A DNA stretch of 64,000 nt from Verrucomicrobiota bacterium. Lineage in GTDB: Bacteria > Verrucomicrobiota > Verrucomicrobiia > Limisphaerales > J093. The position numbers were made by a program, and so were the translations under genes. The notes beneath the pieces were generated by a model, which saw only the letters and a program-made list of their open reading frames with translations, was not told where the DNA came from and did not search any database. This document shows positions 1 to 64,000 of the stretch, piece by piece (position 1 is the stretch's first letter; the number at the start of each line of letters is the position of its first letter). Location: the NCBI GenBank assembly GCA_022710935.1, contig JAKLFY010000005.1:78087-142086 (forward strand). Reading direction: 5' to 3'.

Positions 1-1086
1 GACGCGGTGTTCGACGATGCCAGCCAGTATCACGTGACGGTCAGCAATCGGCTGGGCGCTGTCAGCAGCCGCACGGCGCGCCTCGGCGTCCTTGCGGATA
101 CCTATCCGCCGCTGGTCGCGCAGTTGGCTGGCTCGGGCAGCAAGGTGGTGGTGGTCTTCACGGAGCCGGTGGAGGCTGCTTCGGCCAATGCGTCCGGTCA
201 CTACACGCTCAGCGGCGGGGCGAGCGTGCATGCGGCCGCACTTGATCCGGTCGACGGGCGAACGGTGACGCTGACCACGACCGCGCTGAGCTTTGGCGCC
301 GTCTACACCCTGGGAGTGAATGGAGTCGAGGACCTCTTTGGCAATGCAGCCGGCACAACCGCGGCCTTCCGATCCGCGATTCTCATCGACGGCAGCTTCG
401 AAGACTGGGCGGAGATGCAACCCCTGGCGACGGATGTGCAGGAGACCGCCGAGGGGCTCGAGTTCAACGAGATCTACGTCACCAACGACGAGACCTACCT
501 CTACCTCCGGTTCAACTTCCACGCGAACGTGGGCCAACTGCCTGTGGACGCCTACTTCCACATCTTCTCCGACACGGACAACGACCTCGGAACAGGCCTT
601 GTGACCGCCGGACTCGGCTCGGAGATGATGATCGAGAACGGCGGCGGCTATCAGCAAAAGGGCGGCCAGTTCAACGAAGGCGATGTGAGCGGATTGAACT
701 TCGCCATCGGGCCCGAGGCGGCTTCATCCGATTTCGAGTGCCGGATCTCGCGTCAGGCCACCTACGACAACGACGGTCAGCGGGTCTACAACAACGCGAC
801 GATTGCCCTGGCGTTGCAGTTGATCAGCGGGACGTGGGCGAGTCTGGACATTGCGCCGTCCGCCGGAGCGCTCGTGTATACCTTTGCCGAGCTGCCCGCG
901 ATCACGCCGGGGCCGCTCCACGTGCGGATGCTCGGCAGCAGACTCGAAATCGTCTGGACCGGTCCGGGCGTGCTCGAAGCGAAGGACAGTCTGAGCGAGG
1001 GCGCGTGGGCGCCCGTGCCGGACGCCGCCAGTCCCTACTCGACCAACGCGACTGGACCGCAGCGCTACTACCGGCTGAGGCTTTAG
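1..1086 (+). CDS. Secreted Ig-like / CBM9-like protein, C-terminal part (5' end lies outside the window)
   Basis: The frame is already open at base 1, so the GTG at base 7 is internal and the gene begins upstream. The visible ~361 residues hold, in order: the end of an Ig-type strand (YHVTVSNRLG); an SbsA/Big_5-type bacterial Ig domain at about residues 40-125 (VVVVFTEPVEAAS, YTLGVNGVEDLFGN); a beta-sandwich at about 125-290 whose opening (IDGSFEDWAEM), LYLRF strand and Asp-rich DTDNDLGTG loop resemble CBM9-like sugar-binding domains; and a short tail ending RYYRLRL. It is therefore probably the end of a large extracellular, multi-domain carbohydrate-active or adhesive protein. The TAG stop is followed directly by CCCG, as for several other genes here. 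No catalytic domain is visible, so the enzyme type cannot be named. Confidence 0.8.
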   Translation, partial: DAVFDDASQYHVTVSNRLGAVSSRTARLGVLADTYPPLVAQLAGSGSKVVVVFTEPVEAASANASGHYTLSGGASVHAAALDPVDGRTVTLTTTALSFGAVYTLGVNGVEDLFGNAAGTTAAFRSAILIDGSFEDWAEMQPLATDVQETAEGLEFNEIYVTNDETYLYLRFNFHANVGQLPVDAYFHIFSDTDNDLGTGLVTAGLGSEMMIENGGGYQQKGGQFNEGDVSGLNFAIGPEAASSDFECRISRQATYDNDGQRVYNNATIALALQLISGTWASLDIAPSAGALVYTFAELPAITPGPLHVRMLGSRLEIVWTGPGVLEAKDSLSEGAWAPVPDAASPYSTNATGPQRYYRLRL

Positions 1087-1100
1087 CCCGGACCCTAACC

Positions 1101-1187
1101 GGAGGCGACGGGGACGTCGCCCCTCCAGGGCACTGCTCGTTCACACGGCGGCGTGGGAGTGGGGACGTCCTCGTCCCCGACGAGGAC
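1101..1187. repeat. Two GACGTC-centred palindromes (GGAGGGG-type intergenic repeat)
   Basis: Two near-palindromes lie between convergent genes: one at 1101-1126 with GGAGG/CCTCC outer arms around GACGTC, and one at 1161-1178 with GGGGACG/CGTCCCC arms. The same motif recurs at 16.9-17.05 kb and, in variant form, inside the coding sequence at 6025-6084. It fits a dispersed palindromic element; a bidirectional terminator is an alternative, but there is no T tract. Confidence 0.6.
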
Positions 1188-1207
1188 AGTGGCCGACAAC
1201 AGTCCCT

Positions 1208-4021
1208 TTACCAGCGGAGGCGGTAGAAGCGGCGGGAGTCGCTGGTGGCCGAATGGTCGAGCCAAACCAGAGGTTGGGTCTGGATGGTATTGGTGCCGAG
1301 AGGCAGCCAGGCAGCCAGGTTGTTCGAGATTTCGAGGACCTGGGATGAACCGAGCGGCGCGTCGATGGTCAGTTGCATGGTGCCGGCGGGGGAGAGGGCG
1401 GCGGCGGTGAACCTGGCTGGCGGCAGCACCTTGATCGCCGCGGCGGCCTGCGACGCCAATTGAACATGCCAGCCCGACCCCGAGGGCTCGAGCCGGACAC
1501 CGCTGAGCAGATCGATGGCCACCCTGCGAGGCGCAGCTCCGTCCGGATCCAGCGAGGTGCTGAACGTGGCCGTGCGGGTGGTCGCGCTGTTGTTGAACAA
1601 GGTGAAGTAGACGGCGCCGTCGGGAGCGGGGCCGAAGCGCTCGACGAGGATGTCCGCATTGTCGCAGGCGCCCCGGGTGACCGGTTGCCAGCCGGCCTCG
1701 GCGATCTGTTTGATGACGGGGAGGTAGCGCTTGAAGAGCGGGCGATCTCGGTTGTACCAGGCTGGGTTCTGCCAATAGGGGTTCTCCGCCGCATTATGGC
1801 TGAACATGGACGGGTACATGCCATAGAAGAGGCTGCGCTGAAAATAGCGTTCGACGCGGTTGGTGCCGAAACTGGCGTAGTCCGTATTCATCAGGAGAAG
1901 GTAGGGCTTCTTGCCGGACAGGGTGCGCCATAGGGACATTTGGCCATGCGAAGACGGCGCGTACTGGCCATTGGAAAGCCAGTCGGTTTCCGTGCCCATG
2001 ACATCGAGCCACGGGCAGAGGAAGCTGAAGCGGTAGGGGACACCGTTGGCGAAGCAGAGTTTGCCGAATTGATGGAGATCGTCGCTGATCCAGCGGGTGA
2101 ACTCGAAGACGGCCAGCCCTTTCCAGAGGGCCGGACGGGCGGTTATTGTGTCGAAGGTCAATGGGACCGTGCTGGACGCGAAGTGTTCGCGGCGAAAACT
2201 CAGGTCGGCTGTGACATATCCCTCGAGTGAGTCGAGGTATTCGCCATCGAGACTGCCGTTGGCGTTCGGACCGTAGAGCGATTCGCGGATGCTGGCGCTC
2301 CAGTGGACGGTGGCGGCGTTGGGGTTGGCGGGGAGAAGGGGGTTGGGGTTGAGGCTCCAGACGGCGCCGTTGGCCCACGGCTCGTTGCGAAAGAGAAGGG
2401 AAGGCTGACCGTTGATGTCGAACATCCCGGCGCTGCGCGAAACGATCGCCATGCGTTGCCGGGCGCCGGGGGCGCCCGCGGCGTAGGCGTCCCGAACCTC
2501 GAGCGCGGTGGCCACCGTGCGGGGAAGTGCCGGGTCCATCGACATCCACCAGGTCATGGGCTCGGTGTAGCGGAAACTCAGGATGCCGTTCGCGTCGTCA
2601 AAGGGGACGTTGTTGTTGCCTTCGTGATAGCGGAAGCCGAAATCCTGCCAGCCGCTGACTGTGCTCACGTCGGTGAAAGGCATCCAGATCCCCTGGTCTT
2701 TCGAACGCACGGTGAAGTATGCGGGAAACAGTAAGGTGTACTTCTCCCACGCGCCGCGGAATCCCCAGCGGGGATCGAATCGAAAGAGGACGAATCGAAA
2801 CTCCGCGCCGGAGGGGAACCGGGTGGTTTCGGGCACCAACCCGAGGTCGTAGGCGACGAACAGTTGTTTCGTGCCGGCATGGTAGGCAAGGCGGTACTGC
2901 GCCGGCTTCGCCATATCGACGGCGAGGGCGAGTCCGGACTGGTCATCGCTGACGCAGGCCAGGGGATAGACGGAATGGCGTCCATTGGCGCCGCAGTTCA
3001 CGCCGACGGTGTTGCTGAGTTCCTCGGGGGCGGCGACGGGTCTTTGCTCGCGGATATCGTGGCCCCAGCTCCAACCGGCAGCATCCAGGGGGAGGGCAAA
3101 GAGGAGCATGATGGCGCGATCGGTGCCGGTGGTATCCACCACGGTCCCTGAGACGGCCAGATGATCGGCGTTGGTGATGATCGTGGCGCGCAGGAGCAGG
3201 TTCAAATCGGGACAAGCGCCTTCGTCGAAGGAAAAGACGTCCGAGTTTGCGGCCATGTCGCGCGCGAGGAATCCGGATGGGGCGCTGCCGGTCAGGTTAC
3301 GCCCGCCCACGGACAAGCGAGCGACGCGTCCGCCGGTGAGCGTGAGATCGAGGCCGTCGCCTGTGGAATAGGCGGCTGGCTGTCCCGCGGGCGGGGCGGG
3401 GGTTCCGACGGTCATGGGGGTGCCCTGGAACAGAAAGGCCCCGGCGGGGGCGCTGATCTCGGCCACGGAGACGTCGTCGAACCAGACCTCGCCGGAATGG
3501 TTCCGGAAGAGGCAGTAGAGGGTGAGAGACCGGATCGGTTTCTCGGGGAGGATGACGAACTCGCGCGCTTCCCAGCCGTGCGTGCCGGCGCTGAAGTTGC
3601 CCGTTTGGCCCCACAGCGGACTGCCGTCCTGGTAGACGATGTCGACGTAGAGGGAGTAGTTGCTGTCGGCGCTTCCGCTGACCTCTTCGGCGCGGCTCCA
3701 GCCGCGGACGGCGACCGGAACGCAGTTGGTGCGATTGAGGGTGAGCGTTTGGCTGGCGCCATACCAGCCGGTGGCATCCGAGGCCCGGCACGCCAGGGCC
3801 TGCGAGTTGGTGCGGCCTTCGCCGGGTGCAGCGCGCAGCCCCTGGGGGCCGGCGGACCAGGAGGTGAGCATGTTGGTCGTGCCCAGCTCGAAGCCGGGGT
3901 TCCGGAGGAGGTTCAAGCCTGCGCCTGAGGCTTGGACGACGCGCATGACCGGCGTGCCCGAGTGGGCGACGCCGAGAGTCAGAAACACCGCGGCGAGAGG
4001 AAGGACGAGACGACAACGCAT
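1208..4021 (-). CDS. Large secreted protein of unknown function, possible glycoside-hydrolase-like core
   Basis: 937 residues. An N-terminal signal peptide (MRCRLVLPLAAVFLTLGVAHS) is followed by a carbohydrate-binding-type beta-sandwich at about 38-190 (LLRNPGFELG start and VWFDDVSVAEI end, the usual framing of CBM4/9-like or DUF642-like domains). The middle, about 200-780, is rich in Trp/Tyr/Phe and has patches such as WMPFTDVSTVSGWQDFGF, DGEYLDSLEGYV and FLCPWLDVMG that look like the strands and acidic loops of a TIM-barrel glycoside hydrolase; I do not recognise the family. A beta-sandwich at about 780-870 and an ~50-residue tail ending RRFYRLRW close the protein, and a similar tail ends the preceding gene on the other strand. 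It lies 78 bases downstream of the radical SAM gene on the same strand, so co-transcription is possible, though a repeat end sits between them. Confidence 0.75.
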   Translation of the reverse strand: MRCRLVLPLAAVFLTLGVAHSGTPVMRVVQASGAGLNLLRNPGFELGTTNMLTSWSAGPQGLRAAPGEGRTNSQALACRASDATGWYGASQTLTLNRTNCVPVAVRGWSRAEEVSGSADSNYSLYVDIVYQDGSPLWGQTGNFSAGTHGWEAREFVILPEKPIRSLTLYCLFRNHSGEVWFDDVSVAEISAPAGAFLFQGTPMTVGTPAPPAGQPAAYSTGDGLDLTLTGGRVARLSVGGRNLTGSAPSGFLARDMAANSDVFSFDEGACPDLNLLLRATIITNADHLAVSGTVVDTTGTDRAIMLLFALPLDAAGWSWGHDIREQRPVAAPEELSNTVGVNCGANGRHSVYPLACVSDDQSGLALAVDMAKPAQYRLAYHAGTKQLFVAYDLGLVPETTRFPSGAEFRFVLFRFDPRWGFRGAWEKYTLLFPAYFTVRSKDQGIWMPFTDVSTVSGWQDFGFRYHEGNNNVPFDDANGILSFRYTEPMTWWMSMDPALPRTVATALEVRDAYAAGAPGARQRMAIVSRSAGMFDINGQPSLLFRNEPWANGAVWSLNPNPLLPANPNAATVHWSASIRESLYGPNANGSLDGEYLDSLEGYVTADLSFRREHFASSTVPLTFDTITARPALWKGLAVFEFTRWISDDLHQFGKLCFANGVPYRFSFLCPWLDVMGTETDWLSNGQYAPSSHGQMSLWRTLSGKKPYLLLMNTDYASFGTNRVERYFQRSLFYGMYPSMFSHNAAENPYWQNPAWYNRDRPLFKRYLPVIKQIAEAGWQPVTRGACDNADILVERFGPAPDGAVYFTLFNNSATTRTATFSTSLDPDGAAPRRVAIDLLSGVRLEPSGSGWHVQLASQAAAAIKVLPPARFTAAALSPAGTMQLTIDAPLGSSQVLEISNNLAAWLPLGTNTIQTQPLVWLDHSATSDSRRFYRLRW

Positions 4022-4062
4022 GACACTCTGACTGATAGTCCAAGCGCCGGTTTTGGTAAAGG

Positions 4063-4102
4063 CCTTTGGTTGCGGCTTTGCCGCTAAGAAGTATGCGGGT
4101 TA
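4063..4102 (-). repeat. Half of a CTAACCCGCAT-type palindromic element; supplies the amrS stop codon
   Basis: Read on the minus strand, the amrS stop TAA is followed by CCCGCATAC and then a GCGGC-AAA-GCCGC hairpin. The order hairpin plus ATGCGGGTTA matches the right ends of the elements at 26.6 and 57.4 kb. No left terminal arm is evident here. Confidence 0.5.
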
Positions 4103-5404
4103 CGCCCAGACTCCCGCGATGGGGGTGTTGCAGAAGCGGCACTTGCCGCCTACCACGTCCAGCGCGGCGACGGCGAAGATGTCGCGCTGGATGAGGGGGC
4201 GCTTGCAGCTTGGACAGAAGGTGGTTTGGGCGTCGGCGAGGCCGGACACATTCCCGATGTAGACATAGCGCAGCCCCTCGATCCGCGCGGCGTCGCGGGC
4301 TCGGACGAGGAAATCGACCGGCGTCGGGGCGAGGTGGGTGAGCTTGTGCTGGGGATGGAAGCGGGAGAAGTGGAGGGGCTGATCCACACCCAGATGCGCG
4401 ACGAGCCACCCGCACATGCGCCGGATCATGTCGAGATCGTCGGTGTAGGTCGGGACGACGAGGTTGATGACCTCGACCCAGACGCCCAGGCTCTTGAGCG
4501 CGGTCAGGGTGCGCAGGATGGGATCGAGGCGTCCGGAGTTGAGCTTGCGGTAGATTTCGTCGCTGAAGCCCTTGAGGTCCACATGCATCGCGTCGATGTA
4601 CTGGGCCAGGTCGCGCAGCGGGCGCTCCTCGATCGAGCCGCAACTGACGAGCACGTTGCGCACCTTGTGGGCGCGCGCCAGCCGGCACGAGTCGTACGCG
4701 TATTCGTAGTAGGCAGTCGGCTCCGAGTAGGTATAGGAGATCGACGGGCAATCGAGATCCTGCGCCACCGCCACCAGGTCTTCGGGGAGGAGGCTCAGGC
4801 GCCGGATCTGGCCCAGGGTGAGCGCGGGCGGCACAGGCGGGCGCAGCCGGAACTCGGCCCCCTGCGGATCCTTGGTCTCCTCGGGTTTCTTCTGCGAGAT
4901 TTCCCAGTTCTGGCAGTTGAGGCAGCGAAACACGCAGCCGGATGTGGCGAGTGAAAACGAGCGGCTGCCCGGGAGGAAATGGAACAGCGGTTTCTTCTCG
5001 ATGGGATCGACGTGGAACGTGCACGGGTTGCCGTAGGCGAGCGTATAGAGCGTCCCGCCCCGGTTGACCTTGTTGCGGCAGTGGCTTCGATCGCCTGGTT
5101 CGAGCAGGCAGTTGTTGGGACAGATCTTGCACTGGACGTTGCGGTCCAGCTTGAGGTAGTGACGCGCTTCCCGGACCCAGCCCCGTTTCTGCCAGAGGTC
5201 CCACACTGCGTCCGAGGGGGCGTCGCCCTTGAAAACATCGGCGGGTTCGGCATCCTGCTTCCACCTCCGAAGAAACGAGAAGATCGAGTCCGCGCCGAAC
5301 AGTCCGGCGCACCCGAGGGCGCCGACTTCCAAGGCTCGCCGCCGGGTCAGCCTGGCGGGTGTCCGTGGGTGCGGACGGCGGGTCGTTTTCGCGTCCTGTT
5401 CCAT
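4100..5404 (-). CDS. amrS: AmmeMemoRadiSam system radical SAM enzyme with Tat-like N-terminus
   Basis: 434 residues, starting at the ATG at 5404; the open frame continues upstream but overlaps the previous gene and is not family-like. The N-terminal ~75 residues are an extension containing a twin-arginine-like stretch (LTRRRALEVGALGCAGLFGA). Next comes a Cys cluster (CKICPNNCLL...C), and at about residue 165 the radical SAM signature CVFRCLNCQNW (CxxxCxxC), which should bind a [4Fe-4S] cluster and S-adenosylmethionine. The downstream sequence (PTAYYEYAYD, NVLVSCGSIEERP, HVDLKGFSDEIY) matches the AmmeMemoRadiSam radical SAM family. A C-terminal zinc-ribbon-like pair (CPSCKRP, CRFCNTP) follows. 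The substrate of the family is unknown. It is the last gene of a minus-strand operon with the MEMO-AMMECR1 fusion, and its start lies inside the preceding small gene (58-base overlap), suggesting translational coupling. Confidence 0.9.
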   Translation of the reverse strand: MEQDAKTTRRPHPRTPARLTRRRALEVGALGCAGLFGADSIFSFLRRWKQDAEPADVFKGDAPSDAVWDLWQKRGWVREARHYLKLDRNVQCKICPNNCLLEPGDRSHCRNKVNRGGTLYTLAYGNPCTFHVDPIEKKPLFHFLPGSRSFSLATSGCVFRCLNCQNWEISQKKPEETKDPQGAEFRLRPPVPPALTLGQIRRLSLLPEDLVAVAQDLDCPSISYTYSEPTAYYEYAYDSCRLARAHKVRNVLVSCGSIEERPLRDLAQYIDAMHVDLKGFSDEIYRKLNSGRLDPILRTLTALKSLGVWVEVINLVVPTYTDDLDMIRRMCGWLVAHLGVDQPLHFSRFHPQHKLTHLAPTPVDFLVRARDAARIEGLRYVYIGNVSGLADAQTTFCPSCKRPLIQRDIFAVAALDVVGGKCRFCNTPIAGVWA

Positions 5405-5637
5405 CGCTGGAGGGCAAGATAGATCGCGGGGAGGGAGTGCACAAGGAGGAGCAGAAGCAGCGGGGCGTGAAGGAGCTTGTGCAGCGTCAGCGCGGCCTGC
5501 TGATCGACCAAGTGCCCGAATCCGTACCGCCCGCTGATGGCATACCCGGTCGCCACAAAGGCCAGGACCAGGGGCAGGAGGGGCCAACCGGTCCAGCGAA
5601 CCGCCTTCAAGAGGATTGGATCGAGCTTGTGCATCAT
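5347..5637 (-). CDS. Small two-helix membrane protein with conserved-looking histidines (96 aa)
   Basis: Starts with ATGATG at 5637; its first bases overlap the end of the spermidine-synthase-like gene, and its last 58 bases overlap the start of amrS. Two hydrophobic segments are predicted at about 17-34 (GWPLLPLVLAFVATGYAIS) and 58-77 (APLLLLLLVHSLPAIYLAL). Histidines 53, 57 and 67 surround the second segment (LHKLLH...VHS), a spacing reminiscent of b-type haem-binding helices in small cytochrome b/DUF4405-like proteins. Haem binding is a guess from pattern only. The tight packing between operon genes, in a different frame from both neighbours, and the clean two-helix topology support it as a real gene. 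No family recognised with certainty. Confidence 0.65.
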   Translation of the reverse strand: MMHKLDPILLKAVRWTGWPLLPLVLAFVATGYAISGRYGFGHLVDQQAALTLHKLLHAPLLLLLLVHSLPAIYLALQRWNRTRKRPAVRTHGHPPG

Positions 5638-7982
5638 GTCCTTTCGAGCCAGAGCAGTCGCAGGCCCGCCAGCGCATTGAGACTCGCCGCCAGACCGCAC
5701 GCCGCGGCCACGCCCAGGATGGGAATCAGCAGGGCGCCGGCGAGGATCGCTCCCACGCACGCGCCGACAAAATCCGCGGAGAAAATCCGCGAGGCCAAAG
5801 AGCCCGCATCCGCCCGTTCGACGCGGCATGCCAGCGGGAATTCGAGTCCGACCAGCACGGCCAAGCCCGCCGTGAGGAGGGCGACGAGGAACTGTCCGAA
5901 CCAGGGCGGCATTCCGGCGCGGTTCATTTGGCCAAGCGCGGTCAGGATCCAGGGCAACAGGAAACCGTAGGCGGCCAGCGCAAAGGCGACGGACGCCAGT
6001 CGGTGGCCGGCTGTCCGAGGGCCTTGGAGGGGGAACGGCTCGTCCCCCGTCATGACCGGGGACAGGCTGTTCCCGCGCCTCCAGTTCGTGGGGGCTGAGC
6101 AGGTTGGCGGCGAACAGGTGGCCCCTGAATCGCCGCTGCGCAGCCGTCCGCCAAGCCAGGCGCCCACGGCCAGACCGCCCATGAACACAGTGACGACCAG
6201 GCCGAGTTGCTGGTACAAAGACCCGTAGAGGACCTGCACGCCGAGCAGGAGGACGACCTCGAGAGCCGAGCCGGCGAAGCCCCCGCTGGACACTGCGAAA
6301 GCCGAGGCGCTCAACCGGGCCATGCAGGCCGCCAGACTCAGGCCGAGGACAATCGCCGCCGCGCCGAGCCAGACGTCGAATTGACTCAACCAGTGGCGGA
6401 GGTGCAGGAAGTAGAGGACCGGTCGGAAATCGGAGTTCACTGGCGCGGGCAGATCGGCGGCGCTTGCGACCGCCGCCAATCGTTCCGGGGTGAGCATGGC
6501 ATCGAGATACGAAGGCCTCATCCATTGGGCGGAGACGCCCGCCTGGCGCAGCCGCGCGGCGATGGACGGAGTGAGCGGACCGTCTGAAGCGAGGAACCAG
6601 ACCTTGGCGGACGGCAGGAGGAGGACCGTGCGGAAAGTCAGGCGCAGCGTGCGCGCCATCGAGGCGAGCATGCGGGCGAGTTCCGGGCTGACGTAGTTGT
6701 CGTACTGGCCGAGTCCGAACACCACGACGCCGTCCGGTTCGAGCACGCGCCTGAGTTCGGCGAAGAACTCGGCGGTGTAGTAGCGATTCAACTGCGCGGT
6801 TGCCGGGGCCGGCATGTCCACGATCGCGAGATCGTACGGTCCGTCCCCGCGCTGCACGTAGCGCCGACCGTCGGTGTTGACGACGCTCATGCGCCGGTCT
6901 GTCAGTCGCTCAGGCAGGAGGCGGCGTCCGGCCTCGAGGACGGCCGGGTCGAGCTCGACGCACGTCACGTTGGTCACGTCGTATTTGAGGATTTCGCCCG
7001 CGGTGCCGGAGAGCGCGCCCGACATGAGCAACACGTTGCGGGCCGAGGGGCGCTGGGCCATTGCGATGTGCGCGATTTCCTCCGCGCGCTCGATCTGGCG
7101 ACTCGAGAGCAGCGGCAATCCGTTTTCGATGAAGTTCAATTGGCCGGCGGATTCGGTCACCACCAGGCGTCCATAGGGCGACTGGGCGCGGAACACGACC
7201 CGATCGGGGCGGCATTGCCAGGCGGTGGTGCGGGCGTCGGGATCAAGCCATGCGACGCAGGCGACCAGAGAAGCCGCCAGCGCGAGGGGCAGGACAGCGG
7301 TTCGGTTTCCGGGCATCCGCCGAAGCGTCAGCGCTGCCAGGAGCAGGTTGGCTGTCGATGGCACCACGAGCAGGGCGATGTGATCCAGCCACCGGACCAG
7401 GGCGAATGTGAACAACGCGCCGCCAATCACACTGCCCAGGCAGTCGGCCAGGTACGCCGTCGACGCGCCTCGAGCCGCATCGGTTTCGTCGGACGCCCGG
7501 GAGGCCAGCGTGAGGAAGATGCCCGAGGCGAGGCAGTACGGGGCGAGGACAAGCAGGCTGCTCCAGACCGTCTGATCCAGGCCGAGCGTTGCGCCGCGGA
7601 GGAAGACGGCATTGCGTCCGAGCCGGACTGCGAGCACCTGGGCGAGGGGGATCAAGGCAATCCAGATCTGCAGGGCGGCGATCCACCGGAGACTCGCAGC
7701 CGATGACGCGCCTACGGGCGAATCCGCGGGGGTGTGCGGGTCAGAGCGGCAGGGCGCGGATGGCTGGGGTCCGCGGGGGCGGGTTGGTCGGGCGGGTGTG
7801 GCGATCCAGCGGCCGAGCCAGGCGCCGATGCCGGTGAGCAGGAGCCAGGCGCCCAGGAGGAGTCCCAGAATCAGCTCGTTGCCCTGGAACGTTCCGAGCA
7901 GTTCCCGCAGCAGGACCAGTTGTGTGACAGCGCTCGAAAACCCCAGCCCGGCCACGGCCCAGCGGACGGGCGCAGGGTTCAC
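5634..7982 (-). CDS. Polytopic membrane protein with internal spermidine-synthase-like domain
   Basis: 782 residues. About five to six hydrophobic helices fill residues 8-245, a class I methyltransferase-fold domain of spermidine synthase type occupies about 255-460 (SPYGRLVVTE, CVELDPAVLEAG, VVNTDGRRYV, YDLAIVDM, EFFAELRRVLEPDGVVV), and another block of about six helices follows (535-780). This is the layout of fused 'spermidine synthase / MFS-like' proteins. However, the GGGDGG loop reads SGALSG (321-326) and the DSSD loop reads DMPA (389-392), so two Asp residues used for aminopropyl transfer are absent and polyamine synthesis is doubtful. A Pro/Arg/Ser-rich insert (62-98) and a repeat-derived insert (633-653) separate helices. 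Its ATG overlaps the stop of the MEMO-AMMECR1 gene by four bases (ATGA), so the two are probably translationally coupled. Confidence 0.85.
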   Translation of the reverse strand: MNPAPVRWAVAGLGFSSAVTQLVLLRELLGTFQGNELILGLLLGAWLLLTGIGAWLGRWIATPARPTRPRGPQPSAPCRSDPHTPADSPVGASSAASLRWIAALQIWIALIPLAQVLAVRLGRNAVFLRGATLGLDQTVWSSLLVLAPYCLASGIFLTLASRASDETDAARGASTAYLADCLGSVIGGALFTFALVRWLDHIALLVVPSTANLLLAALTLRRMPGNRTAVLPLALAASLVACVAWLDPDARTTAWQCRPDRVVFRAQSPYGRLVVTESAGQLNFIENGLPLLSSRQIERAEEIAHIAMAQRPSARNVLLMSGALSGTAGEILKYDVTNVTCVELDPAVLEAGRRLLPERLTDRRMSVVNTDGRRYVQRGDGPYDLAIVDMPAPATAQLNRYYTAEFFAELRRVLEPDGVVVFGLGQYDNYVSPELARMLASMARTLRLTFRTVLLLPSAKVWFLASDGPLTPSIAARLRQAGVSAQWMRPSYLDAMLTPERLAAVASAADLPAPVNSDFRPVLYFLHLRHWLSQFDVWLGAAAIVLGLSLAACMARLSASAFAVSSGGFAGSALEVVLLLGVQVLYGSLYQQLGLVVTVFMGGLAVGAWLGGRLRSGDSGATCSPPTCSAPTNWRRGNSLSPVMTGDEPFPLQGPRTAGHRLASVAFALAAYGFLLPWILTALGQMNRAGMPPWFGQFLVALLTAGLAVLVGLEFPLACRVERADAGSLASRIFSADFVGACVGAILAGALLIPILGVAAACGLAASLNALAGLRLLWLERT
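6025..6084. repeat. In-frame GGAGGGG-type palindrome inside the spermidine-synthase-like gene
   Basis: A 60-base imperfect inverted repeat with arms GGAGGGGGAACGGCTCGTCC and GGACAGGCTGTTCCCGCGCC separated by a short centre. It is 60 bases (20 codons) long and encodes residues ~633-653 in a loop between two hydrophobic segments. The left arm resembles the intergenic repeat at 16977-17001 (GGAGGGGCGACGTCCTCGTC). Confidence 0.6.
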
Positions 7983-9586
7983 TGCCTCAACTCCGATTCC
8001 TTGAAGGCCTCGACGCGGTAGACGAGGACGCGCGTGCCGGGCTTTCTCCAGTCATCGGGTCCGCAGCCGGCCTTCTTGGCCAGGGCTGAGAGGAACTGGG
8101 CTTTGTCCGGGAGTTGGCGCCACACCTGGGGCAGGAACGTGGATGTGGCGGAGCCGATTTCGAGCACGACGCCGTCGCGGTGCGGTTGGAGTTTGGCGAG
8201 CAGATCCTCCGGGGACGTGAAGTTCAGCGGCTTTGGCTCGCTCAGGAGGCTGATCTCGAATTCGAGCGAGTCGAGTTCTCCCTCTCGCACCGGGGGGAAC
8301 CGGTAATCGCGCGTGGCTGCGCTGCGGGCGTTGCTGATGATCGAGGCATAGAGCGGCTCAGTGGCGCGGAGGTTGCCGATGCACCCCCGCAATGCGCCCT
8401 GTTGTGTCAACGTGACGAACGACCCTTTGGGTTCGCGCAGGCGTGGGGGGAGGTCCTCTGCGTTCACGGACGGCGAGCGACCGGTTGCGACGGCCTCGCG
8501 CACCGCCTGGCGCGCCAACTCGATCAGGCGTCGGCGTTCCTCGATCGAGCAGGGGTTCGATCCCTCGCCTTCGCCGGTGAAAGCGATCGAGGCGTACCCC
8601 ACCACGCCGCTCTTGTCACCCCCGGTATCACCGCTGTTGCGATAGTCCATGAGCTTGGCCTTCCATCCCTTTTGACGGGCCAGGTGCATCAGTGCCAGGA
8701 TCGGCGCCCGGCCGCATGCTTCCTGCTCGCGCATGCCATCGAGATCCAGGTCGCAAACCGCCTTCACACACCGTGTGTCGAGCGCTCTGGCTTGGTCATA
8801 GGGATGATAATGGCTCAGGTCGGAACTGGCTATCACCAAAGTGTGCTCATCCAGATGCCCGGCCAGACCGCGCGCAACCTCGGCAGGATCCACCTCGCCC
8901 AGGATCACCGTCACAAGATCGAAGTCCTTCAACGCTCTCTGGAGAAACGGCACCTGGACCTCGTCCGCATGTTCCCAGGTGTGCGGTGTCTCCTGGCCGC
9001 GCGCAGGCGATGACCGGCTCGATTGACCAGCCCAGGCAGGCCGTTGCAGAGGGCAGGGCCGTTCGGGGCCGAAGGGGGGCGTCCTGGCCAATCGGGCGGC
9101 CAATCCCGACACGCGGACGTCTCCGAGCGGCGTGCGGAACGCGCCTGCCCCCACCACGCTTGCTCCTCTGAACCGGGCGTAGTGGCTGGGCGCCAGCACA
9201 ATGACAGTCCGCCAGTCGTATCCGCCCAGAAGTCTGTAACCGTGGGCGGCAGTCGGCCCCGAGAATTGATAGCCCGCGTGCGGGCAGATGAGCGCCCTGA
9301 GGTCCGACACGCGTTCGGTTTGCGCGCGCGCAAGAAGGCGATCGACCGCCGACGACAGCGCCCCGGCTTCCGCGGGATAGAACAATCCGGCAACCGCAGG
9401 TTCGCGAATGCGGGCGGGCGCGAACGCGGCGTCCTGTGCCGCCTGGTTGGACGCATCGGACGGGGCGGAGAGTGCGCCGAGGAGATCCGGGCTGTGCCAG
9501 ACGCCGCTCAGCGAGCCGATGCATACCACGACTGCGAGGCGCCCTCGGGCGCGGGCCGGCGCCCGAACGTCGAGGAGAGGTTTCAT
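7979..9586 (-). CDS. amrB/amrA: Fused MEMO-family / AMMECR1-domain protein (AmmeMemoRadiSam proteins B and A)
   Basis: 535 residues. Residues ~62-340 are a MEMO-family domain with its expected site residues: H103 (CPHAGYQFSG), H135 (LAPSHYARF), D256/H259 (SSDLSHYHPYD) and C291 (EACGRAPI). Residues ~347-535 are an AMMECR1 domain (GSFVTLTQQGALRGCIGNLR, FEISLLSEPKPL). In most genomes these are two genes next to a radical SAM gene; here they are fused. The MEMO half has an extra Pro/Arg/Gln-rich stretch (169-204) before EHADEVQVPFL. The first ~60 residues precede the family core and include a hydrophobic run (RLAVVVCIGSLSGV) behind Arg residues, which could be a signal anchor. Eukaryotic relatives MEMO1 and AMMECR1 are known, but the bacterial biochemical role is not. 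First gene of the operon; the next start overlaps its stop. Confidence 0.92.
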   Translation of the reverse strand: MKPLLDVRAPARARGRLAVVVCIGSLSGVWHSPDLLGALSAPSDASNQAAQDAAFAPARIREPAVAGLFYPAEAGALSSAVDRLLARAQTERVSDLRALICPHAGYQFSGPTAAHGYRLLGGYDWRTVIVLAPSHYARFRGASVVGAGAFRTPLGDVRVSGLAARLARTPPFGPERPCPLQRPAWAGQSSRSSPARGQETPHTWEHADEVQVPFLQRALKDFDLVTVILGEVDPAEVARGLAGHLDEHTLVIASSDLSHYHPYDQARALDTRCVKAVCDLDLDGMREQEACGRAPILALMHLARQKGWKAKLMDYRNSGDTGGDKSGVVGYASIAFTGEGEGSNPCSIEERRRLIELARQAVREAVATGRSPSVNAEDLPPRLREPKGSFVTLTQQGALRGCIGNLRATEPLYASIISNARSAATRDYRFPPVREGELDSLEFEISLLSEPKPLNFTSPEDLLAKLQPHRDGVVLEIGSATSTFLPQVWRQLPDKAQFLSALAKKAGCGPDDWRKPGTRVLVYRVEAFKESELRQ

Positions 9587-9722
9587 GGCTGCAAATCTAG
9601 CACGAGAACGTCGTCTCGATCAACCGCGCGCCACGCGATCGGCCGCGCGTCCGTGATGGTTTTCTGAGGAGAGGCGGCGGGGCGACAAGGCGATGTGAAA
9701 GCCGGGAGGGGTTGGGAGCGAC

Positions 9723-9755
9723 AAAAAACCCCCTCCCGGCCGAGCCGGGAGGGGG
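9723..9755 (-). terminator. Rho-independent terminator of the porin gene
   Basis: Perfect 12-bp stem (CCCCCTCCCGGC at 9729-9740, GCCGGGAGGGGG at 9744-9755) with a 3-base loop, followed on the minus strand by six T residues (A run 9723-9728 on the plus strand). It begins 18 bases after the porin stop codon. Confidence 0.9.
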
Positions 9756-9773
9756 GCGCAGAGTGGAAAGGCC

Positions 9774-11045
9774 TTAGAACTTATAGATGACGTTCAGAGC
9801 CAGTTGGAAGGCGTCGTCGGTCCCCTTCTTCACGCCCGGGATATAGTCGTTGAAGATGCCATTGCCATTGCAGTCATGGTCCCAACGGAATTCGAGGCGT
9901 GTGAGCACATTGGCCCAGAGACTGTAATCGAGGGTCGCGGTGACACCGATCAGTTCGTTCTTGTCGCCGTCCATGATCAGGAGCGGATCCGGGTTGCCGT
10001 CGTCGTCCACATTGTCGAGATCCCAGGCGCCGGAGGAGTACCAGGTGCCGTTCGAGCCGCGGACGTACTCGCCGCGGGCGTTGAACTTGAGCTTCTCGGT
10101 GAGCTGCCAGGAGAGGTAAGCGCCGAAGGCGTTGGCGTACGACGAGTCGTATCCACTGTCCTCGCTGTTCCCGCGGTAGTCATAGGACAGGCCGAGCAGA
10201 AGTCCATTGACCGGCGTGGGCATCGTGCCGCCGACGTACAGATTGAGGACGTCGGGTCCGTGCGCCATGCCGCTGTCGATGATGCCGCCGTAGAGGGTGG
10301 CGCCTTCGAGGAAGCCTGCGCTCTCCGGAGCCGTGAGGGCGACGGAGCCGAGGTAGGTCAGGATGGTCTTGCCGCCGCTGCGCTTGTTGATCGCGTTATC
10401 GGCGTAGAATCGGACAGGATGATCCCACGTGCCGCCGGCTTCCCAGCCGCGGTTGGCGATGCCGCCGGAGAGGCTCAGGACTTCGCTGACACGATACGAA
10501 GCGAGCACGCCGGTGAACTGCTTGGGCTCGATGGCATACGCGTACGAGCGGCTGTAGTTCGGGTTGTTGCCCGCGTCGAAGACTTCGTAGCCGATGGGGC
10601 TTTCCCAGTAGCCGATGCGGAAGTCCAATCCGTTGCCCACGGGAGCGCGCAGCGTGACGGCGGCATCCTTGATGCCAAAATCACTGTCGCCACCCAGCGA
10701 ATCGGTGCCGTAGGTGTTCGCATCCGGACCGAAGAGAAGTCCGACCTGATAACCGGCCGACCACTGGCTTTCGTCCAGCGGCTTCTCGATCTGCAGTTTG
10801 ACGACGTCGAGGTTGAACCCGTTGAACTTGTTGTTGGCGTCAAAGGTGCGCCCCGGTGTCGAGTAGTCGCCGTTGGGCAGACTCGGCCCGAACCGCAGAA
10901 TGGCCGAGGTGTTCACATAACCGCTGATCGTCGTGGACGACAACGCGGTCGAGATGGGGTTCTGTGCTTCTTCGGCCTGAGCGGCCGTACCGAGGCTAAC
11001 CAGACCCACCGCGGCCAGCCCCAGCGTCCATTGGTTAAACTTCAT
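9774..11045 (-). CDS. Outer-membrane beta-barrel porin
   Basis: 423 residues from the ATG at 11045, chosen because AGGAGG lies 7 bases upstream (11053-11058) and because it opens a clean signal peptide (MKFNQWTLGLAAVGLVSLGT, AQA/E cleavage). The mature part alternates polar and hydrophobic residues in many short strands (GYVNTSAILRFG, FRIGYWESPIGYEVF, LLLGLSYDYRG, FNARGEYVRG) and ends in an aromatic residue (ALNVIYKF), the classical outer-membrane insertion signal. Asp/Asn-rich loops (DLDNVDDDGNPDP, DHDCNGNGIFND) may bind calcium. It belongs to the general family of putative phosphate/sugar-selective or unspecific outer-membrane beta-barrel proteins; the substrate cannot be read. Monocistronic, with a candidate promoter and a strong terminator, which suggests high expression. 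Confidence 0.88.
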   Translation of the reverse strand: MKFNQWTLGLAAVGLVSLGTAAQAEEAQNPISTALSSTTISGYVNTSAILRFGPSLPNGDYSTPGRTFDANNKFNGFNLDVVKLQIEKPLDESQWSAGYQVGLLFGPDANTYGTDSLGGDSDFGIKDAAVTLRAPVGNGLDFRIGYWESPIGYEVFDAGNNPNYSRSYAYAIEPKQFTGVLASYRVSEVLSLSGGIANRGWEAGGTWDHPVRFYADNAINKRSGGKTILTYLGSVALTAPESAGFLEGATLYGGIIDSGMAHGPDVLNLYVGGTMPTPVNGLLLGLSYDYRGNSEDSGYDSSYANAFGAYLSWQLTEKLKFNARGEYVRGSNGTWYSSGAWDLDNVDDDGNPDPLLIMDGDKNELIGVTATLDYSLWANVLTRLEFRWDHDCNGNGIFNDYIPGVKKGTDDAFQLALNVIYKF

Positions 11046-11174
11046 TCGCTTTCCTCCTGCGATGTCACGTGTTTCTAATTGTTGGTTCGATTCGTTGTTT
11101 GTTGTGTTCTGCGTCGCTGAGAGTGCCGGGGCAAACGCTCTTTCTCCGCGCTCGCCCCGCCGCATTGGGAGCGC

Positions 11175-11202
11175 AGGGTAGCAGAAACTCCCGTGCTGAC
11201 AA
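11175..11202 (-). promoter_or_regulatory. Candidate sigma70-type promoter of the porin gene
   Basis: Read on the minus strand: TTGTCA (11197-11202), a 16-base spacer, then TACCCT (11175-11180). It lies 130 bases upstream of the porin ATG, giving a long 5' leader. Pattern only; the spacer is one base short of optimal. Confidence 0.35.
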
Positions 11203-11335
11203 CAAGTTTCTTCTATGCTGCGACGCTCGCGCGATCGTTTCTCTTGTCGGGTGGCATTCGCTTCCCTTTGACAGAAAGAGACGCTCCTGTAACTCTGGCC
11301 AAAGGTAAGCAGGAGCGGAACGGGTTGGGGACCCT

Positions 11336-12079
11336 GTGCAGACCGAGTTTCTCTTTTCGCCGTTGGCTCCCACCAGAGACAAGGGCGCCTCTTTGACGGT
11401 TGGCACGGCACGGGTGCCGCTGCAGTTCGTGCGGCACCGCCGCGCCCGACGCTACATTCTCAGGTTGACCGCCGAGGGCGTGGCGCGTGTGACAATTCCG
11501 CGAGGCGGTTCGACTGCCGAAGGGCGCCGCTTTGCCGAGCGACAGACCGGCTGGATTGAAGGGCAGATGCGGCGGCGGCAGGAGGTCGCGTTGCGTCCGA
11601 CAGGGTTGTTTATCGGCAGCCAGATCCTGTTTCGCGGAGAACCGATCCTTCTGTCGGCGGGCGCGGCGGATGGTGCGTTGGTGATTCGGTTTGCGGACCA
11701 GGCTGTCCGAATCGAGAACCTGTTCGATGACGTGCGTCCTCGGCTCGAACAGCATCTTTGGTCGATGGCACAGGCGGAATTGCCGCCGCGCGTCCGGGCT
11801 TTGGCGGAGCAACACGGCTTCGCCGTGCGCGGCGTGCGGGTGCGAAATCAGAGGACGCGTTGGGGATCGTGTTCGCGGCATGGGGCGATTTCGTTGAACT
11901 GGAGGCTGATCCAGGTGCCGGAGCCTGTGCGGGACTACATCATTTTGCACGAGCTGGCGCATCTGCGGGAGATGAACCACTCGGCGAGGTTTTGGTCCGA
12001 AGTCGCGAAGTTGTGTCCGAGCTATCGGGAAGCGGAGCGATGGCTCAGGACGCAAGGGAAACCGCTTGTAGTGTCTTGA
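11336..12079 (+). CDS. YgjP/SprT-type M48-like metallopeptidase
   Basis: 247 residues from a GTG start. The N-terminal half has the family opening (VPLQFVRHRRARRYILRL, VTIPRGGS) and the C-terminal half has the zinc-binding gluzincin motif HELAHLREMNHSARFW, in which the two His of HELAH and a downstream His/Glu would bind zinc, with Glu as general base; RTRWGSCS precedes it as in other YgjP-like (DUF45) proteins. Predicted cytoplasmic; no signal peptide. The physiological substrate of the family is poorly known. Divergent from the porin gene, with ~290 bases between that also hold a weak TTGACA/TGTAAC pair near 11268 which could serve this gene. Confidence 0.85.
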   Translation: MQTEFLFSPLAPTRDKGASLTVGTARVPLQFVRHRRARRYILRLTAEGVARVTIPRGGSTAEGRRFAERQTGWIEGQMRRRQEVALRPTGLFIGSQILFRGEPILLSAGAADGALVIRFADQAVRIENLFDDVRPRLEQHLWSMAQAELPPRVRALAEQHGFAVRGVRVRNQRTRWGSCSRHGAISLNWRLIQVPEPVRDYIILHELAHLREMNHSARFWSEVAKLCPSYREAERWLRTQGKPLVVS

Positions 12080-12101
12080 AGGGGTGCATCAACGATAACA
12101 C

Positions 12102-12109
12102 TAACGTTA
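12102..12109. promoter_or_regulatory. TAACGTTA palindrome upstream of the agarase-like gene, possible operator
   Basis: A perfect 8-base palindrome in an AT-rich leader, 28 bases before the ATG at 12137. An AACGTT core is seen in some LacI-family operators, so a glycan-responsive repressor site is possible. No regulator gene is adjacent. Confidence 0.25.
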
Positions 12110-12136
12110 CCAAACCTGTTTTAATAGGAATTCAAC

Positions 12137-14254
12137 ATGTTTTACTCCAGATTGCCACATATTGGTGTTGCGCGATCCGCACTCGCGTGTGCCCCGCTTC
12201 TCGTCCTGTCGGCCCATGCCGCTGACTTGCGTCTGGTCGATTTCTCGATGGCCCAAAGCGGCGGGTTTCTGGCTCTGACCGATTCGCAGGTCACAAACAT
12301 CCAAAGCGGCTCAGGCTCCGCCTTGCGGGTTGCCACTGGCCACCGGGAATCGTGGCCGGGCGTGGCACTCAAGGCGCCTGATGGGCGATGGGATCTCACG
12401 GCGTTTGCCCAAGTCGTCGCCGCTGTGCGGAATCCTGGATCGAAGAGCGTGACGATCAACTGTCGGGTGGACAATCCTGGTGCCGACGGGACGAGCCATT
12501 GCATCACGCGCTCGGTGACCGTCGGGGCTGGGGCGACGAATGTTCTGCGGGTCGATCTGCGGCGGGCCAATGACAGCACGATGGACGGCAAGCTCTTCGG
12601 TCTGCGGGGTTACCCGGTGGCGCCCGGGGGGCAGGGGGCGATCGACCCGGCGAACATCACGCAGATCCTTGTCTTTGTGAACAAGCCCCAGACCGACCTG
12701 GTTTTCGAGGTGGGTGAGTTTCGCGCGACGGGCCGTTACACGCCGCCAACGGCTTGGGTCAGCGATGCCGATCCGTTCTTTCCGTTCATCGACGCACTCG
12801 GGCAGTACCGGCACAAGACCTGGCCCGGCAAGACGCCGGCTCCGGCGAGCCTGGCAACCCAGCGGGATGCCGAGGCGCGATCGCTGGCGAGGGCGCCAGG
12901 CATTCGGGGGTGGAACCGTTATGGCGGTTGGGCGGCGGGACCGGAGCTCGAGGCCACGGGGTTTTTTCGTGTCCAGAAGCATGGGGGCAAGTGGTGGCTT
13001 GTCGATCCGGAGGGCCGGCTTTTCTGGTCCCACGGAATCGATTGTGTGCGCATGCTCGATGCGACTCCGATCGACGAGCGGGCGGATTGGTTTGTCGATT
13101 TTCCCGGCGACCAGGCCGATTTTGCCGAGTTCATCACGTCGGCCTACGCGTTGAAGGGGCACTACGCCGGGCGTTCGCCCAAGTGTTTCTCTTTTGCCGG
13201 GGCGAACCTGAAACGCAAATACGGAGCCGAGTGGAGGGAGGTTTATCCCGGCATTGTGCATCAACGCCTGCGGGCCTGGGGCCTGAACACGATCGCCAAC
13301 TGGTCGGACGAAGGCATACGCCTGATGCGGCGGACGCCCTACACCGACACGATCGGGTCGTCGCGCGCGCGCCGGATCGAGGGGAGCGAGGGGTACTGGG
13401 GCAAATTCCCGGATGTGTTTGATCCCGCGTTCCGGGAGGGTTTACGGCGGCAGATGGCGTCGAAGGCGGGCAAGAGCGCGGGCGATCCCTGGTGCATCGG
13501 GTATTTTTCGGACAACGAGATGGGTTGGGGCGACGACGTTTCTCTGGCAGCGGGGGCATTGGCGTCTCCGGCGGATCAACCGGCCAAGCTTGCGCTGCTC
13601 GACGACCTGCGGGTTAAGTATGGCGAGATCGGGAAGCTCAATGCCGCGTGGGGCAGTTCGCATGAGTCGTGGGACGCCCTGGCCGCGAGCCCGGCCAAGG
13701 CTGACCGGCAGAAGGCGGGCGGGGATTTGCGTGCTTTCTACACGAAGGCCGCGGAGCGGTACTTCAGCACCATCCGCGAGGTGATCAAGGAAGTCGCGCC
13801 GAACCAGCTCTATTTGGGCTGCCGGTTTGCGTGGGGGAACGACCGCGCGGCGGCCGCGGCGGCGAAGTTCTGCGACGTGGTCAGCTACAATCTCTACCAG
13901 CGCAGCGTGGCGGATTTCCGGTTCGCCGGGGATGCCGACGTGCCGCTGATCATTGGCGAGTTTCACTTTGGCGCCCTGGATCGCGGGCTCTTTCACACCG
14001 GCCTGGTGCCTGTCGACAACCAGGCCGAGCGCGCGCGGGCCTATCAGGACTACGTGCGGGGGGCGCTGCGGCATCCGCAATTTGTGGGCTGTCATTGGTT
14101 CCAGTACCAGGACGAGCCGACGATCGGGCGCGTGCTGGACGAGGAGAACTACCAGATCGGCTTTGTGGACATTGCGGACACGCCGTACGCCGAGACCGTC
14201 AGCGCGAGCCGGACCGTGGCCGAGACGATGTATGGCCTGCGGCTCGGGGATTGA
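12137..14254 (+). CDS. Secreted beta-agarase-like glycoside hydrolase (GH50/GH42-like TIM barrel)
   Basis: 705 residues with a signal peptide (residues ~1-28, ending SAHAAD). Residues ~30-200 form a beta-sandwich accessory domain like that found N-terminal in GH50 agarases; from ~250 a TIM barrel follows with the typical entry GGKWWLVDPEGRLFWSHGID, then IGYFSDNEMGWGDD (Glu as candidate acid/base) and PLIIGEFHFGALDRG (Glu as candidate nucleophile), and a final GCHWFQYQDEP strand. Such enzymes hydrolyse beta-1,4 linkages in agarose or related galactans in the periplasm or outside the cell; exact specificity is not readable, and an uncharacterised beta-galactosidase-like role is the alternative. 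Stands alone between a metallopeptidase and a RidA-like gene; a TAACGTTA dyad lies just upstream. Confidence 0.8.
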   Translation: MFYSRLPHIGVARSALACAPLLVLSAHAADLRLVDFSMAQSGGFLALTDSQVTNIQSGSGSALRVATGHRESWPGVALKAPDGRWDLTAFAQVVAAVRNPGSKSVTINCRVDNPGADGTSHCITRSVTVGAGATNVLRVDLRRANDSTMDGKLFGLRGYPVAPGGQGAIDPANITQILVFVNKPQTDLVFEVGEFRATGRYTPPTAWVSDADPFFPFIDALGQYRHKTWPGKTPAPASLATQRDAEARSLARAPGIRGWNRYGGWAAGPELEATGFFRVQKHGGKWWLVDPEGRLFWSHGIDCVRMLDATPIDERADWFVDFPGDQADFAEFITSAYALKGHYAGRSPKCFSFAGANLKRKYGAEWREVYPGIVHQRLRAWGLNTIANWSDEGIRLMRRTPYTDTIGSSRARRIEGSEGYWGKFPDVFDPAFREGLRRQMASKAGKSAGDPWCIGYFSDNEMGWGDDVSLAAGALASPADQPAKLALLDDLRVKYGEIGKLNAAWGSSHESWDALAASPAKADRQKAGGDLRAFYTKAAERYFSTIREVIKEVAPNQLYLGCRFAWGNDRAAAAAAKFCDVVSYNLYQRSVADFRFAGDADVPLIIGEFHFGALDRGLFHTGLVPVDNQAERARAYQDYVRGALRHPQFVGCHWFQYQDEPTIGRVLDEENYQIGFVDIADTPYAETVSASRTVAETMYGLRLGD

Positions 14255-14433
14255 GCGATCGGTTCCGCGGTCGATCGCACGCTGGGGACTTATGCCGTTC
14301 GGAGCAAGCCGAGGCGGGTGCGGCATTGTTCCGTTTTGGGGCATTGTTCTGTTGACTTCCTCCGCCAAATGTCGGGCAATCAGGGTGTTTCGCCGCGCTC
14401 AACACGAGGCGGCGTGTTTGAACCGGAGACACG

Positions 14434-15552
14434 ATGGACAAGAAGCGGTCGACTCGAGCGGTTAATGGCATGCAGGTGATCCGCCTGCCGAACGGGGGAT
14501 TTCAGGAAACGTTCATCACCGTTCCGGCAGTCGGTTCCGAAGATCCTGCGTCGCTCTTCCAGCGCCTGTACGATTTCCTGGCCGACAATGCCCAACTCCG
14601 GATCGTGCGGGAGGATGTGTTTGGGCTGGTCGTCGATCCGTTCAGGATTCGGCATGCCAAGAGCTACCGTGTCGCGGGCATCGAGTGGCCGATGACGTGG
14701 GTCGAAGAGGGCAATGGCGGCGGCGGCCCGATCGCCGGGGTTCAAGTGCATGCCGTCTCGGGGATCGACGTTCACCCCATCAACCTCGAGGGACATACCG
14801 TTGGCACGCTTTTCGAAGATCAGCATGCGCGCTACTGCGTCCTGGGCGGGCTGCATCCGGAGTCGAGCGAGGAGACGCGCGAGGAGCAGGCCTGGGAAAC
14901 ACTCGAGATCATGGAGTCGGCGCTCGAGTTGGCGGGCATGGCGTTTTCGAACGTCTTCCGGACCTGGTTTTATCTGGATGACATTCTGGATTGGTACGAC
15001 GAGTTCAACGGGGTGCGCAACCAGTTCTTCCTGGAGCGCAAGGTTTACGATGGCCTGGTGCCGGCGAGCACGGGGATTGGGGGCGGCAATTCGGCCGGCA
15101 CAGCCGTGATTGCCGGCCTTCTTGCCATCCAACCGAAGGGCCCGGGCATCCGGCTTCAGGCCATCCCTTCCCCGCTCCAGTGTCCGGCCGTCGAGTATGG
15201 CAGCAGCTTCAGCCGGGCGGTCGAGCTCGAGCTTCCGGGCCAACGCCGTCTGTACGTTTCCGGCACTGCCAGCATCGCTCCGGGGGGTGAGACGTGTCAC
15301 GTGGGCGATTTGCGCAAGCAGGTCGCACTGGCCATGAATGTCGTGGCCGCGATTCTCGAGTCGCGGCGGATGGGATGGGGAGACGTCACGCGCATGATCG
15401 GCTACTTCAAACATGGGGAAGACGCATCCGAGTTCCACCGGTATTGCCGCGACCACAGGCTCCCGAAGATCCCCGTCATTATCGCCAAGAACGACATCTG
15501 CCGGGACGACCTGCTCTTCGAGATCGAGGCCGACGCGGCGCAGCTCGGCTGA
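14434..15552 (+). CDS. Tandem RidA/YjgF-like protein, possibly chorismatase-like
   Basis: 372 residues, with GGAGACACG just ahead of the ATG. The second half has a clear RidA-type core (AVELELPGQRRLYVSGTASI, GDLRKQVALAMNVVAAILE, GWGDVTRMIGYFKHGED), and the first half (about 60-200) repeats the fold more weakly (VHAVSGIDVHPIN, ESALELAGMAFSNVFRTWFYLDDI). Single-domain RidA deaminates reactive enamines/imines; two-domain relatives of this length include the chorismatases (FkbO/XanB2/Hyg5), which cleave chorismate. No signal peptide, so cytoplasmic. It converges on the glycerate kinase gene, 55 bases between stops. The choice between imine deaminase and chorismate-converting enzyme cannot be made by eye. 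Confidence 0.75.
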   Translation: MDKKRSTRAVNGMQVIRLPNGGFQETFITVPAVGSEDPASLFQRLYDFLADNAQLRIVREDVFGLVVDPFRIRHAKSYRVAGIEWPMTWVEEGNGGGGPIAGVQVHAVSGIDVHPINLEGHTVGTLFEDQHARYCVLGGLHPESSEETREEQAWETLEIMESALELAGMAFSNVFRTWFYLDDILDWYDEFNGVRNQFFLERKVYDGLVPASTGIGGGNSAGTAVIAGLLAIQPKGPGIRLQAIPSPLQCPAVEYGSSFSRAVELELPGQRRLYVSGTASIAPGGETCHVGDLRKQVALAMNVVAAILESRRMGWGDVTRMIGYFKHGEDASEFHRYCRDHRLPKIPVIIAKNDICRDDLLFEIEADAAQLG

Positions 15553-15607
15553 CGGCCTCTTGCGCCGGCCAACTGAGCCGCACCGGGCTTGTGCCTGAAC
15601 TCGCTTC

Positions 15608-16741
15608 TCAGGGATTGGTCTGAGCGGACCAGGCGCGGGCGCTGAATCGGCCCAGTTCACCCAGCCAATGCGCGGGACGCGCCATGGCCTCTCGAGTCGT
15701 GGTCAGGGTCGGGGCCATGCCATACAACCCGACCAGGCCCGGTCGCCTGTACCCGGAGACGTGCACCTGGCCGGCAAGCGCCATGCAGGGACGCCGCAGC
15801 CGCCCGCAGATGCGCATCAGTTGTCCCACGCCTTTGCCCATCGCCACGGTGGTCAGGTCGATCACGCCCTCCCCCGTGAGGACCAGGTCTGCCTTGCGGA
15901 TTTCATCCAACAGCCCGCTCAGCCGGGCGAACAGGCGAAAGCCGGGTTCGAGGCGGGCCGGGCCGAAGCAGCGCAGGCCGAATCCCAAGCCGCCCGCCGC
16001 TCCTGAGCCCGGCACATGGTGCGGAGGAACGCCGAAGTGGAACTGCCGTGTGAGGACTCGCACCAGCCGGCGCAGACAGCGTTCCGCCGGTTTGACGTCC
16101 TCGGGGCGAATTCCCTTTTGCGGTCCATAGACCCGGGTCGCCCCGCGCACACCCATCAGGCGGTTCGTGACGTCCACGGCCACCAGGACTTGCCTCAAAC
16201 GCAGCGGACGCTCAGGCCGTTCGACGTGCTCGAGCTCGGGCAGGCGCGTCCAATCCTCGATCGGCTTTCCCCGCCGGTCGTGAAACCGCCAGCCGATCGC
16301 GCGGGCGAGGCCGAATCCGGCATCGTTGGTGGCGCTGCCGCCGATGCCCATCAGGCAGACCCGGGGATGCGCGGCGGCGGCGGCTCGCAACACGGCTCCC
16401 AGGCCGAACGTATCGAGGTTGAACGGGTGAAACCGCCCGCGGGGCAGCATCGCCAAACCGATGATTCGGGCCGATTCGATGATTGCCATGCGGCTGCGCG
16501 GTTCCCACCACCACGGCGCGCGGATCGGCTCGTGTGCGGCATTGACCGTGTCGACCGTCCGTTCCTCGGCCTCGAGATGCCGCGCGAGCAATTGGCCGAA
16601 ACCGTCGCCGCCGTCGCTGATCGGGAACGAGCGCACCGTGTCCTGAGGGCGCTCTGTTCGCCAGCCGGCGGCGATGGCTTCAGCGGCCTCGGTGGCTGTG
16701 AGTGTGCCTTTGAACTTGTCTGGGGCGATGACGACATGCAT
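15608..16741 (-). CDS. glxK: Glycerate kinase (GlxK/GarK family)
   Basis: 377 residues, started at the ATG at 16741, which gives the family opening MHVVIAPDKFKGTLTATEAA; the frame continues upstream, but that part is not family-like. Further motifs: FPISDGGDGFGQLLARHL, SRMAIIESARIIGLAML, VCLMGIGGSATNDAGFGLARAIG, GSGAAGGLGFGLRCF and LVLTGEGVID, all characteristic of the glycerate kinase type 1 fold. It phosphorylates D-glycerate (to 2-phosphoglycerate in the GlxK/GarK type) in glyoxylate or sugar-acid breakdown. Cytoplasmic, apparently monocistronic. Confidence 0.93.
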   Translation of the reverse strand: MHVVIAPDKFKGTLTATEAAEAIAAGWRTERPQDTVRSFPISDGGDGFGQLLARHLEAEERTVDTVNAAHEPIRAPWWWEPRSRMAIIESARIIGLAMLPRGRFHPFNLDTFGLGAVLRAAAAAHPRVCLMGIGGSATNDAGFGLARAIGWRFHDRRGKPIEDWTRLPELEHVERPERPLRLRQVLVAVDVTNRLMGVRGATRVYGPQKGIRPEDVKPAERCLRRLVRVLTRQFHFGVPPHHVPGSGAAGGLGFGLRCFGPARLEPGFRLFARLSGLLDEIRKADLVLTGEGVIDLTTVAMGKGVGQLMRICGRLRRPCMALAGQVHVSGYRRPGLVGLYGMAPTLTTTREAMARPAHWLGELGRFSARAWSAQTNP

Positions 16742-16859
16742 AGGAGACCTCTGGACCAAGAGTAGCGGAGGGCATCGCGTGCAAGTCAACACCGCAGTCA
16801 ACACGGCAATCGTCAGCACCCCGCGCACACCGTCGCCGTCACTCCGGAACACAGGGCCA

Positions 16860-17062
16860 ATTCATGAAGTGGAGCGGCGACGGCCCGTCGCCGAGAACAC
16901 ACCGTGTTCACTCGCAATGGCGGGGGACGAGACGTCCCCCCGCTCCAACGCCTTCGTGTTCACCGACAGAGCACGGGAGGGGCGACGTCCTCGTCGCCCG
17001 CAAACAGTGTCCGCAACTCTCATTGCCGGGGGACGAGACGTCCCCCCCTCCGGCCGTTTTGT
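16860..17062. repeat. Cluster of three GACGTC palindromes in a 407-bp non-coding gap
   Basis: The stretch 16742-17148 has no convincing gene. It contains two direct copies of GGGGGACGAGACGTCCCCCC (16922-16941 and 17028-17047), each preceded by a CATTGCC/CAATGGC word, and between them an inverted relative (GGAGGGGCGACGTCCTCGTC, 16977-17001). A fourth related hairpin (GCGACGGCCCGTCGC) lies at about 16869. Dispersed palindromic repeats; RNA hairpins would form on either strand. Confidence 0.65.
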
Positions 17063-17148
17063 CTTGATGAATTGGCGCTGTCCGGAACAGCGGAGTGTCG
17101 AAATGTTGTTTACGCCGGGGGGCGCTCGGCCGATTCTTGGTTCCGCGT

Positions 17149-18018
17149 ATGCCGAAACAAGCTTGGACAGTGGCAATGGTCCTGACAGCTCTGGTGGCTC
17201 TGGGAGTGGTGGGTCTGGCGTATTGGCATCGGGGCCTCGAACTGGCCGAGGAGCGCACCCAGGCCACTCAGGCCCGAGCCGAAGCGACCCGGGCTCGATC
17301 CGAAGCCATCGAGGCCCACGCTGGCGCGGCGGAGGCCGAAATGGCCGCCGCGACGAACCGGACGCGCGTTGCCGAACTCGAGACAGCGCTCGCGCAGGCC
17401 CAACAAACTCTCGATGATCTTCGCCGGCAAACGGAGCAGCACCACCAGAACCAGCAGTCGCTCGAAGCCGAGTTCCGGCGCGCCCTTGAATCCAAGGAGA
17501 TCACGATCTCCGAGCTTCAGGGCAAGCTGACGGTGGATATTCTCGATCGCATCCTGTTCGATTCGGGCGAGGCGGAGCTGAAGCCCGAAGGGCAGGAGAT
17601 CCTGGGCAAGGTGGCCGCGGTCCTGGCCCAGCATCCCAACCGCCGGATTCACGTCATCGGGCACACGGACAACGTCCCCATCCGGGCGTCGGCGCGCGCC
17701 CGCTACCCGAGCAACTGGGAACTGTCGACCGCGCGGGCATTGGCGGCGGTGCGCTTTCTGATCGATGAGGCGGGAGTTGAACCGCAAAGGTTGGGCGCTG
17801 TCGGCTACGGCGAGTTTCGTCCGCTGGCTGACAACGCCACGGCGGAAGGGCGCGCCAAGAATCGCCGCATCGCCATCGTGGTCTTGTCCGACGAGTTGGT
17901 TGGTTCGGATGCCGCGCCGCCTGCGCCTGTGTTGCCTGCGCCGCCCGCCGACACTCCGGATTCCGGATCGACCAACGCGCCCCCTGCGATTCCCCTGCCC
18001 GAGGCGGAGTCGTTCTAA
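17149..18018 (+). CDS. Membrane-anchored OmpA/MotB-domain protein with coiled-coil stalk
   Basis: 289 residues from the ATG at 17149 (MPKQAWTVAMVLTALVALGV), which puts one transmembrane anchor at residues ~7-25. Residues ~30-140 are an Ala/Glu/Arg-rich heptad region (coiled coil). The C-terminal OmpA domain (~148-262) shows ILFDSGEAELKPEGQEIL, HVIGHTDNVPI, NWELSTARALAAVRFL, GYGEFRPLADN and AKNRRIAIV, the peptidoglycan-binding signature. A Pro-rich tail follows. This is the layout of MotB-like or 'flagellar motor-like' OmpA proteins, but no motA/exbB partner is nearby, so a cell-envelope spacer that ties inner membrane to peptidoglycan is the better guess. Its stop TAA is the first triplet of a palindromic repeat. 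Confidence 0.85.
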   Translation: MPKQAWTVAMVLTALVALGVVGLAYWHRGLELAEERTQATQARAEATRARSEAIEAHAGAAEAEMAAATNRTRVAELETALAQAQQTLDDLRRQTEQHHQNQQSLEAEFRRALESKEITISELQGKLTVDILDRILFDSGEAELKPEGQEILGKVAAVLAQHPNRRIHVIGHTDNVPIRASARARYPSNWELSTARALAAVRFLIDEAGVEPQRLGAVGYGEFRPLADNATAEGRAKNRRIAIVVLSDELVGSDAAPPAPVLPAPPADTPDSGSTNAPPAIPLPEAESF

Positions 18019-18085
18019 CCCGCATAGCAGTCCTCCTGCGAAGTCTGACTGGCCTGTGCACTGACAAGGTGAAATATGCGGGTTA
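18015..18085 (+). repeat. CTAACCCGCAT...ATGCGGGTTA palindromic element, copy A
   Basis: 71 bases with terminal inverted repeats CTAACCCGCATA and TATGCGGGTTA. The whole sequence is an inverted copy of 26558-26630, including the internal words GCAGTCCTC, GCGAAGTCTGAC and CTGTGCAC. The first TAA is the stop codon of the OmpA-domain gene. Confidence 0.8.
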
Positions 18086-18139
18086 CCGCGCACAATCTGT
18101 TCGACAGTCCGCCTTGAGATGGGCTAGTGTTCCACCCTC

Positions 18140-18430
18140 ATGAGAACCAAGTCTGTTGCCATCGCGTGCGCTGCCGCACTGGCTCTGATCGGTTTCGCGC
18201 CGGCCTCCGCGCTTGCGGGTCCATCACCCGAAGCCGTCGTGGCCGATGTCCTGGTCGCCCGCCCGGCCTGCCTGGCGGTGACAGCGGTGGGCAGCGCCTT
18301 CTTCGTGGTCGCCTTGCCGTTCGCCGCGATCTCGAAGAGCACCAAGAAGACGGCCGAAGCGCTGGTGGTCAAACCGGCGAAGGCGACGTTCACGCGCCCG
18401 GTCGGCGATCTGGATGCTCTGATCAACTAA
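18140..18430 (+). CDS. Small exported or inner-membrane protein upstream of hemE
   Basis: 96 residues. A signal-like N-terminus (TKSVAIACAAALALIGFAPA, ASALA/G) is followed by a second hydrophobic segment (about 52-70, TAVGSAFFVVALPFAAIS) and a conserved-looking tail (KKTAEALVVKPAKATFTRPV). Small proteins with this G..FFV.LPF..I....K.AA..LVV.PA..TF.R tail are common in Gram-negative bacteria and lack a known function. The gene lies 66 bases before hemE on the same strand and may be co-transcribed. No strong ribosome-binding site is visible. Confidence 0.7.
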   Translation: MRTKSVAIACAAALALIGFAPASALAGPSPEAVVADVLVARPACLAVTAVGSAFFVVALPFAAISKSTKKTAEALVVKPAKATFTRPVGDLDALIN

Positions 18431-18496
18431 GGCCCTGCATTCGGCGCCCAGAGTCGCCCTCGATGCCTGACTCGCTCGCGGAGATGGGCCAGGATC

Positions 18497-19555
18497 GTGA
18501 ACCGAGTCACGCGCCCTCTCGAATTGCCGGGAACCAATCGCCAGCGCTTCCTCGATGCCTGCCGTTGCCGGAGGGTGGATCGCCCGCCCTTCTGGCTGAT
18601 GCGGCAGGCGGGCCGCGCACTTCCCGAGTACCGGCAGTTGAAGCAGGCGCATTCGTTCCTCGAGTTGGTGCGCACGCCTGATCTTGCCGCGGAAGTCACC
18701 CTGCAGCCGATCCGCCGTTTCCAATACGATGCCGCGATCCTGTTCAGCGACATTCTCGTGATTGCGGAGGCGCTGGGCCAGCCCTATGGGTTTCGGGACA
18801 CGGGCGGCATTCAGATGGCCTTTGCCATCCGATCGGCCGCGGAGATCGATCGGTTGGAGGTGACCGCGGTGCGCGATCGCCTCGCCTACGTGGCCCAGGC
18901 CCTGCGCCTGGTCAAACGGCAGCTCGGCGGTCAGACTGCGCTGATCGGGTTCGCGGGGGCTCCATGGACGCTCTCGAATTTCATGCTCGAGGGGGGCAGC
19001 GCACCCGAGTTCACGCGCGCCCGGTCATTGCTCGAAGACGAGCCCAAGCTCTACCACCGCCTTGCGGAGAAGCTCAGCGCAGCGATCGCAGACTACCTCC
19101 TGATGCAGGTCGACGCCGGAGCGGAAGCGGTTCAGATCTTCGACACGCTGGCGGGATCTCTGGGCGACGCGCGGTTCGTCGAGGCCTCGGCCCGGTGGCT
19201 GGGGGAGATCATCGGGCGCATCGGCGGACGCGTGCCGGTCATTCTCTTTGCCAAGGGGATCAACCAATCCTGGCCGGTCCTGGCGCGGACAGGCGCCGAC
19301 GTGCTGAGTGTGGATGCCTCGGTGCGCCTGAGCGGCCTGCGCGCACAACTCCCGCCCGGAATCGCCGTGCAAGGAAACCTGGACCCGGCCTGGCTGCGGA
19401 CAACGCCCGCTCAGGTGCGCGACGCGACGCGCCAGATCCTCGATGAGATGCGCGACTGCCGGGGGCACATCTTCAACCTGGGCCACGGCGTGCCGCCGGA
19501 TGCGGCGTTGGAAAACCTCGAGGCGCTGGCCGAGACCGTGCGGGGTTTTGCATGA
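18497..19555 (+). CDS. hemE: Uroporphyrinogen decarboxylase
   Basis: 352 residues from a GTG start. The signature PPFWLMRQAGRALPEYRQL (about 30-48; Arg residues that hold the substrate carboxylates) is present, as are FSDILVIAEALGQPYGF, FAGAPWTLSNFMLEG, VDAGAEAVQIFDTLAG and FNLGHGVPPDAALENL. It removes four acetate carboxyls from uroporphyrinogen III to give coproporphyrinogen III in haem synthesis; cytosolic. Its TGA overlaps the ATG of hemN by four bases (ATGA), a translationally coupled pair performing consecutive steps. Confidence 0.96.
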   Translation: MNRVTRPLELPGTNRQRFLDACRCRRVDRPPFWLMRQAGRALPEYRQLKQAHSFLELVRTPDLAAEVTLQPIRRFQYDAAILFSDILVIAEALGQPYGFRDTGGIQMAFAIRSAAEIDRLEVTAVRDRLAYVAQALRLVKRQLGGQTALIGFAGAPWTLSNFMLEGGSAPEFTRARSLLEDEPKLYHRLAEKLSAAIADYLLMQVDAGAEAVQIFDTLAGSLGDARFVEASARWLGEIIGRIGGRVPVILFAKGINQSWPVLARTGADVLSVDASVRLSGLRAQLPPGIAVQGNLDPAWLRTTPAQVRDATRQILDEMRDCRGHIFNLGHGVPPDAALENLEALAETVRGFA

Positions 19556-20931
19556 GCACCCGACCGTTGCGCGTCGATCTCGACCTGGTGAAGAAGTACA
19601 ACGTGTCGGGTCCCCGGTACACGTCGTACCCGCCCGCGACGCTCTTCACCGACCGCTTGCCGGTAGGTGATGTCCTGGACAACATCGCGCGCAACAACGC
19701 GGCGCCCCGCGGCCTCTCGCTCTATTTCCATCTTCCCTTCTGCGAGACGCTCTGCTGGTTCTGCGGCTGCACGACCGTCATCACCACGGACCCCCGCAAG
19801 AGCGCCGCGTACGTCGAAACCCTCGGGCGCGAGATGGAGCGGATGCGCCCGCTTTTGGACGGTGACCGCCGGGTGGTTCAGGTGCATTTTGGGGGCGGAT
19901 CGCCCACGTTCTGCCGTCCCGAGCAGCTCCGCCGCCTCGGCGCCCTGATCCACCGCCACTTCCCATTCGCGGACGGCATCGAGGCCGGGGTCGAGATCGA
20001 CCCGCGCCGGCTCACACGGGATCATTTGGCCGCCCTGCGCGAGATCGGGTTCAACCGGGCGTCGATCGGAGTCCAGGACAACAATCCCGAGGTCCAAAAA
20101 GCGGTGCACCGGATCCAGCCGCCCGAACTCACCGCCCAAGCGGCCGGCTGGGTGCGGGAGACCGGGTTCGGTTCGCTGAACATCGACCTGATCTATGGCC
20201 TGCCTTTCCAGACCGTGGCGAGCTTCGACCGGACACTCGATGAAATCCTCGAGTTGGCGCCCGACCGGTTCGCCGTGTTCAGCTACGCGCATGTGCCCTG
20301 GATGAAGCCGGCGCAGAGGATCGTCGAGGCCAGGAACCTGCCCACGCCCGAGACCAAACTCCAACTGCTCAAACTGACCATCGAGAAGCTGACGGCATCC
20401 GGCTACGTGTATATCGGCATGGACCACTTTGCCCGCCCGGACGACGAGTTGGCCGTCGCCCAGCAGGCCGGCACGCTCCAGCGCAACTTCCAGGGCTACA
20501 GCACCCGCGGCGGCGCCGACATCTACGGGTTCGGCATGTCCTCGATCTCGCAGACCCAGGACGCTTACTGGCAGAATCTCAAGGACCTCGACGCCTATCG
20601 CGCCAAGGTTGACAGTGGCGACCTGCCTTATGCCCGCGGCTATGTGCTGAACAAGGATGACCGCATCCGCCGCGAGACGATCATGCAGATCATGTGCAAC
20701 CTGGGCGTCGACTACACCGTCCTGTCGCACCGCCTGGGCATCGACTTCCCCGACTACTTTGCGAAGGAGTTGGCGTCCCTCGGCGATCTCGAGGCGGACG
20801 GCCTGATTGTGTGCACCCCCTCCCGGATCGTTGTGACCGACCTGGGCCGCCTCCTGGTCCGCATCATTGCGATGCGATTCGATGCCCACTTGCCCAAACC
20901 GGGCGCGCGCCGGCACGCCATGACCATTTGA
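19552..20931 (+). CDS. hemN: Oxygen-independent coproporphyrinogen III dehydrogenase (radical SAM)
   Basis: 459 residues. The motif YFHLPFCETLCWFCGCTT carries the CxxxCxxC cluster ligands plus the extra Cys seen in true HemN; PRYTSYPPA at the N-terminus and VHFGGGSPTF, RASIGVQDNNPEVQKAVHRIQ and GYSTRGGADIYGFGMSSISQ downstream are family hallmarks distinguishing it from HemW. It converts coproporphyrinogen III to protoporphyrinogen IX without oxygen, so the cell can make haem anaerobically. Coupled to hemE; the following sulfatase gene starts only 15 bases after its stop. Confidence 0.96.
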   Translation: MSTRPLRVDLDLVKKYNVSGPRYTSYPPATLFTDRLPVGDVLDNIARNNAAPRGLSLYFHLPFCETLCWFCGCTTVITTDPRKSAAYVETLGREMERMRPLLDGDRRVVQVHFGGGSPTFCRPEQLRRLGALIHRHFPFADGIEAGVEIDPRRLTRDHLAALREIGFNRASIGVQDNNPEVQKAVHRIQPPELTAQAAGWVRETGFGSLNIDLIYGLPFQTVASFDRTLDEILELAPDRFAVFSYAHVPWMKPAQRIVEARNLPTPETKLQLLKLTIEKLTASGYVYIGMDHFARPDDELAVAQQAGTLQRNFQGYSTRGGADIYGFGMSSISQTQDAYWQNLKDLDAYRAKVDSGDLPYARGYVLNKDDRIRRETIMQIMCNLGVDYTVLSHRLGIDFPDYFAKELASLGDLEADGLIVCTPSRIVVTDLGRLLVRIIAMRFDAHLPKPGARRHAMTI

Positions 20932-20946
20932 AGGGGCAATCGACCT

Positions 20947-23900
20947 ATGAGAACCATCCTCACCCGCTTTGCAGTGCGATGGCATCGAGTCGTCCGCTCC
21001 AACCACGGATCGAACCCGGTCGCCGCATGTCGGGACAGGCGCAAAGGTCCGCGCGCGGCAGCGCCCGCCGCGAGTTCTCCGATCCGTGCCCATCCGCGTT
21101 CATCCGTGGCTGTCTGGCTGCGGCTCTGCTGTTTCTGGTTCGTTGCGCTCCTGTGCGGCCAGGCCCTCGCCGCGCCAAAGCCGAACATCGTCCTCATCTT
21201 TATTGACGATATGGGCTGGGGTGACCTGTCATGTTTTGGCAATCAGGACGCGAGCACCCCCCAAGTGGATCGCCTGGCTGCCGAGGGGATCCGGTTCTCC
21301 CAGTTCTACGTCAACGCCCCCATCTGCTCGCCATCCCGCTGCGCACTCGCCACCGGCCAGTACCCGCAGCGCTGGCGCATCACATCGTACCTGAGCAACC
21401 GTGCCGACAACGACCGCCGCGGCATGGCCCAAAGGCTTGATCCGAAGGCGCCGGTCCTGGCCCGCATCCTCAGACAGAACGGCTACGCCACCGGGCACTT
21501 CGGCAAGTGGCATCTGGGTGGCCAGCGGGACGTGGACGATGCCCCGCCGATCGTCGACTACGGTTTTGATGAGACGCTCACCAACTTCGAGGGCATGGGC
21601 GCAAAACTTCTGCCGCTCACCCTCAAGCCTGGCGACACGCAACCGGGTCGCATCTGGGCCGACGCCGAACGCCTCGGCGGCCCCGTGACCTGGATGCAGC
21701 GTTCGGAAATCACCGGCGGCTTCGTCAGCGCCGCCGTGGCCTTCATCAACCGGTCGGTGGCGGACGACAAACCGTTTTACATCAACCTTTGGCCCGACGA
21801 TGTCCATTCGCCTTACTGGCCGCCCGTGGCGAAATGGGGGGACGGCACCAAGCGCGCCCTCTATCTTGCCGTGCTCGAGGAAATGGACCGGCAATTCGGA
21901 CGCCTCTTCGACCATATTCGCAACACGCCGGCGCTGCGCGACAACACGCTTATCCTTGTCTGCTCCGACAACGGCCCTGAGGCGGGCGCCGGAAGCGCGG
22001 GTCCGTTCCGCGGCGGCAAGGCCACGCTCTACGAGGGCGGGACGCGGTCGCCGCTTGTGGTTTGGGGGCCGGGTCTGATGGCGCAGGGCAGGGCTGGCAC
22101 GCGCAACGATACCTCGGTCTTTGCCGCCTTCGATCTCGCGCCTTCACTCCTGGCCGTCGCCGGAATCGCCGCGCCCGCCGATGTCGCGTTCGATGGCGAG
22201 AATGTCGCGCCGGTCCTGCTGGGCCAAAGCGCCGCCTCGCGCACCGCCCCGTTGTTCTGGCGCCGTCCGCCCGACCGCAAGAGGGCCTATGGGTCCGGTC
22301 CGCTGCCCGACCTCTCGATGCGCGAGGGCGACTGGAAGCTGCTCTGCGAGTTCGACGGCACTCGACCGCGGCTCTACGACCTTGCCGCGGACCCCGGTGA
22401 ATCGGTCAACTGCGCCCCGGAACGACCCGACTTGGTCGCCCGGCTCACCAGGATGTTGCTCGAATGGAATCGAACGATGCCGCCGGACAACGGCCCGGCC
22501 CTCGCCGCGGGCAAGCCCAACGTCCTCTTCATCGCCATCGACGATCAAAACGACTGGATCGGGCATCTGCGGGGACATCCGATGGCAAGGACGCCGCATC
22601 TGGACAGCCTCGCCGCGCGCGGCACGACGTTTCTCAACGCCCATTGCCAGTCCCCGCTCTGCAATCCGTCGCGATCGAGCCTCCTGCTCGGCCTGCGGCC
22701 GACGACCACAGGCATCTACGGCCTTGCGCCTGCCTTTCGCACCCTGCCCGAATGGAAGGACCGCGTGACACTCCCACAGCATTTTGCCGCGCACGGCTAC
22801 CGGACCGCCGCCACGGGAAAGATCTTCCACGGCGGCACCGACGCCGGCGGTGGGGCGGGAAAGGCGAACGCGGCGGACGGAACCGGGCGCGCGCCCGAAT
22901 TCCATGTCACCGCCCCGTATGGCGGCGTGGGCTCACGTCCGCCGAAGAAGCTCATCCCGCCCACGCCCATGGGCAATCACCCGCTGATGGATTGGGGCGT
23001 CTGGCCGCTCGACGACGACGACACGACCAAAGGCGATTACCAGGTTGCTTCGTGGACCGCCGAGCAGATCCGAACGGCGCCGAAGGACCGCCCGTTCTTC
23101 ATCGCCGCCGGCTTCTTCCTGCCGCACGTGCCGTGCTATGCCACGCAGAAGTGGTTTGATCTCTACCCGGACGACGACAGCGTGCTGCCGCGCATCCTCG
23201 AAGGCGATCGCGAGGATACGCCGCGCTTCTCGTGGTACCTCCACTGGGAACTGCCCGAGCCGCGGCTGAAATGGGTCAAGGAAAACAACCAGTGGCGCAA
23301 TCTGGTCCGCAGCTACCTCGCCTGCACCAGCTTCGTCGATGCCCAGATTGGGCGCCTCCTCGCCGCCCTCGAAGAGTCCGGCCAGGCCGGCAACACGGTC
23401 GTCGTCGTGTGGGGCGACAACGGCTGGCATCTCGGAGAGAAGGGCATCACCGGCAAGAACACCCTCTGGGACGAGAGCACGCGTGTCCCTCTTGTCTTTG
23501 CCGGTCCCGGCGTGAAGGCGGGTCAGCGCTGCGCCCAGCCCGCCGAGTTGCTCGACATCTACCCCACGCTCATCGAGTTGGCCGGTCTGCCGACGATCGA
23601 GGATCTCGAAGGCATCAGCCTCGGGCCCCAACTGCGCGACGCCTCGACCAAACGCGAGCGCCCCGCCCTGACCAGCCACAACCAGGGAAACCACGGCGTC
23701 CGCAGCGAACGGTGGCGCTACATCCGCTACGCCGACGGCAGCGAGGAACTGTACGACATGCAGACCGACCCGCACGCATGGCACAACCTTGCGGCTCGAT
23801 CCGGGCACGCCGCCATCATTGCGGAGCACAAGAGGTGGCTGCCCAGGGTGGATCGCCCGCCCGCGCCCAACAGCGCCCACCGGGTCCTGACCTACGACGC

Positions 23901-23964
23901 GGCGACCGACACCGCGGTCTGGGAAGGCACGATTGTGAAACGCGGCGACCCGATCCCGCAGTGA
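20947..23964 (+). CDS. Two-headed secreted sulfatase (two complete S1-type sulfatase domains)
   Basis: 1005 residues in one uninterrupted frame; AAGGGG sits 8-9 bases before the ATG. A hydrophobic signal segment appears only at about 54-76 (LRLCCFWFVALLC, ALAA/PKPN), so an in-frame GTG at 21106 may be the true start. Domain 1 (~79-510): KPNIVLIFIDDMGWGDL metal site, C127 in CSPSR (formylglycine target), GHFGKWHLGG, VCSDNGPE. Domain 2 (~523-1000): KPNVLFIAIDDQNDW, C572 in CNPSR, TAATGKIFHGG, WGDNGWHLGEKG, close to the iduronate-2-sulfatase-like group. Both have Cys-type sites and so need a formylglycine-generating enzyme, which is not in the window. Predicted to desulfate sugars in the periplasm. 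Confidence 0.88.
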   Translation: MRTILTRFAVRWHRVVRSNHGSNPVAACRDRRKGPRAAAPAASSPIRAHPRSSVAVWLRLCCFWFVALLCGQALAAPKPNIVLIFIDDMGWGDLSCFGNQDASTPQVDRLAAEGIRFSQFYVNAPICSPSRCALATGQYPQRWRITSYLSNRADNDRRGMAQRLDPKAPVLARILRQNGYATGHFGKWHLGGQRDVDDAPPIVDYGFDETLTNFEGMGAKLLPLTLKPGDTQPGRIWADAERLGGPVTWMQRSEITGGFVSAAVAFINRSVADDKPFYINLWPDDVHSPYWPPVAKWGDGTKRALYLAVLEEMDRQFGRLFDHIRNTPALRDNTLILVCSDNGPEAGAGSAGPFRGGKATLYEGGTRSPLVVWGPGLMAQGRAGTRNDTSVFAAFDLAPSLLAVAGIAAPADVAFDGENVAPVLLGQSAASRTAPLFWRRPPDRKRAYGSGPLPDLSMREGDWKLLCEFDGTRPRLYDLAADPGESVNCAPERPDLVARLTRMLLEWNRTMPPDNGPALAAGKPNVLFIAIDDQNDWIGHLRGHPMARTPHLDSLAARGTTFLNAHCQSPLCNPSRSSLLLGLRPTTTGIYGLAPAFRTLPEWKDRVTLPQHFAAHGYRTAATGKIFHGGTDAGGGAGKANAADGTGRAPEFHVTAPYGGVGSRPPKKLIPPTPMGNHPLMDWGVWPLDDDDTTKGDYQVASWTAEQIRTAPKDRPFFIAAGFFLPHVPCYATQKWFDLYPDDDSVLPRILEGDREDTPRFSWYLHWELPEPRLKWVKENNQWRNLVRSYLACTSFVDAQIGRLLAALEESGQAGNTVVVVWGDNGWHLGEKGITGKNTLWDESTRVPLVFAGPGVKAGQRCAQPAELLDIYPTLIELAGLPTIEDLEGISLGPQLRDASTKRERPALTSHNQGNHGVRSERWRYIRYADGSEELYDMQTDPHAWHNLAARSGHAAIIAEHKRWLPRVDRPPAPNSAHRVLTYDAATDTAVWEGTIVKRGDPIPQ

Positions 23965-24025
23965 GAGTTGAGCGCGTGCATCTGAGGCCTTGCATTGGCC
24001 GCGCGCATCGAAGGATACTTCCTCC

Positions 24026-25522
24026 ATGAACCTCACACGGCACCTCAGAGCCTCCTTGCTTTGCCTTGCGCTCGTCACCGTTTTCTCCGGTTCCTCGATC
24101 GCCGCAGCGCGCCCGAACGTCCTGTTCCTCATCTCGGATGACTTGAACAACTACCTCGGTTGTTACGGCGATCCGCGCGCGAAGACGCCGCACATCGACC
24201 GGCTCGCGGCTCGGGGCGTGCGGTTCGACCGCGCGTACTGCGCCTTTCCCCTGTGCGGGCCGAGCCGCAATGCGATGCTCACCGGGTTGTATCCCAACAG
24301 CAACGGCATCCTCGCGAACGCCCAGATCTTCCGGCAGACCATTCCCGCGCACGCCAGCCTGCCGCAGACCTTTCGGCGCGCCGGCTGGTTCGCCGCGCGC
24401 ATCGGCAAGCTGTATCATTACAACGTGCCCCGATCGATCGGAACCGATGGGCACGACGACCCGGCGTCGTGGGAACTCGAGTTGAATCCGGCCGGCGTGG
24501 ATCGCCTCGATGAGGAGCCGAACATCTTCACCCTCACGCCGGGGCAGTTCGGCGGCACGCTGAGCTGGTACGCGTCGCCCAAGGACGATGCGCATCACAC
24601 CGACGGCAAGATCGCGGCGGACGCCGAGTGGGTGCTGGAACGCTGCGCAAAACAGAAAGACCGCCCGTTCTTTCTCGCCGTCGGTTTCTTCCGTCCGCAC
24701 ACACCCTATGTGGCGCCCAAGACACCCTACTTCAATTGGTATCCCGAGGCGCAGATGCCCCTGCATCCCACGGTGGACCAGAACCCGCCGGAAGTCCCCG
24801 CCGCCGCGTTGGGCAGCTACAAGAAAGAGCAGGACAAACTGACCGACGCGTTGCGACGCCAGTGCGTTCAGGCCTACTACGCCAGCATCAGCTTCATGGA
24901 CGCCCAGGTGGGCCGGGTCGTGGACGCGCTCGACCGCCTCGGTCTGGCGAACAACACCATCATCGTCTTCACCAGCGACCACGGCTATCACATGGGCGAA
25001 CATGGGTTGTGGCAGAAGATGAGCCTGTTCGAGGGCAGCGCGCGCGTGCCGCTGCTCATTGTGGCGCCCGGGGTAACGCCTCGAGGCGCCGTGGCGAAAT
25101 CCCCCGTGAGCCATCTGGACCTTTACCCCACCCTGGCCGAATTGGGCGGCGTGACAACGCCGTCGAACCTGCAAGGCCAGAGCCTCGTGCCGCTGTTGAA
25201 AGACCCGAACGCGCAGGGCCGCGGCTGGGCGCTCACCCAGGTCACCCGCGGCAGCGGCGCCAAACGCTTCTTCGGCTACAGCCTGCGCACACCGCGCTGG
25301 CGTTACACCGAGTGGGATGAAGGCCGGGCGGGCACCGAGCTTTACGATCACGACAACGACCCGCGGGAACTCGCCAATCTCGCCGGCAAGGCCGAGCACG
25401 CCGCGACCATCGCCGAGTTGAGCGCGCGGGTCCGCGCCGCCGCCAGGACATCCTTCCCCGCCGATGGTCAGACGCCCGCAATTCGACAGAACTTCCTCTG
25501 GCCTCCCAATCTGACCGATTAG
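24026..25522 (+). CDS. Secreted sulfatase (iduronate-2-sulfatase-like)
   Basis: 498 residues from the ATG at 24026, which opens a signal peptide (residues 1-28, SSIAAA/RPN). Motifs: RPNVLFLISDDLNNYLGCYG metal site; C77 in CAFPLCGPSR, the formylglycine position; ARIGKLYHYNVP; VFTSDHGYHMGEHGLWQK with metal-binding Asp/His; and RWRYTEW near the C-terminus. It resembles domain 2 of the upstream double sulfatase and probably arose in the same expansion. Acts in the periplasm or outside on sulfated sugars. Sixty-one bases downstream of the double sulfatase, same strand. Its stop TAG runs into CCCGG, a repeat-end signature. Confidence 0.92.
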   Translation: MNLTRHLRASLLCLALVTVFSGSSIAAARPNVLFLISDDLNNYLGCYGDPRAKTPHIDRLAARGVRFDRAYCAFPLCGPSRNAMLTGLYPNSNGILANAQIFRQTIPAHASLPQTFRRAGWFAARIGKLYHYNVPRSIGTDGHDDPASWELELNPAGVDRLDEEPNIFTLTPGQFGGTLSWYASPKDDAHHTDGKIAADAEWVLERCAKQKDRPFFLAVGFFRPHTPYVAPKTPYFNWYPEAQMPLHPTVDQNPPEVPAAALGSYKKEQDKLTDALRRQCVQAYYASISFMDAQVGRVVDALDRLGLANNTIIVFTSDHGYHMGEHGLWQKMSLFEGSARVPLLIVAPGVTPRGAVAKSPVSHLDLYPTLAELGGVTTPSNLQGQSLVPLLKDPNAQGRGWALTQVTRGSGAKRFFGYSLRTPRWRYTEWDEGRAGTELYDHDNDPRELANLAGKAEHAATIAELSARVRAAARTSFPADGQTPAIRQNFLWPPNLTD

Positions 25523-25583
25523 CCCGGTTTTTTCATCGCCTTTGGGCCGCTCGACTTTCATCCTGCAAGAAACGCCTGAACCC

Positions 25584-26561
25584 ATGAATACACTGAATCG
25601 ACGCCAGGCCATCGTTCGCACCGCCTGCGCGGCCGCCGCCGGCGCGCTTGGAGCCGTGCTGCCCGCCCGCTCGGACGCCGACCCGCCCGCGCAACCGTCA
25701 TCGGGCGAGGCACGTCCGGTCACTGTCGGACTTGCGACCTTTGGTTTCACCTCACTGAGCAACGCCCAGTTGGCCAAGGAACTCTCCGATGCCGGTGTCC
25801 GCACCATCCAGCTTTTCCTGAGCCAGACCGACAGCAATTACTGGCGGTACAACTCGCGCTCGGACCTGTCCGGGCTCACGCCTGACCGGTGCCGGGCCAT
25901 TGCGGAGACGTATCGGCAGGCCGGAATCGCCCTGCACAGCATCGGCGTCTATACGAACCTGATCCATCCCGATGCAGCCGAACGGGGCGCCAACCTCGAG
26001 TACTTCGAGTCGATGATGCGGATCGGGGGCGCAATGGGCGTCAAGGTGTTCATTACCGAGGCCGGGGATTACCATGCGCCCGAGGCGGCGGGCATCGCGT
26101 ATCATTTTCGCGAAGAGGTCTGGCACCGGATGGTCGCCACGGGCAAGGAACTGGCGACGCTGGCCGAGCGCCATGACGCGGTGGTTCTCTTCGAGCCGTA
26201 TTTCGGCGGGTTCCTGGCCAGCGCCAAGCGCGCGCGCCTCTTTCTCGAAGAGGTGGGATCGCCGCGCATTCGGGCCCTGCTCGATCCGGCGAACCTGCTC
26301 GAACTGAACGATCTCGATGAGATGATCGGGCAACTCGGGCCGCACATCGACTGTTTCCACGCCAAGGATCGCAAGCTGCATGTGGAACGGGGCGTGCCGG
26401 CCGGGCAAGGAGATCTCGATTACCGCAAGTTCGTCACACTGGCCGCCCGGCGGGCCCCGCACGCCCCCCTCATCCTCGAATATGTCGGGCCGACGGACTA
26501 CCGCCAGGCCCTGGCCCACCTGCGACACACCCTCGAGGCCGTCGGGTTGAAAGCGGGCTAA
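25584..26561 (+). CDS. Tat-exported sugar phosphate isomerase/epimerase-like protein (TIM barrel)
   Basis: 325 residues from the ATG at 25584 (LNRRQAIVRTACAAAAGALG, a twin-arginine signal with an Ala-rich core). The rest is a xylose isomerase-like TIM barrel: GVRTIQLFLSQTDSNYW, MMRIGGAMGVKVFITEAGDY, VVLFEPYFGGFLAS (metal-binding Glu), RALLDPANLLEL, IDCFHAKDRKLHVERG and HAPLILEYVG. Members interconvert or cleave sugars with a divalent metal; the periplasmic members of this group are mostly uncharacterised. It follows the sulfatases and precedes the symporter, so a step in sugar processing before uptake is plausible. Its stop TAA is the first triplet of repeat copy B. Confidence 0.82.
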   Translation: MNTLNRRQAIVRTACAAAAGALGAVLPARSDADPPAQPSSGEARPVTVGLATFGFTSLSNAQLAKELSDAGVRTIQLFLSQTDSNYWRYNSRSDLSGLTPDRCRAIAETYRQAGIALHSIGVYTNLIHPDAAERGANLEYFESMMRIGGAMGVKVFITEAGDYHAPEAAGIAYHFREEVWHRMVATGKELATLAERHDAVVLFEPYFGGFLASAKRARLFLEEVGSPRIRALLDPANLLELNDLDEMIGQLGPHIDCFHAKDRKLHVERGVPAGQGDLDYRKFVTLAARRAPHAPLILEYVGPTDYRQALAHLRHTLEAVGLKAG

Positions 26562-26630
26562 CCCGCATATTTACACCCCGACGGTGCACAGGGCGGTCAG
26601 ACTTCGCAAGAGGACTGCTATGCGGGTTAG
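26558..26630 (-). repeat. CTAACCCGCAT...ATGCGGGTTAG palindromic element, copy B
   Basis: 73 bases with terminal inverted repeats CTAACCCGCATA and TATGCGGGTTAG; its reverse complement matches copy A at 18015-18085 over nearly the whole length. Supplies the TAA of the preceding gene. Confidence 0.8.
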
Positions 26631-26674
26631 AAGGCTTGTCACGGCCCGGTGCTGTCCGGTATCACAGCGGGACC

Positions 26675-28141
26675 GTGCTGAACTCGAGTTTCACTGCCCT
26701 CGATTACATCGTGGTTCTGGTGTACCTGGCCGCGATCACCGCCTTCGGCATTTTCCGCGGCGGGCGCCAGACCTCGGCGCAGGATTATTTTCTCGGGCGC
26801 GAGGAGATTCCCTGGTGGATCGTTTGTTTCTCGATCGTTGCGGCTGAGACGAGCGCGCTGACGTTCATCAGCATCCCGGGCCTGGCGTATCTGACGAACC
26901 TGACCTTCTTGCAGGTGGCGATCGGCTATCTGATCGGGCGGATCGTGGTGAGCTACCTCCTGCTGCCGGCCTACTTCCGCGGCGAACTCTCGACCGCGTA
27001 TGCCTTTCTCGAACATCGGTTCGGACGCAAGACGCGGAGCTATGGCGCCATTGTATTCCTGTTCACGAGGATTGCAGCGGATGGCGTCCGGCTCTTTGCC
27101 ACCGCCATACCGCTCAAGTTCGTGCTCGATGTCAACTACCCGACGGCCATCATCATCCTGGCGGCTGTGGCTCTGGCTTACACCTATTTCGGCGGCGTGC
27201 GCGGGGTGATCTGGGTCGATGCGGTGCAGATGCTGGTCTACGTTGGCGGGGCCGCCACGGCGCTGGTGTTTCTCATCGCCCGAGCCGACGGGGGCTGGAG
27301 CGGGATCAGCCTGGCCGCATTCGAGGCGGGGAAGTTCCAGGTGATCGATTGGGGATTGGGCGCCGGTTTCTTCCAGAAGCCATACACGCTCATCGCCGGA
27401 CTCGTGGGGGGCGCGTTGCTGTCGATGGCGTCGCACGGCACCGATCAACTCATTGTCCAGCGGCTTCTCGCCACGCGCTCGTTGGCGGCCAGCCGCAAGG
27501 CCCTGATCGGCAGCGGGATCATCATCATCTTTCAGTTCGCGCTGTTCCTTGTGGTCGGCCTGCTGCTGTTCGGCCATTACGGCGCCGCCACGGTCGCGGA
27601 CCTCGGTCTTCAGCGCGCCGACGAGATCTTCCCGAAGTACATCATCGAAGGCCTGCCGCCCGGCGTTTCGGGATTTATCATTGCGGGGCTTCTCGCTGCC
27701 GCGCTGTCCACCCTCGCCGGATCGATGAGCTCGCTGTCCTCATCGACCCTGCTCGATCTGTATCGTCCCCTGAGCGGCAGCACAATGGACGATGCGCGGG
27801 CGCTTTGGCTCTCCCGGCGGATCACGGTGGGCTGGGCGGTTTTGCTCGTCGGCTCGGCGGTCTTCTTCATGAACACCAGCCAGACGGTTGTCGAACTGGC
27901 GCTCAGCATTGCCTCGTTCACGTACGGCGGTCTTCTGGGCACGTTCCTGCTGGGTGTGCTTCTGCGCAGGGCACGGCAGGAGGACGCGCTGGCGGCGTTC
28001 GTTGGGGGCATTCTCGTGATGGTCTCCGTGATCAGCCTCAAGGCGGTTGCATGGACCTGGTACACCCTGGTGGGCGTGCTGGCCACTCTTCTGATCGGGA
28101 CCCTGCTGAGCCGGCTGAGCCGGCCGACCCCAACGCCCTAG
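26675..28141 (+). CDS. Sodium/solute symporter (SSS family)
   Basis: About 488 residues from the GTG at 26675; a TTG 39 bases upstream keeps the frame but lies next to a repeat and gives an atypical N-terminus. Some 13-14 hydrophobic helices are visible, with SSS landmarks: LDYIVVLVYLAAITAFGIF (helix 1), SAQDYFLGREEIPWWIVCFS, AAETSALTFISIPGLAY (the sodium-site region), YTYFGGVRGVIWVDAVQM, SHGTDQLIVQRLLATRS and AGLLAAALSTLAGSMSSLSSS. It takes up a sugar, polyol or carboxylate with sodium ions across the inner membrane. Its place after the sulfatases and epimerase makes a desulfated sugar the likeliest cargo. The TAG stop is followed by CCCGCAT. Confidence 0.93.
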   Translation: MLNSSFTALDYIVVLVYLAAITAFGIFRGGRQTSAQDYFLGREEIPWWIVCFSIVAAETSALTFISIPGLAYLTNLTFLQVAIGYLIGRIVVSYLLLPAYFRGELSTAYAFLEHRFGRKTRSYGAIVFLFTRIAADGVRLFATAIPLKFVLDVNYPTAIIILAAVALAYTYFGGVRGVIWVDAVQMLVYVGGAATALVFLIARADGGWSGISLAAFEAGKFQVIDWGLGAGFFQKPYTLIAGLVGGALLSMASHGTDQLIVQRLLATRSLAASRKALIGSGIIIIFQFALFLVVGLLLFGHYGAATVADLGLQRADEIFPKYIIEGLPPGVSGFIIAGLLAAALSTLAGSMSSLSSSTLLDLYRPLSGSTMDDARALWLSRRITVGWAVLLVGSAVFFMNTSQTVVELALSIASFTYGGLLGTFLLGVLLRRARQEDALAAFVGGILVMVSVISLKAVAWTWYTLVGVLATLLIGTLLSRLSRPTPTP

Positions 28142-28152
28142 CCCGCATTCGG

Positions 28153-31100
28153 TCAGTCTTTGAGCGCGGCCTGCGCAAGCGCGGCACCGACGTGCGCCGG
28201 ATGCAGTTCGAGCGCCTGGGCAAAGGCCGCTTTCGCGTCGTCCGTGCGCCCGAGGCCGAGCTGTCCCAGGCCCACCAGGTAGTGGGCGCGCGCTTTGCGG
28301 ACGCGTTCGGATTCCCGTTCACCGAACTTGGCGAAGTAATCGGCCTGTTCGCCGGCCTCGATTTGTCGTTGTCCCGCGCTCAGCAAACCTTCGAATCGTT
28401 TCCTGGCTTCATCGGCACGCCCCTGCTTGGCCAGGGCGAGCGCCTGGGCGAACTGGATTTCCGAGGGGCCGGATTCGGGGCTGTCGACGGCAAGTTCGAA
28501 GCATTCGGCAGCCTTTGGAGTGTTGCCGAGGGCTTCGTGCGCGGTGCCTCTGAAGTAGTGGATTTGGGCTGCCTTGCGGTCGCGGTGGGGCCTGCCCACT
28601 TCGAGGTTGGTGGGGTAGAGGAGGGCTGCGTCGTAGTCTTCGAGGGCCTGGGCGGCGCGGCCCGATGCCAGGCGGGCGTGGCCGCGATGGAGCAAAGCGT
28701 CCGCGTAGATGGTGTGGATTTCGCCGCGCCCCTCCCAGTTGTGGAACCGGCGGGTGGTGAGCAACTCGATCGCGCGATCGTGCTGGCCCGCGGCGGTGAG
28801 CAGGACGATCTCGCGGGTCAGGGCGTCGTCGCGCAGCGCGACGGTGTCATGATGATTGGTGAGCATCGCCAGCCGCTGTGCGACTGGTTTTCCGGCCGCC
28901 TCGTATTGAAGATCCAGCTCGTAGAGAAAGCGCGGCTCTTTGGGGTTGAGCGCGACGGCGTGTTCGAGACTGGTCACGGCTCGATCCACATCCTGGCGCG
29001 TTTGGGCGTAGGCCAGGCCGAGGTTGCGGTGGACGAGCGGAAAGGCATCGGCGAGTTCGCGCGACTTTTCCCAGGCGGCGATTGCGGCTTCGGGCTGATG
29101 GTCGTAGAGCAGATTGCCCAGGTAATACCAGGCCCGGGCGTCTTCGGGATTCCATTCGAGCGCTTTCCTGAGGATTCGTTCCTCTTCGAGCCGGAACGGG
29201 AAGCAGAAGTCGGGGGATTGCCGGGCGGCGTGGGTGTAGAGTTTGAGCGACTGGATTCTGCCGGCCATTTCGTACGCGTGGGCGAGGTGATAGAAGACCA
29301 AGGGATGAGCGTCCGCGGCGTCGGGATTGCCCTCGAGATGGCGTTCGAGCACGTCGATCACCTCGGTCCAGAGGCCGGCGGCGGCGTAGTCGCTGGCCAG
29401 CTCGAGCCACGGCTGCGCCTGCCGGGGCATGGTGGCGTCGAGCCAGGCGAACGCGCGATTGGCGGCGTCGCTGCGCCCCCTCTGACGCAGGGCCAGGCCG
29501 AGTTCGTGGGCGGCCAGGAAATCGAGTGGATCGAAGGCGAGCGTGGCCTGCGCGGTTTCCTCCGCTTCATCGGCGCGGCCGAGGCGTCGGAGCAGTGCGG
29601 CCTTGAGCCCGCGGGCTTTTGTGTTGAAGCCGCTTCTGGCAAGAGCGTCGTTGACATGTTCGAGGGCTTTGGCGAATCGGCCGCGTTGGGCGTCGATCTC
29701 GGCGAGGGCGTGGAAGGCGGCCGCCTGCCAGGCGTGGCTCCAGGCGGCGCGCTGGAATGCGTCGTAGGCCGCGTCGAGTTCTCCCCGGGCCTTGAGGACG
29801 ACCCCGAGGTAGTACTGGGCCTCGCCATCCTTGGGCCGGATGTAATTGGCCGTCGCGCGCCCGAGGGCGGCGCGGAGGTGGAGTTCGGCGGGATCCCAGC
29901 GGCCCGCCTTGGCGTGCAGGAGGCCGAGCGCGGTGTTGGCGCGGTAGTCGCCGGGGTCGCGTCGGATCGCTTCCTCATAATAGGGAGCGGGCTCGAACGA
30001 GGGGCTGTAGAGCTGCTCGATGCGCAATCCAGTGAGGTAGAGATCCTCGATGGACGCGATGTCCTTGGGTGGAAGAGGGCGGCGGACGGGGTCCGGCATG
30101 GGCAGAGCGTCGGGACGGGGCGTCGGGGGATGCCAGCGGACCAGTTCGCGTCCATCCGCGGCGGCGAGCGAGGCGCGGAGTTGGTGGGGTGCAACTTCGG
30201 CATCGATCGGCAGTGTCATGACGAACGGCTGCCGGGGACGGATCGTGAGGTTGGTTTCGAAGAGCGTCCGGTCCTCGAGCTCGAGCCGGGCGCGGGCGTT
30301 GGGGAATTCCGCGGTTGCGTTGAGGGCGAGGCGCGCGACGCGGTTGGTGAGTTCGAGGTTGAGGGCGGCGTCGAGTGTGGCGGCCTTGACGCCGCCCAGC
30401 TCGCGTATGGGATACCAGTAATGCTTCCAGGATTTGACTTCGCCGGGCTGAATCCAACTGTAGTCGGGCTGATTATCCGAGAACGCACCCGCCATGAGTT
30501 CGAGGTAGGGGCCATCGGTGTCGGTCAGGATGCCGCTCCACAGTTCACCCTCGGGGCCGGTCCCCCACTCGAAGAACTTCTTGCCCGGCACCACGTGATG
30601 GTCCGCGTAGTGCAGGACCCCCGCGCGGCGTCCGTGGTCGTATCCGCCGAAGAAATCCTGGTCTGAGTGGAAGCAGAAGAAGGAGACGGGCGAGGGGTGG
30701 CTTTTCCACCAACTGATGTCGACGCCGCGGGTGTAGTCGACGCCGCCGTAGACTTCGCGGGCGATTGGCCAGCGGGCGAATTCGGGTTTGCCGTGCTGCA
30801 CGGCGAAAGCGGCGTCGGGCGGGAACAGGACCTGGTATTGGTCGTTGGCGTGGACGGCCGGATTGATCCAGAAGAGGAACGCGTGGGCGAAGGGGGTGCG
30901 GTTGAAGAGCCGCATCGTCATTTCGATGTAAGAGCGGTCCGGGTGCAGAGACAGGCCGACGATCCATTTCAGGCGGTGGCGCCACTCGATTTCCCCAACC
31001 CAGATTGTCTTGCTGCCGTCCGCGTTGGTCTGCGTGGCGACCTCGACCGGCATGAAACTCGTCGCCCGGTGGTGATGCGGGAAGTTCCACTCGACTCCGC

Positions 31101-31632
31101 CGGAGATCCAGGCGCCGAGCATCCCGATCAACGCGGGCTTGATGACCGATTGCCGGTAGAAGAAATCGTATCCGTTGCTCTTGTCGACGGCGCTGAAGAG
31201 GCGTCCGCCCAACTCGGGCAGGACAGTGATCTGGAGGCAGTCGTTTTCGAGGACCAGCGCGCGATAGGCCTGGTCCTCCTTGATCTCGGTCAGCCGGTCC
31301 TGGACGGGGTAGGGATAGAACGTGGCGCGTGCGCCCTGGTAGGTGCGGCCCTGGTAGAAACGCGGATTCGGGTCGGGCGGAGCCACCCGATACGTTGGGA
31401 GGACCAGGCGGGTTTCGGTCAACTGCACCTCGCCTGCCGCGCCGGGCCAAGCCATGCCCACACAGAGCCAAAGGGCCGCCGAGAGCACGGATGTCCATCG
31501 ACTCGAGCGGCGGAGGAGCGGGGATTGGGCCGATGCCGCAAGCGGGGCGCGCGGAGCGCGGCGTCCTGTTTTCGGAATCAGGGAAAGGACGGTGGAGGGA
31601 GGAGGGCACGCGCGGACGACCGTGGTGTTCAT
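28153..31632 (-). CDS. Secreted DUF5107-domain protein with long TPR array
   Basis: 1159 residues from the ATG at 31632. The signal segment is internal (about 50-66, VLSAALWLCVGMAWPGAAG) after an Arg-rich start. Residues ~70-420 form a galactose-mutarotase-like beta-sandwich, typical of DUF5107 (YRALVLENDCLQITVLPELGGRLFS, VEWNFPHHHR, FNRTPFAHAFLFWINPAVHA). Residues ~480-1150 are at least fifteen helical TPR units (APYYEEAIRRDPGDYRANTA, EEERILRKALEWNPEDARAW, VTSLEHAVALNPKEPRFLYE). The family is frequent beside glycoside hydrolases and is thought to bind or process sugars, but has no settled function. Convergent with the symporter gene, 11 bases between stops. Confidence 0.88.
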   Translation of the reverse strand: MNTTVVRACPPPSTVLSLIPKTGRRAPRAPLAASAQSPLLRRSSRWTSVLSAALWLCVGMAWPGAAGEVQLTETRLVLPTYRVAPPDPNPRFYQGRTYQGARATFYPYPVQDRLTEIKEDQAYRALVLENDCLQITVLPELGGRLFSAVDKSNGYDFFYRQSVIKPALIGMLGAWISGGVEWNFPHHHRATSFMPVEVATQTNADGSKTIWVGEIEWRHRLKWIVGLSLHPDRSYIEMTMRLFNRTPFAHAFLFWINPAVHANDQYQVLFPPDAAFAVQHGKPEFARWPIAREVYGGVDYTRGVDISWWKSHPSPVSFFCFHSDQDFFGGYDHGRRAGVLHYADHHVVPGKKFFEWGTGPEGELWSGILTDTDGPYLELMAGAFSDNQPDYSWIQPGEVKSWKHYWYPIRELGGVKAATLDAALNLELTNRVARLALNATAEFPNARARLELEDRTLFETNLTIRPRQPFVMTLPIDAEVAPHQLRASLAAADGRELVRWHPPTPRPDALPMPDPVRRPLPPKDIASIEDLYLTGLRIEQLYSPSFEPAPYYEEAIRRDPGDYRANTALGLLHAKAGRWDPAELHLRAALGRATANYIRPKDGEAQYYLGVVLKARGELDAAYDAFQRAAWSHAWQAAAFHALAEIDAQRGRFAKALEHVNDALARSGFNTKARGLKAALLRRLGRADEAEETAQATLAFDPLDFLAAHELGLALRQRGRSDAANRAFAWLDATMPRQAQPWLELASDYAAAGLWTEVIDVLERHLEGNPDAADAHPLVFYHLAHAYEMAGRIQSLKLYTHAARQSPDFCFPFRLEEERILRKALEWNPEDARAWYYLGNLLYDHQPEAAIAAWEKSRELADAFPLVHRNLGLAYAQTRQDVDRAVTSLEHAVALNPKEPRFLYELDLQYEAAGKPVAQRLAMLTNHHDTVALRDDALTREIVLLTAAGQHDRAIELLTTRRFHNWEGRGEIHTIYADALLHRGHARLASGRAAQALEDYDAALLYPTNLEVGRPHRDRKAAQIHYFRGTAHEALGNTPKAAECFELAVDSPESGPSEIQFAQALALAKQGRADEARKRFEGLLSAGQRQIEAGEQADYFAKFGERESERVRKARAHYLVGLGQLGLGRTDDAKAAFAQALELHPAHVGAALAQAALKD

Positions 31633-31678
31633 AGGCGTCGGCGAGTGTTGCGTCCGGCCCTCAGGAAGACGAGCACAA

Positions 31679-33580
31679 TCAATGCGCCTCGGGCCCTGTG
31701 TCGGCCATGCGGGCGAAACCTTCCTCGATGAACGTTGTGTTCTGAATGCGGGCGAGCTTCGCATAGAGGCCCCCCAAGGCCATAAGTTCGTCATGGCGCC
31801 CGCGCTCGATGATCTCGCCGCCGCGCAGGACGAGGATTTGATCCGCGTTGAGGATGGTGCTGAGGCGATGGGCGATCACGAAGCTGGTGCGCCCCTGCAT
31901 GAGACGTTCGAGGGCCTCCTGGATGAGGCGTTCCGTCGCGGTGTCGACGCTCGCCGTCGCCTCGTCGAGGATGAGAATGGGCGCGTCCATCAGCAGGGCG
32001 CGGGCGATGCTCACGCGCTGCTTCTCGCCCACGCTCAGTTTCACGCCGCGCTCGCCGACGCGCGATTCGTACCCGTCGGGCAGGCGGCTGATGAACTCGT
32101 GACAGTTGGCGGCGCGGGCGGCGGCAACAAGGTCGGTCTCAGAGGCCCCGATGCGTCCGTAGAGGATGTTCTCGCGGAGGGTGCCGTTGAAGAGGAACGC
32201 CTCCTGGGTCACCACAGCGATCTGGGCGCGCAGTGTTGCCAGCGGCAGCGTCCGGATATCGTGGCCATCGATCCGGATGCGTCCGCTGTCGAGTTCGTAG
32301 AATGCCGGGAGCAGTCCGACCAGGGTCGACTTGCCCGCGCCGGTCGGGCCCACCAGCGCGATCATCTCGCCGGGCCGGGCGCGCAACGCAATGTTGCGCA
32401 GCGCCGTCTTGCCTTCGGCGTAGGCGAAGCTGACCCGGTCGTACACCACCTCGCCGCGCGCGCGCCACGAGGGGGGAACCGAAGGCGCGGCGAGGTCCGA
32501 GGAATGGTCCCTGACGGCGGCGCGTGCGGGCTGGTCCGCCGGCTCGCCGGTCGCGATCCGCTCCTCGGGCGTGTCGAGAATGTCAAACACGCGGGCGGCG
32601 GCCGCGCGGGCGGCCTGGAGCATCTGATTGAGGCCGTGCAGGCGTCCGATCGGCTCGTAGAAGAACATGCCGGCGTAGAGCATGAAGGCGACGAGTTGGC
32701 CGACTTCCATGCGGCCTTTCAACACCTGGGCTCCGCCGACCCACAACACCAGGCCGATCCCGGCGGCCCCGATGAACTGCATGGCCGGCCCGTACCAGGA
32801 CCAGGCGCGCATGACGATGAGCGTGCCTTCGCGCAAATCGTCCGCCCGGTCGGCAAACCGCGTGTCCTCGTGTTCCTGGCGGCCGAAGGCCTTGATCTGG
32901 CGGATGCCCTGGAGGTTGTCCATCAGCAGCGCGTTCATGGCGCTCGATGCCTCGCGCTGTCGGCGGTAACGCCGATGGGCCGTGGTGGTGTACCAGAGCG
33001 CGCCCGCCACCAGCAGCGGCATCGGGGTCAGGGCGACCAGCGTGAGGGTCGGATTGTAGCTCGTCATGAACACCAGGGCGCCGGCGATGCTCAGGAGAGC
33101 CACCGCCCCCTGTTCGGTGCCGTCGATGAGCAGGCGCTCGACGTTGTTGACGTCCTCGATCACGCGCGTCATGAGGTCGCCCGAGGCCCGCTGGTCGAAC
33201 CAGTTCACGGGCAGGCGCTGCAGCCGCGCGTAGACCGCACGGCGCATGTCGTAGATCACGTTCTGTTCAAGCCGGTTGTTGATCCGGATGCGGAGGCAGT
33301 TGAACACCTCGCGCAGGAAGAATGCCCCCAGAAGACCGATGGCCGCCGGAGTCAGGGCCTCGACGCGCCGCTTCGCGATGACCTCGTCGATCAGGTAGCG
33401 CGTCAGCTTGGGATAGAGCAACCCGAAACCGAGCGAGGCAATCGCGCATCCGACCGTCGCCACCACCAGCCACCGATACGGACGCAAGTAAACAGCCACC
33501 CTGCGAACGACTTCCCGCGTCGTCCGGGGTTGCGACTGGAAACTGGGATCCGTGTGGGCGCCCCAACCGTGCTGCCTCAT
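31679..33580 (-). CDS. ABC exporter, fused membrane and ATPase domains (MsbA-like)
   Basis: 633 residues from the ATG at 33580; the frame stays open far upstream, but only this start gives a family-like N-terminus. Six transmembrane helices occupy residues ~30-330 (LVVATVGCAIASLGFGLLYP, NVERLLIDGTEQGAVALLS), followed by an ATPase domain: Walker A GPTGAGKST, Q-loop VTQEAFLFNG, signature LSVGEKQR, Walker B ILILDEAT, and H-loop IAHRLST. This is a complete half-transporter that works as a homodimer and exports lipids, lipid A precursors or hydrophobic compounds. MsbA itself is one candidate; a drug exporter is the other. An Arg/Pro-rich linker (about 345-370) joins the two domains. It diverges from the URO-D-like gene. 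Confidence 0.92.
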   Translation of the reverse strand: MRQHGWGAHTDPSFQSQPRTTREVVRRVAVYLRPYRWLVVATVGCAIASLGFGLLYPKLTRYLIDEVIAKRRVEALTPAAIGLLGAFFLREVFNCLRIRINNRLEQNVIYDMRRAVYARLQRLPVNWFDQRASGDLMTRVIEDVNNVERLLIDGTEQGAVALLSIAGALVFMTSYNPTLTLVALTPMPLLVAGALWYTTTAHRRYRRQREASSAMNALLMDNLQGIRQIKAFGRQEHEDTRFADRADDLREGTLIVMRAWSWYGPAMQFIGAAGIGLVLWVGGAQVLKGRMEVGQLVAFMLYAGMFFYEPIGRLHGLNQMLQAARAAAARVFDILDTPEERIATGEPADQPARAAVRDHSSDLAAPSVPPSWRARGEVVYDRVSFAYAEGKTALRNIALRARPGEMIALVGPTGAGKSTLVGLLPAFYELDSGRIRIDGHDIRTLPLATLRAQIAVVTQEAFLFNGTLRENILYGRIGASETDLVAAARAANCHEFISRLPDGYESRVGERGVKLSVGEKQRVSIARALLMDAPILILDEATASVDTATERLIQEALERLMQGRTSFVIAHRLSTILNADQILVLRGGEIIERGRHDELMALGGLYAKLARIQNTTFIEEGFARMADTGPEAH

Positions 33581-33643
33581 GCGATTGCCCGTTGCATGGT
33601 CCGGTTTTAGGCCAAGCCAGCAGAAGTGAAAGACCTTTTCGAC

Positions 33644-33691
33644 CAGCCCGGATTTCTCACGACCGGGAAGATGACAACGAAATCCGGGCTG
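33644..33691. repeat. 13-bp perfect inverted repeat CAGCCCGGATTTC...GAAATCCGGGCTG
   Basis: Perfect arms at 33644-33656 and 33679-33691 with a 22-base loop, in the 200-bp gap between the ABC exporter and the URO-D-like gene. The arms resemble the ends of the CTAG elements at 51.3 and 58.4 kb (GGTGAGAAATGCGCGCTAG). Either a repeat element or an operator serving both divergent genes. Confidence 0.6.
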
Positions 33692-33781
33692 CGGCAAAAA
33701 CGCGCCCGGTTCGAGAGATGGCGCGTGTGAATCAAATAGAAGCTGCGGCGCGGGTGCGGACATGCCAGTCTGACGGGGCTT

Positions 33782-35044
33782 ATGACACCGCGTGAACGCA
33801 TCGCCGCCGCCCTCGATCACCAGGAGACCGCAGTATTGCCGGCTGACTTTGGAGGGGGATTCCAGACCGGCATCGCCGTCAGTATTGTCTATCAGCTCCG
33901 GCAGCGTCTCGGCCTGGACCGCCCGGGCACACCCGTCCGAGTGATCGAGCCGTACCAGATGCTTGGAGAGATCGCCCCGGATTTGGGCGAGGCCCTGGGC
34001 AGCGACACGACGCCGCTTTACGGAACGGGCACGATGTTTGGCTATCCCGCATTGACGTTCAAGGAGTGGCGTCTGCCCGACGGCACGCCGGTGCTTGTTC
34101 CCGAGGATTTCAACACGCAGTTCGAGGCCAACGGCGATTTGCTGCAGTACCCCGGCGGCGATCGGTCCTGCGGTCCGTGCGCGCGGATGCCGCAGGGCGG
34201 CCACTTCTTCGACGCCATCATCCGGCAAGGCCCGCTCGACGAGACGAAGCTCGATCCGGCGGACAACTGCGAGGAATTCACGCGTGTGGCCGACGAGGCC
34301 TTGGAACACTACCGGCGCCGCGCCGAACAGCTCTGGGCCGGCAGCGACCGGGCGGTGTTCTGCACGTTTGGCGGGCTGAGCTTCGGGGATATCGCGCTTG
34401 TTCCCGGCACGTTTCTCAAGGAGCCGAAAGGGATTCGCGATGTCGAGGAGTGGTATGTGAGCACCGCGGCGCGACCCGGTTACATCAAGGCGGTGTTCGA
34501 GCGTCAGTGCGAGGTGGCGATCGAGAACCTCAGGCGTTTGCACGCGGCGGTCGGCGACCGGGTCACGGTCATCCAGACAAACGGAACGGACTTCGGGACA
34601 CAGAACGGGCCGTTCCAGTCGGTTGCGGCATTTCGGGACCTGTACAAGCCCTACCAGAGGCGCGTGAATGCGTGGATTCACGAGAACACACCGTGGAGGA
34701 CGCTGATGCATTGTTGCGGCGGGATTGCCCCGTTGATCGACGACATCATCGAGGCGGGCTTCGATTGTCTGAATCCGGTTCAGTGCAGCGCCGCGGGGAT
34801 GGACCCGCGGGTGTTGAAGTGCAAATACGGGGAACGCCTCGTGTTTTGGGGCGGCGGGGTCGATACCCAGAGGGTCCTGCCGTTTGGCACGCCCGAGGAG
34901 GTGAGGCGCCAGGTGCGCGAGCGGATCGAGATCTTCCGGCCCGGGGGCGGGTATGTGTTCAACACCATTCACAACATTGTGGCCAACACGCCCGTGGACA
35001 ACGTCCTGGCCATGGTCGAGGCGCTCCGCGAGTCTCGGGACTGA
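33782..35044 (+). CDS. Uroporphyrinogen decarboxylase-family protein, probably a cobamide/methyl transferase type
   Basis: 420 residues. It has the URO-D/MtaA-type TIM-barrel opening (MTPRERIAAALDHQETAVLP) and family blocks RAVFCTFGGLSFGDIALVPG, RVTVIQTNGTDFGTQNGPFQ, WRTLMHCCGGIAPLIDDII and GFDCLNPVQCSAAGMDP, ending with PGGGYVFNTIHNIVANTPVDN. It lacks the RQAGR motif of HemE (present in the true hemE at 18.5 kb). The HCCG and NPVQ motifs belong to the group related to cobalamin-dependent methyltransferases, which is expanded in Verrucomicrobiota and Lentisphaerota and mostly uncharacterised. Cytosolic; monocistronic or with the next gene 63 bases downstream. Confidence 0.8.
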   Translation: MTPRERIAAALDHQETAVLPADFGGGFQTGIAVSIVYQLRQRLGLDRPGTPVRVIEPYQMLGEIAPDLGEALGSDTTPLYGTGTMFGYPALTFKEWRLPDGTPVLVPEDFNTQFEANGDLLQYPGGDRSCGPCARMPQGGHFFDAIIRQGPLDETKLDPADNCEEFTRVADEALEHYRRRAEQLWAGSDRAVFCTFGGLSFGDIALVPGTFLKEPKGIRDVEEWYVSTAARPGYIKAVFERQCEVAIENLRRLHAAVGDRVTVIQTNGTDFGTQNGPFQSVAAFRDLYKPYQRRVNAWIHENTPWRTLMHCCGGIAPLIDDIIEAGFDCLNPVQCSAAGMDPRVLKCKYGERLVFWGGGVDTQRVLPFGTPEEVRRQVRERIEIFRPGGGYVFNTIHNIVANTPVDNVLAMVEALRESRD

Positions 35045-35107
35045 GCGGGCCGAATGCGGGCCGAATGCGCCTTGCGCGTGTCGAAGAATCCGGGCTAGTG
35101 TTGCTGT

Positions 35108-35914
35108 GTGAGAGTGCTTTTCGTTGGGGATATCGTGGGCGAGCCAGGCCGGAAAGCGGTTGCCCAGTTGGTGCCTCGCCTGCGGCGGTCGGAGCAGATC
35201 GACTGCGTCATTGCCAACGGAGAGAACGCGGCGGGCGGTTCGGGGATCACGGGCAGGACGGCCAGCGAGATTCTCGGCGCGGGCGTGGACGTCATCACGC
35301 TCGGGGACCACGCCTGGGACCAGAAGGAGATCATGGCCTACATTCCCGGCGAACCGCGCCTGCTGCGCCCGCTCAATTACCCGCACGGGGCCCCGGGGCG
35401 CGGGAGCGGCTTGTTCCAGTTTCCCAGCCAGGCCCCCATCGTCGTGATCAATCTGCAGGGGCGGGCGTTCATGGGCGATTTGGACAATCCTTTTCTTTGC
35501 GCCGAGGCGGAGGTGGCGCGTGCGCGGGCCGAGACGCCGATCATCGTGGTCGACATGCATGCGGAGGCGACCTCGGAGAAGATGGCCCTGGCGCGCATGC
35601 TCGATGGCCAGGTGAGCGCGGTCCTCGGTACCCACACGCACGTGCAGACGGCAGACGAACAGATCCTGCCGGGTGGCACGGCTTTTCTTACGGATGCCGG
35701 GTTCACCGGGCCGCACGAGAGCGTGCTGGGGCGGCGGATCGAACCAATCATCAAGCGGTTCCGAACCAATCTGCCGCAGCGTTTCGAGGTGGCGTCGGAT
35801 CGAGTGCTTCTGCAGGGCGCCCTGATCGAGATCGACTCGGCCACCGGACGCGCCCTGTCGATCCGCCGCATTTCGGAACCGCTGCCGCATCCTCCCGATG
35901 GGCAAGGTCACTGA
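35108..35914 (+). CDS. ymdB: YmdB-type metallophosphoesterase (TIGR00282 family)
   Basis: 268 residues from a GTG start (GTGAGAGTGCTT, giving [18 protein letters not shown]). Family motifs in order: GDIVGEPGR (metal-binding Asp), [14 protein letters not shown] (Glu/Asn), [24 protein letters not shown] and [20 protein letters not shown]. Homologues hydrolyse cyclic nucleotides and influence sporulation or biofilm formation. One departure: the usual GNH(T/A)WD reads GDHAWD here, so an Asn metal ligand is Asp. Its last 17 bases overlap the start of xseA in another frame. Confidence 0.9.
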
Positions 35915-37325
35915 ATCGCAGTGGGATTTCGGAGATCTGTTCACGGCAGCGGAGACGCGCCAGGTCCTGACCGTCACCGAGCTGACCAGCAGGGTGAAAC
36001 GCCTGATCGAAGGGCAGTTTCCGCAGGTCTGGGTGGGCGGTGAAATCAGCAACCTGCGCGCCCAGGCCTCCGGCCACTGCTATTTCACGCTCAAGGATCC
36101 CGGCGCCCAGTTGAACTGCGTCCTGTTTCGCGCGCAGGCCAGGGGCAATCGGGAGGTTCTCGAGGACGGCGCCAAGGTCAACCTGCAGGGCGAACTGACG
36201 GTGTATGAGCCGCGCGGCCAGTATCAACTGATCGTCACGCGGGTCGAGCCCCAGGGGTTGGGCGCCCTTCAACTCGCCTTCGAGCGCCTGAAGCGCAAGC
36301 TTCAGGCCGAAGGCCTTTTCGACTCCGCCCGCAAACGCCCCATCCCGCGATGCCCGCAACGCGTCGGGATCGTCACCTCGCCCACCGGCGCCGCTTTGCA
36401 CGACGTGCTCCATGTGGTCCAGAGGCGGCATCCGTCCCTCGAACTGATTCTCGCCCCGTGCCGGGTCCAGGGGACTTCCGCGGCCGAGGAGATCGCCGCG
36501 GCGATTCGTCGACTCAACGCCTTTCACGCCGAGTGTCTGGCTGGCGGGCACACCGCGGCGCGGGGGGGGCTCGACGTGATTTTGGTGACGCGCGGGGGCG
36601 GCAGCCTCGAGGACCTATGGGCTTTCAACGAAGAGGCCGTGGCGCGCGCCATCGCGGCCTCGACCCTGCCGGTCATCTCCGCCGTCGGGCATGAGATCGA
36701 CTTCACGATAAGCGATTTTGTCGCCGATCTGCGCGCAGCGACACCGAGTGCGGCGGCTGAGATCCTGACCGAAGGCGGGTTTGCCGGTCGCGGCTTTCTG
36801 GCCGAGGCTGCCGCGCGCCTGGGCCAACTGGCGCGGCAAGGCTTCGAGCGCGCCCGCGACGAGATCGAACACTGGCGCGGTCGGCTGGCCCGGGTCCATC
36901 CGCGCAGGCGGCTTCAAGTTCGGGAACAGCGCCTGGACGACCTGCGCTCCCAACTGGCCCGGGCCGCTCGTTTCGGGCTGCGCGGCGCCCAGGCGCGCCT
37001 GCTCCTCCTGTTCGAGCGGACGTCCCGCGTCCGGCCGCGCCTGCTCGTGGCCCGCCGCCGCGAGACCTTGGCGCTGACGTCCCAACGCCTGCATGAACGG
37101 GCCCGCCTCGCACTCGCGCAGCGGCAGCAGCGTGTCGCCAGCCTGGCCGCCCGAATCCGCCTCCTCTCGCCGGAGAACGTCCTGGCGCGCGGGTATTCGA
37201 TCACCACGCACGCGCAGACCGGGCGCGTGCTGCGCAGTGCGGTCGAAGCGCAGGCGGCGCGGGTGTTGCGGACCCGGCTGTCCGCGGGCGAGGTGGTGAG
37301 TGTCGTCGAGGGTTCGTCCGGTTGA
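35898..37325 (+). CDS. xseA: Exodeoxyribonuclease VII large subunit
   Basis: 475 residues. N-terminal OB-fold ([43 protein letters not shown]), then the catalytic domain ([72 protein letters not shown]), followed by an Arg/Ala-rich coiled coil and the C-terminal [15 protein letters not shown] motif. Cuts single-stranded DNA from both ends together with XseB in repair. The small xseB gene is not visible next to it. Overlaps ymdB by 17 bases. Confidence 0.95.
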
Positions 37326-37373
37326 CGCGTGGTTGCGGTCCGGGGCGGCTTTGGCTCGCATCGGTTCCGATTC

Positions 37374-38303
37374 TCACTTGACCCCGCCGGCCAGGAGCGT
37401 CTCGAAGTGCGGGGGCTGCTCCTCCCGGGCCACCAGGCTGAGCTCGATCTTGCGGAAGCCGGCGGCCTCGAGCCAGCGCTGCATGTCGCTTTCGGCGAAG
37501 CCGAGCCAGACGTCGCCATAGAGATCCCGGGCCTGTCTGAACTGATGGCGGAGCAGATCGAGAATCAGGATCTGGCCCTTCGGACGCAGAATCCGGTGGG
37601 CGCTGCGGATGGCCCGGTCGGGTTGGGCGGCGTGATGGAGCGCCTGGCTCAAAATCACCACGTCCACGCTCGCCGCGTCGATGGGCGGATCCTGCAGATC
37701 GCCCAGGCGGAATTCCAGGTTGCGCAGCCCTGCCTTGGCCGCCTTGGCCGCCCCGAACTCGACAATCTTCTCCGAGTTGTCCACGGCGATGACCCGTTTG
37801 CAGCGCCGCGCGAGCAATTCCGCCACCAGGCCCTCGCCGGATCCGAGATCGGCCACCGTCAGGGGCGGCAGAATCCGCAGCAGCAGTTGCCCGAGCCCCT
37901 GCCAGCTCCGGCCCGGGCCGTAGCTCCGGTCGAACCGGCCGGCGACCTGGTTGAAGAAGACCTGCGCTTGATGCTGACGCAGGTCCAGGATGCGTTTCAG
38001 GTTGATTTGATCCGAGGCGTATTCGGCCTGCTCGCGCGCGCCCGCCCCGCCAATCCGGACGATCTCCCGCACCGCGGCATCGAGTTCCCGGTTGAGCCGG
38101 TAGAAGGTCCGCTTCCCATCGCGCCGGCATTCCAACAGCCCGGCGTCCAGGAGCAGGCCCAGGTGGGTCGAGATGCGTGACTGGCCCAGGCGAGTGATGT
38201 CCTGCAGTTCGTGGACGGACAGTTCGTCCTTTTCCAGGAGGCCCAGGAGGCGGAGTCGAGTGGCGTCCGCCAGGGCGCGAAGAGACTTCAAGACTGTGTT
38301 CAC
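37374..38303 (-). CDS. ArsR-family regulator fused to a SAM-methyltransferase domain (SahR-like)
   Basis: 309 residues from the GTG at 38303, the start that gives an ArsR-type opening (LKSLRALADATRLRLLGLLE). Residues ~1-90 are a winged helix (LSVHELQDITRLGQSRISTHLGLL, RRDGKRTFYRLN). Residues ~130-300 are a class I methyltransferase fold: motif I VADLGSGEGLVAELLA, acidic RVIAVDNSEKIVEF, GDLQDPP and VVILSQALHHAAQPDRAI. In Proteobacteria such fusions (SahR) bind S-adenosylhomocysteine and control methionine-cycle genes. Here it diverges from metK-ahcY with only 82 bases between, which strongly suggests the same job. Whether it still methylates anything cannot be told. Confidence 0.9.
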   Translation of the reverse strand: MNTVLKSLRALADATRLRLLGLLEKDELSVHELQDITRLGQSRISTHLGLLLDAGLLECRRDGKRTFYRLNRELDAAVREIVRIGGAGAREQAEYASDQINLKRILDLRQHQAQVFFNQVAGRFDRSYGPGRSWQGLGQLLLRILPPLTVADLGSGEGLVAELLARRCKRVIAVDNSEKIVEFGAAKAAKAGLRNLEFRLGDLQDPPIDAASVDVVILSQALHHAAQPDRAIRSAHRILRPKGQILILDLLRHQFRQARDLYGDVWLGFAESDMQRWLEAAGFRKIELSLVAREEQPPHFETLLAGGVK

Positions 38304-38385
38304 GAGAAAAATCAGGTTGACGGCCTGAAAAGCACTTATATCTTCCCATCGTGATACGTCAATCTTGAACCTCGCGACGCTACCC
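38304..38385. promoter_or_regulatory. Divergent promoter region between the SahR-like regulator and metK
   Basis: 82 bases, clearly richer in A/T than its surroundings. It holds a TATC-N10-GATA pair (38339-38356) that could be part of a dyad operator. I saw no SAM or SAH riboswitch fold, which fits protein-based control by the adjacent regulator. Exact promoter elements are not clear. Confidence 0.4.
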
Positions 38386-39558
38386 ATGAGCAAACGTTTT
38401 ATCTTCTCTTCCGAGTCCGTTGCCGAAGGTCATCCGGACAAGGTGTGCGACACCATCTCCGACGCGGTGCTGGACGCCTGTCTGGCGCAGGACAAGTCGA
38501 GCCGGGTGGCTTGCGAATGCTACGCGAAGTCGAATCTGGTCGTTGTGGGCGGTGAAATCACGAGCCGCGCGAAGGTCGATTTCGCGGCGATTGCCCGGCA
38601 GGCCATTCGGGACATTGGGTATGTCAACGACGACGACGTGTTCCACGCGGACAAGGTGTTCGTGAATGTGTGCGTGACCAAGCAGTCGCCCGACATTGCC
38701 CAGGGTGTCGATGCCCGGGCTGCGAGGGGAAAGAAGAAGGCGGAACAGGGCGCGGGCGACCAGGGGCTCATGTTCGGCTACGCGTGCGACGAGACGCCTG
38801 AATTGATGCCGGCACCGATCATGTTCGCCCACCAGCTCGGGCGCGAGCTGACGCGGATTCGGAAGACGGGGCGGATCGGGTGGCTTCGGCCCGATGCGAA
38901 GAGCCAGGTTTCGATCGAGTACGTGGATGACCGGCCTGTGCGTGTGACCAGCGTCGTGATCTCGACCCAGCACACCGCGGAGGTGGATCACGCCCGGATC
39001 GAGAAGTTCTGTATCGAGCAGGTGATCAGGAAAGTGCTGCCCAGGCGGATGCTCGATCGCGACACGCTCTACCTGGTGAATCCGACGGGGCGGTTTGTCG
39101 TGGGGGGGCCGCAGGGAGACACCGGCCTGACGGGCCGGAAGATCATTGTCGACAGCTATGGCGGGATGGGCCGACACGGGGGGGGATGTTTCAGCGGGAA
39201 AGACCCGTCCAAAGTGGATCGGAGCGCCGCCTACATGGGCCGGTACGTTGCCAAGAACGTGGTGGCGGCCGGACTGGCCCGCCGCTGCGAAGTGCAATTC
39301 GCCTATGCCATCGGCTATCCGGATCCCGTGAGTGTCTGCGTCGACACGTTCGGGACAGGGGTTGTGAGCGACGAATCGGTCACGGAGGCGGTGCGGCGGG
39401 TGTTCAGTTTCAAACCCGCGGAGATCATCAGGCAGCTCAACCTGCTTCGCCCGATCTACGGAAAGACCACCAACTACGGCCACTTTGGCAAGAATGATCC
39501 CGACCTGACCTGGGAGCGGACGGACAAGATCGCCGCGCTCAAGAAGGCCGTGAAATGA
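38386..39558 (+). CDS. metK: S-adenosylmethionine synthase
   Basis: 390 residues from the ATG at 38386 ([20 protein letters not shown]). Signatures: the ATP-binding [35 protein letters not shown] (motif 1) and [22 protein letters not shown] (phosphate-binding region, split here as GGMGRHGGG and [10 protein letters not shown]). Makes SAM from methionine and ATP in the cytosol. First gene of a pair with ahcY 41 bases downstream, and divergent from the SahR-like regulator, giving a methionine-cycle regulon in one spot. Confidence 0.97.
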
Positions 39559-39599
39559 CCGTGGCCGCGGCAATTTGAGATTTGAGATTTAAGACTCCC

Positions 39600-41084
39600 A
39601 TGCCTGCTGTTTCAATCGCTTCTTCCCGCGCCAGGGCCGCCAGGCCGTCGTCCGTTCGCAAGAACGGCAATGGCAAACCCGGTTCGGACTGTTATGTCAA
39701 AGATCTTTCCCTCGCCGCCCTGGGCCGTCGGGAGATCGAGGTGGCTGAAAAGGAGATGCCTGGGCTGATGGCCATTCGCGAACGGTACGCGGCCGAGAAG
39801 CCGCTGCGCGGCGCCCGCGTCTCGGGGTCCCTGCACATGACCATCGAGACGGCGGTGTTGATCGAGACTCTCGAGGCCCTGGGCGCGAGCGTCCGCTGGG
39901 CGAGCTGCAATATTTTCTCGACCCAGGACCAGGCGGCCGCCGCTGTGGCCCAGGCGGGGATTCCGGTCTTTGCGTTCAAGGGCGAGAGCCTCGAAGAATA
40001 CTGGGAGTTCACCCTGGCGGCCCTGACCCATCCGGGCGGCAAGGGGCCGCACCTGGTTGTCGACGATGGGGGCGACGCGACGCTTCTGATGCACAAGGGA
40101 TGCGAGATGGAACAGGGGAGCGACTGGACGCGCACGGCCTCAGCGAGCCACGAAGAGCAGGTGATCAAGAACCTGCTCAAAAAGTGCGCCCGAACGCGCC
40201 CGGGGTGGTTCACGGAGGCCGTCAAGGGATGGAAGGGGGTGAGTGAGGAGACGACGACGGGTGTGCACCGGCTCTACCAGATGCTCGAGGCGGGCAAGCT
40301 GCTCGTTCCGGCCGTCAACGTGAACGACTCGGTCACCAAATCCAAGTTCGACAACCTCTACGGGTGCCGGGAGTCGCTCTGCGACGGCATTAAGCGCGCC
40401 ACGGGCGTGATGGTGGCCGGCAAGACCGCCGTCGTGTGCGGTTACGGGGACGTGGGCAAAGGCAGCGCGCACAGCCTGCGGGGATTCGGCTGCCGGGTGA
40501 TGGTCACCGAGATCGATCCGATCAACGCGCTCCAGGCGGCGATGGAGGGATTCGAGGTCAAGACCATCGAGGAGACGTTGGGCGAGGCGGACATCTACGT
40601 CTCGGCCACGGGCAATTGCGACGTCATCACCTTCGAGCACATGCGGCGGATGAAGGATCAGGCGATCGTCTGCAACATCGGGCACTTCGACAACGAGATC
40701 CAAATGGATCGGCTCAATGCGGCTCGAGGCGTCAAACGCGTCCCGATCAAGCCGCAAGTGGACAAGTACGTGTTTCCGGATTCCCACGCCATCTACGTGC
40801 TGGCTGAGGGCCGGCTCGTGAATCTGGGATGCGCCGAAGGGCATCCGAGTTTCGTGATGAGCAACAGCTTCACCAACCAGGTCCTGGCCCAGATCGATCT
40901 TTGGAAGAACCGGCACACCTACACGATCGGCGTCTATCGCCTTCCCAAGAAACTGGACGAAGAGGTCGCCCGGCTGCACCTGGGCAAAATCGGCGTCAAA
41001 CTCACCAGGCTGACCAAAAAGCAGGCCGAGTATATCGGCGTCCCCGTCGGGGGCCCCTACAAACCCGACCATTACCGGTATTGA
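39600..41084 (+). CDS. ahcY: Adenosylhomocysteinase
   Basis: 494 residues from the ATG at 39600, with a ~35-residue Arg/Ser-rich N-terminal extension before [19 protein letters not shown]. Family motifs: [54 protein letters not shown], the NAD-binding [18 protein letters not shown], and the C-terminal [11 protein letters not shown]. Hydrolyses S-adenosylhomocysteine to homocysteine and adenosine with tightly bound NAD, removing the product that inhibits methyltransferases. Sits directly behind metK; the leader between them has the word TTTGAGAT twice in tandem. Confidence 0.97.
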
Positions 41085-41090
41085 TTTGCA

Positions 41091-41157
41091 GCCCGCATGG
41101 GGCGGGCCTCTTGAGTTTTCGGCTCCGCCGCGGCCGCGAGTCCATGAACCATGCGAT
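41091..41157 (+). repeat. GCCCGCAT...CCATGCG palindromic element after ahcY
   Basis: Begins seven bases after the ahcY stop. A GCCCGC/GCGGGC hairpin (41091-41107) is followed by the word TTTTCGGCTCCGCCGCGGCC and by AGTCCATGAACCATGCG; the latter two match 57353-57388 (TTTTCGGCTTCGCCGTGGCC, AGTCCATGAGACATGCG). The hairpin may double as a weak terminator. Confidence 0.55.
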
Positions 41158-41271
41158 CCGCGCGCGAGGCGGGGCTTTTCTTTTCTCTGGCGCCGGGCGA
41201 GTGATGCTGTTTGAATAGCGGCCTAGACTGACAGGTCGAACAGACCATAACGTGCGGACACAAAAGAACCT

Positions 41272-42606
41272 ATGAATCCAAGCGATGCTCATCCCTCCGC
41301 GGCGGGCGTATCCCGTCGTGACTTTCTGAAACACTCCTCGCTGGCCACGGCTGGCGCGTTTGCGGCCGCCGGGTTTCCGGCGGTTGTCAGTGCCCAGACC
41401 AAGCCTGTGTTCAACGCGGTGATTCTGGGCCTGGGTGGCCGCGGAGGCGGCGCAGGTCAGAATTTCCTTGAAGCCGCCAAACTGGCCGGCGTCGAGGGCA
41501 AGATCGTGGCGACGGCCGACATCTTTCCCGGCCAGGCCCGGCGTGGCACGCAGGCGTTCGGAGTGCCGGAGGACAAGTGCTTCAGCGGTTTCGATGGCTA
41601 CGTCAAGGCGTTGGACGTGCCGGGAGTGAACTACGCCATTCTGGCTGCGCCGCCGGGCTTTCGGGCGCCGCATTTCAAGGCCTGCGTCGAGCGCGGCAAA
41701 CATGTCTTCATGGAGAAGCCGGTGGCCGTGGACGGGCCGACCGCGCGGATCATGTACGCGGCCTACGAGGAGTCGAAGAAGAAGAATCTGAAGGTTGCGG
41801 CCGGGACGCAACGCCGGCACCAGGCGGGGTACATCGAGACGATCAAGCTGATCCAGGGAGGCGCGATTGGCGACGTGGTGACGCTGCGGGCCTACTGGGT
41901 CAATGGCGGCCCGATCTGGCATCGGGGCGTGCAGGGCCAGACCGATCTCGAGAAACAGATTCACAACTGGTACCATTACATCTGGCTCTCGGGCGATCAC
42001 ATCTGCGAGCAGCACGTCCACAACATCGACGTCTGCAACTGGATCATGAACGCGCATCCGGTCCGTTGCTGGGGCATGGGCGCGCGGCAGGCTCTGGGCG
42101 ACGCGGCGGGCGAGATCTGGGACAACTTCGCCATCGAGTTCGAATATGAGAACGGCGTGCGCATGTACTCCTATTGCGGCCAGATCAAGCGCGCCTGGTC
42201 CTCCGTGAGCGAGGCGGTGCATGGCACCATCGGCACGGCCAACCCGGGCGGCAGCATCAGCCTGAACCGCGGCTGGCGTTGGCGCTCGACGCTCAAGCTG
42301 CAGAGCGGCGATCCGTACACCCAGGAGCACGTCGACCTCATCAACGCCATCGTCAAGGACACCGAACTCAACGAGGCCAAGAACGTCACCGACAGCACGC
42401 TCACCGCAATCATGGGGCGCGAGGCCGCCTACAGCGGCGGGGCTGTCGACTGGGACCAGATCCTCAACTCGAAGTTCATGTACGGGCCCGAACAGCTCTA
42501 CTCCGACGCCTCGAAGATGCAGTGGGGCGAATTCCGCACGCTGAAGCCGCCCATGCCGAGCAGTTTCGACATCTTCAAGACGCCGCCGGTGGCTCCGGTT
42601 GCCTGA
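41272..42606 (+). CDS. Tat-exported Gfo/Idh/MocA-family oxidoreductase
   Basis: 444 residues. A twin-arginine signal (SRRDFLKHSSLATAGAFAAA, residues ~14-33) is followed by a Rossmann domain (FNAVILGLGGRGGGAGQNFL) and the family core: ATADIFPGQ, HVFMEKPVAVDGPT (the EKP catalytic lysine), AGTQRRHQAGYIETIKLIQ, HYIWLSGDHICEQHVHNIDV, NAHPVRCWGMGARQ. NAD(P)-dependent oxidation of sugars is the usual reaction; periplasmic members of this lineage-expanded group are thought to carry tightly bound cofactor folded before export. Followed by a strong terminator, so transcription is probably separate from the downstream muramidase-like gene. Confidence 0.92.
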   Translation: MNPSDAHPSAAGVSRRDFLKHSSLATAGAFAAAGFPAVVSAQTKPVFNAVILGLGGRGGGAGQNFLEAAKLAGVEGKIVATADIFPGQARRGTQAFGVPEDKCFSGFDGYVKALDVPGVNYAILAAPPGFRAPHFKACVERGKHVFMEKPVAVDGPTARIMYAAYEESKKKNLKVAAGTQRRHQAGYIETIKLIQGGAIGDVVTLRAYWVNGGPIWHRGVQGQTDLEKQIHNWYHYIWLSGDHICEQHVHNIDVCNWIMNAHPVRCWGMGARQALGDAAGEIWDNFAIEFEYENGVRMYSYCGQIKRAWSSVSEAVHGTIGTANPGGSISLNRGWRWRSTLKLQSGDPYTQEHVDLINAIVKDTELNEAKNVTDSTLTAIMGREAAYSGGAVDWDQILNSKFMYGPEQLYSDASKMQWGEFRTLKPPMPSSFDIFKTPPVAPVA

Positions 42607-42629
42607 GCGGATCCCTTGTTTCGTGGCAA

Positions 42630-42659
42630 GGCGCGGGCACATCGCCCGCGCCTTTTTTT
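42630..42659 (+). terminator. Rho-independent terminator after the oxidoreductase gene
   Basis: Perfect 9-bp stem GGCGCGGGC (42630-42638) / GCCCGCGCC (42644-42652) with a 5-base loop, followed by seven T residues (42653-42659). Lies 24 bases after the stop codon. Confidence 0.92.
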
Positions 42660-42689
42660 GTATTCATGCAGCACCTGTCTCCGTGAGGG

Positions 42690-44096
42690 ATGTTTCTTTG
42701 TATGAAAACGGACTGTGCGTCGGCACCACCTTCCTCGCGGCCCAGGTCGGCGCCTTTGTCGACCATCACCCGCTCGAGCGATCAGGGCGGCAACACGGGC
42801 AACGACAAAGGCGAGTGGTCGACCGCTGGCTTGCGCCGTCACCATGCTCTTCCGTGTCTGCCTCTGCTTGGCCTGTTGCTCGGTCTCATGCAGGCGCAGG
42901 CGCAGACTCCGGCGCAGGCGCCCGTCGAGCTGGGCATTGACACGCTGGCTGGACGCGGCTGGCGCCCCCTGGCCGGGAAGAGAATCGGCTTGATCACAAA
43001 CCCCACCGGGGTGGACCGGCGCGGGCGCTCGACCATCGATCGATTGCGCGCGGCGCCCAGGGTCAAGTTGGTGGCCTTGTTCGCGCCGGAACACGGGTTG
43101 AGGGGCGACTCGGCGGCCGGGAAGGAGTTTCCGGACAGCAAGGATCCGCGCACGGGCCTGCCAGTTTACTCGCTGTACGGGCCGGGGCCGGTGCGCAAGC
43201 CCACGCCGAAGATGCTGCGGGGCATCGACGTTCTTCTCTACGACGTGCAGGACCTGGGGGTTCGTTCGTACACGTACATCAGCACCATGGGGCTTGCAAT
43301 GGAGGCGTGCGGAGAGGCCGGCATCGAGTTCATGGTGCTCGACCGGCCCAATCCGCTCGGGGGCGCCCGGGTCGAGGGGCCGATGTTGGATCCGCGGTTT
43401 CGTTCCTTTGTGGGCTGGTGGGAGGTGCCGTATGTCTACGGGCTGACCTGCGGCGAGCTGGCGCGCATGATCAACGGCGAAGGGTGGACCGCCCATCGCT
43501 GCAAACTGACCGTGATCCCGATGTCAGGCTGGAGCCGCACCATGACGTGGAAAGCGACGCGCCTGCCCTGGGTGCCCACGTCTCCGAATGTGAAGTCGGC
43601 CGAGACCGGCCTGTTCCTGGTCGCCACGGGCGTGCTGGGTGAGATCGGCGGCGTGAGCATCGGGATGGGGACCGACATGCCTTTCCAATGCATCGCGGCG
43701 CCGTGGCTCAAATCCGATGCCCTGGCGTCTCACTTCGCGGGCCTGCGGCTGCGCGGGGTGCAGTTCTCGCCCGTCAGCTACACGCCCTCGCGCGGCATGT
43801 TCCAGGGCCAGCGTGTCTCGGGCGTGCGGATTCGATTCAGCGAGCCGGACCAGGCCCCGCTGGTGGCGATCAATTACTACGCCCTCGAAGCGGTCCGGCA
43901 AGTGGCGGGGCGGGACCTGTTCGCGCTGGCGCTCAAACGCGGCCAGTCGTTTCAGATGCTCGACAGGGTGAACGGCACCGATTCCGTTCGGCGCGCCCTG
44001 CAGGAGGGTCGCAGCGCCCGCGGCATTGTGGCGTCGTGGAAAGCCGGTGAAGACGCCTTCCGCAAGAGGCGCGCCCCCTATTTGCTTTATCGGTAA
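42690..44096 (+). CDS. DUF1343 protein, NamZ-like exo-beta-N-acetylmuramidase
   Basis: 468 residues if started at the ATG at 42690; the signal peptide lies later (about 48-70, HHALPCLPLLGLLLGLMQA), so the TTG at 42831, or the ATG at 42702, may be the true start. Family motifs: GIDTLAGRGWRPLAGKRIGL, ITNPTGVDRRGRSTIDRL, ALFAPEHGLRGDSAAG, VLLYDVQDLGVRSYTYIST, MVLDRPNPLGGARVEGP, WVPTSPNVKSAETGLFLVAT. NamZ (GH171) removes terminal MurNAc from peptidoglycan fragments. Predicted periplasmic; suggests wall recycling or use of foreign peptidoglycan. The stop TAA is followed by CCCGG. Confidence 0.87.
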   Translation: MFLCMKTDCASAPPSSRPRSAPLSTITRSSDQGGNTGNDKGEWSTAGLRRHHALPCLPLLGLLLGLMQAQAQTPAQAPVELGIDTLAGRGWRPLAGKRIGLITNPTGVDRRGRSTIDRLRAAPRVKLVALFAPEHGLRGDSAAGKEFPDSKDPRTGLPVYSLYGPGPVRKPTPKMLRGIDVLLYDVQDLGVRSYTYISTMGLAMEACGEAGIEFMVLDRPNPLGGARVEGPMLDPRFRSFVGWWEVPYVYGLTCGELARMINGEGWTAHRCKLTVIPMSGWSRTMTWKATRLPWVPTSPNVKSAETGLFLVATGVLGEIGGVSIGMGTDMPFQCIAAPWLKSDALASHFAGLRLRGVQFSPVSYTPSRGMFQGQRVSGVRIRFSEPDQAPLVAINYYALEAVRQVAGRDLFALALKRGQSFQMLDRVNGTDSVRRALQEGRSARGIVASWKAGEDAFRKRRAPYLLYR

Positions 44097-44162
44097 CCCG
44101 GGGGCCGCGGTGCGGACGAGTCGGCGCCGCGGCGCTGGCGGCCTGCGCGGCGCTGCCCGAGA

Positions 44163-44798
44163 TCAAGCGCCAGCTTTCGCGGCAAAGCAGTTCTCGACGA
44201 AGGTCCGGATCACGTCGATCTCGTCCTCGCCCGCGATGGTGTGGGCTTTCACGAACTCATGCCATTCGAGGTTCAGTTCGGCGAGGCGCAGCCGCCGCAT
44301 CTGTGCCCGGACCGGCTCGATGGGCAAGAGGGGATCCTGGGTCCCGTGAGTCACCAGGAAGCGCTGTTGTTTGGCCAGCGGCGACATCCCTTGCAGAAGC
44401 GAGTCGAGATCGTGTGCGTACCCGCTGATGCCCACCAACCCGGCCAGCCTGTGTGGATAGCGCATGCCCACCTCCAGCGTGAGCAGGCAGCCCTGGGAAA
44501 AACCGAACAGGACGGTGTCGGCTGCTGCAAAGCCGCGTCCGCCCAGACTGTCGAGCAGATCGAACAGGAGCGTTCGGCTTCGAACGATCCCCGGTTCCGC
44601 CTCGCCGTAGATGTCGTACCATGAGTATCCGCCGAAGTATTCGTCGGGGGCGTTGACCAGGAGGAAGTTGAGCCAGGGTAGATTCAGAACGGGCGGAAGC
44701 CAGCGATATCCTTCCATGCTGTCGCCCAATCCGTGCAAGACAATCATCAGCCGGCGCGATCGTTCCTCGCGGGCCGGCATCAAGTCCGTACTCAGCAT
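44163..44798 (-). CDS. Phospholipase/carboxylesterase-family alpha/beta hydrolase
   Basis: About 211 residues from the ATG at 44798; a TTG at 44828 would add ten residues. The alpha/beta-hydrolase landmarks are LMIVLHGLGDSMEGYRW (oxyanion HGLG), VLFGFSQGCLLTLEVG (nucleophile Ser in GFSQG), TQDPLLPIEPV (acidic residue) and EFVKAHTIAGEDEI (candidate catalytic His in the AHTI position). Esterase of the LysoPL/carboxylesterase (Pfam Abhydrolase_2) group acting on short acyl or aryl esters. Cytosolic, no signal peptide. Stands alone, convergent with the NamZ-like gene. Confidence 0.85.
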   Translation of the reverse strand: MLSTDLMPAREERSRRLMIVLHGLGDSMEGYRWLPPVLNLPWLNFLLVNAPDEYFGGYSWYDIYGEAEPGIVRSRTLLFDLLDSLGGRGFAAADTVLFGFSQGCLLTLEVGMRYPHRLAGLVGISGYAHDLDSLLQGMSPLAKQQRFLVTHGTQDPLLPIEPVRAQMRRLRLAELNLEWHEFVKAHTIAGEDEIDVIRTFVENCFAAKAGA

Positions 44799-44913
44799 CC
44801 GCGAATTCAACCCCGAACGCGCCGTCAAGACCAGCCCGGAATCGGCCGGGACGAGGTGCGGCGGTGTGAATTTCTTCCTTGGCCGCGGGTGAAATGTCGT
44901 TCAGTCTCCGGGC

Positions 44914-45897
44914 ATGCGTAGGACATCAGTTTTCCTGCTGTTACTGGCAGTGGCCGGGCTGTTCTGGGGATCGGGCTGGGCTGGGGATTACAAGCTTTTG
45001 GACGGGAGCACCATCAGCGGCCAGATTTCCGACGGCAACGATTACGGAGTCGCTTTCCGGCTCGACATCGGCGGGTTCTCGAAGCGCATTTCGTACAGCA
45101 AGTTCACGCAGGAGGCCTTGAAGCTGCTGGCGGAGGATCCGAAACTCAAACCGATGGTCGAGCCGTTCATCGAGCTGCCTCCGGAGTTCACCAAGCCCAA
45201 ACCCAAGCCGACCATCCGCCTGCGGGACGTGCCAACGGCCGACCGTCCGTCGGGACGCACCACGTTCTTCAGTTCATTCACCACGCCGTTGGGGCTCGTC
45301 ATTCTGGGTGTTCTCTACCTGGCCAATCTGCTGGCTGCCTATGAGATCGCCCGCTATCGCAACCGTCCGGTCGCCCTGGCCTGTGGATTGTCCGCATTGC
45401 TGCCGGTGTTGGGGCCGATGATCTTCCTGGTGTCGCCGTCCTTGGAACCCGCGGAAGAGCCGGAGGCCGCCCAGCCCGAGGAGGCATTGGGAGGGCCGGC
45501 GATACCCCAAGCCAGCAGCCCCGCGGGCGCCACCTCCCGCAAAGTGGGCGTCCCTGCTCCGCCCGCCGGCGGAGGTCTCAAGGTGGCAGCCGTCGCAAAG
45601 ACGGACGACAAGACCGAGGCCAAGGTCTACAAGCGGGGCGATTACACGTTCAATCGCCGCTTCTTCGAAACTCAGTTCTCCGGCTTCTTCCGCGTGGTGC
45701 CGACTGAAGCCGACAAGGACATGGTGCTCGTGGTGACCACAGCCAAGGCTGAATACGTTGGCAAGCGCATCAGCCGCATCTCCGCGGGTGATTTCTTCCT
45801 CCAGTTGCTGCAGTCGGCGGGCAAGGAGGTGGGGATTTCTTTCACCGAAGTGGCCCAGATCGCCGTCAAACACAAGGACGAAGTCCGCACCCGATGA
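44914..45897 (+). CDS. Membrane protein of unknown function with SLA1/SHD1-like N-terminus
   Basis: 327 residues. Signal or anchor at ~1-22 (RRTSVFLLLLAVAGLFWGSG), a small beta domain (YKLLDGSTISGQISDGNDYG) of the kind that opens periplasmic stress-type proteins, a Lys/Pro-rich linker, two hydrophobic helices at about 125-170 (LGLVILGVLYLANLLAAYEI, VALACGLSALLPVLGPMIFL), an Ala/Pro/Glu-rich linker, and a conserved-looking C-terminal domain from ~225 (FNRRFFETQFSGFFRVVPTE, MVLVVTTAKAEYVGKRISRI). I do not recognise a family. The following zinc-ribbon and fmt genes are on the same strand, 82 and 366 bases further on. Confidence 0.7.
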   Translation: MRRTSVFLLLLAVAGLFWGSGWAGDYKLLDGSTISGQISDGNDYGVAFRLDIGGFSKRISYSKFTQEALKLLAEDPKLKPMVEPFIELPPEFTKPKPKPTIRLRDVPTADRPSGRTTFFSSFTTPLGLVILGVLYLANLLAAYEIARYRNRPVALACGLSALLPVLGPMIFLVSPSLEPAEEPEAAQPEEALGGPAIPQASSPAGATSRKVGVPAPPAGGGLKVAAVAKTDDKTEAKVYKRGDYTFNRRFFETQFSGFFRVVPTEADKDMVLVVTTAKAEYVGKRISRISAGDFFLQLLQSAGKEVGISFTEVAQIAVKHKDEVRTR

Positions 45898-45979
45898 GGT
45901 TCTGTCGCATTCCTCCGCTCGACACACCGCCGCGTGACAGGGATGGTCGCCGCGGCGGCTCGGTCTTTCCTTAGCGCTC

Positions 45980-46249
45980 ATGGCTCAGCAGTTCGGCGAT
46001 TTCACCGCCAGCGAATTGTACTGCCCCAAGTGTCGTCGGGCGATGCCGGTGCGGCAGAAGCTCCTGCTCGTTCTCCCGAGCGGCGAACTCTACGAATACC
46101 TCTGTTCCGGGTGCGCCACTTCCCTGGGTCAAAGGACGGTCTCGGGCCCAAGCGTGCGCGCCGCCAGCCCGAGGCCTCCCGCCAGACCTCCGCGTCCGCC
46201 CCAGGGGTCCGCCCCAACCCCGCGATCGATACGCGGATTGTTGCGCTAG
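45980..46249 (+). CDS. Small zinc-ribbon protein upstream of fmt
   Basis: 89 residues. Two Cys pairs, CPKC (about 15-18) and CSGC (about 42-45), spaced as in a zinc ribbon and separated by a beta-hairpin-like stretch (QKLLLVLPSGELYEYL). The last ~40 residues are Pro/Arg/Ser-rich and probably disordered and basic, which would suit nucleic-acid binding. No family name recognised. The gene ends 14 bases before fmt, so the two are probably co-transcribed. Codon use is like its neighbours. Confidence 0.65.
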   Translation: MAQQFGDFTASELYCPKCRRAMPVRQKLLLVLPSGELYEYLCSGCATSLGQRTVSGPSVRAASPRPPARPPRPPQGSAPTPRSIRGLLR

Positions 46250-46263
46250 GACGATCCCTCCCG

Positions 46264-47259
46264 ATGCATCCCATGCGCATCGTCTTCTTCGGTACCGCCG
46301 AACTCGCCTGCGCCAGCCTGGAAGCCCTCGCGGCGGCGCCCGCGTTCAGCCTGTTGGGCGTTGTGACGCAGCCCGATCGCCCCCGTGGGCGTGATCTCAG
46401 GCTGCAACACTCGCCCGTCAAAGCAAGTGCGCTCAGATTGGGTCTGACGGTCTTACAGCCCGAGAAGTGTCGTCATCCGGACTTCATCCAGGTCATCCAA
46501 TCGCTCCGACCCGATATCGGCGTGGTCGTCGCTTACGGTCAGATCCTTCCGCCCGCCCTTCTGCGTATCCCCCCGCACGGGTGCGTGAACGTGCACGCCT
46601 CGCTGCTGCCCAAGTATCGCGGGGCCGCGCCCATCCAGTGGGCAATCCTCAACGACGAGCCCGAGACCGGGGTGACCATCATGCAGATTGACGCCGGGCT
46701 CGACACCGGGGCCATCCTCTCGACGGAGGCCACGCGGATTCTGCCCGACGACGATGCGCGGACTCTGCACGACCGTTTGGCTCGATCCGGCGCCGACTTG
46801 CTGGTCCGCACCCTGCCCGAGCACGTTTCCGGGCGCATCGAACCGCGCCCCCAACCGGAGGAAGGCGCCACGTACGCCCGCAAGATCACGAAGGAGGATG
46901 GGCGTCTGGACTGGAACCGCCCGGCGCGCGAACTCTGGAACCGCGTTCGCGGACTTACGCCGTGGCCCGGGACGCACGCCCACCTCCGGAGCGATCCCAA
47001 GCCAATGCTCCTGAAGGTCCATCAGGCCTCGGTGAGGCCCGGGCCTCGAGGCGCGGCAGGCGAAATCCTCGCTGCCGATCGAGCGGGCATCATCGTGGCG
47101 TGCGGCGAGGGGGCTCTCTGCCTGACGGTGGTGCAGCGCGAGGGTGGACGCCGGCTCACAGCGGCCGAGTTTCTCGCCGGGCATCCTCTGCGTCCCGGGC
47201 AGCGTTTTGAAAACCTCGAAGCCGCGCCCAGTGAACCTGCAGGCGGATCGAAGGTCTAG
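46264..47259 (+). CDS. fmt: Methionyl-tRNA formyltransferase
   Basis: 331 residues from the ATG at 46264 (MHPMRIVFFGTAELACASLE); the ATG three codons later is equally possible. Family motifs: VVTQPDRPRGR, VVVAYGQILPPALLRIPPHG, CVNVHASLLPKYRGAAPIQW (catalytic Asn/His region), GVTIMQIDAGLDTGAI and the C-terminal RNA-binding domain with LTPWPGTHAHL. Formylates initiator Met-tRNA. The partner def gene is not adjacent. Its TAG overlaps the stop of the convergent membrane protein gene in the palindrome CTAG. Confidence 0.96.
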   Translation: MHPMRIVFFGTAELACASLEALAAAPAFSLLGVVTQPDRPRGRDLRLQHSPVKASALRLGLTVLQPEKCRHPDFIQVIQSLRPDIGVVVAYGQILPPALLRIPPHGCVNVHASLLPKYRGAAPIQWAILNDEPETGVTIMQIDAGLDTGAILSTEATRILPDDDARTLHDRLARSGADLLVRTLPEHVSGRIEPRPQPEEGATYARKITKEDGRLDWNRPARELWNRVRGLTPWPGTHAHLRSDPKPMLLKVHQASVRPGPRGAAGEILAADRAGIIVACGEGALCLTVVQREGGRRLTAAEFLAGHPLRPGQRFENLEAAPSEPAGGSKV

Positions 47260-48821
47260 TCGGGCCGATAACTCATCGCCAACCTCCGGCGCAGATCTTC
47301 CCGGTTGAAGGCATCCCGATAGTCGGCTGGATTGAAATTGTCCGTGAGCACCATCCCGTGGGCGGGATCAGTCGCCGGTTTGGATCCAAAGGTCTGTTCG
47401 GCCTGCCAGCGCAGGTCAGGCGGGAGCGATGAGAAGTCCGGCGTGCGGCGCACCTCGAGGTTTGCCTGTGGAGAGGCGACGAAGAACACGTTTCCGCTGC
47501 CCGCGGCATGGATGCGTGTGCTTGGAAAGACGCTCTTGAGCGTCTGCTCGATCGAGGCCAGGAGAAAGTCGCGCCCCGAGTGAAAGTCGCCGAAGGTGTT
47601 CATGACGAGGAGGCCGTCAGGCACCAGACAACGGCGGACGGATTCGAACGATTCGCGCGTCATGAGGTGAGACGGAGGCGATTCTCCCAGGAACGCGTCG
47701 AGCACGACGACGTCGTAGCGATTTGTGGTGGTTTGGAGAAAATAGCGGCCATCGCCGACATGGATTCGGACCGCCTCGGGCTTGAAGTCGAAGAACTGCT
47801 GGGCGAGCGGGATGACGGCGGGATTGATCTCGACCACGTCGACCTGGACGCCGTTTTGGGCCAACTGCATGGGCACGATTCCGATGCCCATGCCAATGCA
47901 CAGGATGTTGGTGGCGTGGGGCGCGTAGGCGACGGACAACCCGTGCAGCATGTGCGTGAACAATGAGGCGCTCTGCCGGCGCGCCGGGTCGTAGCCGTTC
48001 TGCGTCAGGAGATCGTTGAGAAAGTAGCGGCGGGTGCCCGATTGGTTCTCGACCACCTGCATCAGGCCGAAATTCGAGTTGCGGCGGTGCAACTCGGTCA
48101 ACCCGGGCACCGACGCAAACGGGCGCTGGCTTGCCCCCAAATAGAGGAGCAGAACACACCCCGCCACGCCGGCCCCAACGCCTCCCGCGTGACCCCTGTC
48201 CCACACCAGGAAATAGACCGCAGCCAGCGCGACCAGCACGCCGGCCGTCGCGCAGAGAGTGGTCGTATTCGGCAGAAACGGGATCAGGACGTAGCCGATC
48301 AGCATCGTTCCCACCACGCTGCCGATCGTGCTGATCGAGGTGAGCCGACCCACGCTCTGGCCGACGGTTGTCAGCGAACGGGTCAGCGCCCGCACGAACA
48401 CCGGTCCGACCATCGCAAGGAGCCCGAGCGGCAGGAAGAAAAGCACCGTGGCGGCGAGCAAAGAGCCCGTGGCGAGGCGCAGTTTCAGGCAGGCAAACGC
48501 GACCGGTTCGCACACCAAAGCCGCGCCGCAGAGCCATGCGGCAGCCATGAGCAGCGACGCGTAGATCCAGCGCAGCGTCGGCCAGCGATCCGCCAGCCAT
48601 CCTCCTGTCGCGTAGCCCGACGCCAGCGCGACCATGGTGACGGCGATCTGGGCCGTCCAGACAAAATGGGACGTGCCCAGATACGGGGCGAGCATCTTCG
48701 CGCCGAGGATTTCAACGATCAGAATGGAGGCCCCGCAACACGCGGCCGTGAAATAGAGATAGCGGCGCAGCCCGGCGGGCATCTCCGCCGCCGTCTTGCC
48801 TGAGTCGGATCGTGAACGCAC
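47256..48821 (-). CDS. Membrane-embedded spermidine-synthase-like protein (second in window)
   Basis: 521 residues. Seven or so hydrophobic helices at ~20-230 (YFTAACCGASILIVEILGAK, IAVTMVALASGYATGGWLAD) resemble the MFS-like half of fused spermidine-synthase proteins. Residues ~245-500 are the aminopropyltransferase-type domain (GLMQVVENQSGTRRYFLND, MLHGLSVAYAPHATNILCIG, VDVVEINPAVIPLA, VGDGRYFL, YDVVVLDAFLGE). The GGGDGG loop reads GMGIGI and the DSSD loop reads DAFL, so the two Asp used for amine activation are lost and true spermidine synthesis is unlikely. Convergent with fmt, overlapping in the stop codons. Function unknown. Confidence 0.85.
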   Translation of the reverse strand: MRSRSDSGKTAAEMPAGLRRYLYFTAACCGASILIVEILGAKMLAPYLGTSHFVWTAQIAVTMVALASGYATGGWLADRWPTLRWIYASLLMAAAWLCGAALVCEPVAFACLKLRLATGSLLAATVLFFLPLGLLAMVGPVFVRALTRSLTTVGQSVGRLTSISTIGSVVGTMLIGYVLIPFLPNTTTLCATAGVLVALAAVYFLVWDRGHAGGVGAGVAGCVLLLYLGASQRPFASVPGLTELHRRNSNFGLMQVVENQSGTRRYFLNDLLTQNGYDPARRQSASLFTHMLHGLSVAYAPHATNILCIGMGIGIVPMQLAQNGVQVDVVEINPAVIPLAQQFFDFKPEAVRIHVGDGRYFLQTTTNRYDVVVLDAFLGESPPSHLMTRESFESVRRCLVPDGLLVMNTFGDFHSGRDFLLASIEQTLKSVFPSTRIHAAGSGNVFFVASPQANLEVRRTPDFSSLPPDLRWQAEQTFGSKPATDPAHGMVLTDNFNPADYRDAFNREDLRRRLAMSYRPD

Positions 48822-48883
48822 GCCGGCTTTGTACCAATCCCCCCCGATCCCGTCCAGCAGTTGCAGAGGGGCGCGCGCGCGTG

Positions 48884-48913
48884 TCTGAAATCGGTCTGAA
48901 ATTCACTTGAAAT
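48884..48913 (+). promoter_or_regulatory. Three YYTGAAAT direct repeats spaced by 11 bases
   Basis: TCTGAAAT (48884-48891), TCTGAAAT (48895-48902) and CTTGAAAT (48906-48913), one helical turn apart, 36-66 bases before the ATG of the PTS IIA gene; a fourth weaker GCGAAAT follows at ~48930. An 11-bp phased direct repeat is the layout of PhoB/OmpR-type response regulator sites. Confidence 0.45.
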
Positions 48914-48949
48914 GCTGGGAAGCTTGGTGCGAAATGCATTTTTGATCTG

Positions 48950-49438
48950 ATGTCTATGAATCTGGGTGACATCCTCCAGGCGGACACCATCGTCAGCGAT
49001 CTTGCGGCCGGCGATCGTTGGCAGGTGATCGACGAGCTCATTGATTGTCTGGTGGCGGCCGGCAAGATCAAGCCGGAGCACCGCGACGCCGTGATCGCGG
49101 TCGTGCGCAAACGCGAGACCTCGATGAGCACCGGAATCGGCTTCGGCATTGGGATCCCCCATGCCTCGACCGACCTCATCGGCGATGTCGTCGGCGCCTT
49201 TGGCCGTTCGCAGAAGGGCATTCAATTCGATGCGCTCGACAATCAGCCTGTGACTCTGGTCATGCTGTTCCTGGTGCCCCAGGGACAGTTCCAAAAACAC
49301 CTGCATACCCTGGCCGACATCGCCAAACTGCTTCATCGAAAAGACTTCCGCCAGGCTTTGGAGCAGGCCCCGGACGCTCCCGCCATGTATGGCATCATCC
49401 GGAACAACTCCATCGACAAGCCACCGCGCCCCGTTTGA
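48950..49438 (+). CDS. PTS EIIA domain protein (PtsN / nitrogen-type)
   Basis: 162 residues. A fructose/mannitol-type EIIA fold: VIDELIDCLVAAGKIKPEHR, VVRKRETSMSTGIGFGIGIP, HAST with the phospho-accepting His (about residue 73), VTLVMLFLVP, LHTLADIAKLLHRKDFRQAL. No EIIB or EIIC partner is nearby, so a regulatory PtsN-like role (reporting PEP or nitrogen status through phosphorylation) is more likely than sugar transport. Sits 65 bases upstream of argS on the same strand, with the phased TGAAAT repeats ahead of it. Confidence 0.88.
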   Translation: MSMNLGDILQADTIVSDLAAGDRWQVIDELIDCLVAAGKIKPEHRDAVIAVVRKRETSMSTGIGFGIGIPHASTDLIGDVVGAFGRSQKGIQFDALDNQPVTLVMLFLVPQGQFQKHLHTLADIAKLLHRKDFRQALEQAPDAPAMYGIIRNNSIDKPPRPV

Positions 49439-49503
49439 CCCGCGCCGGGCAACCGGCATCGCACCACAGCCAGGTTGCCTCTTCGCCCCGCCCCGTCTCC
49501 ATC

Positions 49504-51243
49504 ATGCTGCACCGTTCCATCGCACTGCGCCTCCGAGACGCCATCGCGCCAATCCTCCCCGATGCCGATCTCAGCAGCGTCGAGGTGCGCCCGTGTCCCG
49601 ATCCGCGGCACGGTGACTACCAGAGTTCCGCGCTCATCGGATTGGCGAAGGCGCGCCGGCTCAACCCGCGCCAACTGGCGGCCGATCTCGTGAGGTCTCT
49701 GGATGTGTCGGAATGGTGCGATCCGGTCGAGATTGCCGGCCCCGGCTTCCTGAATTTCCGAATCCGCACAGAAGCCCTGGCCGCGGTGCTCGAGGGCGCT
49801 GTTCAGGGCCAGCACCTGTTCTTCGAACGGGCATCCCAGCCGCGGACAATCGTGGTCGACTTCAGCTCGCCGAACGTGGCCAAACCGATGCACGTCGGCC
49901 ACATCCGGTCGACGATTCTCGGCGACTGCCTGGTCCGGACGCTGCGTCTGCTGGGGCATCGCGTGATCGCCGACAATCACATCGGCGATTGGGGCACGCA
50001 ATTCGGCAAACTGCTCCTGGGCTGGAAGCGCGACCTCGATCGCGGCGCCCTCGAACGGGATGCCGTGGGCGAGATGGAGCGGCTCTACCGCGCCATGAAC
50101 GCCGAGTGCGACTCGAATCCGGACACGCTCGCGGCGGCCCGGGAGGAACTCGTCCGGCTTCAGAACGGCGATCCGGAGAATCTCGCGCTGTGGCAGGACA
50201 TGAACGCGCGCTCCCAGCACCAGTTCGATTCCATCTATGCCCGCCTCGGAATCCGCTTCGATGCCGCACTGGGCGAGAGTTTCTATAACCCGCGGCTCAA
50301 GGCGGTCGTCGAGGAACTCGAACAGGCCGGAGTGGCCCGCGAGAGCGAAGGGGCGAAAGTGGTCTTCTTCGAAGATGATCCGGAACTTCAAAAACACCCC
50401 GCCATCGTTCAGAAGAGCGACGGGGCCGCCAATTACGCCACCACAGACCTCGCCACCTTGGCCTACCGGATCGAGACCTGGAACCCGGACGAGATCGTCT
50501 ACGTCACTGACGGACGCCAGCAACTCCATTTCCGCCAGATCTTCGCGATTCTCAGGCGCTGGCGCCCCCAGGCGAAGGTGAAACTGGCCCACGTCTGGTT
50601 CGGATCCATCCTGGGCCCGGATGGCAAGCCTTTCAAGACCCGCTCCGGGGACACGGTCAAGCTCGCGGATTTGCTGGACGAAGCCGAGGAACGCGCGCTT
50701 CGGCTGGTCACATCCAAGAATCCCGCGCTTCCCGAGGCGGAACGGCGCGAGATCGCCCGCGTGGTCGGCTTGGGGGCGCTCAGGTACGCCGATCTCCTGC
50801 CCAACCGCCAGAGCGATTACGTCTTTGACTGGGACAAAATGCTCGCGCTGACGGGCCACACCGCGCCCTATCTCCAGTACGCCTACACCCGCATCCGAAG
50901 CATCTTCCGCAAACAGGCCGAAGACGCGTCCGACGAGGCCGACTGGTCGCGGCGCGCAAGTGAGCGTTTCGTTTTGGGACAAGAGGAGGAGATCCGGCTG
51001 GCAAAGCATCTTCTGACCTTCGGCATCGTGCTCGAAGCCGTGGCCGGAGACTATCGCCCCAACTACTTGTGCAATTATCTCTATGAGCTCGCCGGCCGCT
51101 TCACCGCATTCTACGAATGCTGCCCCGTGCTCAAGGCCGAGGAACCGCACCGTTCGAGCCGATTGGCTCTCTGCGATCTGACGGCCAAGGCGCTCCAGCA
51201 GGGCCTCGCCGTCCTCGGCATCGAGACCTGCGAACGGATGTGA
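49504..51243 (+). CDS. argS: Arginyl-tRNA synthetase
   Basis: 579 residues from the ATG at 49504; the frame is open upstream but that part overlaps the PTS gene and is not family-like. N-terminal Add-1 domain (YQSSALIGLAKARRLNPRQL), class I HIGH motif in KPMHVGHIRSTILGDCL, HIGDWGTQFGKLL, the VYVTDGRQQLHFRQIF region, and FKTRSGDTVKLADLLDEA as the KMSKS counterpart (canonical KMSKS is normally missing in ArgRS). DALR anticodon-binding domain at the end (YLCNYLYELAGRFTAFYE). Charges tRNA-Arg. Confidence 0.96.
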   Translation: MLHRSIALRLRDAIAPILPDADLSSVEVRPCPDPRHGDYQSSALIGLAKARRLNPRQLAADLVRSLDVSEWCDPVEIAGPGFLNFRIRTEALAAVLEGAVQGQHLFFERASQPRTIVVDFSSPNVAKPMHVGHIRSTILGDCLVRTLRLLGHRVIADNHIGDWGTQFGKLLLGWKRDLDRGALERDAVGEMERLYRAMNAECDSNPDTLAAAREELVRLQNGDPENLALWQDMNARSQHQFDSIYARLGIRFDAALGESFYNPRLKAVVEELEQAGVARESEGAKVVFFEDDPELQKHPAIVQKSDGAANYATTDLATLAYRIETWNPDEIVYVTDGRQQLHFRQIFAILRRWRPQAKVKLAHVWFGSILGPDGKPFKTRSGDTVKLADLLDEAEERALRLVTSKNPALPEAERREIARVVGLGALRYADLLPNRQSDYVFDWDKMLALTGHTAPYLQYAYTRIRSIFRKQAEDASDEADWSRRASERFVLGQEEEIRLAKHLLTFGIVLEAVAGDYRPNYLCNYLYELAGRFTAFYECCPVLKAEEPHRSSRLALCDLTAKALQQGLAVLGIETCERM

Positions 51244-51310
51244 CCGCGCCGCCCCGATCGGTCAGCGATCCGCGTCCTCCCTCCCTCCAGCACGGCTCGG
51301 TTTTGCTTTC

Positions 51311-51383
51311 CTAGCGCGCATGAGTGCACCTTTCGATGACATCGGCTCCGCGTTCTGCAGAAGTTGGTGAGAAATGCGCGCTA
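51311..51383 (+). repeat. CTAGCGCGCAT...ATGCGCGCTA palindromic element, copy C
   Basis: 73 bases with terminal inverted repeats CTAGCGCGCAT / ATGCGCGCTA. Shares the inner words GATGACATC and GGTGAGAAATGCGCGCTA with copy D at 58442-58515. Lies in the 291-bp non-coding gap after argS (51244-51534). Confidence 0.8.
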
Positions 51384-51403
51384 TACACAGCGTCAGAAGT
51401 TCC

Positions 51404-51458
51404 GCCGCGTGAGGGCACGCGGCCGACAGGTTTGTAGGCCGGGTCCCCTGACCCGGCG
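51404..51458. repeat. REP-like hairpin pair with GTAG head
   Basis: GCCGCGTGAGGGCACGCGGC (51404-51423) and GTAGGCCGGGTCCCCTGACC... ending CCCGGCG (51434-51458), each a self-complementary hairpin, the second preceded by GTAG. The same words recur at 58.6 and 59.8-60.0 kb. Confidence 0.65.
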
Positions 51459-51534
51459 CTGCATCATTTATGTCGCTCTGTATAGTCCGAATACTCCGCA
51501 AGGCCCCGCGGGGCACGATACCCGGGCTTTCCAG

Positions 51535-52320
51535 TCAGGAGACAGACCCGAAAATCCTGTTCGCCTCCGCCAGCGTCTCGTGGCAGCCGATGTCGTACCA
51601 AACACCCGGTATCCGCCAGGTAAAGACAGGCACGCGGGGATAGAGCCATTGGACAAACCGGCCCGGCTGATCGGGGTTGTTGCCTTCGGCCATGTACTGG
51701 CGAACGAGCGGCAGAATGTGCCGGGGATAGAAATAGAGCGCGATGCCCGTCAGGGTGCTCGTTGGCGCCTGGGGCTTCTCCTCGAAGAAGACAAGCCGGC
51801 CTTCCGGATCAAGGGTCAGTGTGTTGTACTTCTTGACCTCTTCGAGGTCGCGCACATCGTACACCCCCAGGACCGGCGCGTTTTTCCGACGACAGAACTC
51901 GCCGAACCCATGCAGCGGTTCGCTGAAAAGGTTGTCACCCGCCACCACGAGAATGTCATCGTCAATGCCCTCGCGGCGGAGCACGAAGTCGAGATCGCCG
52001 ATCGCCCCCAGACGCTTCTCCGCATCGAAGACCCCGTCGTTGATCAGCTTGAATTCCAGGTGGGACAATCGGGCGCCATACTCCCGCGACCACGCCTCGA
52101 ACAGATCGATGAACTTGCCGTTAGTGACAATGCAGATGCGATGGATGCCCGGAATGCAGGCCACGTTGTCGAGCACGTGCTCGATCATCGGCTTGCCGTC
52201 CTTCCGATCCGGGTGCGCGACAGGCAGCAGCGGCTTGGGCCGCGTCAGTGTCAATGGATACAAGCGTGTGGCGAAGCCGGCCGCCAGCACGATCAGGTTG
52301 ATTCCGCCAGTGTGCGCCAT
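51535..52320 (-). CDS. Sugar-phosphate nucleotidyltransferase
   Basis: 261 residues from the ATG at 52320 (MAHTGGINLIVLAAGFATRL); in-frame ATGs at 52380 and 52386 would add 20-22 residues. The nucleotide-binding LAAGFATRLYPLTLTRPKPL motif, GKPMIEHVLDNV, DDILVVAGDNLFSEPLHGF (metal-binding Asp), VFFEEKPQAPTS and GVWYDIGCHETLAEAN are those of RmlA/GalU-like transferases that make NDP-sugars from sugar 1-phosphates. Product unknown; glucose-, mannose- or heptose-type are all possible. Divergent from prc with ~180 bases between. Confidence 0.87.
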   Translation of the reverse strand: MAHTGGINLIVLAAGFATRLYPLTLTRPKPLLPVAHPDRKDGKPMIEHVLDNVACIPGIHRICIVTNGKFIDLFEAWSREYGARLSHLEFKLINDGVFDAEKRLGAIGDLDFVLRREGIDDDILVVAGDNLFSEPLHGFGEFCRRKNAPVLGVYDVRDLEEVKKYNTLTLDPEGRLVFFEEKPQAPTSTLTGIALYFYPRHILPLVRQYMAEGNNPDQPGRFVQWLYPRVPVFTWRIPGVWYDIGCHETLAEANRIFGSVS

Positions 52321-52498
52321 GCGTGTTGCGCATTGTCCAACGCCTGCTCGCAGGTGGCGAGCCAATTCGCGGGGATTCATCGTCATGCGTCCGACCTTTT
52401 GGGCTGGCCTTTGCACGCCGCGCTTGCTCTGGGGCAGGATTCGCCTATCTTCCTTGCATCGTGCGTCTAAGCGCATGCATGGCGTGAATCTCAAGATC

Positions 52499-54832
52499 AT
52501 GAAGTCATATCGAGTGTGCAGGGTCGGAGGGTGGGCTCTTTGGACGCTGGCAGGGTGGTTGGCCGCCCATCTGTGCGCGGGGGATGCGCCCCAGCCCGAA
52601 AGCCCGAAGCCGGCCGGGCTGGCTTCCTCCCTGGATCCGGTCAAAGACCTGATCACATTCTCGTCCAAGTACGCCAATGTCAGTCCCCTGCCGGTGGGGG
52701 CCTACGACGGGAACGTCGCGAGTCTCACGGCGAAGCTTCTCAAGCGTTATCACTACGACCGGCGCGGGCTGGATTCCGCGCTGAGCGAGCGCTTTCTCGA
52801 TCGGTATTTCAACCTGCTCGACCCGATGCGCATTCACTTTCTCAAGCCGGACATCGCCGAATTCGGGCGCTTGCGGGATCGGTTGCCGGAGCTGACGCTG
52901 GAACGTGGGGACTCGTCGAAGGCGAACGAGATCTTCGCGCGTTTCCTGCAGCGGGTCGATCAGCGCGTCGAGTACGTGGCGGGCCTGCTTGTGGAGAACC
53001 AGTTCGACTTCACGGGCAGCGACAGGCACACGCCCAATCGCAAGGACGCCGACTGGCCGGACACTCTCGATTCGGCCCGCGAACTCTGGCGCCAGCACGT
53101 GCGTTACGAATATTTGCAGGAGAAGCTCAACAAACAGAAGCCGGAGGAAATCCTCAAGACCCTCTCGGCCCGCTACAAGCGCCTTCTGCGCAGTTGGGGG
53201 GAACTCGACAACGAAGAGGTGCTGCAGGTTTACCTGACGGCCTTGAGCCAGGCTTACGATCCGCACTCGGATTACATGGGCAAGGCCCAGTTGGAGAACT
53301 TCGCCATCAGCATGAAGTTGTCGCTCTTCGGCATCGGCGCCCTCCTTCGCTCCGAGGACGGTTACTGCAAGATCGAAAGCCTCGTGCCGGGAGGCCCGGC
53401 GGCGCGCAGCAAGAAGATCAAGCCCAACGACCGCATTGTCGCTGTCGCCCAGAAGGACCAGGAGTCGGTCGACGTCATCGACATGAAACTCACCAAGGTT
53501 GTCGAGATGATCCGAGGGCCCAAGGGGACCGAGGTCACGCTGACCATCATCCCGGCCGATGCCGCCGACCCTTCCGAGAGAAAGACGCTGACGCTCGTCC
53601 GCGACGAGATCAAACTCGAGGATCAGGAGGCCAAGGCGAAGATTGTGGACATGCCGGAGGCCGGCGGATCGACTGTGCGGCTGGGGGTCATCGATCTGCC
53701 CTCGTTCTACGCCACGTTCGATCTCGGCAGCTCGAGGCGGATTCAACTGGCTTCGGGCGGCGCGCAGCCGGAACTGAAGAGCACCACCGCCGATGTGCAA
53801 CGCCTGCTCAAGAAGCTTCAGTCCGAGGGCGTTCATGGGATCATCCTCGACCTGCGCCGCAACGGCGGAGGCTCGCTCGAAGAGGCGATCCGCCTCACGG
53901 GTCTGTTCATCAAGGACGGCCCGATCGTCCAGGTCAAGGATGCCGACGGCGATATCAGCATCGAGTCGGATCCGGATCCCGAGGTGCTCTACGACGGCCC
54001 CCTGATCGTTCTCACCAGCCGATTCAGCGCCTCCGCCTCGGAGATTCTCGCCGCGGCCCTGCAGGACTATGGCCGGGCCCTGATCGTGGGCGACACGTCC
54101 ACCCACGGCAAAGGCACAGTGCAGACCATCTACGAGCTCAACAAGTTCGCCAATTTCCGCAACTACAACGCCGGCGCCCTCAAGGTCACGATCCGCAAGT
54201 TCTACCGCGCCAATGGCTGGTCGACCCAGCTCAAAGGGGTGACGCCGGACATCATCCTGCCTTCAGTGGCCAACGATCTTGAAGTGGGCGAATCGTCCCA
54301 GCCATTCCCCATGCCCTGGGACAGCATTGCCAGCGCGATGTACGAAAAGCTGGATCGCATTCAACCCCACATCGATGAGCTCCATCGTCGGACCGAGACC
54401 AGGCAGGCTGATGACAGGGAATTTGCCTACGTGCGCGAGGACGTCGTCCGCTACCGCGATCTGCTTGCGGATAAGAGCGTCTCACTGAACGAGGCGCAGC
54501 GGATCAAGGAGAAGGAGGATCTCGAAGCCAAACTGAAGGCCCGCAAAGAGGAGCGGAAATCCCGCGGCGAATCGCCCGTCAAAACCTACGAAATCACCCT
54601 CAAGAATGCCGATCTGCCCGGCCTGCCGGACCCTGTCAGCCCGACCAACCAGGTCGCCCTCGCTGAAGCAGACGCTCCTCCGCAGTCGGACGCAGTAGAC
54701 GGGGAGGACGAGGAAGACGACAAGACGCCAGCGGTGGACGTCCATCTCGATGAAACCAAGCGCATCCTCGCCGACCTGATTTCGCTCCTCGCGAACAGCC
54801 CGGGCGCCGCCACCGTCACCGCGCGAAAGTAG
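52499..54832 (+). CDS. prc: Tail-specific carboxy-terminal protease (Prc/Tsp-like, S41)
   Basis: 777 residues from the ATG at 52499, which opens a signal peptide (GGWALWTLAGWLAAHLCAGD); an ATG at 52475 is also in frame. The N-terminal helical domain (LLKRYHYDRRGLDSALSERF, YFNLLDPMRIHFLKPDIAEF) is typical of the E. coli Prc subfamily. A PDZ domain follows (IESLVPGGPAARSKKIKPND), then the protease core: LDLRRNGGGSLEEAIRLTGL, catalytic Ser512 in SRFSASASE and Lys538 in THGKGTVQ. The C-terminal ~130 residues are Lys/Glu-rich. Degrades periplasmic proteins with non-polar C-termini and peptidoglycan regulators. Convergent overlap of 17 bases with the next gene. Confidence 0.94.
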   Translation: MKSYRVCRVGGWALWTLAGWLAAHLCAGDAPQPESPKPAGLASSLDPVKDLITFSSKYANVSPLPVGAYDGNVASLTAKLLKRYHYDRRGLDSALSERFLDRYFNLLDPMRIHFLKPDIAEFGRLRDRLPELTLERGDSSKANEIFARFLQRVDQRVEYVAGLLVENQFDFTGSDRHTPNRKDADWPDTLDSARELWRQHVRYEYLQEKLNKQKPEEILKTLSARYKRLLRSWGELDNEEVLQVYLTALSQAYDPHSDYMGKAQLENFAISMKLSLFGIGALLRSEDGYCKIESLVPGGPAARSKKIKPNDRIVAVAQKDQESVDVIDMKLTKVVEMIRGPKGTEVTLTIIPADAADPSERKTLTLVRDEIKLEDQEAKAKIVDMPEAGGSTVRLGVIDLPSFYATFDLGSSRRIQLASGGAQPELKSTTADVQRLLKKLQSEGVHGIILDLRRNGGGSLEEAIRLTGLFIKDGPIVQVKDADGDISIESDPDPEVLYDGPLIVLTSRFSASASEILAAALQDYGRALIVGDTSTHGKGTVQTIYELNKFANFRNYNAGALKVTIRKFYRANGWSTQLKGVTPDIILPSVANDLEVGESSQPFPMPWDSIASAMYEKLDRIQPHIDELHRRTETRQADDREFAYVREDVVRYRDLLADKSVSLNEAQRIKEKEDLEAKLKARKEERKSRGESPVKTYEITLKNADLPGLPDPVSPTNQVALAEADAPPQSDAVDGEDEEDDKTPAVDVHLDETKRILADLISLLANSPGAATVTARK

Positions 54833-55592
54833 CGGAAGTCGAAGAGACCGGCCAGGTGTGGTCTTCAAGACCTCGAGGCGGGCCGAGAAGGACCGTCGCC
54901 AGAAACACCTCCCGAGCCGTCCTGGGCTGACGCAACTGCCCCTTGACCCGGGCAATCTCCGGCGACAACACCCGCCGCCGCGATTGCATCGGCCGGGCCA
55001 CCTGACCTTCAATGGGCGACTCGGCGCGAATTTGGGGAAAGGTCTTTCCGGCGATGGAGCTGGCGCCATGCAGGGCCGCCGTCGCCTGGCTCGATGGGAG
55101 CTGGATCACACCCCCTTCCCGGATCAAGTCCTCGACAGAGGGAACAGGGGCCTCATCCGTGCCGCGAGCGGAAGCGGCGGGCTCGAACACGGGCTCGAGT
55201 GAGGGCTCGCGGCGCGGCGGCAGAACAACAGTGGCGGGCCGTGAATGCAGGGGGGTCGGCTGAGCCTCGAGCGGGGGCGGCGCAGGGAGCGGTCGGGACG
55301 GCGGCGCCTCAGGTTCTTCTCCGAAGAGGCGGCGCAGCTCCCTTTCCCAATCGGCGTCCTCCGGCGCTTGCGGAGGGTGGACCAGAGGCGGGACAGCCTC
55401 CTGGCCACGAGCCGGGGGCCTCAATTGCCGGGATTGCTCCTCCTCGCGCCGGGCCTGGCGCTGCTTGAGCCAGTTCGACAGCCCGGAGAGCAGCACAATC
55501 ACCGCGAAGACGAGCAGGCTCTCCCAACTGGCGGCAAAGCATGGCATGGCAAGTGTCTGCAAGTGCGGCGCGCTCGCTCCGCATTCAATCAC
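54816..55592 (-). CDS. Proline-rich single-pass membrane protein coupled to floA
   Basis: 258 residues from a GTG at 55592 whose GTGA overlaps the floA stop; an ATG at 55547 gives a shorter protein ([20 protein letters not shown]). One hydrophobic helix (about 23-40), then a Gln/Arg-rich segment ([14 protein letters not shown]), a long Pro/Glu-rich low-complexity region (60-140), and a possible small folded end ([34 protein letters not shown]) that resembles a helical membrane-proximal motif. No family recognised. Its position as the last gene of nfeD-floA suggests a role in the flotillin membrane domain. Its end overlaps prc by 17 bases on the other strand. Confidence 0.7.
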
Positions 55593-56647
55593 TTCGACTT
55601 CGGTTTCTGACCCGGATCCTCGGGTGTGCCTTGCGCGATGCTGTCGCGCATCCCGGTGTCGGCCTGGATGTTCTTGATTCGGAGGTAATCCATGATTCCC
55701 AGGTTTCCACTTCGGAACGCTTCGGCGATCGCCAGAGGCACCTGGGCCTCCGCCTCGACCACCCGAGCGCGCATCTCCTGCGTCCGGGCCGTCATCTCCT
55801 GCTCGATCGCCACAGCCGCGGCGCGGCGGATTTCGGCATGGGCCTGGGCAATGAGCTTGTTGGCGTCGGCCTGCTCCGCCTGCAGTTTGGCGCCGACGTT
55901 GTCACCCACATCCACATCGGCGATGTCGATCGATAGAATCTCGAAGGCGGTGTTCGCGTCGAGTGCCTTGTCCAGGACCGTCTTCGAAATGCGATCCGGG
56001 TTTTCGAGCACATCCTTGTAGCTGTTGGACGAACCGATGGTGGTCACGATGCCCTCGCCCACCCGCGCGATAATCGTCTCCTCCGTCGCCCCACCCACGA
56101 AACGCTCGAGATTGGTCCGGACCGTCACCCGGGCTTTGACTTTGACGGCGATGCCGTCTTTGGCGACGGCGTCGATGGTTGTCTTGCCCGAGGCCGGGTT
56201 TGGGCAATCAATGACCTTCGGGTTCACCGAGGTCTTGACGGCATCGAGCACCGTTTTTCCGGTGCCCTTGGTGGCGAGGTCGATCGCACAGGCGCGGTCG
56301 AATTCGAGGTGGATGCTCGCCTTCTGGGCCGCAATCAGCGCGCGCACCACCATCTGGACGTCGCCGCCGGCCAGGAAATGGACGTTCAACTGATCGACGG
56401 TGATGTCGAGGCCGGATTTCCGCGCATTGATGTAGTTGTCGACGACCAGCCCGACCGGGACGCTGCGCAGGCGCATGGCGGCCAACTCGATCAGGCCGAC
56501 GTAGGCGCCCGAGACCCAGGCGCGAATCCAGATGCCAAAAAAATTGAACAGCAGAATCAGCAGGACCAGGCCGATGATGCCGATGAAGACCCACACGCCG
56601 GTCCAGATGAAAGGCGGCGCGGCGAATAGTGGCATGGCAAGATTCAT
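55589..56647 (-). CDS. floA: Flotillin-like protein FloA (UPF0365)
   Basis: 352 residues. N-terminal membrane hairpin/helix ([20 protein letters not shown]), then the SPFH-type region characteristic of FloA ([80 protein letters not shown]) and an Ala/Glu-rich coiled coil. FloA organises detergent-resistant membrane patches and affects membrane fluidity and protein complexes. Preceded 61 bases upstream by nfeD, its usual partner, and followed by a coupled proline-rich protein. ATG at 56647 is used; a second Met four codons in is possible. Confidence 0.95.
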
Positions 56648-56708
56648 AAGTGGCTTTTGGCTGTTTGGTCTCGGTTATGGATTGATTTCGACTGACAAAC
56701 TCTCCCGG

Positions 56709-57164
56709 TCACGCTGCCCGCACCACCACGCGGAATCCCTCGACCGCGATCACGCGCACCGCGGCGCCGCGCTCGATCATGCCCCCTTCCGTGACGACGT
56801 CCACCCGCCGGCCATTGATCAAGGCCGTTCCGGATGGCCGGAGGTTCGTGATCGCCGTCCCCTGCTGCTCGAGGAGATGTGGCTGCTCGACTCCCAGACC
56901 CCCGATCGTTCGCCGGCTGACGAACATCTGACCCAGCCGGCTGTTCGGAAAGAACTGCACCCAGAGCACCCCCAGGGTGATGAGCGTCGCCACCACCACG
57001 AGCAGAACCCAGTTGCCGGTCCGCGGACCGAAATCCACATAGGCCAAAACGACGCCCGCCACCAGGCACCCAAATCCGATGAGTCCCGCGATCATCCCTG
57101 GCAGGACGGTCTCGAGCAGCACCAATGCGGTCCCCACGACCAGGAGTGCAACCACGATTTCCAT
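56709..57164 (-). CDS. NfeD-family membrane protein
   Basis: 151 residues from the ATG at 57164 (MEIVVALLVVGTALVLLETV). Three or so hydrophobic helices occupy residues 3-72 (LPGMIAGLIGFGCLVAGVVL, NWVLLVVVATLITLGVLWVQ), followed by the C-terminal OB-fold domain (GTAITNLRPSGTALINGRRV, AAVRVIAVEGFRVVVR). This is the short NfeD form without a protease domain. NfeD proteins are encoded with SPFH/flotillin genes and are thought to act in the same membrane complex. First gene of the nfeD-floA-proline-rich protein operon. Confidence 0.92.
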   Translation of the reverse strand: MEIVVALLVVGTALVLLETVLPGMIAGLIGFGCLVAGVVLAYVDFGPRTGNWVLLVVVATLITLGVLWVQFFPNSRLGQMFVSRRTIGGLGVEQPHLLEQQGTAITNLRPSGTALINGRRVDVVTEGGMIERGAAVRVIAVEGFRVVVRAA

Positions 57165-57336
57165 CGGCTCAAGAATAGTCGGTGTTCTCCCCGGCGCAAG
57201 AGACAACTGCGCGGACGCGGCAGACTCCGGGTTCGCGGGCCCGCGCCGGATCGCGACCGGCTCCGCCGCTGCGGGTTGCGGGAACGATCCGCGAGCGCAT
57301 GGGGCGGCGGTCTGGAGTCTCCCGCTCCACAGCGGT

Positions 57337-57395
57337 CCGCATTTTGGGGTTTTCGGCTTCGCCGTGGCCACAAGTCCATGAGACATGCGGGCTAG
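57337..57395 (-). repeat. CCGCAT...ATGCGGGCTAG palindromic element; supplies a stop codon
   Basis: 59 bases with outer arms CCGCAT and ATGCGG(GCTAG), internal hairpin CGGCTTCGCCG, and AGTCCATGAGACATGCG shared with the element after ahcY. Read on the minus strand, the TAG in its end is the stop codon of the epimerase-like gene at 57392. Confidence 0.65.
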
Positions 57396-58366
57396 CTGCC
57401 CTCGATGATCAGATCAAGCCGATGCCGGTGTTCGTCCATCGAGAGGTCGCCGCCTTCAATCGTGAGCCAATCGCGGTAGTTCACCCGGTCGAGCGCCGCC
57501 CGCACCACCGGCCACCGGACACTCCCATCGCGTATGTTGACGAACTCGCCGCCTCCGGCGGGATCCGCAGGCGCCAGTTTGAAGTCCTTCACGTGGACCT
57601 TCGCCAGCAGCGATCCCAGTTCGAGAATCCACTGCTCGGAGGGCGCGTACTTCACGTGATTGCCGATGTCGTAATAGGCCTTCACCCACGGACTGCGGAA
57701 CGACGCCACAAAATGGCGGAAATGCGCCGGGCGGACCCAGAGGTTGTTCCACACGTTCTCGATCGCAATCACCACGCCCGTCTTCTCGGCCAGCGGAATC
57801 AACCGCTTCACCGCTTGAGTCGAGGCGTCGATCGCACGGTTGTGGGCGTCGATATATTCCGCATACGGACCGTTGTCTCCCACAACCACCTGTCGTAGGT
57901 GCCCGGTGGCCTCCTCAAACTCGAGTTGAAACTCCCACGCATGCGGCATCTTCATGCCCCCGATCCGACACGGCACCAACAAAACCGCGTCCGCACCGTA
58001 AGCCTCCGCGGCGCGCAAGGCATCCTCCGTCACCTTGAGGCTCGACTCCACCTTCGCGGCATCCGGGCTGTTGAACTCCGCCCATCCCCGCAGCACGGAG
58101 TGAATTCTCAGTCCCAGCTTCTCGGCCCACGCCCGGCATTTCTCGGCATCCGAAGGCGAGAGAATGCCGGCCTCAGCCCCGTCAAAACCGGCGTTCTTGA
58201 GGGTCGCCAGGCTGGCCTCGGAGGGCTTGCTCAGGATGAGAGCCCGCTTGAGCCCGGGCGACGGGGTGGGCTCCGCCGACCAGGCGGCACGGCTGGCCGT
58301 GACTGTTCCCAGACTTAAACCGCCGAGCAGACCGGCCGAGTTGGAGATGAATTGTCGTCGCGTCAT
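57392..58366 (-). CDS. Tat-exported sugar phosphate isomerase/epimerase-like protein
   Basis: 324 residues. Twin-arginine signal at the very start (MTRRQFISNSAGLLGGLSLG), then a xylose isomerase-like TIM barrel: NAGFDGAEAGILSPSDAEKC, LRIHSVLRGWAEFNSP, YGADAVLLVPCRIGGMKMPH, TGVVIAIENVWNNLWVRP (metal-binding Glu), KAYYDIGNHVKYAPSEQWIL (Asp/His), AKVHVKDFKL and YRDWLTIEGGDLSMDEHRHR (Glu). The metal-binding set looks complete. Substrate unknown; relatives act on sugars or sugar-derived keto acids. Distinct from the similar protein at 25.6 kb. Stop codon lies in a palindromic element. Confidence 0.85.
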   Translation of the reverse strand: MTRRQFISNSAGLLGGLSLGTVTASRAAWSAEPTPSPGLKRALILSKPSEASLATLKNAGFDGAEAGILSPSDAEKCRAWAEKLGLRIHSVLRGWAEFNSPDAAKVESSLKVTEDALRAAEAYGADAVLLVPCRIGGMKMPHAWEFQLEFEEATGHLRQVVVGDNGPYAEYIDAHNRAIDASTQAVKRLIPLAEKTGVVIAIENVWNNLWVRPAHFRHFVASFRSPWVKAYYDIGNHVKYAPSEQWILELGSLLAKVHVKDFKLAPADPAGGGEFVNIRDGSVRWPVVRAALDRVNYRDWLTIEGGDLSMDEHRHRLDLIIEGS

Positions 58367-58441
58367 GGTTGTGTTTGCCTGTTGAGTGTCGTTTGTCGGC
58401 GAGCACCCTACCGCCGGACCCGCCCAGGAGCAACCGGGTTT

Positions 58442-58515
58442 CTAGCGCGCATGGCTGCCTCTCCAGATGACATCTGCTTCGCATTGCACAAAACCTGGTG
58501 AGAAATGCGCGCTAG
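58442..58515 (+). repeat. CTAGCGCGCAT...ATGCGCGCTAG palindromic element, copy D
   Basis: 74 bases with perfect 11-base terminal inverted repeats CTAGCGCGCAT / ATGCGCGCTAG; inner words GATGACATC and GGTGAGAAATGCGCGCTA shared with copy C at 51.3 kb. Together with the next repeat it fills the 310-bp non-coding gap 58367-58676. Confidence 0.85.
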
Positions 58516-58540
58516 CGCTTACCCGCGTAATCTGGTTGTT

Positions 58541-58660
58541 GTCGGTGTTCTGTCGCCCGGTGAGGGCACCGGGCCTACACCGGATCCAGGCTCCCGCTGT
58601 AGGCCGCGTGCCCCCACGCGGCGCAAACTCGATTCCCGCCGACAACCTCCAGATGCACTG
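58541..58660 (+). repeat. REP-like 120-bp repeat unit, copy 1 (downstream of the S41-like gene)
   Basis: Contains hairpin GCCCGGTGAGGGCACCGGGC (58555-58574) and GTAG-headed hairpin GGCCGCGTGCCCCCACGCGG (58602-58621), ending CCAGATGCACTG. The same unit, same orientation, lies at 59918-60042. Confidence 0.75.
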
Positions 58661-58676
58661 ATTGCCCAGCGGCGCA

Positions 58677-59732
58677 TCAGGGCCGCTCCTTCAGCACCGC
58701 CAGGCCCTTGAGAAGATCTAGTGCCCGGGCAAGCGCCGGATCCGTCACGACCGGCGGGGCCTCGGACACCGCCGCGCGCGCCGGTGAGGAATCTAGCCCG
58801 TTCAGATCCTGACCCTCCCGCTTCCTGCGGACCAAATCCGCCTCGCTGACCCGCAAAGACGGATCTGGTCCGCGGCCAAAGACACTCGCGCTTGCCTGCC
58901 GGGCTCCTTCGCCAGACCGAAGGATCGTTCGATACGGATCGTCCAGGAACAAACGCTCGTCCTCGACCCGAACGGCGACCCCGATATCGGGCTTGATTCC
59001 AGCCGAACTGATTTCACGGCCCTCACCGACACGCACGGGCGTCGATGCAATCCGCAATCGCTGCCCGGTCGTGAGGGGGAACTCACGGAACAGGCTCGCC
59101 TGGCCCGCCGTGACTGATCCAATGAGCAAAGCCACGTCCGCATGACGCAAGGCGGCGGCCAGCGCCTCCGCCGCGCCTCGAGTCTCACCGTTGACCAGCA
59201 CCATGACGGGACGATCGAACGCGTTCGTCTTCGCCGTCGTCTCGAACGCCTCGTCCCCCCAGCTCAGGAGCTTGCAGGATGCCTTCACGAAGGGATCCGC
59301 CAAAAGCCCCGCTTCCCCATAGTCCGACCCGTCCGCAAATCGCAAATCCAGGACCAGCCCTTCGACCTGATCGGGCTCGGCCAGATCGGCCAGCGCGGCG
59401 CGGAAGAGTTCGCCCAAGCCGCGCTCGACGCGCTTGATCCGTATGTAAGCCAGCGTCCGGTCAAACACGCGGCGGCCGGCCAGATCCGGCTTGGCCCCCT
59501 CGGTCTCCGGAAGGGCCTCTTCTCCTCTCGACAGCACCACCTTCGAACCCAGTTGGCCGAGCAATCCTTCGACCGCCGCACGATTCAGATCGGCCTCGGC
59601 CACCCCAACAAGATTCGATCGAATGACCCGGTAAACCTCATCGAAGGGGGGCCATTCCGCGGCGCCCGCCGCCAGAGAGACAACACCGGCCAGCCAGAGA
59701 CTCATCCCACCGCGCAAAACTGAGTTCGTCAT
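58677..59732 (-). CDS. S41-family pseudoprotease (catalytic Ser and Lys replaced)
   Basis: 351 residues from the ATG at 59732, opening a signal peptide (SLWLAGVVSLAAGAAEWPPF). The S41/C-terminal-processing fold is visible: YRVIRSNLVGVAEADLNRAA, VFDRTLAYIRIKRVERGLGE, VEGLVLDLRFADGSDYGEAG, RPVMVLVNGETRGAAEALAA, ALLIGSVTAGQASLF, SSAGIKPDIGVAVR. Where active members have (T/S)ASASE, this protein has TRGAAE (Gly186 at the Ser position), and the GKG lysine is replaced by Gln211. There is no recognisable PDZ. It is predicted to be periplasmic and non-catalytic, perhaps a binding partner or regulator. It is bracketed by two direct copies of a REP-like repeat. Confidence 0.8.
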   Translation of the reverse strand: MTNSVLRGGMSLWLAGVVSLAAGAAEWPPFDEVYRVIRSNLVGVAEADLNRAAVEGLLGQLGSKVVLSRGEEALPETEGAKPDLAGRRVFDRTLAYIRIKRVERGLGELFRAALADLAEPDQVEGLVLDLRFADGSDYGEAGLLADPFVKASCKLLSWGDEAFETTAKTNAFDRPVMVLVNGETRGAAEALAAALRHADVALLIGSVTAGQASLFREFPLTTGQRLRIASTPVRVGEGREISSAGIKPDIGVAVRVEDERLFLDDPYRTILRSGEGARQASASVFGRGPDPSLRVSEADLVRRKREGQDLNGLDSSPARAAVSEAPPVVTDPALARALDLLKGLAVLKERP

Positions 59733-59836
59733 GCAAACGCAGCCTAGCCCGTCCCCCTGGCAAGGCCAGCCCAAAGCGTTGCCAGCCCAAAGCGTCTGAG
59801 TGGTAAACCTCCGACAGCATCGGTGTCCGTCCCTCT

Positions 59837-59914
59837 GTAGGCCGGGTCCCCCGACCCGGCGGCTGTTCTGCTCCAGATGCCATGGCTCGTGCCGCGTGGG
59901 GGCACGCGGCCTAC
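59837..59914. repeat. REP-like inverted pair (GTAG...hairpin / hairpin...CTAC)
   Basis: GTAGGCCGGGTCCCCCGACC... ending CCCGGCGG (59837-59861) and GCCGCGTGGGGGCACGCGGC plus CTAC (59891-59914) face each other, the arrangement of a BIME made of two REP units with GTAG tetranucleotides on the outside. Confidence 0.7.
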
Positions 59915-59917
59915 AAC

Positions 59918-60042
59918 GTCGGTGTTCTGTCGCCCGGTGAGGGCACCGGCCGACTACAAAGGATTGAGACTTCCGCTGTAGCAGGCCGCGTGCCCCCACG
60001 CGGCGCGGACTCCACTCCGACCGACACCCTCCAGACGCACTG
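59918..60042 (+). repeat. REP-like 120-bp repeat unit, copy 2 (upstream of the S41-like gene)
   Basis: Starts GTCGGTGTTCTGTCGCCCGG and ends CCAGACGCACTG; colinear with 58541-58660, with hairpins GCCCGGTGAGGGCACCGG (59932-59949) and GGCCGCGTGCCCCCACGCGG at about 59984-60003. Confidence 0.75.
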
Positions 60043-60577
60043 CAAGCCGACGGCCCGAGGCCCGATGACCGGGGCAAAATGGAACCGGCGGCCGCGTAAT
60101 CGCGACCGCCGGGGCGACGTCGTTAGACGGGAACGCCAGGGCGAGCCCAGCGCCTTAAGGTAGGCTTAGGTAGACTTTTTGATTCCAGCAGTGATTGCTG
60201 GAACCGTGGGCCAGTCCCGATATCTGTCGCTAGATCTCGGTTCTTTCATTGTGGGTCTTTTCGGAGCATTCCGCATGCCAGATCGTGGAAAGAGCCCTCA
60301 TATTTGTCTCCAAAACTGTTTTCCACAGTTCCTGATTCGAGATGCAATTCACCGGCTGTCTGTTTCAAAACGTTCTGTAACGTCTGTAACATCTTGTTGC
60401 GACGCCGTTTGCCGGATTCTGATTCTGTCACATGTTGGCAACCTCATGTCTGAAATTCCCCTCAGAGGTGAGGCAGGCCGGGCAGTCGCCCGACAGGTCC
60501 GTCTGCACGTCTGGCGCTTGCGGAATGGTCGCTACGCCTGTGCTTCGAGACGGAAGCTGCTTCCAAAGGAGCACCTT
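60043..60577. other. AT-richer non-coding stretch with dyad and direct repeats
   Basis: No convincing gene. From about 60165 to 60450 the base composition is clearly more A/T-rich than the genes around it. It holds a perfect dyad TTCCAGCA-N5-TGCTGGAA (60183-60203) preceded by five T, and a direct repeat TCTGTAAC/TCTGTAAC (60374-60381, 60383-60390) with a 9-base period. Likely the promoter and control region of the downstream aminopeptidase gene, or remnant DNA. A 61-codon frame on the minus strand (60246-60431) is open but unsupported. Confidence 0.4.
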
Positions 60578-60667
60578 ATGTCCCGATTTGAGGCAAGAGG
60601 TGAGACGCAGGATGTCAGAATGACACTCGACCGCGCTCTTGCGCCCGCCTATGCTCGCCCGATCTGA
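60578..60667 (+). CDS. Possible 29-residue leader peptide before the M29 aminopeptidase
   Basis: ATG at 60578 is preceded by a good ribosome-binding site (AAAGGAG, 7 bases upstream); 29 codons follow (starting MSRFEARGETQDVR) and the TGA at 60665 lies two bases before the ATG of the aminopeptidase gene, which has no such site of its own. Could be a translationally coupled leader. The peptide has no recognisable feature and the codons may be chance. Confidence 0.3.
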   Translation: MSRFEARGETQDVRMTLDRALAPAYARPI

Positions 60668-60669
60668 AT

Positions 60670-61779
60670 ATGACAGACCCTCGCTACCCGCAATTGGCTC
60701 GACTCCTGGTCGAGTACTCGACTGCCCTCGAAAAGGGCGACCGCGTCCTTCTCGACATGATCGATGTCCCCGATGAAATGGTCGTGGCGTTGATGCGCGC
60801 GGCGCGGCGGGCCGGAGCCGTGCCGGTGGTCGAGGTCCGCCACACGCGGGTGACGCGCGAGGTGATGCGGGAGACGTCGCCTGATCACGCGCGATTGCTG
60901 CGCGATCTCGAGCTGTTTCGCATGCGCAAGATGCAGGCCTACATTGCGATTCGCGGCGCCGCCAACGCGAACGAGGCCGCCGATGTGCGCAGTGACCGGC
61001 TCCAGCTTTTCTCCAAAACCCTGCGTCCGGTGCTCGATTACCGTCTGTCCAAGACGCGGTGGGTGGTGCTGCGCTGGCCGACGCCCAGCATGGCCCAGGC
61101 CGCCAACATGAGCACGGAAGCCTTCGAGGACTTCTACTTCGACGTGTGCACCGCCAATTACCCCCGGATGGCACGCGCGATGGTGCCGCTGGCGCAACGG
61201 ATGCAGCGCGCCGACCAGGTGCGCCTCAAGGGGCCGGGCACCGACCTCGTGTTCAGCATCAAAGGCATCGGCGCGAAGCCCTGCAACGGATTGCGCAACA
61301 TCCCCGACGGCGAGTGTTTCTCCTGCCCGACACTCAAGTCCGCCAACGGCGTCATCCAGTTCAACACCCCCACCCTCTACGCCGGCACTCGTTTCGAGAA
61401 CATCCGCCTGGAATTGAAGGACGGCAGAATCGTCAAGGCCACCGGCTCGAACGAAAAGAAGCTGAACGAGATTCTCGACACCGACCCCGGCGCCCGGTAC
61501 ATCGGCGAATTTTCGCTCGGCTTCCATCCGCGCATCCTCAATCCGATGTGCGACATCCTGTTCGACGAGAAGATCGCCGGTTCGCTGCACTTCACGCCGG
61601 GCCAGGCCTACGAGGATTGCGGCAACGGCAACAAATCGGCTGTCCACTGGGACATGGTGCTCATCCAACGCCCCGAGTGGGGCGGCGGCGAAGTCTGGTT
61701 CGACGGCGAGTTGATCCGCAAAGACGGTCTCTTCCTGCCCAAGGATCTCCGCCCCCTCAACCCTGATCGCCTGAAGTAA
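60670..61779 (+). CDS. M29-family aminopeptidase
   Basis: 369 residues. The M29 (thermophilic aminopeptidase T/S, AmpS) layout is visible: LLVEYSTALEKGDRVLLDMI, DEMVVALMRAARRAGAVPVV, RGAANANEAADV, GPGTDLVFSIKG, GECFSCPTLKSANGVIQFNT (a metal-binding Glu), GEFSLGFHP, GSLHFTPGQAYEDCGNGNKS (His/Glu) and VHWDMVLIQRPEWGGGEVW (His/Asp). Two divalent metals bound by these Glu/His/Asp residues remove N-terminal amino acids. Cytosolic, no signal peptide. The amidase gene follows after two bases, so the two are an operon. Confidence 0.9.
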   Translation: MTDPRYPQLARLLVEYSTALEKGDRVLLDMIDVPDEMVVALMRAARRAGAVPVVEVRHTRVTREVMRETSPDHARLLRDLELFRMRKMQAYIAIRGAANANEAADVRSDRLQLFSKTLRPVLDYRLSKTRWVVLRWPTPSMAQAANMSTEAFEDFYFDVCTANYPRMARAMVPLAQRMQRADQVRLKGPGTDLVFSIKGIGAKPCNGLRNIPDGECFSCPTLKSANGVIQFNTPTLYAGTRFENIRLELKDGRIVKATGSNEKKLNEILDTDPGARYIGEFSLGFHPRILNPMCDILFDEKIAGSLHFTPGQAYEDCGNGNKSAVHWDMVLIQRPEWGGGEVWFDGELIRKDGLFLPKDLRPLNPDRLK

Positions 61780-61781
61780 CA

Positions 61782-62882
61782 GTGCGGATCGATCCTGCTT
61801 CCCGGCTGGATCGGCGGACTCCCCCCGCCGTGGCGCGTCGCCTCGTGAAGCGAATGGCTGCCTTGTGCCTTGCGGGGATCCTCGTCGTCCGTCCGGCCCA
61901 CGTTGCCGCTGAGTCGCAAAGCCGACAACCGGTTGCGCTTGCTGCCGCCGACGCGGCCTCCGTGCGTCTGCCCACACTCCGGATGGGCAACTGCGATTTC
62001 GTCGACCTCGCCGCCTGGGCAAAGACCAAGTCCCTGAGACTAAGCTGGGTTTCAACGAACAGCACCGTCGGATTGACCAATCGCTCGAACCGACTCCGGG
62101 GCAGCGTCGGCTCCCGTCAGCTCGAAATCAACGGGGTCAAGACCTGGCTCTCGAGCCCCATCACATCCCTCAACGGCTTGCTCTACATCACGGCGCTGGA
62201 CATGCGCACCCTCTTGGACCCGATCCTTGTGCCGGTCAGGAACACGTCGGGCCAGCGGGTGCGGGTGATCGCCCTCGACCCGGGGCACGGGGGCAGGGAC
62301 CCGGGCTTCAAGGTGGGCAAAGAACAGGAGAAGGTTCTCAGTCTCCTCTGGGCCAAGAGGCTCAAGGCACGCCTCGAACAGGCTGGCTTCGAAGTCATCC
62401 TCACGCGGACCAGGGACGTCTACCTCGGGCTGGACGACCGTGTGGCGGCCGCCAGGCGCGCCCGGGCCGACCTCTTCATCAGCCTGCACTACAATGCGGC
62501 CAGCGAGGCCAGCGCCGAGGCCAAGGGCGTTGAGACCTACTGCCTGACACCCGCGGGCGCGCCATCGACCAATGCCCAGCCCGAGCAACAAGGCTCGACG
62601 GCGAAACTGCCAGGCAACACCCAAGACACCCGCAACATCCTCCTGGCCTATCACGTCCAGAAGTCGATGGTGACACGCATGCGCGTCGAGGATCGCGGCG
62701 TTCGCAGGGCCCGGTTCGTCGTGCTCCGCATCACCGATATGCCGGCCATCCTTGTCGAAGGCGGCTTTCTCAGCACGCCCGACGAAGCCCGGAGAATCGC
62801 CAGCCCGACGCAGCGCGACGCCCTGGCCAAGGCGGTTGCCCAGGGCGTCCTGGCCTACAGGCGGCTGGTCGAGCTGCGCTAG
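61782..62882 (+). CDS. Periplasmic N-acetylmuramoyl-L-alanine amidase (Amidase_3)
   Basis: 366 residues from a GTG two bases after the aminopeptidase stop. A signal segment lies at about 25-42 (MAALCLAGILVVRPAHVAA), so an ATG at 61854 is an alternative start. Residues ~60-150 are a small copper-amine-oxidase-like or AMIN-type domain (LRGSVGSRQLEINGVKTWLS). The zinc amidase domain follows (~165-360): VIALDPGHGGRDPGF (zinc His), a Glu in KVGKEQEKVLSL, ADLFISLHYNAAS (zinc His) and PAILVEGGFLSTPDEARRI (catalytic Glu). Cleaves stem peptides from glycan strands during division or recycling. The TAG stop is part of the CTAG tip of the following repeat. Confidence 0.92.
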   Translation: MRIDPASRLDRRTPPAVARRLVKRMAALCLAGILVVRPAHVAAESQSRQPVALAAADAASVRLPTLRMGNCDFVDLAAWAKTKSLRLSWVSTNSTVGLTNRSNRLRGSVGSRQLEINGVKTWLSSPITSLNGLLYITALDMRTLLDPILVPVRNTSGQRVRVIALDPGHGGRDPGFKVGKEQEKVLSLLWAKRLKARLEQAGFEVILTRTRDVYLGLDDRVAAARRARADLFISLHYNAASEASAEAKGVETYCLTPAGAPSTNAQPEQQGSTAKLPGNTQDTRNILLAYHVQKSMVTRMRVEDRGVRRARFVVLRITDMPAILVEGGFLSTPDEARRIASPTQRDALAKAVAQGVLAYRRLVELR

Positions 62883-62987
62883 TGCTTCGACTCGGAAGTA
62901 ATGAAACAACAACGACCAAACCGCGGCTCGCTCAGCACTCGTCCTGAGCCATAGGTTCGTTCGCGAACCTATGTGTCGAAGGACTAG
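62879..62987 (+). repeat. CTAGTGCTTCGAC...GTCGAAGGACTAG element, copy 1
   Basis: 109 bases with nearly perfect 13-base terminal inverted repeats (CTAGTGCTTCGAC / GTCGAAGGACTAG) and an inner hairpin AGGTTCG-TTCG-CGAACCT. A second copy lies 359 bases further on in the same orientation. The leading TAG ends the amidase gene. Confidence 0.85.
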
Positions 62988-62994
62988 CCCGGTT

Positions 62995-63252
62995 TCACGA
63001 CTTGCTGCTCTTGGCCCCGCCGCCTCCCCGGCCTCCGCCTTTGAGGCCGGTGCCGGTGGTCAGCACGGCGCCCGCCAAAACGCCGACTGCAAAGAAAGCG
63101 AAGTACATGATTGCAGCCGGCTGCTGGACCGATTTGGTGATGATCGGCGGCAGTGTGAACCCGACCATTTGCTTGTTGTTGAGCCCGATCAGCACCAGCA
63201 AGAACAACAGGACGATGATAAAAACAATTTTCGAGAGCAGCTTTGCGTTCAT
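62995..63252 (-). CDS. LapA-domain (DUF1049) inner-membrane protein
   Basis: 85 residues from the ATG at 63252. Helix 1 at ~7-24 (LSKIVFIIVLLFLLVLIGLN), the NNKQMVGFTLPP stretch and helix 2 at ~45-65 (AAIMYFAFFAVGVLAGAVLT) give the topology of lipopolysaccharide assembly protein A (LapA/YciS), which helps regulate LPS synthesis. The tail is Gly/Lys/Ser-rich (GLKGGGRGGGGAKSSKS). The family is usually about 100 residues, so this is a short form. The gene is bracketed by two direct copies of a ~107-bp repeat and stands alone on the minus strand between plus-strand genes. Confidence 0.8.
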   Translation of the reverse strand: MNAKLLSKIVFIIVLLFLLVLIGLNNKQMVGFTLPPIITKSVQQPAAIMYFAFFAVGVLAGAVLTTGTGLKGGGRGGGGAKSSKS

Positions 63253-63345
63253 AAATCCGTCGGTCGAACCATAGAAACGCGCGCGAAGAGCGTCAACGAG
63301 TTGTTGTCGCGTTTGTTGCTTTGCCTCCGCCCGGCCTTCACGCTC

Positions 63346-63451
63346 GTGCTTCGACTCGGAAGCGATGAAACAACAACGACCAAACCGTGGCTCGCTCAGC
63401 ACTCGCCCTGAGCCATATGTTCGATTGCGAACTCATGTGTCGAAGGGCTAG
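63346..63451 (+). repeat. Copy 2 of the GTGCTTCGAC...GTCGAAGGGCTAG element
   Basis: 106 bases, closely matching copy 1 (words ATGAAACAACAACGACCAAA, CTCGCTCAGCACTCG), but with a changed inner hairpin (ATGTTCG-ATTG-CGAACTCAT). Its right end CTAG lies 42 bases before the next gene's ATG. Confidence 0.85.
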
Positions 63452-63493
63452 GCTCGCTCGACGCGCGGCGCACACTCGATCAGAAGACATCTC

Positions 63494-64000
63494 ATGAGCA
63501 TTGTGACCAGAACGGGCGACGCTGGAACCACGGGCCTGATGTTCAACCGGCGCGTGCCCAAACACCACCCGCGCGTCGAGGCGTGCGGTGTTGTCGACGA
63601 GCTCAACGCGGCGCTCGGCCTGGCACGGGCCGCCGCCCGTTCGAAGGCCCTGCGCGGACGGCTGGCGTCGATCCAGCGCAACCTGATCGTTTTGATGGGC
63701 GAGCTGGCCTGCACGCTTGCCGATCTGCCCCGCTATAAACGCGCCGGCTTCGGCACTATCACGCCCGCCATGGTGGCGGAACTCGATGCGCTCGCCGCGG
63801 ATCTCGAAGCCCGCCTGGGCGCATTTCGCGGCTGGGCGATCCCCGGGGAAACTCCGCACGCCGCCGCCCTCGATTTCGCCCGCACCGTGTGCCGCCGCGC
63901 CGAACGCCGCGTCTGCGCGCTGCATGCCGCCGGCCAGTTGCGCAATCCGCGGATCGTGGTCTACCTGAACCGGCTGGCCGACGCCCTCTGGCTCCTCGCC
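63494..64000 (+). CDS. PduO-type ATP:cob(I)alamin adenosyltransferase, truncated by the window edge
   Basis: 169 codons from the ATG at 63494, still open at base 64000, so only the last few residues are missing. Signatures: MSIVTRTGDAGTTGLMFNRR (phosphate-binding N-terminus), CGVVDELNAALGLARA, ASIQRNLIVLMGELACTLAD, RTVCRRAERRVCALH and VVYLNRLADALWLLA, the ATP- and cobalamin-contacting helices of this family. It transfers the adenosyl group to cob(I)alamin to make adenosylcobalamin. The implied B12 use fits the cobamide-related URO-D-like protein at 33.8 kb. Confidence 0.93.
   Translation, partial: MSIVTRTGDAGTTGLMFNRRVPKHHPRVEACGVVDELNAALGLARAAARSKALRGRLASIQRNLIVLMGELACTLADLPRYKRAGFGTITPAMVAELDALAADLEARLGAFRGWAIPGETPHAAALDFARTVCRRAERRVCALHAAGQLRNPRIVVYLNRLADALWLLA

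Follow-up and report, generated by a model that had tools for sequence, protein, structure and literature searches.

The four-gene operon described here appears to encode an exported variant, active at the cell surface or in the periplasm, of the widespread yet unexplained AmmeMemoRadiSam trio of enzymes; we put the probability of this reading at roughly two in three. In such a variant the radical SAM enzyme (rSAM) would leave the cytoplasm by the Tat pathway, a fused MEMO-AMMECR1 protein would leave it by the Sec pathway, and a spermidine-synthase-like (SpdSyn-like) domain would face the outside, while the supply of SAM and the involvement of haem are further parts of the model that we infer. 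Radical SAM enzymes are generally thought to be cytoplasmic because they require SAM and a strong reductant, and we know of none that operates outside the cell membrane. What is new, as far as sequence can tell, would be a distinct and apparently extracytoplasmic variant of a known system. The searchable literature yielded neither an exported radical SAM enzyme nor a module of this kind, with a 2019 study of Memo gene context (cited in PMC7159879) falling outside its scope.

A four-gene operon with all three AmmeMemoRadiSam domains

The window is the whole stretch of 64,000 nucleotides that was analysed. Four of its genes lie together on the minus strand with overlapping ends of 4, 4 and 58 bases, a layout described in an earlier note on this DNA and borne out by the coordinates of the open reading frames. 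Upstream of them, a strong terminator-like hairpin (9729..9755, minus strand; a 12-pair stem, 11 of the pairs G-C, with a T-run) closes a porin gene, so that the operon begins afresh at 9586. The first gene (7979..9586, minus strand) encodes the MEMO-AMMECR1 fusion, a protein of 535 aa with an ATG start and an N-terminal signal or anchor segment at about residues 14-42. It is followed by the gene for the SpdSyn-like membrane protein (5634..7982, minus strand; 782 aa, GTG start), which combines a SpdSyn-like domain with an MFS-fold body of 14 predicted transmembrane (TM) helices, and by that for a small two-TM protein (5347..5637, minus strand; 96 aa, ATG start) with H53 and H67 on TM2. The last gene (4100..5404, minus strand; 434 aa, ATG start) encodes the rSAM, a PFL-activase-like member of TIGR04337.

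The earlier note had recognized the AmmeMemoRadiSam triad with MEMO and AMMECR1 in one polypeptide, and this observation holds: the domains described by TIGR04335, TIGR04336 and TIGR04337 are all present above the curated cut-offs, in adjacent genes. The rSAM scores 314.7 bits on TIGR04337 (cut-off 220), while the fusion scores 223.8 bits on TIGR04336 (cut-off 26) and 200.4 bits on TIGR04335 (cut-off 99), with Pfam matches to Memo (1e-44) and AMMECR1 (1e-46). The CxxxCxxC motif of the rSAM is intact, and C157, C161 and C164 are invariant across 46 sequences. The sole solved relatives found by sequence are pyruvate formate-lyase (PFL) activating enzymes (3c8f; TIGR02493; 1e-13), with which it has a radical SAM core in common. 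In contrast to these enzymes, however, the window rSAM reaches a score of 42 on TIGR02493, against a cut-off of 231.75, has four extra N-terminal and four extra C-terminal cysteines together with a Tat-like signal, and is encoded in an operon without a glycyl radical enzyme.

Conserved residues are also seen in the fusion. Human MEMO1 uses H49, H81 and C244 as ligands for a metal, which is iron or copper (PMC11081632), and H103 and H135 of the fusion align with the two histidines. C291 is invariant and is likely to be the third, cysteine ligand, at a position beyond the stretch aligned to MEMO1. The LRGCI motif of AMMECR1 is kept across 48 proteins.

Core and accessory genes of the module

The distribution of the genes among relatives was surveyed in 58 whole genomes, where a close SpdSyn-like homologue was defined by E < 1e-50. 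Such a homologue occurs, along with the small protein and a two-piece, N-extended rSAM, in one and the same set of nine genomes (G000, G001, G004, G009, G010, G011, G023, G047 and G052), although contigs are broken in some of these and linkage is not visible in each of the nine. The MEMO-AMMECR1 fusion occurs in the same nine and in G025, which has the one lone fusion, and among the 58 relatives the small protein is confined to module-bearing genomes. The full-set genomes are scattered; in genus g2, G010 alone of four genomes has the set. Across the 58 relatives, then, the distribution of the module is close to all-or-none.

For a wider sample, species genomes were scanned with the rSAM, and neighbours within 7 kb were recorded at the best 80 named loci, many of them on short contigs. 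AMMECR1 lies nearby at 47 of the 80 loci, MEMO at 39, the SpdSyn-like gene at 60 and the small gene at 36. These loci cover Verrucomicrobiota, Planctomycetota, Acidobacteriota, Bacteroidota, 'Deltaproteobacteria' and DPANN archaea, and in all six groups the genes for the rSAM, the fusion and the SpdSyn-like protein are repeatedly found together. Gene order is kept across phyla, with the same partners in altered order and orientation in two archaeal loci (L133, L147). Recurrence of the identical gene set and order in unrelated phyla puts this layout well outside anything expected by chance. The conserved, extended AmmeMemoRadiSam module proposed in the earlier note is real, with all its protein types in nine of 58 relatives and recurrence in several phyla. 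Hosts of the module include the cultured strains Mangrovibacterium marinum DSM 28823 and Gaoshiqia sediminis A06.

Might the genes adjoin through shared regulation alone, as members of a stress or envelope operon, and not as parts of one machine? Some loci would suit this explanation: L093, L096 and L097 have the rSAM near a zinc-ribbon-like protein without other partners (the SpdSyn-like gene is likewise not nearby at L118 and L123), AMMECR1 occurs without MEMO in Desulfobacteraceae-like loci, and the fusion stands alone in G025. We nevertheless regard it as very unlikely, given that all protein types fall in the same nine of 58 genomes and that shared regulation would not require partners to recur in altered order and orientation, as they do in the two archaeal loci. 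A single membrane-associated complex had been suggested on the grounds of coupled translation; a membrane-associated assembly is indeed likely, but overlapping gene ends are by themselves no proof of a complex.

The small gene follows a pattern of its own. It is found in 20 of 26 verrucomicrobial, all eight planctomycete and four of eight archaeal loci, but in only two of 18 deltaproteobacterial and none of 16 Bacteroidota loci. In Bacteroidota and in the majority of deltaproteobacteria, HMM searches found no homologue beside the module, and other two-His membrane ORFs sought in these loci offered no consistent substitute. Its presence at 36 of 80 loci, with 0/16 in Bacteroidota and 2/18 in 'Deltaproteobacteria', rules out the small protein as a universal part of the module. 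Relatives lacking the two membrane genes were the earlier note's own ground for refutation, and by that yardstick the small protein is a lineage-limited accessory. Because the small gene is patchy between groups, the module divides into a core of three components, namely the rSAM, the SpdSyn-like protein and an AMMECR1 that is in most cases joined to MEMO, and an accessory of certain lineages, the small protein. Clustering of ORFs within 8.5 kb in search of further conserved neighbours gave generic or spurious families, with the exception of tatC in archaea.

Export-type signals and the Tat pathway

The window rSAM carries a Tat-like signal, LTRRRALEVGALGCAGLFG, at residues 19-37, in which a twin-arginine motif is followed by a hydrophobic stretch as in Tat substrates. 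Signals on the rSAMs were called by a home-made test that combines a fixed motif with hydrophobicity. By this test a Tat-like signal is present in 67 of 79 rSAMs of the exported branch, drawn from several phyla, versus none of 26 canonical TIGR04337 paralogues from the same order. Several of the 12 rSAMs that fail the test are near-misses (KR.FLK, for example), and in the homologue at L119 the gene is frameshifted or the signal lost. In the rSAM tree the exported enzymes form one branch with a support of 100, inside which an unextended archaeal sequence (L166) is also placed. The window's own genome additionally encodes a canonical, signal-less pair of rSAM and MEMO, and this canonical rSAM falls apart from the exported branch.

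The partner protein shows a parallel difference. A hydrophobic, export-type N-terminus is found in 38 of 45 MEMO-AMMECR1 (or AMMECR1) homologues, and several of these have a lipobox; of the 16 MEMO proteins that adjoin canonical rSAMs, none has such an N-terminus. The canonical AmmeMemoRadiSam branch is thus signal-less and presumably cytoplasmic, the absence of a signal being no part of the curated family definition. In contrast to it, the window branch has export-type signals on both the rSAM and MEMO-AMMECR1, forms a separate clade, and adds a recurrent MFS/SpdSyn-like partner and often a two-helix protein with two histidines. Membrane character had earlier been assigned to the two middle genes of the operon; they do possess it, but it is not confined to them, as the rSAM and the fusion also carry export or anchor segments. 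The relevance to human MEMO1 and AMMECR1 is weaker than was suggested, because this clade branches separately and appears to be extracytoplasmic, and because the canonical rSAM and MEMO pair is present in the same genome.

TatC itself is present in 12 of 12 genomes tested, including archaea of 0.7-1.7 Mb. In a DPANN phylum represented by 147 genomes, TatC occurs in four genomes, the N-extended rSAM in four and both in three; TatC is thus found in 3/4 genomes with the exported rSAM versus 1/143 others (Fisher p=3.1e-5, uncorrected for relatedness). The canonical rSAM is found in about 54 of the same 147 genomes, nearly all of them without TatC. The genes tatA-tatC adjoin the module in five archaeal genomes (L121/L184, L124, L133, L147 and L183). 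One exception is an archaeal draft genome (G082) with an exported-type rSAM and no TatC match.

Export is the best reading for the rSAM because the signals, the co-occurrence with TatC and the adjoining tatA-tatC genes are taken together. The same N-termini could instead be anchors that tether an ordinary cytoplasmic AmmeMemoRadiSam to the membrane from within, with the catalytic domains inside and the arginine pair incidental. Known rSAM enzymes do, in general, use cytoplasmic SAM and reductants, and in some of the rSAMs the H-region is short or its cleavage doubtful. However, the positively charged n-regions ahead of the H-region predict an N-in/C-out orientation, and an inner-face tether sits poorly with the lipoboxes on the MEMO-AMMECR1 partner, with the linkage and co-occurrence of Tat genes just described, and with canonical relatives that are without any such N-terminal segment; we consider it unlikely. 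In the export model, which we prefer, the folded rSAM would cross the membrane via Tat and probably remain anchored by its own signal, whereas MEMO-AMMECR1 would be exported via Sec, either as a lipoprotein or as an anchored protein. We know of no source of SAM or of low-potential electrons outside the cell membrane, and this poses a hard problem for the model.

Candidates for SAM supply and electron transfer

The SpdSyn-like protein matches Spermine_synth (PF01564, 5e-21) and scores above the cut-off of NF037959, the fused MFS/SpdSyn family. An AF2 model made with 51 homologues (pLDDT 89.6, pTM 0.89) predicts 14 TM helices arranged as two sets of seven, with a SpeE-like domain (residues ~247-537) inserted between TM7 and TM8. 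The modelled domain matches the fold of aminopropyltransferases, with Z 27 to the T. thermophilus enzyme. The modelled membrane part resembles MFS proteins, namely SV2A (Z 27.2 over 339 residues), SLC15A3 (Z 22.5 over 385) and SUC1 (Z 22.0 over 380); the two-half fold of MFS transporters is predicted, and transport itself is putative. Over the 51 homologues the K+R density is at least 0.097 in every 'in' loop and at most 0.089 in every 'out' loop, from which the positive-inside rule predicts that the SpeE-like domain is placed on the outer face.

The domain has the SpeE-like fold and the nucleoside-binding acids in common with NF037959 and with polyamine aminopropyltransferases (1uir, 3anx): E343 and D371, at the positions that hold the nucleoside in the SpeE fold, are kept. 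It differs from 1uir and 3anx in its predicted outside location between TM7 and TM8, in the invariant N399 and R400 of its family, and in the remaining acids. The acid of GGG[DE]G (position 324) is D or E in 0 of 51 homologues, and the catalytic Asp of DxxDP (position 392) is D in 29 of 51 and Ala in the window protein. With the nucleoside acids kept, the GGG[DE]G acid lost and the catalytic Asp variable, the domain probably binds an adenosyl compound and is not an ordinary polyamine synthase. Membership among the polyamine aminopropyltransferases (SpeE) was rejected on the same grounds, in that the fold fits but the substrate acids are lost.

Two roles can be proposed for such a protein. It may be an aminopropyl- or aminocarboxypropyl-transferase that acts on an envelope amine, with the rSAM and MEMO-AMMECR1 acting on that same product, and not a SAM transporter. 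The SpeE fold and the retention of E343 and D371 would agree with a transferase, as would the invariant N399-R400, which suggest a specific substrate pocket. Against this stand the GGG[DE]G acid missing in 51/51 homologues, the inconstant catalytic Asp, and an MFS fold whose complete two-half TM body suggests transport, and we give the transferase somewhat less than even odds. This alternative bears on what a single component does, and the module could be exported all the same. In the export model as we favour it, the MFS-fold partner would hold the SpdSyn-like, adenosyl-binding domain on the outer face and deliver SAM to the outside, or take up an adenosyl product, because the domain keeps the nucleoside-binding acids and not those that bind and activate the amine.

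The small protein is without a Pfam, NCBIfam or PDB match, and a PDB sequence search with its family returned a chance match only. The earlier note had called it His-rich, which is not the conserved trait: of its seven histidines, H53 (33 of 34 homologues) and H67 (34 of 34) alone are invariant in the family, 14 residues apart and both on TM2. Histidines 14 apart are also found in the haem-binding helices of cytochrome b and of formate dehydrogenase gamma. An hhalign comparison of the small protein with DUF4405 was weak (29% probability) but placed both histidines in register, and ten control two-helix pieces in the same comparison reached at most 6.6%. With DUF4405 and Ni_hydr_CYTB b-type cytochromes from the same clade it shares a TG motif that ends TM1 and the H-x13-H of TM2; it differs from them in having two helices only, a weak profile match and no Pfam match.

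Since the His spacing and the TG motif match b-type cytochromes, it is a reasonable guess that the small protein delivers electrons to the exported cluster. Where present, an oligomer of it would bind b haem and carry electrons across the membrane to the [4Fe-4S] cluster; lineages without the small protein must have another electron route. The proposed pairing resembles modules in which a Tat-dependent Fe-S protein and a membrane b-type haem protein serve electron transfer (PMC10924467), but those are tail-anchored electron-transfer proteins, and a radical SAM enzyme exported by Tat does not figure in that work. The complex of rSAM, MEMO and AMMECR1 would then use radical chemistry to modify an envelope molecule or an exported protein.

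A conserved exported rSAM in bacteria and archaea, if true, would require both a SAM supply and a route for electrons across the membrane, and the module holds a plausible candidate for each. More tentatively, and at somewhat less than even odds, this may be the first rSAM system outside the cytoplasm, with its own SAM-supply protein and its own haem wire, and some tiny DPANN archaea may keep Tat mainly for the rSAM. The old question of MEMO and AMMECR1 function would also become easier to test, as the substrate of the exported branch has to be accessible from the outer side and is expected to be either an envelope molecule or an exported protein.

Genes flanking the module in the window

On the minus strand, a gene encoding a 937-aa protein (1208-4021) starts 78 bases past the radical SAM gene of the module; the gene for a BBP2/OmpL-like porin (9774-11411, minus strand; PF07642) lies upstream of the operon and is separated from it by a strong terminator-like hairpin. 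A second large protein, of 705 aa, is encoded on the plus strand (12137-14254), and neither large protein has a Pfam match.

Canonical and partial gene sets

The window's own genome contains a second, canonical radical SAM and MEMO pair (G000:C193:13001-14847, or 6894-8848 of locus L041), in which the radical SAM gene (TIGR04337, 267 bits) comes first and MEMO follows; neither protein carries an export signal, and the membrane genes of the module are absent from the pair. Seven Desulfobacteraceae-like loci (L131, L139, L141, L143, L144, L151 and L152) encode a lone AMMECR1 with an N-terminal signal, followed by the spermidine-synthase-like gene and the radical SAM gene. MEMO is absent from the operon in all seven, and in the Desulfobacteraceae-like genomes checked, MEMO genes are present at other sites, outside the operon. 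An isolated MEMO-AMMECR1 fusion is found at G025:C664:10503-11930 (6492-8066 of L185), a neighbourhood in which the spermidine-synthase-like, small and radical SAM genes are all absent. The exported-type radical SAM gene of L093, L096 and L097 (at about 9.8-11.3 kb) adjoins that of a zinc-ribbon-like protein (9523-9834 in L093), with neither the spermidine-synthase-like nor the small gene nearby; in the L093 genome, MEMO proteins are encoded in long frames away from this locus.

tat genes beside archaeal modules

In the woesearchaeal locus L124, a thioredoxin-like gene (7201-7524) lies immediately upstream of the spermidine-synthase-like gene. Modules of DPANN archaea are adjoined by tatC and tatA, at 13665-14553 in L121, 12629-13473 in L124, 6959-7869 in L133, 8330-9278 in L147 and 11078-12027 in L183; in L133, 3 bases separate the end of the tatC frame from that of the radical SAM gene.
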